Below are positions 1 to 32,935 of a stretch of DNA of 32,935 bases, one piece after another. The notes beneath the pieces are model-generated. The model searched no databases. It saw nothing but the letters and a program-made list of their open reading frames with translations, and was not told the DNA's origin. The DNA comes from Cytophagaceae bacterium (GTDB lineage: Bacteria; Bacteroidota; Bacteroidia; Cytophagales; Cytophagaceae). Position 1 is the stretch's first letter, and the number at the start of each line of letters is the position of its first letter. A program made the translations under genes and the position numbers. The stretch is taken from positions 1 to 32,935 of the forward strand of contig JACMQM010000136.1 in assembly GCA_014376985.1 (NCBI GenBank). Reading direction: 5' to 3'.

Positions 1-51
1 TACGTACAGGGTAGTGAATAAAAGTATAATGGAAAGTAAAAAAGCTTTCAT
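1..51 (-). CDS. 5' end of a truncated secreted protein (MKAFLLSIILLFTTLYV..., signal-peptide-like), runs off the window start
   Basis: Reverse complement of 1-51 is an open frame starting ATG with a K + hydrophobic N-terminus; lies 27 bp downstream of the 79..591 minus-strand gene. Not in ORF track because truncated. Confidence 0.55.
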   Translation of the reverse strand, partial: MKAFLLSIILLFTTLYV

Positions 52-78
52 AACGAGAGGAGTATAAGCAGTAAATGA

Positions 79-591
79 TTATTCAATATGAGTATTGACT
101 CCCTGGATTTGACTTTTCCATATAGCGTCTTGTTCTTCTCGAGTCATTATACGACCAGTCTGCGGATCAATTTTGTTTCTCATGACACGTCTCCAATTGA
201 TAAAACGCTTGTATTCATAGATCATGGTATAAGAATTAGGATCTTTGAAATGCAATCCCTCTTCTTCTTCGTGTTCTTCTTTTTTATAAGAACCTTTTTT
301 TTGTTCACGTTCTCTTTCGAGCTCACTTTTCTTTTTGTCTTTTGTTTCATAAAGCTTATTCGCTTCACCTTCTTCTTCAGCCGGAATTTCTCTGCCTACC
401 CAATACATTTCAAATGCCGTACACGCAACAAAATAATTGACATTTGGATCATTCATCATCTTGATCCACAAAGGAGTAGCATGATATACTTTAAATTGTT
501 CTTTTTCCTTTAAGGAATCGAGGACTTGGGCTTGCGAGAAGGAAAAACTAAAAATTAAGGATACACAAATCGATATAAGCTTGATTTTCAT
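79..591 (-). CDS. hypothetical secreted protein with a highly charged K/E-rich middle segment
   Basis: ORF 79..636; internal ATG at 591 gives signal peptide MKIKLISICVSLIFSFSFSQAQ. Confidence 0.75.
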   Translation of the reverse strand: MKIKLISICVSLIFSFSFSQAQVLDSLKEKEQFKVYHATPLWIKMMNDPNVNYFVACTAFEMYWVGREIPAEEEGEANKLYETKDKKKSELEREREQKKGSYKKEEHEEEEGLHFKDPNSYTMIYEYKRFINWRRVMRNKIDPQTGRIMTREEQDAIWKSQIQGVNTHIE

Positions 592-829
592 TGTGTTTGC
601 TGGTTTGGAGTACATTGAAATTAATGATTTGTCCACGATTATTCAAGTGTTTTATAATATTTAACCATTTGTTTTTTTTGTCTTGTCTTTTGGTTAGTTC
701 ATCATCAATCCATGCACTTTTTTTGTAATAAAATAGCAATTTGCTGTAGTGGGAGCACTGAGTATGTTTTAATCGAATGCATAAAATAGTTATATACGTT
801 GTGTTTTTACTTTTATTTAGACAGCTACG

Positions 830-1363
830 TTGTTGAAAAAAATACTGGTTTTCTTATTTCTTATTTTTCTAATTCTGCCATTCTATATTTCCTACGCTTT
901 TCTCTTGTATGAAAAGTATCAAGTGAGATCAGAGATGAAAGAGCGCTTGTTAAAAGCTATCGATAGAAAAGAGTTGTTTTTATTTGTACTTTATCCCTCT
1001 AAGTATCAAACTATCGTATCTTCTGATAACGAATTTCATTACTTAGGAGATGTATATGATTTGGTTCATGTAAAAAAAATAGGAGGAAAGTATCATTGTT
1101 GGTTTTGGCTTGACCAGGAAGAATCTGATTTGGATCATCAACTTTCTTTACTGGTGTCAGAGGCAATGGGAGAAGATTCTGAGAATGAAGAAGACGAAAA
1201 TGCATTAAATGATTTTTTTGAATTATTATATTTTTTTGAGCGTGATACGTTTCAATTATTCTCACAGGACGTGATCGATCGAAAAGAATATTTACACCCG
1301 ATCAATTATTCTTTTTTTTACTCATCTTTTTTAATAGATCCGCCTGAAAGCAGACTCGTATAG
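830..1363 (+). CDS. hypothetical membrane-anchored protein
   Basis: ORF with TTG start(s) at 830/833; N-terminal TM segment KKILVFLFLIFLILPFYISYAFLL, acidic patch; no family recognised. Confidence 0.6.
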   Translation: MLKKILVFLFLIFLILPFYISYAFLLYEKYQVRSEMKERLLKAIDRKELFLFVLYPSKYQTIVSSDNEFHYLGDVYDLVHVKKIGGKYHCWFWLDQEESDLDHQLSLLVSEAMGEDSENEEDENALNDFFELLYFFERDTFQLFSQDVIDRKEYLHPINYSFFYSSFLIDPPESRLV

Positions 1364-1418
1364 CATATCAATGCTTTTCATTTAATTGTCTGTTTTTTTT
1401 GTTATTAAAATCATTCGT

Positions 1419-3842
1419 ATGAAAAATATATTTTTTCTAACGCTATGGCTTGGTGTATCTACCTTGGCTATAGCGCAAGAACTTATTGTAAAAGATAAAA
1501 TAACCTTACAACCATTAGAAGGTGTTTATGTAAAGGGAAATAATACAGGTTCTTATTTGTTAACAAACTCCAAAGGTGTTGTAGACATTGATTCTTTTGC
1601 CAATGCAGATAGTATTCAGATTCAATCAATAGGTTATCGATCTCAAGTATATAGTTATACTGCATTGCAAGCAATGGGTTTCAAACTATCATTAACAGAA
1701 AGTAATACAGCGGCAGACGAAGTCATCGTATCAGCCAGTAAATTTGAAGAAAATAAAAAAGATGTTGCGCAGCAAGTTCAGGTTATTAAAGCCAGTGAAT
1801 TGTCGTTCATGAATCAGCAGACTACGGCCGAAGTACTTCAGCAATCGGGAAATGTTTTGGTCCAAAAAAGTCAACTTGGGGGCGGAAGTCCTATCATCAG
1901 AGGCTTCGAAGCAAATAAAGTCTTGATTGTTGTAGATGGTGTACGTATGAATAATGCCATTTTTAGAGGAGGCCATTTACAAAATGTACTGAGTATGGAT
2001 AATACCATTTTGGATCGTACAGAGATTTTATTTGGTCCTGGTTCAGTAGTTTATGGAAGTGATGCATTGGGTGGAGTGATGCATTTCTATACCAAAAATC
2101 CTAGTTTGGCTTCCAGTCAACAAAAAGTAAATTTCAAAACCAATGCCTTTGCTCGCTACGCTACTGCTTATGATGAGAAGACAGGACATGTCGATTTTAA
2201 TATCGGTTTAAAGAAGATTGCTTTTCTCAGTAGTATCACGATTTCTGATTTTGGAGATTTGCAACAAGGCAGTAACAGGAAGTCTTCTTACGGAGATTGG
2301 GGCAAGCGTAACTTTTACGTAGAACGCATAAACGGTAAAGACAGCATGGTTACGAACAGTGATGTCAATGTACAAAAGCAAACCGGCTACAGACAATACG
2401 ATTTCCTTCAAAAGGTTTTATTTAGGCAAAACGAAAATATTAATCATGTGTTGAATTTTCAATATTCAACTTCCGGTAATGTATACCGGTATGATCGTCT
2501 TACCGAAGTCAACGGCGGGGGTATAGCAAGAAGTGCACAGTGGTACTATGGTCCTCAGTCTCGTTTTTTAGGATCTTACAGATTGAATCTGAAAGGTGAT
2601 AATTTATTCTATAACAAGGCGAGTGTAATATTGGCCTTTCAGGATGTGAAAGAAAGCCGACACAACAGGAATTTCAATAGCAGTAACTTGAACCACCGAA
2701 AAGAACATGTCAACGTATACAGTGTGAATGTTGATTTAGAAAAGACGATCAAAGAAAAACACGAATTGCGTTATGGAGCGGAGTTTGTTTATAATACAGT
2801 AAATTCAAAAGCAGAGCGTGAAAATATTATTACAGGTGCTAAATCAGATCTCGATACACGTTATCCCAATGGTGGCTCTACAATGCAGACAATTGCCTTT
2901 TACGCGACACACTCCTGGCACATCACTAAAAAAGTAGTATTGAATGATGGACTGCGATATAGTAATATCAATTTACATTCTTCTTTCGGAGACAAAACTT
3001 TTTTTCCTTTTCCCTATAATGATATCACTCAAAAATCACATGCCGTAAATGGGAATTTAGGGCTTGTCTACATGCCTGGAGCTGATTGGAGATTTACAGT
3101 ATTAGGATCATCCGGTTTTAGAGCACCAAATGTAGACGATATGGCAAAAGTTTTTGAAAGCACAGGTGGTAGATTGGTGGTGCCTAATCCAGAGTTGAAA
3201 CCAGAGTATACATACAATGTAGAGTTGGGAGCTTCTAAAACAATTGCACAACGTCTTCGAGTGGAAGCTACGGGTTTTTATACCTGGTACATTAATGCTT
3301 TGACCTCTCAAAAAACTCAGTTTAATGGATCGGATAGTATAGTTTATAATGGGATCAACAGTGCGGTGTACCACACTACTAATGCGGCAGAAGCTTATAT
3401 CTACGGTTTAAATGTTGCACTGTATGCTGACATTACATCGAATCTTAGTTTCTCTTCTACATTAAACTATACTTATGGACGAATAAAAACAGATAGTACA
3501 GATTATCCTTTGGATCATATTGCACCCATATTTGGTAAGATCAGTTTGATGTACAAAATGAAAAAAATGAAAGTCGAAGCTTTTACTTTGTACAACGGAG
3601 ACAAATTGAGTAAAGATTTCAATTTGCAAGGCGAAGACAACCAGGCTTATTCTTTAGAACCTGTTAATGGAAAAGTTCCTGCCTGGTATACCTTTAATAT
3701 ACGTTTAGCTTATCAGATCAATGATTATTTGCAGGCACAGGTTGCCCTTGAAAATATAATGGATACTTATTATCGTGTATTTGCATCCGGTATAAGTGCT
3801 CCCGGTCGCAATGCGGTATTTACATTGAGAGCAAGGTTTTAA
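1419..3842 (+). CDS. TonB-dependent outer membrane receptor, hemoglobin/heme-receptor-like, with N-terminal carboxypeptidase-regulatory-like domain
   Basis: ATG at 1419 gives signal peptide MKNIFFLTLWLGVSTLAIAQ; plug motif GGSPIIRGFEANKVLIVVDGVRMNNAIFRGGHLQNV...EILFGPGSVVYGSDALGGVMHFYTK; FRAP and NPEL boxes; terminal aromatic F. Confidence 0.93.
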   Translation: MKNIFFLTLWLGVSTLAIAQELIVKDKITLQPLEGVYVKGNNTGSYLLTNSKGVVDIDSFANADSIQIQSIGYRSQVYSYTALQAMGFKLSLTESNTAADEVIVSASKFEENKKDVAQQVQVIKASELSFMNQQTTAEVLQQSGNVLVQKSQLGGGSPIIRGFEANKVLIVVDGVRMNNAIFRGGHLQNVLSMDNTILDRTEILFGPGSVVYGSDALGGVMHFYTKNPSLASSQQKVNFKTNAFARYATAYDEKTGHVDFNIGLKKIAFLSSITISDFGDLQQGSNRKSSYGDWGKRNFYVERINGKDSMVTNSDVNVQKQTGYRQYDFLQKVLFRQNENINHVLNFQYSTSGNVYRYDRLTEVNGGGIARSAQWYYGPQSRFLGSYRLNLKGDNLFYNKASVILAFQDVKESRHNRNFNSSNLNHRKEHVNVYSVNVDLEKTIKEKHELRYGAEFVYNTVNSKAERENIITGAKSDLDTRYPNGGSTMQTIAFYATHSWHITKKVVLNDGLRYSNINLHSSFGDKTFFPFPYNDITQKSHAVNGNLGLVYMPGADWRFTVLGSSGFRAPNVDDMAKVFESTGGRLVVPNPELKPEYTYNVELGASKTIAQRLRVEATGFYTWYINALTSQKTQFNGSDSIVYNGINSAVYHTTNAAEAYIYGLNVALYADITSNLSFSSTLNYTYGRIKTDSTDYPLDHIAPIFGKISLMYKMKKMKVEAFTLYNGDKLSKDFNLQGEDNQAYSLEPVNGKVPAWYTFNIRLAYQINDYLQAQVALENIMDTYYRVFASGISAPGRNAVFTLRARF

Positions 3843-3873
3843 TACTTATTGATGGCTTTTTTTTTGTATTTTT

Positions 3874-3920
3874 AATGAGGAATATTGTCTTTTACAGATC
3901 GTATTCCTCATTTCTTTTTT
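3874..3920 (+). terminator. intrinsic terminator after the TonB receptor
   Basis: AATGAGGAATA (3874-3884) / TATTCCTCATT (3902-3912) perfect 11-bp arms followed by TCTTTTTT. Confidence 0.7.
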
Positions 3921-3924
3921 ACAC

Positions 3925-5046
3925 ATGATGTCAAAGCGGTTAATCTGTCTTCTTGTATTTTATATCGTTGTCAACTGTCCTGTTTTTGCGCAAGATGGCG
4001 GAGGGTTGGATGTGTTTCTTCATCCCAAGAAATTCTATAAAAAGTTTTTCCCAAATCTCAAAATTAAAAAACCTGCTATAGATTCTACTTATATTAAAAG
4101 ATACCCTGATTATCTGACAGTAGGAGCGCATCTGATTTTGCCTGATATTTACCTGGATCTTCAATCTAAGAGTTCTACACAAGGCTCATCAGGGGCTACA
4201 TCCAATTGGCGAACAAACATTGGCAACATCATGGCATTCTCTGCCAGTTATCGATTTATTACGGCAGGCTTTGCAGTAGTGGTTTCTTCTTACCGGAAAA
4301 ACAATCAGGAATATGCTCATTCTTCTTACCGGACGGCAACTATTAAATACAATGGAGAAGCCTTTTACTTTCAATTTAAATACATCCGCACCCGAGGGTT
4401 TACGGATGTAAATGAGTCAAACAGTGATTCATTATCTCGCTATACAAAAAGAGAAGATATGCTGGTGAAAGAGTATCAGTTTGAAGGCTTGTATAATTTT
4501 AGTTGGAAGAAATATTCCTATTACGCACCCATAGATTATACGAATAGGCAATTGAAAACGCGCATAGGATTCATGGTAAAGGCCGGAGTTTATTACAATG
4601 AGTTGTCTGCCGATACGAATCTTTTAACCGTCAAGCAACGTGTTTTTTTTGAAGAGTTTGATGACATCAGAAAGATTAGAACCACTTCTTTCAAATTGGC
4701 TCCCGGAGTGGGAATGAACCTGGTTTTCCTGAAACGATTTTATGCTGCAGTAGCTTTTTTTACACCATATAACTTGTACGTATATAATTATTTTACAAAA
4801 GACGATAACCGCGTTCACAAAGGCGTCAGTATCGCCTTCGTCGTGGATGCCAGTGCATGCGTTGGGTACCAGTCGGAGCGTTTGTACGCCGGTTTGCGCT
4901 ATCAGTTTGATAGTAAAAATGTAGTCTTTAATAAAGTGGATATGGTTAGTTTATTTGGCTATGTAGGTATAGACGTGGGATATCGTTTCAAAGCACCCAA
5001 ATTGATAAAGAAAGTTTATAAGGCCACCATGCCACCAGGCATGTAA
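3925..5046 (+). CDS. DUF4421-like outer-membrane beta-barrel protein
   Basis: Signal peptide, YPDYLTVGAHLILPDIYLDL... and C-terminal GIDVGYRFKAP pattern; alternating aromatic strands. Confidence 0.65.
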   Translation: MMSKRLICLLVFYIVVNCPVFAQDGGGLDVFLHPKKFYKKFFPNLKIKKPAIDSTYIKRYPDYLTVGAHLILPDIYLDLQSKSSTQGSSGATSNWRTNIGNIMAFSASYRFITAGFAVVVSSYRKNNQEYAHSSYRTATIKYNGEAFYFQFKYIRTRGFTDVNESNSDSLSRYTKREDMLVKEYQFEGLYNFSWKKYSYYAPIDYTNRQLKTRIGFMVKAGVYYNELSADTNLLTVKQRVFFEEFDDIRKIRTTSFKLAPGVGMNLVFLKRFYAAVAFFTPYNLYVYNYFTKDDNRVHKGVSIAFVVDASACVGYQSERLYAGLRYQFDSKNVVFNKVDMVSLFGYVGIDVGYRFKAPKLIKKVYKATMPPGM

Positions 5047-5134
5047 TCGATAGTGTTTTTTGAATAGTCGAACATTATGGCTTAAGCTTTGTCTTTAGAA
5101 AGTATCTTTACAACAAACAAAGACATTTGTGATT

Positions 5135-6154
5135 ATGAAGATTTTATATGGGGTAGTATTGTGTTTGTTATTTTTTAACGAAGGCTTTGGTCAAAAGCAA
5201 AAAGAAGAAGTTAAAGACACGCTGACGCATGAGAAGTTTATCACGATGGTAAACTTTAACCGTGACCAAAGTTACATTACCTTTAGTCAAGGCTTTGGTA
5301 ACCTGGAACCTTTGATCTTTGAAGGGAAACTAAGTCCCAGCTACTTTTTGTCGAATCGCAGCAGACGCTGGGCCTTATTGGCGAATCCTCAGGTGCAGAT
5401 ACGTATGTTGAATAAAGAGTCTTTTCCGATTCGTGTACCCAGCTACCGTATCTATTTAACGTATTATCAGGGCATCGATTTCTGGAACAGGGGTTTTCTA
5501 AAAGATGTATTCTTTGATGATGCCTTATGGTTTTTTTCCGTTGCACATCATTCAAATGGCCAAGAGGCTAAAACTTACGACACAACGGGGAATATTAACC
5601 TAGATCAGGGGAATTTCGCCACAAATTTTGTACAATTTGGATTGGCTTCTTACACCTCTTTACCAATGGGACCTTCCTATTATTCACTTCGTCAAATCAG
5701 ATTACATGCAGAAATTCATCCTACAGCATTACCTATTGATTGGTATGTGGAAGAATTGAAAGGACAATATGGTTTTTATCGTCTATTTACAACATACAGT
5801 ATTTTAGGAATTCGCAGAAAAGAAAGAACCAATTGGTTTACCAATGCCTTACGTCGATCAAGTTTTGAAATACAGACAGGTTGGATCTTTGATGAATTGA
5901 GAAGCTATAGTGGCTTGGATGTAGAGCACCGTTTAATTGTTGACATCAATTATAAATATTATCCAGATTGGATGGCGGAGTTCGCTTTTTTTATCCGTTA
6001 TTATTATGGTCAGGATTATTATAACATCCATTACCAAAAACAACTTAGCGTGTTGAGTTTTGGTATCACATCGAATATTGTTAAAATGAACGATGCCATT
6101 AAATACATAGGTCGTAAGAAGAAATCTAACCCAAGTCTTAATACTGCTCCTTAG
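5135..6154 (+). CDS. outer-membrane beta-barrel protein, phospholipase A1 (OMPLA)-like
   Basis: Signal peptide MKILYGVVLCLLFFNEGFGQ; barrel-like strands; HHSNGQ motif resembling the OMPLA HxSNG active-site motif. Confidence 0.6.
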   Translation: MKILYGVVLCLLFFNEGFGQKQKEEVKDTLTHEKFITMVNFNRDQSYITFSQGFGNLEPLIFEGKLSPSYFLSNRSRRWALLANPQVQIRMLNKESFPIRVPSYRIYLTYYQGIDFWNRGFLKDVFFDDALWFFSVAHHSNGQEAKTYDTTGNINLDQGNFATNFVQFGLASYTSLPMGPSYYSLRQIRLHAEIHPTALPIDWYVEELKGQYGFYRLFTTYSILGIRRKERTNWFTNALRRSSFEIQTGWIFDELRSYSGLDVEHRLIVDINYKYYPDWMAEFAFFIRYYYGQDYYNIHYQKQLSVLSFGITSNIVKMNDAIKYIGRKKKSNPSLNTAP

Positions 6155-8266
6155 CTAAAATGTCGCACTCACACCACCATAGTAATTTGTAGCAGGTGCA
6201 GCATTGTAGTGTCTGCCACCAACTGCATTCAGGTCGTTGCCTAAACTATATCTTGTGTTTAGAATATTATCAGCACCTGCAAAGAACTCCATCGTCAATC
6301 CTTTTCCTATCGGGTATTTTAGACCGGCTTTCAATTGGAGCAAGTGATAGTCATTGGCATAAACAGAATTGGCATCATTTAGTGGAATGCGGTCTGTATA
6401 ATTGTGTTGAGCAAAAATGTAAAATTGTTTTGGCAATTGTAAGTAAAGACTGGTAACGACAGTAGAAGGAGGTACACCGGTAAGTTTATTGTGAGAATAG
6501 TTTTCTGTAGCAATCTGATAATCTGAAAAGGTAAAATCATAATATGTAAATGCGTTGCGCAATTGCAATCCTCTTATGAAATTAAATTCCCCGGCCTCGA
6601 TCAATTGTAGCGTTAACTGAACTTCTAATCCTTTCTGATTGGTACTTCCTGCATTCACAAAATAATCTGCACCGTTTGCATCTTGTCTTCGTACGATGGC
6701 TTGTTCCAATTGGAAATAAAAGAAAACAATGTCTGCCTGAAATCGCTGGGAAAAGCTTTGCATGCGAAATCCTGTTTCATAGTTCCATCCGGCTTCGGGT
6801 TGAAGATCAGTGTAGATACTATTGGTAGAAGGCCTTACTTCTGCTAGGGTAGGCGGTGAGTAGCCTTTACTGACAGAGACACGCCAGACCAATGCGGGAT
6901 TGATTTTATAAGACAAGGCAATACGTGGAAGTACCTGCGGCTTAAAATGAATTGTATGATGCTCCAGCTCAGCTAATGGATAATTGTTTTGGTAACGGTA
7001 ATTGTAGTAATTCAAACTGACTGCCGCTTCAGCAATTACACGTTTACTGATATCAGCAGAGAACTGAGTAAAGAAAAAATATTGCTGCGCTTTCAGATCA
7101 TCAGCTGTTTGTAAAGTATCCTGTTCTCCTAAACGATTACCGTAGTTATGAATGTTTGAGGACGTTTGTTGTGCTTCTAATCCAATGTTCCATTTCCACT
7201 GAACCTTTTCAGTGAATTGATCTTTCCATTCTAAATACGTTCTTACTCCTCCGGTGTTTTCCTTTCTGACTTCATAATTGGTAATGAATGGGTTTTTAAA
7301 ATCAGTCAAACTGCCAAATAATGCGATGACATGTTTAAAGTGATTCTTAAAATTTGTTTCATGAGAGAGGCCTGCATAAACAGTCTTGTTGTATATAGCT
7401 GCCTTTTGATTTATAGCACTGTTAAACGGTCCTCCTGCCGGTCTCGCTGCACGAGGGTTAGCATCAAACTGGCTTTGTGTCAAACCTCCTGGCGTACGAT
7501 AAGTGAGATTGGAGTATAGAATTAATAATTTGATATGACTGTTGGTCGTATAATTGAATTGTTGAAGTGTTTGCAAATACAAACGCTGCATCGCACTATT
7601 TTCTCTATAACCATCAGCACGTTGAAAAGCCTGATAAACATGCAGACGGTATTTTTTCCATTGTTTATCTAAAGATACTTTCTGGTGAAGCAAGCCATAA
7701 GATCCTCCAGTTAAAGAGGCATTTATTTGTGACGAGTCCATCGTATTGCTTAAGGGCTTAAGCAATACTACACCGCCTGTGTTAGCTCCGAATAAGCTTC
7801 CTTCTGGACCTTTTAGAATTTCAACATGCTTGATGCTGCCTGCATCCAATGAGTTTAAGTAGGTATTACCTCCAGCATCTGTGAGTGGAAAATCGTCTAA
7901 ATAGAGTTTTACATTTCTTATTCCAAATGGTGAACGCAATACACTGCCTCGAATAGATAATCTATAACTCCCTGGTGATCGTTCTTCCATACGAACGCCT
8001 GAAACAGTATTAAGAGCTGGAACTAAAGAATATCCATGTTGTTGGTTCAATTGGCTTTCATTTATCATTCCTACAGAAGAAGGCGAACGAAACAAAGGAC
8101 GCTTTGTAGAATAGATAGTTACCAATGCTTCCGGGATGTCATAGATGATATCGCTGTTCATCGGCTTTGATGACTGAGCAAAAGTAGTAACAGACAAACT
8201 TAAGAGTATAGTAGAGCCAATAATTTTAAGTGGGTGTCGTAAGCCTAAGCCGAAAGTAAACGCCAT
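6155..8266 (-). CDS. TonB-dependent receptor, YncD/PqqU-like plug
   Basis: 703 aa; LSIRGSVLRSPFGIRNVKLYLDDFPLTDAGGNTYLNSLDAGSIKHVEILKGPEGSLFGANTGGVVLLKP plug; C-terminal barrel ending GGVSATF. Confidence 0.88.
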   Translation of the reverse strand: MAFTFGLGLRHPLKIIGSTILLSLSVTTFAQSSKPMNSDIIYDIPEALVTIYSTKRPLFRSPSSVGMINESQLNQQHGYSLVPALNTVSGVRMEERSPGSYRLSIRGSVLRSPFGIRNVKLYLDDFPLTDAGGNTYLNSLDAGSIKHVEILKGPEGSLFGANTGGVVLLKPLSNTMDSSQINASLTGGSYGLLHQKVSLDKQWKKYRLHVYQAFQRADGYRENSAMQRLYLQTLQQFNYTTNSHIKLLILYSNLTYRTPGGLTQSQFDANPRAARPAGGPFNSAINQKAAIYNKTVYAGLSHETNFKNHFKHVIALFGSLTDFKNPFITNYEVRKENTGGVRTYLEWKDQFTEKVQWKWNIGLEAQQTSSNIHNYGNRLGEQDTLQTADDLKAQQYFFFTQFSADISKRVIAEAAVSLNYYNYRYQNNYPLAELEHHTIHFKPQVLPRIALSYKINPALVWRVSVSKGYSPPTLAEVRPSTNSIYTDLQPEAGWNYETGFRMQSFSQRFQADIVFFYFQLEQAIVRRQDANGADYFVNAGSTNQKGLEVQLTLQLIEAGEFNFIRGLQLRNAFTYYDFTFSDYQIATENYSHNKLTGVPPSTVVTSLYLQLPKQFYIFAQHNYTDRIPLNDANSVYANDYHLLQLKAGLKYPIGKGLTMEFFAGADNILNTRYSLGNDLNAVGGRHYNAAPATNYYGGVSATF

Positions 8267-8291
8267 GAAAAATTTTGTTAATCAACACAAC

Positions 8292-8334
8292 AAAGTAAAA
8301 AGAAGAGATACACCTATCAGTATATCTCTTCTTT
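8292..8334 (-). terminator. intrinsic terminator downstream of the acidic-protein gene
   Basis: AAAGAAGAGATA (8299-8310) / TATCTCTTCTTT (8323-8334) perfect 12-bp arms; on the minus strand followed by TTTTACTTTG. Confidence 0.7.
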
Positions 8335-8347
8335 GTTAAACAGGATC

Positions 8348-8659
8348 TTAATTGTCGTGGTTGTCGCCACCTAAACTATAATAATTATTTTCTTCATCTT
8401 CATCTCCATTTTTTTCGCTTTCATCATCTAACTCGGATCCTGGTACATCAAGGTCTTCGCCGGTTTCTGATTCCTCGATTCCTTTTTCATTCCACTTTGC
8501 TGTTCTCAGATCATTTTCCGTTTCTTCTTCTTCACCCGGATGCACATTGGAATCTTTTACCGCTTGATTATAGATGTCTTCATTGGCAGGATATTTAGGA
8601 TAGCCAGGAAACTCTTTTCCTTCGTCCTCTTTTTTGATTTTTACAGGTTGCTTTTTCAT
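8348..8659 (-). CDS. conserved-looking acidic cytoplasmic protein of unknown function
   Basis: ATG at 8659 gives MKKQPVKIKKEDEGKEFPGYPKYPANEDIYNQ...DLDVPGSELDDESEKNGDEDEENNYYSLGGDNHDN, about one third D/E; no signal peptide. Confidence 0.7.
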   Translation of the reverse strand: MKKQPVKIKKEDEGKEFPGYPKYPANEDIYNQAVKDSNVHPGEEEETENDLRTAKWNEKGIEESETGEDLDVPGSELDDESEKNGDEDEENNYYSLGGDNHDN

Positions 8660-8682
8660 AACTGTATCGTTTAAAGTTTGAA

Positions 8683-9990
8683 TTATTTTTTTACAGCACT
8701 GACTTTCCAAATGGTGTTACTCACATCATCGGTGACAAGTAAAGAACCATCAGGAGTAACGATGACTGCTACTGGTCTTCCATGGACTTCGCTTTTATCC
8801 AAATCTGAAATGAAACCGGTTAAGAAGTCTTCTGGAATACCGGAAGGTTTACCATTTTTAAAAGCGACAAATACTACTTTGTATCCTGACAAAACAGAGC
8901 GGTTCCAGGAACCATGTTGTCCGATGAATGCACCATTTTGATATTTTTCAGGGAAGGCTTTTTTAGTATAGAAGGCCAATCCAAGCGAAGCAGTATGAGA
9001 GCCTAAATCAACGTCTGGAACAATAGCTTTCTTTACGAGATCAGGTCGCTTATCTGCATCTTTGATTCTAGGGTCTTCGTGTTGACCGAAGTAAGAGTAA
9101 GGCCAACCATAGAACCCTCCATCTTTCACACTCGTTAGATAATCAGGAACTAAATCATCTCCCAATTCATCGCGCTCATTTACTGCTGTCCACAACGTAT
9201 TGGTACCTGGAGCCCAGCCCATACCTACAGGATTTCTCAGACCACTTGCATAAATACGTTTGCCTTTCCCATCTGGATTAATTTCAATGATGTCAGCTTT
9301 CCATACTTCTTCATCTATGCCATTCTCCGCAACATTACTGCCTGAGCCAACCGCAATATAGATTTTAGTGCCTGCTGTATTAGCAATGATATTTCTAGCC
9401 CAATGGCGATTGTGTTTTCCTGCCGGAAGATCGATGACTTTTTCTCCTTTACCTGTAATTTTTGTTTGTCCTGATTTATAAGAAAATCGAAGTAATACAT
9501 CTGTATTGGCTACATAAAACCAATTACCTAAAACCAGCATGCCAAAAGGTTGATTCAATTCTGCTAAGAATGTATCTCTTACCTCGGGTATACCGTCTTT
9601 ATTCGCATCTCGGAGCAAGGTGATTCTATTGGCGCTGTTACTCAAATCATTTGATTTACCTGCACCGATAATAGTACCGCCCACTTTTTCAAGTATAGAG
9701 TGATGAGAGTTGCTTTCTGCTACCAATACATCTCCATTAGGAAGTACATACAACCAGCGGGGGTTTTGAAATCCGTCGGCATATTTGCTGACTACAAAAC
9801 CTTCGGGTGCACTGGGTTTTTTATTATCAGACCATCCAATTACATGGCTAAAATTAGTAACAGATTTTGTACTGTATGGCAATTCTAAAGTATCACTCTG
9901 CGCCTCTTTATTTATTTTAGGTGCTTGCGCAATGACTTGATAGCCTTGCAAAACAGCTGCTGCAGTCAGGATAAGATACTTCATATTCAT
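8683..9990 (-). CDS. sorbosone/glucose dehydrogenase family protein (PQQ-type six-bladed beta-propeller), secreted
   Basis: ATG at 9990 with signal peptide MNMKYLILTAAAVLQGYQVIAQ; ASGLRNPVGMGWAPGTNTLWTAVNERDELGDDLVPDYLTSVKDGGFYGWPYSYFG, GQHGSWNRS, GRPVAVIVTPDGSLLVTDD. Confidence 0.88.
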   Translation of the reverse strand: MNMKYLILTAAAVLQGYQVIAQAPKINKEAQSDTLELPYSTKSVTNFSHVIGWSDNKKPSAPEGFVVSKYADGFQNPRWLYVLPNGDVLVAESNSHHSILEKVGGTIIGAGKSNDLSNSANRITLLRDANKDGIPEVRDTFLAELNQPFGMLVLGNWFYVANTDVLLRFSYKSGQTKITGKGEKVIDLPAGKHNRHWARNIIANTAGTKIYIAVGSGSNVAENGIDEEVWKADIIEINPDGKGKRIYASGLRNPVGMGWAPGTNTLWTAVNERDELGDDLVPDYLTSVKDGGFYGWPYSYFGQHEDPRIKDADKRPDLVKKAIVPDVDLGSHTASLGLAFYTKKAFPEKYQNGAFIGQHGSWNRSVLSGYKVVFVAFKNGKPSGIPEDFLTGFISDLDKSEVHGRPVAVIVTPDGSLLVTDDVSNTIWKVSAVKK

Positions 9991-10009
9991 AGCTGTATGG
10001 TTGATTATT

Positions 10010-12028
10010 TTATTTCGCAAGAATTTTAAATTCTACACGTCTGTTCAATTGTCTTCCTTTGGCGGTGCTATTTGTACTTACAGGAGCTGCTTCGCCAAAA
10101 TGCTTTACTGTGATGCGGCTAGGATCTATACCTGACTTAGTGATTAAATAGGCAGCTACAGCTTCCGCTCTTTTTTGTGATAATTTATCATTGTAAGTAG
10201 CAGTACCAATGCTGTCAGTATATCCTGATATTTGAACTTTCATAGAGGATGTACTGGAAAGTAATTTTGCCAAACGATTTAATTCCAAATTAGATTCTTT
10301 ACGCAATACTGCTTTGTTGAAATCGAAGAAGATGTTTTTAATAGTGATGGCTTCTCCTACTTCTATAGGTGTTAAGTAAAGGTCTCTTGTGATTTGTTGG
10401 TATTCATTCTGCGATGTCAAATCAATGTTGTCATTGACTGAAATGAATCCTTCTTTGGTAGCAAGGTATCCGTAGCGGTTTTGTGATGGCAATACAATTT
10501 GATAAAATCCATTACGGGGATCTGAAGAGGCAATTCCAACTTCTGCTCCGGTGTTTAGATTTTCGAAGAATATTTTCGTACCCGGTATTGGTTCGTTGGT
10601 TTTGCTGTTCAATACACGACCGCTGATCATGGTTACGGCAGTTGGCTTTAATGATTTCACCAATTGCAAAACGAAAATATCATCGTCACCATCTTTTGCA
10701 CCTTCAGAAGTAAAGTAGATACGTTCTCCAGAAGCAGGAATACTTAGGTAAGTTTCATTGCGCGAGGAGTTGACAATTGGGCCAAGGTTTTCTGGTGCAG
10801 ACCAGTTTGTCCAGCTATCATCTTGTCTTCTTGTTACGTAGATATCTGCACCGCCGTAACCGTTGAATCCATCAGAAGCATAGTATAGTGTTCTATCATC
10901 TGAAGCGAGGAAAGGAGCTTCTTCTGTCGCTGTTGTATTAACAGTTGTGCCTAAGTTGGTAGGTTTTGTCCAGGTGCCGTCATCTGAACGGAAACTAACA
11001 TACAAATCACGATGTCCTATATTTTCTTTTTTATGTTCGACAGATAATAATAATGTCTTTTGATTATTCGACATGAAGAAGTTTGCTCTTGCATTGATGT
11101 TCACATCATTTTCAATCTCTAATCGTTCCGGAAAAGACCAACCGTCTTTTGTACGGTGACTAATCGATACACCATCTTCCATTGTACCGTCTTCATTATA
11201 TGAGTTTCCTAACAATAAAGTATTGCCATCAGGAGAAATAGAATTGATAAAGTTGGGTCCATCATTATTCAAAGGTGCGCCGATGTTTTTAGCCTCGCCC
11301 CAACCTTGCGTACTCTCATTCCATTCTGAATACCAGATGTCTTCTAAATCGCCTTTACCTCCTTTATCTTTAGGATCACCTCTTCTGCTGAAATATAATG
11401 TTTTGCCATCGGGAGAAACAAGCGGACCCATTTCTGGATAAGGACTGTTGATGTTTGTACTAAGTTTAGTAGCAACCATGTTTGCTTTTACTACATCGTT
11501 TGCACTAGGCTTTGTTATTTTAACTGATTTCCCTGATTCTGAAATACCAATTGCATCGATTCCTTCTGTTGTTGCTCCTGCTTTCAATACAATCTTCACT
11601 GCAAGAATATAAAATTTAACATCCTTAGGTTTAATAGCAAGCAAACGACTAGCTTCTGTGCTAGGACTAGTTTGATAGCTCGTTATTTCAACCTCTTTAC
11701 CTTCTGCATCGTAGACGAAAACTTTGTCTACAGAACCTGGATGATTAGTTTCAACAATAACAATTTGTTTAGGTATGATAGGTGTGCGAAATCCTACCTT
11801 AATGAATTGCTGCGTTGATTTATCTTTAGGCTGCCAGGCGTTTCTGTTTTCACCGGAAGCAGGATATACATTTGGTCTTCCTAATACTTGTCGGGCAGAA
11901 AAATCTACATCAGTTTGCTGAGAGGAATATTCTAATACTCGGTATGCCCATTGAACATCCTGAGCATAAACACTAATTGTTAAAAAGGAAAGTAAGAAGA
12001 ATGCAATTATTCTTTTGGTCATAATCAA
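10010..12028 (-). CDS. OmpA-family protein: N-terminal discoidin-like domain, PD40 beta-propeller repeats, CnaB/CarboxypepD_reg-like domain, OmpA C-terminal domain
   Basis: C-terminal NIFFDFNKAVLRKESNLELNRLAKLL...GYTDSIGTATYNDKLSQKRAEAVAAYL...GRQLNRRVEF; repeated SPDGKTLYFSR / SPDGNTLLLGN / SDDRTLYYASDG propeller motifs. Confidence 0.92.
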   Translation of the reverse strand: MIMTKRIIAFFLLSFLTISVYAQDVQWAYRVLEYSSQQTDVDFSARQVLGRPNVYPASGENRNAWQPKDKSTQQFIKVGFRTPIIPKQIVIVETNHPGSVDKVFVYDAEGKEVEITSYQTSPSTEASRLLAIKPKDVKFYILAVKIVLKAGATTEGIDAIGISESGKSVKITKPSANDVVKANMVATKLSTNINSPYPEMGPLVSPDGKTLYFSRRGDPKDKGGKGDLEDIWYSEWNESTQGWGEAKNIGAPLNNDGPNFINSISPDGNTLLLGNSYNEDGTMEDGVSISHRTKDGWSFPERLEIENDVNINARANFFMSNNQKTLLLSVEHKKENIGHRDLYVSFRSDDGTWTKPTNLGTTVNTTATEEAPFLASDDRTLYYASDGFNGYGGADIYVTRRQDDSWTNWSAPENLGPIVNSSRNETYLSIPASGERIYFTSEGAKDGDDDIFVLQLVKSLKPTAVTMISGRVLNSKTNEPIPGTKIFFENLNTGAEVGIASSDPRNGFYQIVLPSQNRYGYLATKEGFISVNDNIDLTSQNEYQQITRDLYLTPIEVGEAITIKNIFFDFNKAVLRKESNLELNRLAKLLSSTSSMKVQISGYTDSIGTATYNDKLSQKRAEAVAAYLITKSGIDPSRITVKHFGEAAPVSTNSTAKGRQLNRRVEFKILAK

Positions 12029-12314
12029 TGAATTTATTTTAATACAGTAATCTATTATTTATCATTCAAAGTGAGAGCCAAATAATTTCATTGTAAAAGT
12101 CGGTACACTAGTTGTTCTTAGTATAATGGTTACAGCCAGTTATTCTTGTGTTTGAAAGGTTAAGAAGAGGTGGATAAGACAAGACTTGTTGAAACTGATT
12201 AGGGGAATAGCTGGAACAAATTAAAAACATTGAGTAATCGATTCCCCATACTGTTGTTTTGATTGCTGATTGAAGAAAAAAATAATCTAACTTTAACTAA
12301 TAAAAGCTAATTGT

Positions 12315-12509
12315 ATGAATACAAAAGTAATTTTCGGATCATTATTGACAGGCCTCGGAATCATCGGTCTTTTGTATGCTGGATTTGTCTTTACACAGCA
12401 TGGAGTGAAGGAAGGTAGAATTCTTTTCACTACACTGATTATTGGATTTATATTTTTCAGTGCAGGTATTGGCTTGGTAAAAAGCAGCAGTGGAAGTGAT
12501 AATGTATAA
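12315..12509 (+). CDS. small (64 aa) membrane protein, two predicted TM helices
   Basis: MNTKVIFGSLLTGLGIIGLLYAGFVFTQHGVKEGRILFTTLIIGFIFFSAGIGLVKSSSGSDNV. Confidence 0.65.
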   Translation: MNTKVIFGSLLTGLGIIGLLYAGFVFTQHGVKEGRILFTTLIIGFIFFSAGIGLVKSSSGSDNV

Positions 12510-12512
12510 CAG

Positions 12513-13715
12513 CTATCTGCCAAATCGGAAGTAGTGACTCAATGGATTCGGTTCTTTTTTGATCAGGTCAATGATTAATTTCATTCCTATCACAGAGAAT
12601 GCTATTCCATTTCCTCCAAATCCTAAGACAAAATAACTGTTAGGGAATTTAATATGTTCACCGATATAGGGCAGAGAATCTTTCGTTTCACCGAATGTTC
12701 CTGCCCACATGAAGTCCGCATGATAAAAGGTATGAGGCATTATTTCATGAAACTTTTTTTTGATTTTTGATTCCTTGCGATCCAATAATAGGTCTCGTTT
12801 AGATGCATTTTTGAAATCTTCATCTTCTCCACCAATCAATATACGTCCTTCATCCGTTGCTCTTAAATAAAGGTAAGGTTTGCTGGTATTCCAAAACAAA
12901 GTTCCTTTTAGTGCCTCGCTCAGCGTATGCTGTACTTCACTGACACAGGCATAGGTGCTCTTTAATTTTACAATCTTCTCAGGCAAAAAATGTTGTGTCT
13001 CATAACCCGTGCAGTAAATTATTTTACCGGTTGTAATGGCATGACCTGTCTGCGTCTTAAGAAATATTTTATCTTTTTGATAGGTAATTTTTATAGATTC
13101 TGTTTTGTCGAATATTTGCAATCCTCTCTGCGCATTATAATAGAGTATGTCATGTGCTAACTTGAAGGCATCTATACTTGCACCATCAGCCGATAAAATA
13201 GCACCTAATGAAACAATATTATAATCTGATTTTAATTGGTCTTCTTCCAGCCATTCTACTTCAAACCCATAGTGTTTTCTGGTTTCATATTCTTTTCTTA
13301 AGTCCGTCAAGTCTTTGCTTTGAGCGCAGAAGTACAAGGATTTTTTCCATTCGAAACCACAACAGGATTTTACTTCGTCAACGACTTGTTGTAGTTGAGG
13401 AATAGCATCTCGGCAACCTTTGTAACTAGCTACAGCAGCCTCTTCTCCTATCTGCTCAATCAGTTTGTGCAGCGGAATGTCCAGCTCATACTGTAGCATG
13501 GAAGTGGTAGCTGAAGTGCTACCATTGGCTATTTCTCTTTTGTCTATGAGTACCGTTTGAAAGCCTTCTTTCATGCAGGCATGGGCCATCAAAGATCCTG
13601 TAATGCCACTTCCTATAATGAGTACGTCACAATGAAGGTCTTGGTGTAAAGAAGGATAATTGTGCAATAACCCATTTTGCACCAGCCAAAAAGGTTCATT
13701 CGAACGTACATTCAT
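12513..13715 (-). CDS. FAD-dependent oxidoreductase (DAO/glycine-oxidase-like)
   Basis: DVLIIGSGITGSLMAHACMKEGFQTVLIDKREIANGSTSATTSMLQYELD Rossmann motif; DSLPYIGEH and GFGGNGIAFS near C-terminus. Confidence 0.9.
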   Translation of the reverse strand: MNVRSNEPFWLVQNGLLHNYPSLHQDLHCDVLIIGSGITGSLMAHACMKEGFQTVLIDKREIANGSTSATTSMLQYELDIPLHKLIEQIGEEAAVASYKGCRDAIPQLQQVVDEVKSCCGFEWKKSLYFCAQSKDLTDLRKEYETRKHYGFEVEWLEEDQLKSDYNIVSLGAILSADGASIDAFKLAHDILYYNAQRGLQIFDKTESIKITYQKDKIFLKTQTGHAITTGKIIYCTGYETQHFLPEKIVKLKSTYACVSEVQHTLSEALKGTLFWNTSKPYLYLRATDEGRILIGGEDEDFKNASKRDLLLDRKESKIKKKFHEIMPHTFYHADFMWAGTFGETKDSLPYIGEHIKFPNSYFVLGFGGNGIAFSVIGMKLIIDLIKKEPNPLSHYFRFGR

Positions 13716-13718
13716 TGA

Positions 13719-14372
13719 TCAATGGTTTAGAAGTTTGTGGATGTCTTGCATCATCCTCTCAACTTCTACAGAATCCGTGCCATCGTAATAACCACGGATG
13801 TATTGCTCTTGATCTACTAAAACAAATCGCTCGGTATGGATGAAATCCTCTTCTCCACCGTCTCCTTCTTCGTCTACTATAGCATATTGTTTTCGTGCGG
13901 TTTCATACAAGGCATGTTTATCACCGGTTAGGAAAATCCATTTGTTGTGATCTTTTACCCCGTATTGTAGCGCATAACTCATCAGTGCTTCCACGCTGTC
14001 TTCTTCAGGTTTCGAAGTATAAGATACAATTTTCACATTCGGTTCTTTTTCAAATGTACTGTACACTCGCTGCAATTGACTTGACATCTCTTTGCATATA
14101 CCCGGACAGGTTACAAAAAAATAATCCGCAACGTAAATGACAGGTCCGATTTCTTTAGGAGTAATGGTTTGACCTTGCTGATTGGTGAAGGAAAAATTAC
14201 CTACATGTTTATCGGGCTTATTAGATTGATAGACTTTATTAGTGGTAGGATTTGTAACGAAGTAAGGAAGCGTTTGCTGTAATTTTTCGTATTTCCTATA
14301 AGCATAGGTGCCCATGAGTATAACCAATACGACAATACCTACTGTAATAAATTTATTGTTGCTCTTTTCCAT
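13719..14372 (-). CDS. SCO1/SenC-family copper chaperone, membrane anchored
   Basis: CPGIC copper motif in ADYFFVTCPGICKEMSSQL and distal DFIHTERFVLVD histidine; N-terminal TM. Confidence 0.92.
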   Translation of the reverse strand: MEKSNNKFITVGIVVLVILMGTYAYRKYEKLQQTLPYFVTNPTTNKVYQSNKPDKHVGNFSFTNQQGQTITPKEIGPVIYVADYFFVTCPGICKEMSSQLQRVYSTFEKEPNVKIVSYTSKPEEDSVEALMSYALQYGVKDHNKWIFLTGDKHALYETARKQYAIVDEEGDGGEEDFIHTERFVLVDQEQYIRGYYDGTDSVEVERMMQDIHKLLNH

Positions 14373-14543
14373 GTAATGGGGATTTTATGAATTAAAGATA
14401 GTTAAAAACAGTATCCTTTGCATGAAGGAAAGCGGCTTTTGATCCATTTTTTTGTAACCGGCAGATTATCGACAGAATCTGTATGAATATTGCAGTGCAC
14501 TCAAAAGAATCTACAGCTAATTGTTTCATAATAAATTACCATC

Positions 14544-16283
14544 ATGTCTAAGAATGTTTCTGATAAAATTATAGAAATGCTTGTGAATGCAGGCGTTAAA
14601 AGAATATATGCCATTACTGGAGATAGTCTTAATCCGATTAATGATGCCGTAAGAAGAGACGGCAGATTGCAATGGGTGCATGTAAGACACGAAGAGGCTG
14701 CAGCCTATGCGGCTTCTATGGAAGCAGAACTCTCTGGCATAGGTTGTTGTATGGGAAGCAGTGGACCTGGTCACGTCCATTTGATCAATGGATTATATGA
14801 TGCGAATCGATCAGGTAATCCTGTCATTGCCATTGCATCTACTGTCACAACGGCAAACTTGGGTACAGACTATTTTCAAGAGACTAATGTTACAAAATTG
14901 TTCGATGATTGTAGCAAATATTGTTTTATGGCTAATACGCCAATTCAGGCGATTCGTGCTTTACAAGCGGGTATTCAGACCGCCATATCACAAAGAGGTG
15001 TAGCTGTTATAGGTTTGCCAGGTGATGTAGCCGCTGCCGATGCAGAAGATATTTTTACATCGGAGATTAATTATGCTGCGGACTCTTTTCTAAGACCAAG
15101 TACAACACAATTGGATCAGTTGGCTTCCTTATTAAATAGCCATAAAAAAATCATGTTATACTGTGGTTATGGAAGTAAAGATGCTATAGAGGAAGTCATG
15201 ACATTGGCGAAGAGGCTTCACGCTCCAATTGGATATAGTTTCAGAGGGAAAATATTTTTTGATAAAATTGATAACGAATATGCAGTTGGATTGAATGGTT
15301 TGTTAGGAACGAAAGCAGGATTTCAATCCATGCATGATGCAGAGTTGGTTGTGATGCTGGGTAGTGATTTCCCTTATTCTAATTTTCTTCCTGAAAAAAA
15401 CATATTGATTCAAATTGATCATAGACCTGAGCACATTGGCAGGAGAGGTAAAATTGATTACGGTTATTGCGGAAATATTAAAGATACTTTGCAATCTCTA
15501 TTACCATTAATAGAGAAGAAGGACGATGATTCTTTTTTAAAGGAAATGCGACACTTGCATCAAAAGCAGGAAGATGTTTATGAATCCTATGTTTCATCAA
15601 AAGGATCAGAAGATAAAATTCATCCGGAGTATGTAGCCTCTTTAATTAATGATCACGCCTCTGACGATGCGATATTTACAGTAGATACAGGCATGTCAGC
15701 AGTATGGGCAGCGAAGTATATCAAAGGTAAGCGCAACCGATACCTGACTGGTTCTTTCAATCATGGTTCCATGGCTAATGCCATGCCCATGTCTATAGGA
15801 GCGGCTTTCACGGCGCCACAACGACAAGTGATCGCTTTATGTGGTGATGGAGGAATAAGCATGTTGCTGGGTGATTTGATGACTATAAGCCAATACAAGT
15901 TGCCTGTTAAAGTGATTGTTTTTAATAATAGAACACTCGGTATGGTAAAGTTAGAAATGGAAGTTGCCGGTATTCCTCCTTGGCAAACGGACATGGACAA
16001 TCCTGATTTTGCTAAAATTGCAGAAGCAATGCGCATCAAATCATGGACAGTAGAAAATCCTAATCAAGTAGAATCAACATTGAAAGAAGCTTTTGCTTAT
16101 GATGGACCGGTATTGGTCAATATCATGACAGATCCCAATGCATTGGCCATGCCTCCTAAAATGGAATTTGCTCAGATGAAAGGATTTGCTGAGACGATGG
16201 GGAAATTGATGATTAACGGTCAGACAGCAGAAGTTTTAGAGATGGCAAAGTCCAGCTTGAAGTATTTGAAAGAGATATTGTAA
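14544..16283 (+). CDS. poxB: pyruvate dehydrogenase (quinone)/pyruvate oxidase, ThDP-dependent
   Basis: VKRIYAITGDSLNPINDAVRRDGRLQWVHVRHEEAAAYAASMEAELSGIG, LPGDVA, ALCGDGGISMLLGDLMTISQYKLPVKVIVFNN ThDP motif. Confidence 0.92.
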   Translation: MSKNVSDKIIEMLVNAGVKRIYAITGDSLNPINDAVRRDGRLQWVHVRHEEAAAYAASMEAELSGIGCCMGSSGPGHVHLINGLYDANRSGNPVIAIASTVTTANLGTDYFQETNVTKLFDDCSKYCFMANTPIQAIRALQAGIQTAISQRGVAVIGLPGDVAAADAEDIFTSEINYAADSFLRPSTTQLDQLASLLNSHKKIMLYCGYGSKDAIEEVMTLAKRLHAPIGYSFRGKIFFDKIDNEYAVGLNGLLGTKAGFQSMHDAELVVMLGSDFPYSNFLPEKNILIQIDHRPEHIGRRGKIDYGYCGNIKDTLQSLLPLIEKKDDDSFLKEMRHLHQKQEDVYESYVSSKGSEDKIHPEYVASLINDHASDDAIFTVDTGMSAVWAAKYIKGKRNRYLTGSFNHGSMANAMPMSIGAAFTAPQRQVIALCGDGGISMLLGDLMTISQYKLPVKVIVFNNRTLGMVKLEMEVAGIPPWQTDMDNPDFAKIAEAMRIKSWTVENPNQVESTLKEAFAYDGPVLVNIMTDPNALAMPPKMEFAQMKGFAETMGKLMINGQTAEVLEMAKSSLKYLKEIL

Positions 16284-16302
16284 AAACTCATTCCGTTTGA
16301 AC

Positions 16303-16344
16303 AAATGGGAAAACATTTCTCTCAGGATTGTTTTCCCATTTTTA
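16303..16344 (+). terminator. intrinsic terminator after poxB
   Basis: AAATGGGAAAACA (16303-16315) / TGTTTTCCCATTT (16329-16341) perfect 13-bp arms followed by TT. Confidence 0.75.
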
Positions 16345-16762
16345 GATCCTAACAAACTATCTGATGGTTGCAGTTACGGGATTTATATTAATATTTGCTG
16401 GTCATCATTCTTCCTTATTGCAAACAAGGAATGGTATAATAAAAAGATTATTTATATTTTTAGAATTTAATTTATTTGCGCTTTAGAAGCACTTTTTCCT
16501 GTTTGAAATTCATTAAATCAATTATTAATATCGTTTTGCATGGCTAAAAATTTACAAATAATATCTTTTAATAATATCATTTTTTTGAATGTATGGCTTT
16601 TGTCAGTTCCATACGAAGTAATAAAACTTAACGAGGAGTTAAATTGATTTTAATATTTAATCAATCGAGCTCTTTGTAATAAAATCAATAATGTCACAAC
16701 AAAGAGTAATAAGAACAAACGTAAAACCAGCGGAGCTGGTAATTAAATTAAATTGTACAGTT

Positions 16763-19700
16763 ATGGGGAAAATAATGCCATTTACTTTTAAGCAGAAAGT
16801 AATCTTTTTTAGTTTCATGCTATTGAGTTTATCAATATTCTCCGCATCGGCTGCTGATGTTTTGGTAAATGTGAATCTGAGTCATCAGATTTCACAAGGT
16901 TTGTTCACGATTGGCTCTGACCAGATAAGTGTGTTAGGAAGCTTTTCCGCTACCCCTATTAGTTTGACCGATACAGATGGTGATAAAATCTATTCCGGTA
17001 CACTGACAGGTCTTAGTGGGGATAATCAGATAACTTATAATTTCAGAATCACCAGAGCTGCTGGTGTCATAAATGAAACGATAACGGCACGTAAATATGT
17101 TGTGCAGCCCAATAGCAATGCAAACGAGCTATATAACTGGTTCAATAATCAATTGCCTGCTTATCCTTATTCCAAATTCTTTGCTTCAACCATCAAAACG
17201 ATACCTGGTGAAGTCATCCGTTTTTTTGAAGAGTCAGAAGGTGGATCGGCAACAGCTTGGAGTTGGAATTTTCCCGGGGCAACACCTTCCACTTCTACTT
17301 CTAAAACTCCAACGGTAGTTTATAGTTCACCAGGCACCTATGAGGTTACCTTAACGGCTTCTAATGGCATTGGAAGCACCACTTCAAAGACGTTATCAAT
17401 TACTATCACGTCTATAGACGAAGCACTTAGTTGGTGGAACGATCAGGTGTTTTATCAGGTATACCCCTGGAGTTTTTTAGATACAGATGGCAATGGTACA
17501 GGTGACATCAGAGGAATAATCAATAAACTCGATTACCTCAACGATGGGAATGCCATTACGAAAACAGATCTTGGTATTACAGCATTGTATGTAATGCCGG
17601 TGCACCCCGCAACCAATGTTAATTATGGAGGATATGAAATTACAGATTTTAAAGTCATTCTTTCACAATTGGGTTCTCAGTCTGACTTTGATGAGTTAGT
17701 CAGCAAAGCACATGCACGTGGTATTAAAGTCATCATGGACATGGTATTCAACCACTCTTCTGCAGCGCACCCTTGGTTTAATGCTGCCCGTGCGGGCAAC
17801 GGGAGTCAGTACGAAGATTATTATGTGTTCAACAATTCTAATGCTGTAAACAGTTGGGGCTGGAGGGACAATAGTTCGCGTTCTTCGAACACTAATTTTA
17901 AATATTTTTGGTCCCAGTTTAATGGAGAGGCGACTGCAGATTTTAATTTCAGGAATCTTTCTACACGAAATGCAATAAAAGATATTTCTTCTCACTGGCT
18001 GACTAAAAATATTGACGGGTTTAGACTGGATGCGCCAATTTACTTCTATGGAGCAGAAGATGGCGGTGCCAATACGGATCGCGCTGAAACCTATAATTAC
18101 GTGAGGGAGTGGAGTGCTCATACCAAAAAGGCAAGTCCAAATTCATTCACTGTTGGAGAAAGTTGGTTCGAAGGTTGTTATACAGGAAAAATAGATGCTT
18201 TAGTTGCGACTGCAGCAAAGTATGTTTATCAAGGTTTTGATCTCGGCTTTCAATTTAATATTGCTTACGGTATTCAGGATGCTTTAAATCTTGAAAATAA
18301 AGCAAATATCATTGAACCCATGGAGGCCTCTATGAAGTATTATCCGAACATGCAGTTTGGGGTGTTCCACTCTAATCATGATACGTATAATATGTGTGCA
18401 GGTAATTATACACAATTGCGTTTAAAGGATCGATTGAATTCTGCTAAAGATAATAAAACAAAATTAGCAACAGCGCTTGTACTCACTTCTCCAGGTGTGC
18501 CTTTTATTTATTATGGGGATGAAATAGGCGAGAGTGGAGGCTATGCCAGAAAGCCTATGCAATGGACGAATGGAGCGAATGCTGGATTTACTACAGGTTC
18601 CCCGTGGGAAGGTATTGCAGGAGATTACAGTACTTACAATGTAGCTTCAGAAACCAATGACCCTAATTCTTTTTTGAGTGTGCATAGAAACTTAATCAGT
18701 ATTCGCTTACAAGAAAAAGCATTAAGAAGAGGAGGTTATAAGACCTTGGAAACAAGCGCTACCGGAGTATATGCATTCATGCGTACCTATGGTAGTGAAG
18801 TCGTTTTTGTTATTTTGAATTTATCACAAAATGATCAAAGCAATGTCTCTCTTTCCGTTTCTGGTTCAAGTATTCCCAATGGAAATTATTCACTGAATAA
18901 TTTATTAGCCGCTGCTGAAACGTCTACAGGATTAACTTCGACAGGTGGAAATGTTTCTGGATGGATTCCTTTTTCAACGATCCCTGGAAATAAGTTTTAC
19001 ATTTTAAAATTAAACAACCAAGGCTCCGGACCGAACAGTGCGCCAACTATTGATGCGGTGGCTTCGAATACAATCTCTGTTGAAGACGGATTTAAGCTGA
19101 TCAGTTTATCGGGTATATCAGACGGTAATTTTTGTTCGCAAACGGTGACAGTCACCGCTACCAGTTCAAATCTGACAGTGATGCAAAATCCTGCTGTAAA
19201 TTATACAAGTTGTAACTCTACAGGTACTCTACCCTTGATACCAGTGGCAGCAGGCACTGCGACAATTAACGTGACCGTAAAAGATAACGCCGGTGTAGCC
19301 AATGGAGGCTTGGATACGAAGGTCATTACGTTTGTAGTCACCGTCAATGACATCCCAAAAGCACCTTCTAATTTATTGTTTACTCCTCACAATGCTTCCA
19401 CTTCGATGATGATTAATTGGATGGATAATTCTTCCAGAGAAACAGGGTTTAATCTGTACTGGTCAACAACGAATACGCAGCCAACTAGTCCTAATGCAAC
19501 AGTTGCTGCTAATACAACAAACTATAAGGCTAGTGGCTTATTGCTTTATACGCAATATTATTTCTGGGTAGAAGCCTATACAACATCTGCAAAGAGCATA
19601 GCGATAACCGGAACCATTTTGATTTCACCACCTAATATCGCTTTGCGAAAAGCAGCCAGTGCGTCTTCCTATGAAACATTCGATGGTATAGATTATCTTC

Positions 19701-20596
19701 CAAGTCTGGCAGTAGATTCCATCAATCAAAATTTTGCTAACAGATGGTCTTCGCCTGCCTCAGCCAATGCTTCACAAGTAGAATGGATTAAGATTGATTT
19801 GCTAAATTCTTACAATATCACCAAGGTTAAACTGTTCTGGGAAAATGCCAATGCGGACAGCTATTACATCATGACATCCAATACTAATATTACACCGGAT
19901 CCTACAAATGCAGCTTGGACAAAAGTAAATTATACTGGCCTTGCTAATAATGCCCGTTCCGATGATCACAATGTTACGCTTACAGGAAGATACATTGCCA
20001 TCTATTGTTACCACAAACCCACAGCTTATGGCTATTCTCTATATGAACTGGAAGTCTATGGTGACCAGATAATCTCTGATCCACCTTCAATTAATAGTTT
20101 GCTTACAGCCAACGGTACAGTAGGAACCAACTTTAGTTACTTGATCACGGCAACTAATAATCCAACTGGCTACAGTGCCACAGATTTGCCAGCGGGCTTA
20201 AGTATTAATGCCTCGACAGGCGAGATTACAGGAATTCCGGAATTGTCAGGTGTGTTTTCTGTTAATATTTCTGCAACCAATGAAACTGGAGAAGATACAA
20301 AGGTTTTGGTATTGACAATTTCAACAGTGACAAGCGTTGAACGTTCAATAGAAAGCATGCTTAAAGTGATGCCCAATCCCTTAACAGATGGCTTATTGAC
20401 ATTGACCATACCTAACCTTATAGGTATCGCATACATTGAAGTTGAAAATTCTCAAGGCTCAAAAATTACGGATACATTGGTGGAATTTGTGGATGGTGAA
20501 TCGAAATTAAGCTTGAATAATTTATCAGGTGGTTTTTATATTATTATTGTAAAAAAAGATAATCGCAATTTTGTTCAAAAAATTATAGTTCCATAA
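16763..20596 (+). CDS. secreted multidomain alpha-amylase (GH13) with PKD, FN3-like, F5/8C-like, Ig-like domains and T9SS type A sorting domain
   Basis: ORF 16691..20596; likely start ATG 16763 or 16775 (signal peptide MPFTFKQKVIFFSFMLLSLSIFSASAA). GH13 regions VIMDMVFNH, DGFRLDAP, TVGESW, FHSNHD; PKD WSWNFPGATPSTST...TYEVTLTASNGIGS; C-terminal VMPNPLTDGLLTL...GGFYIIIVKKDNRNFVQKIIVP. Confidence 0.93.
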   Translation: MGKIMPFTFKQKVIFFSFMLLSLSIFSASAADVLVNVNLSHQISQGLFTIGSDQISVLGSFSATPISLTDTDGDKIYSGTLTGLSGDNQITYNFRITRAAGVINETITARKYVVQPNSNANELYNWFNNQLPAYPYSKFFASTIKTIPGEVIRFFEESEGGSATAWSWNFPGATPSTSTSKTPTVVYSSPGTYEVTLTASNGIGSTTSKTLSITITSIDEALSWWNDQVFYQVYPWSFLDTDGNGTGDIRGIINKLDYLNDGNAITKTDLGITALYVMPVHPATNVNYGGYEITDFKVILSQLGSQSDFDELVSKAHARGIKVIMDMVFNHSSAAHPWFNAARAGNGSQYEDYYVFNNSNAVNSWGWRDNSSRSSNTNFKYFWSQFNGEATADFNFRNLSTRNAIKDISSHWLTKNIDGFRLDAPIYFYGAEDGGANTDRAETYNYVREWSAHTKKASPNSFTVGESWFEGCYTGKIDALVATAAKYVYQGFDLGFQFNIAYGIQDALNLENKANIIEPMEASMKYYPNMQFGVFHSNHDTYNMCAGNYTQLRLKDRLNSAKDNKTKLATALVLTSPGVPFIYYGDEIGESGGYARKPMQWTNGANAGFTTGSPWEGIAGDYSTYNVASETNDPNSFLSVHRNLISIRLQEKALRRGGYKTLETSATGVYAFMRTYGSEVVFVILNLSQNDQSNVSLSVSGSSIPNGNYSLNNLLAAAETSTGLTSTGGNVSGWIPFSTIPGNKFYILKLNNQGSGPNSAPTIDAVASNTISVEDGFKLISLSGISDGNFCSQTVTVTATSSNLTVMQNPAVNYTSCNSTGTLPLIPVAAGTATINVTVKDNAGVANGGLDTKVITFVVTVNDIPKAPSNLLFTPHNASTSMMINWMDNSSRETGFNLYWSTTNTQPTSPNATVAANTTNYKASGLLLYTQYYFWVEAYTTSAKSIAITGTILISPPNIALRKAASASSYETFDGIDYLPSLAVDSINQNFANRWSSPASANASQVEWIKIDLLNSYNITKVKLFWENANADSYYIMTSNTNITPDPTNAAWTKVNYTGLANNARSDDHNVTLTGRYIAIYCYHKPTAYGYSLYELEVYGDQIISDPPSINSLLTANGTVGTNFSYLITATNNPTGYSATDLPAGLSINASTGEITGIPELSGVFSVNISATNETGEDTKVLVLTISTVTSVERSIESMLKVMPNPLTDGLLTLTIPNLIGIAYIEVENSQGSKITDTLVEFVDGESKLSLNNLSGGFYIIIVKKDNRNFVQKIIVP

Positions 20597-20696
20597 TTGC
20601 AATTTGTATGATTATTTATAACTAATTTGTCTCAATTATAGCACGATGAGTTTTTACCTTTCTGGCTAATGTTTAATTTAGGTGAATTTCTATAAA

Positions 20697-21560
20697 ATGA
20701 TTTGTTGCATGGATGTGAAAAGGATTGCCTACACCGTTTTTTTAGTGTGGAATTGTTTCGCTTATACGATATGTGCACAAAATAATCAAGTGTTGATTAT
20801 TCCATCAGCAAATCCTTCAAACAGTACTTTGTTATCAGATTATTATATGGGAAGACAGACTGGACTCAGTTTGTTATTGCGAAATACGGATACTAATCAA
20901 CCACTGGTTCAGGGCTATCTTAGAATTAACATCGAAGGTCAAGGTGTAAAATTGCAAACAGGTTCCTACGCTATTTTCCCATCCATTGATTTAATGGAAG
21001 GAAGTACCGTTAACATTGGAGCTTCAGATCTGGCTGTATATTTCAAGCCGCAGTCTTTACAGGGGAGTATAGGTTTTGGTGTCAATCAACCGAATGTTTT
21101 TCCAGAAGGATTTTACCAATTCTGTTTTGAATTGCTGGAAAAGAATACGAATCGTCTGATTGGAAGTATGCAGTGTGTGCAAGTAAATCTTTCTTATATT
21201 GACCCAGCTGATTTAAAATTACCAGAAAATGGTAAAACCATTTTATTTTCTGATTCAAATAAAATCAAGTTTCAATGGAAATCGAATCACACCGATGTTT
21301 CGAATTCAGAGTACTCTTTTTCATTGGTCGAATTCGAGGTCGGCAATAAAGTATCTGAAACTTCTTTTACTAAAGCGAAAGCTGTTTATACCGTGAAACT
21401 AAAAGAAGAGAATTTATTGTACGGTACAGTATTGCCTTTACTTCAAAAAGGAAAAAAATACGCCTGGCGTATACAAACCGTTGCTGTCAATGAAACCGGA
21501 GAAAATGTACCCTTTAAGAATGAGGGTTACTCTGAAATTTACTGGTTTGATTTAAAGTAG
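20697..21560 (+). CDS. hypothetical secreted beta-rich protein, possibly TANFOR-like
   Basis: ATG at 20697 (upstream GTG at 20682 less likely); signal-like N-terminus; LRINIEGQGVKLQTGS...ASDLAVYFKPQSLQG...FPEGFYQFCFELLEKNTNRLIGSMQCVQVNL. Confidence 0.7.
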   Translation: MICCMDVKRIAYTVFLVWNCFAYTICAQNNQVLIIPSANPSNSTLLSDYYMGRQTGLSLLLRNTDTNQPLVQGYLRINIEGQGVKLQTGSYAIFPSIDLMEGSTVNIGASDLAVYFKPQSLQGSIGFGVNQPNVFPEGFYQFCFELLEKNTNRLIGSMQCVQVNLSYIDPADLKLPENGKTILFSDSNKIKFQWKSNHTDVSNSEYSFSLVEFEVGNKVSETSFTKAKAVYTVKLKEENLLYGTVLPLLQKGKKYAWRIQTVAVNETGENVPFKNEGYSEIYWFDLK

Positions 21561-21668
21561 CAGAAGAGATAGCATGGCTTGTATATCTCTAATCGAAAAA
21601 GGAAGACACTCTAAATTGATTAGAATTACAGAGGGTTAATTTAATTTTTTATGCCGATAGGCAGTCAC

Positions 21669-22775
21669 TTATTTCTTCCACCATTCTTTTTCCGGATAAA
21701 TACTATCCAAGACCACCACTTCTCCGATCAGAGGAGTGGTAAGCTTTATGTTTTGTTTATGAGCTTCCTGAACTACACGGTTAATGGGGTCGTCCCAATT
21801 GTGCATGGCCAATGCAAATTTGCCCCAGTGCACCGGCATCAATACTTTTGCACGAAGGTCTTTTGCTGCGGTAATAGTCACTTCCGGCATCATGTGAATG
21901 TTAGGCCAGTTGACTCCGTATTGACCGGCTTCTAGCATGACGATGTCGAATGGACCGTGTTGTTCTCCAATTGTTTTGAAGTGTGTATCGTAGCCGGAAT
22001 CTCCTCCGATGAATATTTTATAGCCGTCTATACTTAATACAAAAGCTGACCATAATGTTTTGGAGCGGGTAAATCCTCTTCCTGAAAAATGTCGGGCCGG
22101 TACAGCAGTCAGTTCAACAGTATTTGAAATTTTCTGGTTTTGATTCCAATCCATTTCCACAATTTTATCTGCGGAAATCCCCCAATGCTCAAGGTCTACG
22201 CCTACGCCCAGTGAGGTGTATATTTTTTTAACTTTAGTCTGTAAAGCTAAAATAGTTTTATAATCTAAGTGATCGTAATGATCGTGTGTGATCACCAATA
22301 TATCAATGACAGGCATATCTTTTGCTCCATACCCATTCGCTCCTTCAAAAGCTTTAGCAAAGAAAGAGACCGGTGAAGCATTGCCGCTGAATACGGGATC
22401 AACTAAAATGTTTTTGCCTTTTGATTTAATCAGGTATGAAGAATGACCAAACCAAACGATGCTGGGTTTGGTGTCATCCATGGTATTGAGGTTGGTCTGA
22501 ATAGAAGGTAACGGTTCCTCAGGCTCAGTATTCTTCGGCTTGTTAAAGAAATCACGAATCATTCTAATCATAGAAGCATCTTTCACCATCACTTCTGTTG
22601 GATGTAGGTTTTGAAAGGAACCGTCTTTGTAATTTGGTGATTGCTGAATCCTCTCTAGTCGCTTACCGGAAGGATGTTTTCCAAAAACTGCCGTTTGCAT
22701 AAATAAAAAAATACCCAACGCCAGGATCGCTAATATAGAAAACGTAGTAATCATGATCTTTTTTAATTTTTTCAT
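21669..22775 (-). CDS. MBL-fold metallo-hydrolase (UlaG/NAPE-PLD-like), membrane anchored
   Basis: N-terminal TM; WFGHSSYLIKSKGKNILVDPVF; HDHYDHLD; GGDSGYDTHFKTIG; MPVHWGKFALA. Confidence 0.9.
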   Translation of the reverse strand: MKKLKKIMITTFSILAILALGIFLFMQTAVFGKHPSGKRLERIQQSPNYKDGSFQNLHPTEVMVKDASMIRMIRDFFNKPKNTEPEEPLPSIQTNLNTMDDTKPSIVWFGHSSYLIKSKGKNILVDPVFSGNASPVSFFAKAFEGANGYGAKDMPVIDILVITHDHYDHLDYKTILALQTKVKKIYTSLGVGVDLEHWGISADKIVEMDWNQNQKISNTVELTAVPARHFSGRGFTRSKTLWSAFVLSIDGYKIFIGGDSGYDTHFKTIGEQHGPFDIVMLEAGQYGVNWPNIHMMPEVTITAAKDLRAKVLMPVHWGKFALAMHNWDDPINRVVQEAHKQNIKLTTPLIGEVVVLDSIYPEKEWWKK

Positions 22776-22850
22776 TCAATAGAGAGAATAGAACTTTCAG
22801 AGTAGACGAATGGCCTAAATTTATATTTTATCAGAAATAGAAAAGATTAT

Positions 22851-22942
22851 TTGCGTTAGGGATTGAGCCATTGTTTGAGCTCTTCACGCTTTTTCAGCGT
22901 GAAAGCGAGTGGCGAAAGCCCGGCCCGGAGGGAACGCCCTAA
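22851..22942. repeat. GC-rich structured intergenic element (putative interspersed palindromic repeat or structured RNA)
   Basis: TTGCGTTAGGGATTGAG...TTCACGCTttttcAGCGTGAA...GGCgaaaGCC...CGGCCCGGAGGGAACGCCCTAATTATT; composition differs from AT-rich intergenic surroundings. Confidence 0.45.
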
Positions 22943-22952
22943 TTATTAATCC

Positions 22953-23008
22953 ATAAAAAAAGATTAATGAACATATGATTTATTAGTCCATTAATCCTTT
23001 TTTTATTT
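22953..23008 (-). terminator. imperfect hairpin terminator downstream of AMP nucleosidase gene
   Basis: ATAAAAAAAGATTAATGAAC vs reverse complement of GTCCATTAATCCTTTTTTTAT; A-tract gives U-run on minus strand. Confidence 0.5.
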
Positions 23009-23018
23009 ATAAAATAAT

Positions 23019-23789
23019 CTACTCAAATAACATATGTTTTACCGATTCACCAGATTTGGCCAATTCCAATAAAGAATCAATTCCGATACTCAAATGTTGC
23101 GCCACAAAGAACTGTGTTACTTTGGAATCACTTTCTGCAGTCTTTACGCCGTCTGGTTCCATAGGATTGTCGGATACCAATAATAACGCACCATGAGGAA
23201 TACTGTTGGCAAAGCCCACAACAAAAATGGTAGCAGTTTCCATGTCAATAGCCATGGTCTTGATGTTGCGCAGGTATTCCTTGAATTTTTCGTCGTGTTC
23301 CCAAACTCTTCTATTGGTGGTATAAACTGTACCTGTCCAGTAATCACGTTCATGCTTTTTAATGCTTGCGGATACCGCTTGCTGCAATCGAAAGGAAGGG
23401 AGGGCAGGAATTTCCTTTGGCAAATAGTCATTGCTTGTTCCTTCACCTCGTATAGCCGCGATCGGTAAGATCAAATCTCCCAATTTTGTTTTCTTCAATC
23501 CTCCGCATTTACCTAAGAACAAAGCTGCTTTAGGCTTAATGGCCGATAGTAGATCCATTGCTGTGGCCGCCACAGCGGAACCCATACCAAAATTCAGAAT
23601 TGTGATGTTGCCATGCGTAGCGGTTTGCATGGGTTTATCTTCACCCAGTACGGGAACATTGAATTTCTCAGCAAAGAGATCGACGTAGTTTCTGAAATTA
23701 ACCAGGATAATGTATTCTCCAAATTTATCCAATGGCGTACCTGTGTACCGGGGTAACCAATTGTTGACAATTTCTTCTTTGGTTTTCAT
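23019..23789 (-). CDS. amn: AMP nucleosidase
   Basis: ATG at 23789: MKTKEEIVNNWLPRYTGTPLDKFGEYIILVNFRNYVDLFAEKF; phosphorylase-fold ALFLGKCGGLKKTKLGDLILPIAAIRGEGTSNDYLP; AIDMETATIF. Confidence 0.88.
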   Translation of the reverse strand: MKTKEEIVNNWLPRYTGTPLDKFGEYIILVNFRNYVDLFAEKFNVPVLGEDKPMQTATHGNITILNFGMGSAVAATAMDLLSAIKPKAALFLGKCGGLKKTKLGDLILPIAAIRGEGTSNDYLPKEIPALPSFRLQQAVSASIKKHERDYWTGTVYTTNRRVWEHDEKFKEYLRNIKTMAIDMETATIFVVGFANSIPHGALLLVSDNPMEPDGVKTAESDSKVTQFFVAQHLSIGIDSLLELAKSGESVKHMLFE

Positions 23790-23815
23790 GTTCAGCGCAT
23801 TAAATTTAACTCCAG

Positions 23816-24283
23816 ATGATAACACTTAATCTACCACCTTACGAATCTCGCATAATTGATCAGGAAGATGGTAAGTATATCTTTGACATAATACGTAAAA
23901 AATACATTAAGTTGTTGCCTGAAGAATGGGTTAGGCAAAACTTTATCCACTTTTTAATCCATCACCGACAATACCCAGCGGGACTTTTTCGCATAGAACG
24001 CAGTGCTGTCAAGGCTTACAGAAAAGGTAGGACCGATATTCAGGTTTGGAACAACGAAGGGAAACCTTTGCTGATTGTCGAGTGTAAATCCTTTGAATTA
24101 GACTTAAATAAAAAAGCCATTTTACAGGCGTCGGTATATAACCATGATTTAAAAGCACCGTTTCTTGTCTTGACAAACGGACTGAAACATTTTGCTTTTG
24201 AGTTTGTGGAGAAAGAAGGGGTGTTGTCTTATAGACCTTTAGTTGACATTCCGTTTTACAATGTTGTGAAGGGTGAAGAGTGA
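23816..24283 (+). CDS. standalone type I restriction HsdR N-terminal-like (PD-(D/E)XK) protein
   Basis: LLPEEWVRQNFIHFLIHHRQYP...GRTDIQVWNNEGKPLLIVECKSFELDLN: D...ECK catalytic pattern. Confidence 0.85.
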   Translation: MITLNLPPYESRIIDQEDGKYIFDIIRKKYIKLLPEEWVRQNFIHFLIHHRQYPAGLFRIERSAVKAYRKGRTDIQVWNNEGKPLLIVECKSFELDLNKKAILQASVYNHDLKAPFLVLTNGLKHFAFEFVEKEGVLSYRPLVDIPFYNVVKGEE

Positions 24284-24328
24284 AGGGTGAGCAGCCTTCC
24301 CTTCACTACTCACCCTTCACTCTTCACA
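24266..24328. repeat. inverted heptamer-tandem element (GTGAAGR units then CTTCACN units)
   Basis: GTGAAGG GTGAAGA GTGAAGG GTGAGCA GCCTTCC CTTCACT ACTCACC CTTCACT CTTCACA; perfect 19-bp arms 24273-24291 / 24309-24327. Confidence 0.9.
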
Positions 24329-25409
24329 AATTAAACGCCTTCACAACCGCTTCATATACCACTTTCCCTTTTACCACATTCAATCCTTTTGCCAATTCCG
24401 GATTTGCTTTTGTAGCTTCTTCCCAACCTTTATCAGCGATTTGTTTAATATAAGGGAGGGTAGTGGCTGACAGTGCCATAGTAGATGTTCTGGGAACGGC
24501 TCCAGGCATATTAGGTACACAGTAATGCAAGACTCCGTTGACTTCGTAGACAGGATCTTTATGACTTGTGGCTCTCGTCGTCTCAATGCAACCGCCTTGA
24601 TCAATAGCTACATCTACCACTACAGTACCTGGTGCTAGTGTTTTAATTTGTGCGGCGGAAACAATTACGGGTGCTTTATCACCCGGTACCAAAACGGCAC
24701 CAATGATGAGGTCTGCATTCAGCAACGCTTGTTCGATATGTGACTGATTGGATACGAGGGTTTGTACGTTTTTAGGCATCACTTCATCCAGGTAACGAAG
24801 TCTGCTAAAATTGACATCCAGTATCCATACATTCGCTCCCATACCAGCTGCAATGCGCGCGGCTTGCGTACCTACCGTTCCTCCACCGAGTACTACTACT
24901 TTCGCAGCGGGAATACCCGGCACACCTCCTAACAATACTCCTTTACCGCCGTTTTGTTTTTCTAAAAACCAGGCTCCTTGTTGTGTCGCCATGCGTCCAG
25001 CTACTTCAGACATGGGAGCCAGTAAAGGCAAAGACCGATCACTTTTCTCTACCGTTTCGTAAGCGATACAGGTTGCACCGCTCTTCATGAGGGCTTGTGT
25101 GAGTGGTAAGGAAGAAGCAAGATGTAGATAGGTGAATAAAATATGATGCTCTTTTAGCAAAGCGTATTCTGTTGCTAAAGGCTCTTTCACTTTTACAATT
25201 AAAATGTTGTTGGCGAATACTTCTTCGGTCGTGTCTGCAATGGTAGCACCTGCTTTTTGATAGTCACCATCTGTGAAACCAGATCCTGTACCGGCATTTT
25301 TCTCTACCTGAACCTGATGTCCCAATTGACACAATTCCTTTACACCGCCTGGTGTCGTAGACACACGGTATTCACCTTGTTTGATTTCTTTAGGGATTCC
25401 AATTTTCAT
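24324..25409 (-). CDS. ald: alanine dehydrogenase
   Basis: MKIGIPKEIKQGEYRVSTTPGGVKELCQLGHQVQVEKNAGTGSGFTDGDYQKAGA; VVLGGGTVGTQAARIAAGMGANVWILDVN; VVDVAIDQGGC. Confidence 0.95.
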   Translation of the reverse strand: MKIGIPKEIKQGEYRVSTTPGGVKELCQLGHQVQVEKNAGTGSGFTDGDYQKAGATIADTTEEVFANNILIVKVKEPLATEYALLKEHHILFTYLHLASSLPLTQALMKSGATCIAYETVEKSDRSLPLLAPMSEVAGRMATQQGAWFLEKQNGGKGVLLGGVPGIPAAKVVVLGGGTVGTQAARIAAGMGANVWILDVNFSRLRYLDEVMPKNVQTLVSNQSHIEQALLNADLIIGAVLVPGDKAPVIVSAAQIKTLAPGTVVVDVAIDQGGCIETTRATSHKDPVYEVNGVLHYCVPNMPGAVPRTSTMALSATTLPYIKQIADKGWEEATKANPELAKGLNVVKGKVVYEAVVKAFNL

Positions 25410-25417
25410 ATGCAGTT

Positions 25418-25454
25418 CAATAAAAAAGCCATCGTTGATTCAAACGATGGCTTT
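25418..25454 (-). terminator. intrinsic terminator after DUF1573 gene
   Basis: AAAGCCATCGTT (25425-25436) / AACGATGGCTTT (25443-25454) perfect 12-bp arms, 6-nt loop; U-run on minus strand. Confidence 0.85.
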
Positions 25455-25477
25455 CAATAAAGGTTTTAATAGGATAA

Positions 25478-26317
25478 TTATTTGCCGAATGGCACATTAG
25501 TTTTTTCTTCTATCAAAGGAGATTTTTGCTGAAGTGATTCTACCACGTTAGCAGAAAGTGTCAAAGTCGTATAAGGACTAGCGCCATCATTAGTTACCAA
25601 AATCAATTTGTCTGTATTGTCTCCGTCGTTGAAAGGACCGTAGGTTACTTCCAGCACGGCTGATTTACCTGGCTCTAGTTTTTCTATCGCGGTACCGCCT
25701 TTTTTATCGTATAGTTTGTAGAATATACAGTTGCAACCAGATTGGCCTCTGAAAACTTCAAGAGTTGATTTACCCGTGTTTTTTACTTTGAAATCATAAG
25801 CAATTTTTTGGTTACGCTCAATTTTACCGTATTGGTGCTCTGGTTTACCGTCAATTGTTAAGTGAGCCGATTTGTCAATAGCGAGTTTAGCACTTTTTTC
25901 TTTGGTAGCAACATCTACTTTAGAAGTGTCCGGAGCTTCTTTTGGAAATACTACTCCTTTGATTTGTACCACTTTCATTACATTACCCTTGTTCATGACA
26001 GTCACTGTTTTAGTGAATGCACCTGGACGGCCTTGTGTGTTGTACAATGCTTTAATGACACCTGTTTGACCTGGTAAAATTGGAGTTTTTGTCCAATCAG
26101 GAGTTGTACATCCGCAAGATGCACGTACATCGCTTGCTTCCAGGGTGATAGTGTCTTTTCCAATGTTCTTGAATTCAAACGCATGACTGGCTGCATCTCC
26201 TTCTACTAAGGCTCCAAAGTCATATTTGTCGCTGCTAAATTGGAAGTCTTCGGCTTTTTGCGCGAAACTTGAAAAGCTCAATAAGCTGATCGATAAAAAG
26301 ATAGATAATTTTTTCAT
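25478..26317 (-). CDS. secreted DUF1573-domain protein (two copies of the domain)
   Basis: Signal peptide MKKLSIFLSISLLSFSSFAQ; YDFGALVEGDAASHAFEFKNIGKDTI...ASCGCTTPDWTKTPILPGQTG and second copy YGKIERNQKIAYDFKVKNTGKSTLEV...SGCNC. Confidence 0.9.
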   Translation of the reverse strand: MKKLSIFLSISLLSFSSFAQKAEDFQFSSDKYDFGALVEGDAASHAFEFKNIGKDTITLEASDVRASCGCTTPDWTKTPILPGQTGVIKALYNTQGRPGAFTKTVTVMNKGNVMKVVQIKGVVFPKEAPDTSKVDVATKEKSAKLAIDKSAHLTIDGKPEHQYGKIERNQKIAYDFKVKNTGKSTLEVFRGQSGCNCIFYKLYDKKGGTAIEKLEPGKSAVLEVTYGPFNDGDNTDKLILVTNDGASPYTTLTLSANVVESLQQKSPLIEEKTNVPFGK

Positions 26318-26472
26318 GTGGTTTTTGTTTTTTGTCACTATTAGAGCTTAAATATAAAATTTACGGTGGTCGAATACAAGAATCATGCTATTAATGATCA
26401 AACATTTTGAATAGGCGTATAATATACATTATTTTGCTACTTAAAGTTCAACGAAACCAGAGGAGGAACATT

Positions 26473-28881
26473 GTGGGAAACCCTTCAGATACAGGAGAAC
26501 TGTCTTTGACTAAAGAAGAAATATTGACAGACTACCGCGTTGCGTGTGAAAGTCGTCAGGCCAGCATACTTGCCCGTAAGGAAGTTTACATGGGCAAGGC
26601 TAAGTTTGGTATTTTCGGTACAGGAAAAGAACTGGCTCAAATCGCTATGGCTAAATATTTTAGAGCTGGTGACTTTAGAGCAGGTTATTACAGAGATCAA
26701 ACGTTTGTCATGGCTACAGGCGAATTGACAATCGAACAATATTTTGCTCAGCTCTACGCGCATGCCGACGTCGAGGCTGATCCGCATTCAGGCGGACGGA
26801 TGATGATCGGGCATTATGCCACAAGAAGCCTGGATGAGAATGGTCTCTTTAAAGATCTGACAAAGATTAAAAACTCTACGCCAGATATCTCTCCGACCGG
26901 AGCTCAGATGGCACGTTTGGTAGGTTTGGCTTATGCTTCTAAACTCTATAGAAACAATCCCGAATTGTCTTACTTGGATAAATTTTCTGTAAATGGAAAT
27001 GAAGTTGCCTTCGGTACGATCGGCAATGGCGCTACGGCAGAAGGAATCTTTTTTGAAGCCATCAATGCAGCAGGTGTTTTACAAATTCCTATGCTGGTTT
27101 CTATTTGGGATGATGCCTATGCCATCTCTGTGACACAAGAATTTCAAACCACTAAACTCGATATCTCTAAATTGTTTGAAGGTTTCCGCAGGGAACCGGA
27201 AGAACGAGGCATAGAAATATTCAAAGCCAAAGGTTGGGACTACGAAGAGCTTTGTTATGCTTACCGTGAAGGCTCCAGATTGTGCAGAGAAGAACATGTA
27301 CCCGTGTTGATGCACGTGCATGAAATCACTCAGCCTTTCGGACATTCTACTTCTGGTTCACACGAACGCTATAAACCCAGTGAAAGACTAATTTGGGAAG
27401 AAGCATACGATTGCAACCGCAAATTCAAAGAGTGGATCTTGTCAAATGGCATTGCGTCTGAAGAAGACCTGAATCATATAGAGAAAGAATCGACAGAAAA
27501 AGTGCGTCAGGCTCGTCAACGCGCTTGGGATGCTTATACGGCATCTATGAAGGATGATTTCCAGTTAGCTTTGCAAGGTTTGAATGCCGTGGCTCTGGAA
27601 AGTAGAAACAGTGAAGTGCTGAACGGTATTTATGAGCAACTGAAGAAGACCTTGAATCCTTATCGTACCGATGCCATCAAAGCGGTGAAGAAAGCATTAA
27701 GAATTGTCTACGATGAAAACCTGGCTTCAAAGTCTGCACTTCAGCAATGGGTGAAACGTACCGCTGCTGAAAATGCAACACGCTACAATTCTCATTTATA
27801 CAGTCAGTCAGCAGAGTCGGCATTGAACGTGCCTTTTGTACCTCCGGTATACAACGACGATAGTCCGATGGTAGACGGCAGGGAAGTTGTGCAACATAAT
27901 TTTGAAGCACTGTTTCGCAAAGACCCACGCATCGTTGCTTTCGGCGAAGATGTAGGACAAATCGGAGATGTGAATCAGGGCTTTGCTGGACTTCAGGAAA
28001 AATTCGGAATCAATCGCATTGTAGATACCGGTATTAGAGAAACAACCATCATTGGACAAGCTTTAGGTATGGCCATGCGGGGCCTGAGACCGATCGCTGA
28101 AGTACAATATTTAGACTATCTGTTATTCTGTATTCAGACTTTGTCTGACGATGTAGCGACTTTACAATACCGTACAGCAGGCGGACAAAAAGCACCACTG
28201 ATTGTTCGTACACGGGGACATCGTCTGGAAGGTATGTTCCACGCGGGTTCTCCCATGAGCATGATTTTAGGTGCCATAAGAGGAATGTATGTATTAGTGC
28301 CGCGCGACTTGACGCAGGCGGCAGGTATGTACAATACCATGCTTAAATCAGATGATCCTGCTTTGATTATTGAATCGCTCAATGCTTACCGCTTAAAAGA
28401 ACGTTTGCCTGCTAACTTAGCGGAGTATACGATTCCGTTGGGTGTGCCTGAAACCATTCGCCAGGGTACAGACGTGACAATTGTGACCTACGGTTCTATG
28501 TGTAGAATTGTATTGGAAGCCGCAGAAGAACTTCAATCCTTGGGAATCAGTTGTGAAGTGGTAGATGTACAAACGCTTTTGCCTTTTGACCGTTACCATT
28601 TGATTGTAGATAGCATTAAGAAAACCAGCAGAGTAATTTTTGCAGATGAAGATGTATCAGGTGGTGCATCTGCTTACATGATGCAAAAAGTATTGGATGA
28701 GCAAGATGCTTACCAATGGCTGGATACCGCTCCTCGCTGCATTTCTGCGCAGGATCACCGCACCGCTTATTCTACAGACGGAGATTATTTCTCTAAATCC
28801 AATCCGGAAGATATTATCGAATCTGTCTATAAAATGATGCACGAATCTTTCCCGGATCGTTTCCCGGATTTATATAAATAG
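26473..28881 (+). CDS. 2-oxoacid dehydrogenase E1 component, fused alpha-beta subunits (branched-chain/2-oxoisovalerate type likely)
   Basis: Alpha part YFRAGDFRAGYYRDQTF...GNGATAEGIFFEAINAA; beta part VAFGEDVGQIGDVNQGFAGLQEKFGINRIVDTGIRETTIIGQALGMAMRGLRPIAEVQYLDYL. GTG at 26473 preceded by AGAGGAGG is the likely start; ORF-track start 26407 is TTG. Confidence 0.9.
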   Translation: MGNPSDTGELSLTKEEILTDYRVACESRQASILARKEVYMGKAKFGIFGTGKELAQIAMAKYFRAGDFRAGYYRDQTFVMATGELTIEQYFAQLYAHADVEADPHSGGRMMIGHYATRSLDENGLFKDLTKIKNSTPDISPTGAQMARLVGLAYASKLYRNNPELSYLDKFSVNGNEVAFGTIGNGATAEGIFFEAINAAGVLQIPMLVSIWDDAYAISVTQEFQTTKLDISKLFEGFRREPEERGIEIFKAKGWDYEELCYAYREGSRLCREEHVPVLMHVHEITQPFGHSTSGSHERYKPSERLIWEEAYDCNRKFKEWILSNGIASEEDLNHIEKESTEKVRQARQRAWDAYTASMKDDFQLALQGLNAVALESRNSEVLNGIYEQLKKTLNPYRTDAIKAVKKALRIVYDENLASKSALQQWVKRTAAENATRYNSHLYSQSAESALNVPFVPPVYNDDSPMVDGREVVQHNFEALFRKDPRIVAFGEDVGQIGDVNQGFAGLQEKFGINRIVDTGIRETTIIGQALGMAMRGLRPIAEVQYLDYLLFCIQTLSDDVATLQYRTAGGQKAPLIVRTRGHRLEGMFHAGSPMSMILGAIRGMYVLVPRDLTQAAGMYNTMLKSDDPALIIESLNAYRLKERLPANLAEYTIPLGVPETIRQGTDVTIVTYGSMCRIVLEAAEELQSLGISCEVVDVQTLLPFDRYHLIVDSIKKTSRVIFADEDVSGGASAYMMQKVLDEQDAYQWLDTAPRCISAQDHRTAYSTDGDYFSKSNPEDIIESVYKMMHESFPDRFPDLYK

Positions 28882-28910
28882 TCGTTAGTCTTTAGTGGTT
28901 AGACGTTAGT
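28876..28910. repeat. heptamer tandem array, NNTTAGT orientation (left arm)
   Basis: AAATAGT CGTTAGT CTTTAGT GGTTAGA CGTTAGT; begins across the TAG stop (28879-28881) of the E1 gene. Confidence 0.85.
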
Positions 28911-28956
28911 AAAATAGAAATTCCAAACGATATAATTCGTTTGGAATTTCTATTTT
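28911..28956 (+). terminator. 20-bp perfect hairpin, probable bidirectional terminator
   Basis: AAAATAGAAATTCCAAACGA / TCGTTTGGAATTTCTATTTT with 6-nt loop tataat. Confidence 0.85.
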
Positions 28957-28981
28957 ATTAGCTACTATTCATTTTAATTAA

Positions 28982-29016
28982 ACTAATGACTAACTACTAA
29001 CGACTAATCACTAAAA
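28982..29016. repeat. heptamer tandem array, ACTAANN orientation (right arm)
   Basis: ACTAATG ACTAACT ACTAACG ACTAATC ACTAAAA; last base is the A of the acyltransferase ATG (29016). Confidence 0.85.
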
Positions 29017-30014
29017 TGGAAAGCGATAAGAAAAACAATTTAGGTATTGTTCGATTTTTTTTGGCATTCATGGTGTTTGTCGCTCACTTTTTTGAGTTGA
29101 GCCAAATCACTGATGTAGCCTATTTAAGCCATTGGGTGCATAGCGTTTTAGCCGTTCAATTATTTTTCATGTTAAGTGGATTTTTTTCTGTGTCTAGTTT
29201 TGAAAGAAGTCCAAGTAGTGTGATTTTTTTTAAGAAACGGTTTTTTAGAATATACCCGGCTTACGCACTCGTTGTTATTTCTTCCTTTCTTTGCTTTTCG
29301 TTTATTTCTACTCTTGGTTTGGCAAGTTATTTTCAGTCCTCCGTGAGCTGGAAATACGTATCGTCAAATCTTATCTTTGCCAATTTCCTTGCTCCGGTTT
29401 TGCCGGGTGTTTTTGAGTCTAATTTTTTACCGTATGTAAACGGGTCGCTCTGGACACTTAAAATAGAAGTTGCCTATTTTTTGATTGTTCCCGCTATCAT
29501 GTGGGCTAGACATCGCTTTAGTAAATGGTGGATCAGTCTAGCTCTTTTAGTAATATCTATTGCCTACACTTATTGCATTGAAAAGATGGCAGGAGGAAAC
29601 GATGCATTGATCAAACAACTACCGGGACAATTGCATTGGTTTGCATTTGGCTTATTGGCTTATGATCTGCGTGATAAAATTGTGGAGCTAAATACAGCGT
29701 TTTGCTTTGCTGTCATTGCTGTGCTTTTCACCCTGCACTATTGGTGGGAGCCCGCCTATTATATAGGGGCAGCAGCTTTGGTTTTTGCAGTAGGATTTAA
29801 ATTGCCATTCTTTAAAAATAGCGATTGGCTCGGCAATGTTTCTTATAGTATGTACTTGATTCATTTTCCCATTATTCAGTTTGCCGTTGCCATGGAATGG
29901 CTACGCAATGATCATGGCTTTTCGTTACTAAGCTGCCTTTGCGTCATTATTTTATTGTCCTACCTGATTTTTAGAGGGGTAGAACAACCGCAAATTTTGA
30001 AAGGGAAGAAATAA
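29016..30014 (+). CDS. membrane acyltransferase, OafA/YrhL-type acyltransferase-3 family
   Basis: LGIVRFFLAFMVFVAHFFELS; FFMLSGFFSVSSFERS; FKKRFFRIYPAYALVVI; NGSLWTLKIEVAYFLIVP; SYSMYLIHFPIIQF. Confidence 0.9.
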   Translation: MESDKKNNLGIVRFFLAFMVFVAHFFELSQITDVAYLSHWVHSVLAVQLFFMLSGFFSVSSFERSPSSVIFFKKRFFRIYPAYALVVISSFLCFSFISTLGLASYFQSSVSWKYVSSNLIFANFLAPVLPGVFESNFLPYVNGSLWTLKIEVAYFLIVPAIMWARHRFSKWWISLALLVISIAYTYCIEKMAGGNDALIKQLPGQLHWFAFGLLAYDLRDKIVELNTAFCFAVIAVLFTLHYWWEPAYYIGAAALVFAVGFKLPFFKNSDWLGNVSYSMYLIHFPIIQFAVAMEWLRNDHGFSLLSCLCVIILLSYLIFRGVEQPQILKGKK

Positions 30015-30042
30015 AAGCATCTGACTATTCAGAAATGAATAG

Positions 30043-30195
30043 CTATTGTAGTTTCTCATAATCAATATCCTGCACGTCTCCGGTTCTGCGAAGAGGATGA
30101 ACGCGTTGAGGTATTGTTTTAAATCTGGTTTGGAATACATTCAATGTTCTTAGCACTAAAAGCATTGAAAAAACAATAGAAAGAAATAGTAACAT
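30043..30195 (-). CDS. small (50 aa) single-TM protein, absent from the ORF track
   Basis: Reverse complement translates ATG...TAG: MLLFLSIVFSMLLVLRTLNVFQTRFKTIPQRVHPLRRTGDVQDIDYEKLQ; fills the 29% AT-rich gap between acyltransferase and DinB genes. Confidence 0.5.
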   Translation of the reverse strand: MLLFLSIVFSMLLVLRTLNVFQTRFKTIPQRVHPLRRTGDVQDIDYEKLQ

Positions 30196-30245
30196 CTTTT
30201 TGATTTTAGTTTATAATCTTAAGACGAATACTAGTCCTTTTTATT

Positions 30246-30785
30246 TTACCAGTTCTTGATTTTTTTCAATGTGGTGATATGCGCGAGATGATGATTACCA
30301 TGCCAGGCATATACGCCTATATTTTCATCCAATCTGAAACGTTTGCCATGTTCCGGATGAATAAACGTTTTTTTCAACTCTTCGCTGTTCAACGATTTCA
30401 ATAACACTGTCCAACGTCGATGAAGACCTTCTAATAACAATAGGGCAGACTCAATAGGCATCGTTTTGCTATCCACCAGTTCTGCCCAGCGTTCTTCATA
30501 ATATGGTTTAATGGTTGGTTCTTCTTCCGTCAGGGCTAGTTTAAAGCGAACAAGACTATTCATATGACTATCAGCGCAATGATTTACCACTTGACGGATA
30601 GTCCAGCCATCAGGTCTGTAAGGGGTGTCCAATTGCGAATCGTTTAATCCTATTACAGCCTGTTTGAGTCTTGCTGGAAAAGTTTCTATGTCTTTCAGGT
30701 AACTGTTCAGCAAGTCTTGAGTGAGTACTTGAGGTGCTTCAAATTTCCCGATAGGAAATCTCAGTTGTTCCAGAGAAGTGTTCAT
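30246..30785 (-). CDS. YfiT/BstA-type bacillithiol transferase-like DinB-fold protein
   Basis: RFPIGKFEAP...RPDGWTIRQVVNHCADSHMNSLVRFKLALTEEEPTIKPYYEERWAEL...YAWHGNHHLAHI three-His metal motif. Confidence 0.9.
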   Translation of the reverse strand: MNTSLEQLRFPIGKFEAPQVLTQDLLNSYLKDIETFPARLKQAVIGLNDSQLDTPYRPDGWTIRQVVNHCADSHMNSLVRFKLALTEEEPTIKPYYEERWAELVDSKTMPIESALLLLEGLHRRWTVLLKSLNSEELKKTFIHPEHGKRFRLDENIGVYAWHGNHHLAHITTLKKIKNW

Positions 30786-30874
30786 GTTTGTGGGTTAGAG
30801 TTAAAAAAGAATAACAGATTTGACAAGCCTGAGTGCTCAGCTTATCGATGACTGTTACTCAAACTCATTTTTAC

Positions 30875-31417
30875 TTAAGGGGTCTTTCGGATGATAACGG
30901 GATCAGATTCTACGCTGTTGCTGTAGTTACCTTTACGGTCTTTCAACTTGACAGTAAACTTGAGAGTGTCGTCAGCTGCCTGGTCAACAAAATAGTTAAA
31001 AACCATCGTATAGAAAATATGGCCTTCTAAAGGTCCTGGTGTACTGACCGGAGCAAGAAGAGGGATGTGACCGTTGTAAGTAAAACCGGCTGGAAACGTT
31101 ACAGGATTAAATACACCATTGGCTTGTCTTGAGACATCTACAAAATAATCTAGATTGTCTTCAGAACGTTGATCTTCAGGAAAACCAAGATCTCCATTTC
31201 CATCCTCAAAATGAATATTGATGATGACCGAATCGGCAAATACAGAATCTACTCCACTTTGTTCGGCATTGTAAAAAGTTACTTTACGAACATCCTGAAA
31301 GGTGATATTCGGTGTTTCCGAAAATTTAGGTATCTTTCTGCATCCAGTAAACACAGCGATTCCAACTGCCACTAGCAGCAGACTATAAAATCTGTATGTC
31401 GGTATGGAGAATGGCAT
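30875..31417 (-). CDS. hypothetical lipoprotein
   Basis: N-terminal hydrophobic segment with lipobox VFTGC; Ig-like beta-rich remainder. Confidence 0.75.
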   Translation of the reverse strand: MPFSIPTYRFYSLLLVAVGIAVFTGCRKIPKFSETPNITFQDVRKVTFYNAEQSGVDSVFADSVIINIHFEDGNGDLGFPEDQRSEDNLDYFVDVSRQANGVFNPVTFPAGFTYNGHIPLLAPVSTPGPLEGHIFYTMVFNYFVDQAADDTLKFTVKLKDRKGNYSNSVESDPVIIRKTP

Positions 31418-31448
31418 CTAAAGGTTTTATACCTAAAGATAAACGATA

Positions 31449-32465
31449 ATGACGGATAGGGAAAGCTTTCAAAAGAAAATATTATCTATTGATTCTGACG
31501 CATCATTCAATGCATTGGCTTTAGCGCTTTTCAGAGAACAATCAGAAAAGAACTTGGTGTACAAGGAATACTTAAATCTGATCGGTAAACACTCAGCAGA
31601 TGTAAGTCATTATGCCGCTATTCCTTGCTTACCGGTATCATTTTTTAAAACGCAACGAGTAAGTTCTATTGCTCCGGCTGAGTTAGAAGCAGCGGCCCAC
31701 TCGATAGTATTTAAAAGTAGTGGAACGACTCAACTGGAACGCAGTACGCATTGGGTATACGATGCCTTATGGTATGAGAAAGTTACTTCAGAAGGTTTCC
31801 ATCGTTTTTTTGGTCCGATCAGCGATTATGTCATCATTGCTTGTTTGCCTTCTTACTACGAAAATAAAGAATCTTCTTTGCTGTACATGGTCAACCATTT
31901 CATTGCTTCCAGCAAAAATAACTTATCTGGTTATTATGATTTCGAAGGAGATGATTTAGAGTATGTTGTGACGGAAAGCCGGTCGCAAGGCAAAAAAGTA
32001 TGGATTATCGGCGTAACGTATGCTTTGCTGGATTGGGCAGATCGTAACAAAAAAATAACATTAGACGAATCTGTCGTTATTTTGGAGACAGGAGGCATGA
32101 AGGGTAGAAGGAAGGAATTGGTCCGTTCTGAATTGCATGAGCGCTTGAAAAATGGGCTTGGGGTGACCAAAATTTATTCAGAATACGGCATGTGCGAAAT
32201 GTTGTCTCAGGCCTATTGTTTTGAAAAAGAGGAGTTTGAGCCTGTTCCTTGGTTAAGGTTCGGCCTACGGGAACTCAATGATCCCTTTAGTAATTTTCAA
32301 ATAGGAAGTGGAGTGATTCAAGTCTTTGACCTGGCCAATATTGACAGTTGCTGTTTTCTCGAAACACAAGATATCGGACAGCGAGATGCTGGCGGAAAAC
32401 TGAAAATACTGGGTAGATTAGACAATTCGGACATTAGGGGTTGCAATTTATTGTATCAAACCTAG
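31449..32465 (+). CDS. LuxE-like acyl-protein synthetase / acyl transferase (ANL superfamily)
   Basis: FKSSGTTQLERSTHWVYD; ILETGGMKGRRKELVRSELHERLKNGLGVTKIYSEYGMCEMLSQAY. Confidence 0.88.
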   Translation: MTDRESFQKKILSIDSDASFNALALALFREQSEKNLVYKEYLNLIGKHSADVSHYAAIPCLPVSFFKTQRVSSIAPAELEAAAHSIVFKSSGTTQLERSTHWVYDALWYEKVTSEGFHRFFGPISDYVIIACLPSYYENKESSLLYMVNHFIASSKNNLSGYYDFEGDDLEYVVTESRSQGKKVWIIGVTYALLDWADRNKKITLDESVVILETGGMKGRRKELVRSELHERLKNGLGVTKIYSEYGMCEMLSQAYCFEKEEFEPVPWLRFGLRELNDPFSNFQIGSGVIQVFDLANIDSCCFLETQDIGQRDAGGKLKILGRLDNSDIRGCNLLYQT

Positions 32466-32473
32466 TTTGTTTT

Positions 32474-32502
32474 TTGCTTTTAGCTAGAATTCCCTATATT
32501 TG
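32474..32502 (+). promoter_or_regulatory. Bacteroidota-type promoter (TTG -33, TATATTTG -7)
   Basis: TTG (32474-32476), 18-nt spacer, TATATTTG (32495-32502) matching TAnnTTTG; ATG at 32534. Confidence 0.65.
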
Positions 32503-32533
32503 TTATAATAAATTAACCCAAATACGAGATCTA

Positions 32534-32662
32534 ATGAAAACAAGATTAGTTGCTTTGATCGTTCTAGTTGCCTTAGGAGTCATCTCTGCTTGTTCACCGC
32601 ACAGAACTTGCCCTACTTATATGAAAAATAACGTAACAGTAGAAAAAGAAGCTAGCGTTTAA
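32534..32662 (+). CDS. 42-aa micro-lipoprotein
   Basis: MKTRLVALIVLVALGVISACSPHRTCPTYMKNNVTVEKEASV; lipobox ISAC; promoter upstream and terminators downstream. Confidence 0.7.
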   Translation: MKTRLVALIVLVALGVISACSPHRTCPTYMKNNVTVEKEASV

Positions 32663-32672
32663 GCTTCTTTTT
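32643..32672 (+). terminator. hairpin overlapping the 3' end and stop codon of the micro-lipoprotein gene
   Basis: AAAAAGAAGCT (32643-32653) / AGCTTCTTTTT (32662-32672), 8-nt loop, T-run. Confidence 0.65.
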
Positions 32673-32693
32673 ACTGTTTGAATAAAAATATAT

Positions 32694-32723
32694 AAAAGAG
32701 TCCCTCAAAAGAGGGACTCTTTT
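32694..32723. terminator. strong bidirectional intrinsic terminator
   Basis: AAAAGAGTCCCTC (32694-32706) aaaa GAGGGACTCTTTT (32711-32723) perfect 13-bp stem. Confidence 0.9.
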
Positions 32724-32935
32724 AATTTTTTACATATAATTTAGCATCATCGAGTGTGATCTTCTTATCGCTCATAATGACCAGTCGCTCGACTACGTTT
32801 TTTAATTCTCTGATGTTTCCTGTCCAGGCTTGTTGCTGCAGGTAATCCATTGCTTTGGCATCTATGTTCTTTTTAGGAGACCCATATTCATCCGCTATCT
32901 GCTCCAGGAAATGTTCTACCAATAAAGGAATATCA
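32722..32935 (-). CDS. C-terminal part of a sigma-54-dependent AAA+ transcriptional activator, truncated at window end
   Basis: DIPLLVEHFLEQ...AMDYLQQQAWTGNIRELKNVVERLVIMSDKKITLDDAKLYVKN*; frame open to 32935. Confidence 0.88.
   Translation of the reverse strand, partial: DIPLLVEHFLEQIADEYGSPKKNIDAKAMDYLQQQAWTGNIRELKNVVERLVIMSDKKITLDDAKLYVKN

Follow-up and report, generated by a model that had tools for sequence, protein, structure and literature searches.

Does a TonB-dependent receptor encoded close to a putative quinoprotein dehydrogenase import pyrroloquinoline quinone (PQQ), as PqqU (YncD) of E. coli does? The question is raised by a locus at positions 6155–12028 of a 32,935-nucleotide stretch of DNA (the window) from an uncultivated bacterium of the Cytophagaceae (Bacteroidota; contig JACMQM010000136.1). 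A preliminary description, made from the sequence of the window, had read the locus as one for PQQ acquisition and use.

Organization of the locus

All genes of the locus lie on the minus strand. The receptor gene (6155–8266) encodes 703 amino acids with the Pfam domains Plug and TonB_dep_Rec barrel. Two genes upstream, as had been described, lies the dehydrogenase gene (8683–10020, 445 aa); translation probably starts at the ATG of codon 11 or 13, in line with the start of the homologues. Between the two sits a small acidic ORF (8348–8659), 103 aa long when read from its ATG and 120 aa when an upstream TTG is taken as the start. It has no Pfam match, and its identity to the counterparts in the three remaining genomes of the genus is 81–90%. 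The gene directly upstream of the dehydrogenase (10010–12028) encodes a protein with a PD40 propeller and an OmpA domain (Pfam OmpA, PD40); its NCBIfam match to a CHU_0125/PorE-like protein stayed below cut-off, and its synteny with the dehydrogenase is kept in the genus only. The receptor-dehydrogenase pair was found in 4/4 genomes of the genus, a contig break cutting the receptor gene in two of the four. A scan of genome contigs for relatives retrieved a single close relative.

The terminator previously placed at 8292–8334, in the gap that separates the small ORF from the receptor gene, proved to be real: an intrinsic-terminator-like hairpin with a 16-pair stem is present at 8299–8334 on the minus strand. 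At the matching site a relative (G007) has a hairpin that differs in sequence but is just as strong. The presence of a terminator between the members of the pair in this genus counts against the reading that the receptor imports PQQ.

The receptor is a close relative of PqqU in a separate clade

The resemblance of the plug to that of E. coli YncD was borne out. A phmmer search of the PDB gave YncD/PqqU at 9e-29, the next match being at 1e-4. When a profile of the receptor was used, PqqU was retrieved at 1.3e-79 (271 bits), followed by FyuA at 4e-18 (68 bits). PqqU (6v81, 9c4o; PMC12124388), itself a TonB-dependent receptor, is homologous to the window receptor over the full length, and both share an aromatic residue at plug position 99 and the plug motif SIRG..R..(F/Y)GIR. 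By sequence similarity, no other characterised or solved receptor comes nearly as close to the window receptor as PqqU does. The best NCBIfam match was likewise PqqU (NF041535, 168.6 bits); the equivalog cut-off of 1200 bits was not reached, but this is a weak criterion, as canonical PqqUs of Bacteroidota also miss it (best, 415 bits). The score against the TonB siderophore receptor model TIGR01783 was 100.6 bits, below the curated cut-off of 223.5.

Phylogenetic analysis assigned the window receptor to a separate clade, designated W (support 100/100); the sequences with the PqqU signature were equally well supported (100/100). In a tree that included E. coli FhuA, FepA, BtuB, CirA, FecA, FhuE and Fiu, W and a further clade, C, are sister to PqqU plus clade B, and all four form one group (SH-aLRT 100) that excludes these siderophore and vitamin receptors. 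The concern that the receptor might cluster with the latter was thus dispelled by profile and tree alike, and PqqU is indeed its nearest relative; however, the receptor falls outside the clade holding E. coli PqqU. Judged from these trees, W with its sister C is a distinct sister clade of PqqU composed of Bacteroidota receptors.

The charged pocket residues of PqqU are replaced

In PqqU, R304 and R365 bind the carboxylate of PQQ (PMC12124388). In the alignment, Y99, K274, R304, R365 and R536 of PqqU correspond to F114, I291, T321, I372 and A533 of the window receptor; the aromatic residue at position 99 is hence retained, whereas the four charged residues are all replaced. The published PqqU signature was found in 29/30 members of the PqqU clade, but in 0/57 W and 0/22 C receptors. 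According to this residue-signature test the window receptor is no PqqU. Since it lies outside the PqqU clade and lacks R304/R365, K274 and R536, PQQ import cannot be deduced from homology; the absence of PQQ residues from the receptor was an adverse outcome that it had not listed.

An ordinary PqqU, its signature missed through misalignment only, could account for the NCBIfam result, the more so as the PqqU model matches all 15 W members scanned. However, PqqU and W align without gaps in the blocks around sites 304 and 365, which shared motifs anchor (YG..R.L.NPL vs. FGSLTDFKNPF), an arginine at site 304 occurs in 0/57 W receptors and one at site 365 in 0/57, and W forms a fully supported clade of its own. 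We regard misalignment as very improbable.

The loss of four charged contacts counts against import of PQQ, a tri-anionic ligand that should want arginines. A search for W-specific basic residues yielded R275 and R448 (receptor numbering), which are R or K in more than 90% of W receptors and rare in PqqU. Both are candidates for compensation if they line the pocket. Alternatively, the receptor might import what the neighbouring dehydrogenase uses or makes, for instance a sugar, a sugar acid or a glycoside, and not the cofactor, the carboxylate-binding arginines having been lost for that reason. The loss of every charged PqqU contact would fit such a change.

The neighbouring dehydrogenase carries the AA12 ligands for PQQ and calcium

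The dehydrogenase scored above the Pfam cut-offs for GSDH (PF07995) and DUF7133 (PF23500). In a profile search its best PDB match was the AA12 structure 6jt5 (5.8e-25, over almost the whole chain), and both results place it among the six-blade propellers of the AA12/GSDH type. All ten AA12 ligands are kept. The PQQ ligands R273, H363, R430, N431, H539, H560, W563, N564 and R621 correspond to R88, H206, R262, N263, H342, H369, W372, N373 and R415 (ORF numbering), and the calcium ligand D451 corresponds to D284, which is invariant in 17 homologues. From these residues, the enzyme is predicted to be PQQ-dependent. The earlier assignment to a secreted glucose/sorbosone dehydrogenase of a PQQ-using class is upheld, and a lack of PQQ-binding residues, which would have spoken against it, was not observed.

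The structure 6jt5 is that of CcPDH from Coprinopsis cinerea, a PQQ-dependent pyranose dehydrogenase (PMC6881789). It shares with the window enzyme the PQQ and calcium ligands, the motif HGSWNR..GYKV and the catalytic histidine. While CcPDH has additional cytochrome b and cellulose-binding domains, the window enzyme is a bacterial, single-domain, secreted protein. The aldose sugar dehydrogenase Asd/YliI (2g8s) also belongs to the GSDH superfamily, but is only distantly similar to the window enzyme and differs in the PQQ-carboxylate loop.

Receptors of clades W and C recur beside different PQQ-type dehydrogenases

Of the W and C receptors, 19/79 have a dehydrogenase of the GSDH superfamily no more than 600 bp away (15 on the same strand); the genomes counted are not independent, as 6/7 AA12-linked C genomes belong to one genus. 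Among heme-type receptors, used as a control, this was the case for 1/60 (0 on the same strand; p=8e-5), for clade B receptors in 0/9 and for canonical PqqU in 1/29. Orthologs of the window AA12 enzyme were found in 11 further genomes from two other families, 15–273 bp upstream of the receptor and on the same strand; outside the genus they are 57–62% identical to the window enzyme. A survey of 15 W loci had suggested that the pair is specific to the genus, but this was overturned by pairs in family f5 and in clade C. The conserved pair and neighbourhood that had been anticipated thus exist, across three families, in part of the clade.

The partner enzyme varies. It may belong to one AA12 subfamily (in three families) or to a second one, or be a YliI-like Asd, which takes the place of AA12 beside some clade C receptors. 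In four genomes (G086, G160, G236 and G121) AA12 was not found and a YliI-like Asd adjoins the receptor. In G063 an Asd-like gene lies at a gap of 2 bp, and in G002 the second type of AA12 is encoded divergently. W receptors moreover co-occur with AA12 (25/30 genera vs. 42/111, p=7e-6); C receptors showed no overall association with AA12 presence (p=0.32). A literature search for the receptor-dehydrogenase pair found nothing. Should the receptor carry something other than PQQ, the data would indicate a new receptor-dehydrogenase partnership.

The genome context supports a link to PQQ, and a wider one than had been proposed. However, AA12 and Asd enzymes share sugar substrates as well as PQQ, and context therefore cannot separate cofactor from substrate. 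Repeated adjacency to these sugar-oxidising families would be expected if the substrate were imported. Against this, the partner switches between AA12-1, AA12-2 and Asd, the constant feature being the cofactor, and no SusD was present among the neighbours examined. The sugars on which AA12 and Asd enzymes act, in the periplasm or outside it, are small and pass porins. We thus consider import of a substrate or product unlikely.

A change of specificity after the split from PqqU, towards an unrelated cargo (a siderophore, a heme-like or another planar compound), would make the pairing with quinoproteins mere hitchhiking within lineages. In most W genera (e.g. in families f2, f6 and f24) no dehydrogenase adjoins the receptor and no neighbour is shared, the receptor of the window genus is a separate transcription unit, and the dehydrogenase ortholog is separated from the receptor by 1.4 Mb in G003, while in G004 it has no close receptor. 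All of this is in line with such a change. The excess of adjacency over heme-type receptors, which spans several genera and more than one kind of enzyme, is not, nor is the position of the receptor away from siderophore and vitamin receptors.

Distribution of W and C receptors and a possible route for PQQ

W or C receptors and canonical PqqU occurred together in 1/297 genomes (1/45 PqqU genomes), where about 11 were expected (p=1.4e-5). This near-exclusion is a further argument against an unrelated cargo, which we judge to be a rather improbable explanation. Neither a second PqqU-like receptor nor a canonical PqqU was found in the host genome, nor any match to the 8-blade PQQ repeat (PF13360). 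In agreement with the preliminary description, a profile search of the host genome revealed no PQQ biosynthesis gene above cut-off; pqqB and pqqE gave matches below cut-off only, and the failure to find pqqC is a weak absence, its profile being without a working positive control.

We tentatively favour, at somewhat less than an even chance, that the receptor is a PQQ-related importer whose pocket was rebuilt, and that the W and C clades are functionally tied to PQQ sugar dehydrogenases of the periplasm. In cells unable to make PQQ, a W or C receptor would carry PQQ, perhaps in a related form or complexed with a metal, across the outer membrane, and secreted AA12 or Asd apo-enzymes would be loaded with it in the periplasm. 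The pocket would have kept the plug aromatic while the four salt-bridging residues of PqqU were exchanged. If so, rebuilding of the pocket need not change what an importer carries. Of the preliminary description, the genes, the kinship with PqqU, the predicted PQQ-type enzyme and the conserved pair stand; a place of the receptor within PqqU is not supported.

With more reserve, we suggest that W and C might constitute a second, so far unrecognised group of PQQ-uptake receptors in Bacteroidota, which would hold PQQ, a complex or a derivative without the PqqU arginines and stand in for PqqU in many lineages. Such receptors would have been dropped from published surveys by the residue filter. The census of PQQ scavengers required Y/F/W99, R304 and R365, and counted 206 Bacteroidota genomes with PqqU (Munder et al. 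2025, PMC12124388). If PQQ enzymes are served by W and C receptors as well, PQQ scavenging in Bacteroidota has been undercounted: among the 297 genomes sampled here, 74 carry W or C receptors and 45 canonical PqqU.

Layout of the locus

All features named in the preliminary description were found at its coordinates. On the minus strand of the window, in transcription order, a PD40-OmpA gene (12028-10010) is followed by the secreted dehydrogenase (10020-8683), a small acidic ORF (8659-8348, counted from its ATG), a terminator-like hairpin (8334-8299) and the TonB-dependent receptor (8266-6155). This order is kept in all four available genomes of the genus (one being the MAG Cytophagaceae bacterium C_No_T20_C_bin.142), in two of which the receptor gene is interrupted by a contig break. 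Owing to the terminator between dehydrogenase and receptor, the receptor is a separate transcription unit in this genus.

The small ORF, always located between dehydrogenase and receptor in the genus, encodes a highly acidic, charged protein that matches no Pfam family and is 81-90% identical within the genus. The PD40-OmpA protein resembles CHU_0125 and PorE, with a score under the NCBIfam cut-off in each case, and its position directly upstream of the dehydrogenase is limited to the genus. A DAO-type FAD oxidoreductase (12513-13715, minus strand) and a SCO1/SenC copper protein (13719-14372, minus strand), 3 bp apart, are syntenic in the genus. Also kept is an 818-aa heme/hemoglobin-type TonB receptor on the opposite strand (1386-3842, plus; TIGR01785, 204 bits, below cut-off), which served as control receptor.

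The dehydrogenase is a predicted AA12-type enzyme

Pfam assigns the dehydrogenase to the GSDH superfamily. Using a profile of 17 homologues, the best solved structure was 6jt5, an AA12 PQQ-dependent pyranose dehydrogenase (5.8e-25); other AA12-like enzymes reached 3e-22, and Asd and sGDH ranked below the AA12 structures. In the AA12 enzyme, PQQ is contacted by R273, H363, R430, N431, H539, H560, W563, N564 and R621, and Ca by D451 (PMC6881789). The equivalents in the profile alignment are, in order, R88, H206, R262, N263, H342, H369, W372, N373 and R415, with D284 for Ca (ORF numbering); except for W372, these predicted ligand positions are invariant across the 17 homologues. Since the AA12 ligands are all present, the proposed PQQ-type dehydrogenase stands as a prediction from sequence, narrowed to the AA12 type.

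The receptor is related to PqqU but lacks its signature

The suspected resemblance to YncD/PqqU was borne out. Searched against the PDB as a single sequence, the receptor matched PqqU/YncD (9e-29) and then PhuR (1.5e-4); the clade profile matched PqqU (1.3e-79, 271 bits), then FyuA (68 bits). PqqU was the sole NCBIfam family matched by all 15 scanned clade members. A quick-method tree, which has long deep branches and takes eight other receptors as its outgroup, united PqqU, clade B and the sister clades W (including the window receptor) and C with an SH-aLRT of 100. The window receptor shares sister ancestry with PqqU, and clustered with siderophore or vitamin receptors neither in this tree nor in the PDB searches.

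Clade B, a further Bacteroidota sister clade of PqqU, has no GSDH gene nearby. Three copies lie in one stretch (locus L052, G313:C1:1579200-1597500; 234-2372, 5861-7987 and 10224-12371), others at L053, L054, L055, L057 and L061. Its members keep basic residues, R at 274, K at 304 and R at 308, and have no aromatic at 99.

PqqU is defined by an aromatic residue at 99, R304 and R365, and K274 and R536 matter as well (Munder et al., PMC12124388). The charged contacts are lost in the window receptor, where sites 99, 304, 365, 274 and 536 align with F114, T321, I372, I291 and A533, the alignment around 304 and 365 being free of gaps. The signature was present in 29 of 30 PqqU-clade members and absent from W (0/57), C (0/22) and B (0/9). 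In a careful tree of 65 receptors, W split from the signature-bearing rows (each group 100/100). As the signature arginines are replaced and the clade is separate, PQQ import is not inferable from homology. Of the proposed PqqU-like importer the kinship stood, PqqU being the nearest relative; the receptor itself lies outside the PqqU clade, with R304 and R365 replaced.

The gene pair recurs and its partner varies

Receptor and dehydrogenase profiles were searched over one set of 297 Bacteroidota genomes. Conservation of the pair extended beyond the window genus: the dehydrogenase lies directly upstream of the receptor, on the same strand and at 15-273 bp, in this genus and in 11 genomes of two families, namely f5 (clade W; G098, G156, G232, G280) and f8 (clade C; G039, G043, G188, G192, G224, G240, G244). 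Gaps of 15-93 bp in f5 and several f8 genomes suggest an operon. The linked dehydrogenases form one orthologous subfamily (57-62% identity to the window enzyme outside the genus) and, with three unlinked orthologs, one clade (100/100).

Other partners were also observed. A YliI-like Asd gene adjoins the receptor in G121 (31 bp, same strand) and in G086, G236 and G160 (convergent, 474 bp), and the AA12 search gave no match in these four genomes. In G063 the partner is Asd-like and lies 2 bp away on the same strand; in G002 it belongs to another AA12 subfamily and is divergent at 94 bp. One canonical PqqU (G088) has Asd 11 bp upstream.

The switch between AA12 and Asd points to PQQ as the common cofactor. 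We tentatively propose, at slightly less than even chances, that the receptor imports PQQ or a related form; the imported PQQ would load the periplasmic dehydrogenase, which would use it. Against this reading, AA12 and Asd have sugar oxidation in common and not the cofactor alone, and a tri-carboxylate held as in PqqU is disfavoured by the four missing charged contacts. Import of a substrate or product of the neighbouring enzyme is rather unlikely, and an unrelated cargo is equally improbable. The observation of a receptor-dehydrogenase locus is confirmed, and its interpretation as PQQ acquisition and use is partly supported, the gene context being stronger than could be known from the window and the receptor pocket weaker.

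With regard to PQQ supply, PqqU-bearing Bacteroidota are reported to lack PQQ biosynthesis (Munder et al., PMC12124388). In the host genome (~94% complete), in line with the reported lack of pqq genes in the window, profile searches gave only sub-cut-off matches for pqqB and pqqE, as in control genomes, and none for pqqC, but its positive control likewise gave none. Neither an 8-blade PQQ-repeat protein (PF13360) nor a second PqqU-like receptor was found in this genome, which has seven GSDH-family matches.

Co-occurrence across Bacteroidota

AA12 presence was associated with W receptors (25/30 genera vs 42/111 other genera, p=7e-6, without phylogenetic correction, as for all p-values here), and showed no association with C receptors (5/12 genera). 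Canonical PqqU (45 genomes) and W/C receptors (74 genomes) nearly exclude each other, with one common genome against ~11 expected (p=1.4e-5), in searches that score few candidates per genome and may miss second copies. Within family f24, PqqU occurs in genera g87, g95 and g126, and W in g67, g73, g75, g80, g84, g90 and g106.

Adjacency was counted with a single pipeline for all receptor groups, as a GSDH-superfamily gene within 600 bp of the receptor. Such a neighbour was found for 19 of 79 W and C receptors (15 on the same strand), 1/29 canonical PqqU, 0/9 clade B and 1/60 heme-type receptors (0 same strand); W and C exceed the heme-type group (p=8e-5), the counts being loci and not independent events. 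The W and C cases fall in genera g1, g3, g22, g27, g30, g32, g33 and g46, and the linked state needs ~10 changes on the outgroup tree, so linkage was repeatedly gained or lost. The sole case among the 60 control loci, L196 (G144:C45:196100-208300), is a heme-type receptor convergent with an AA12-family gene at 342 bp.
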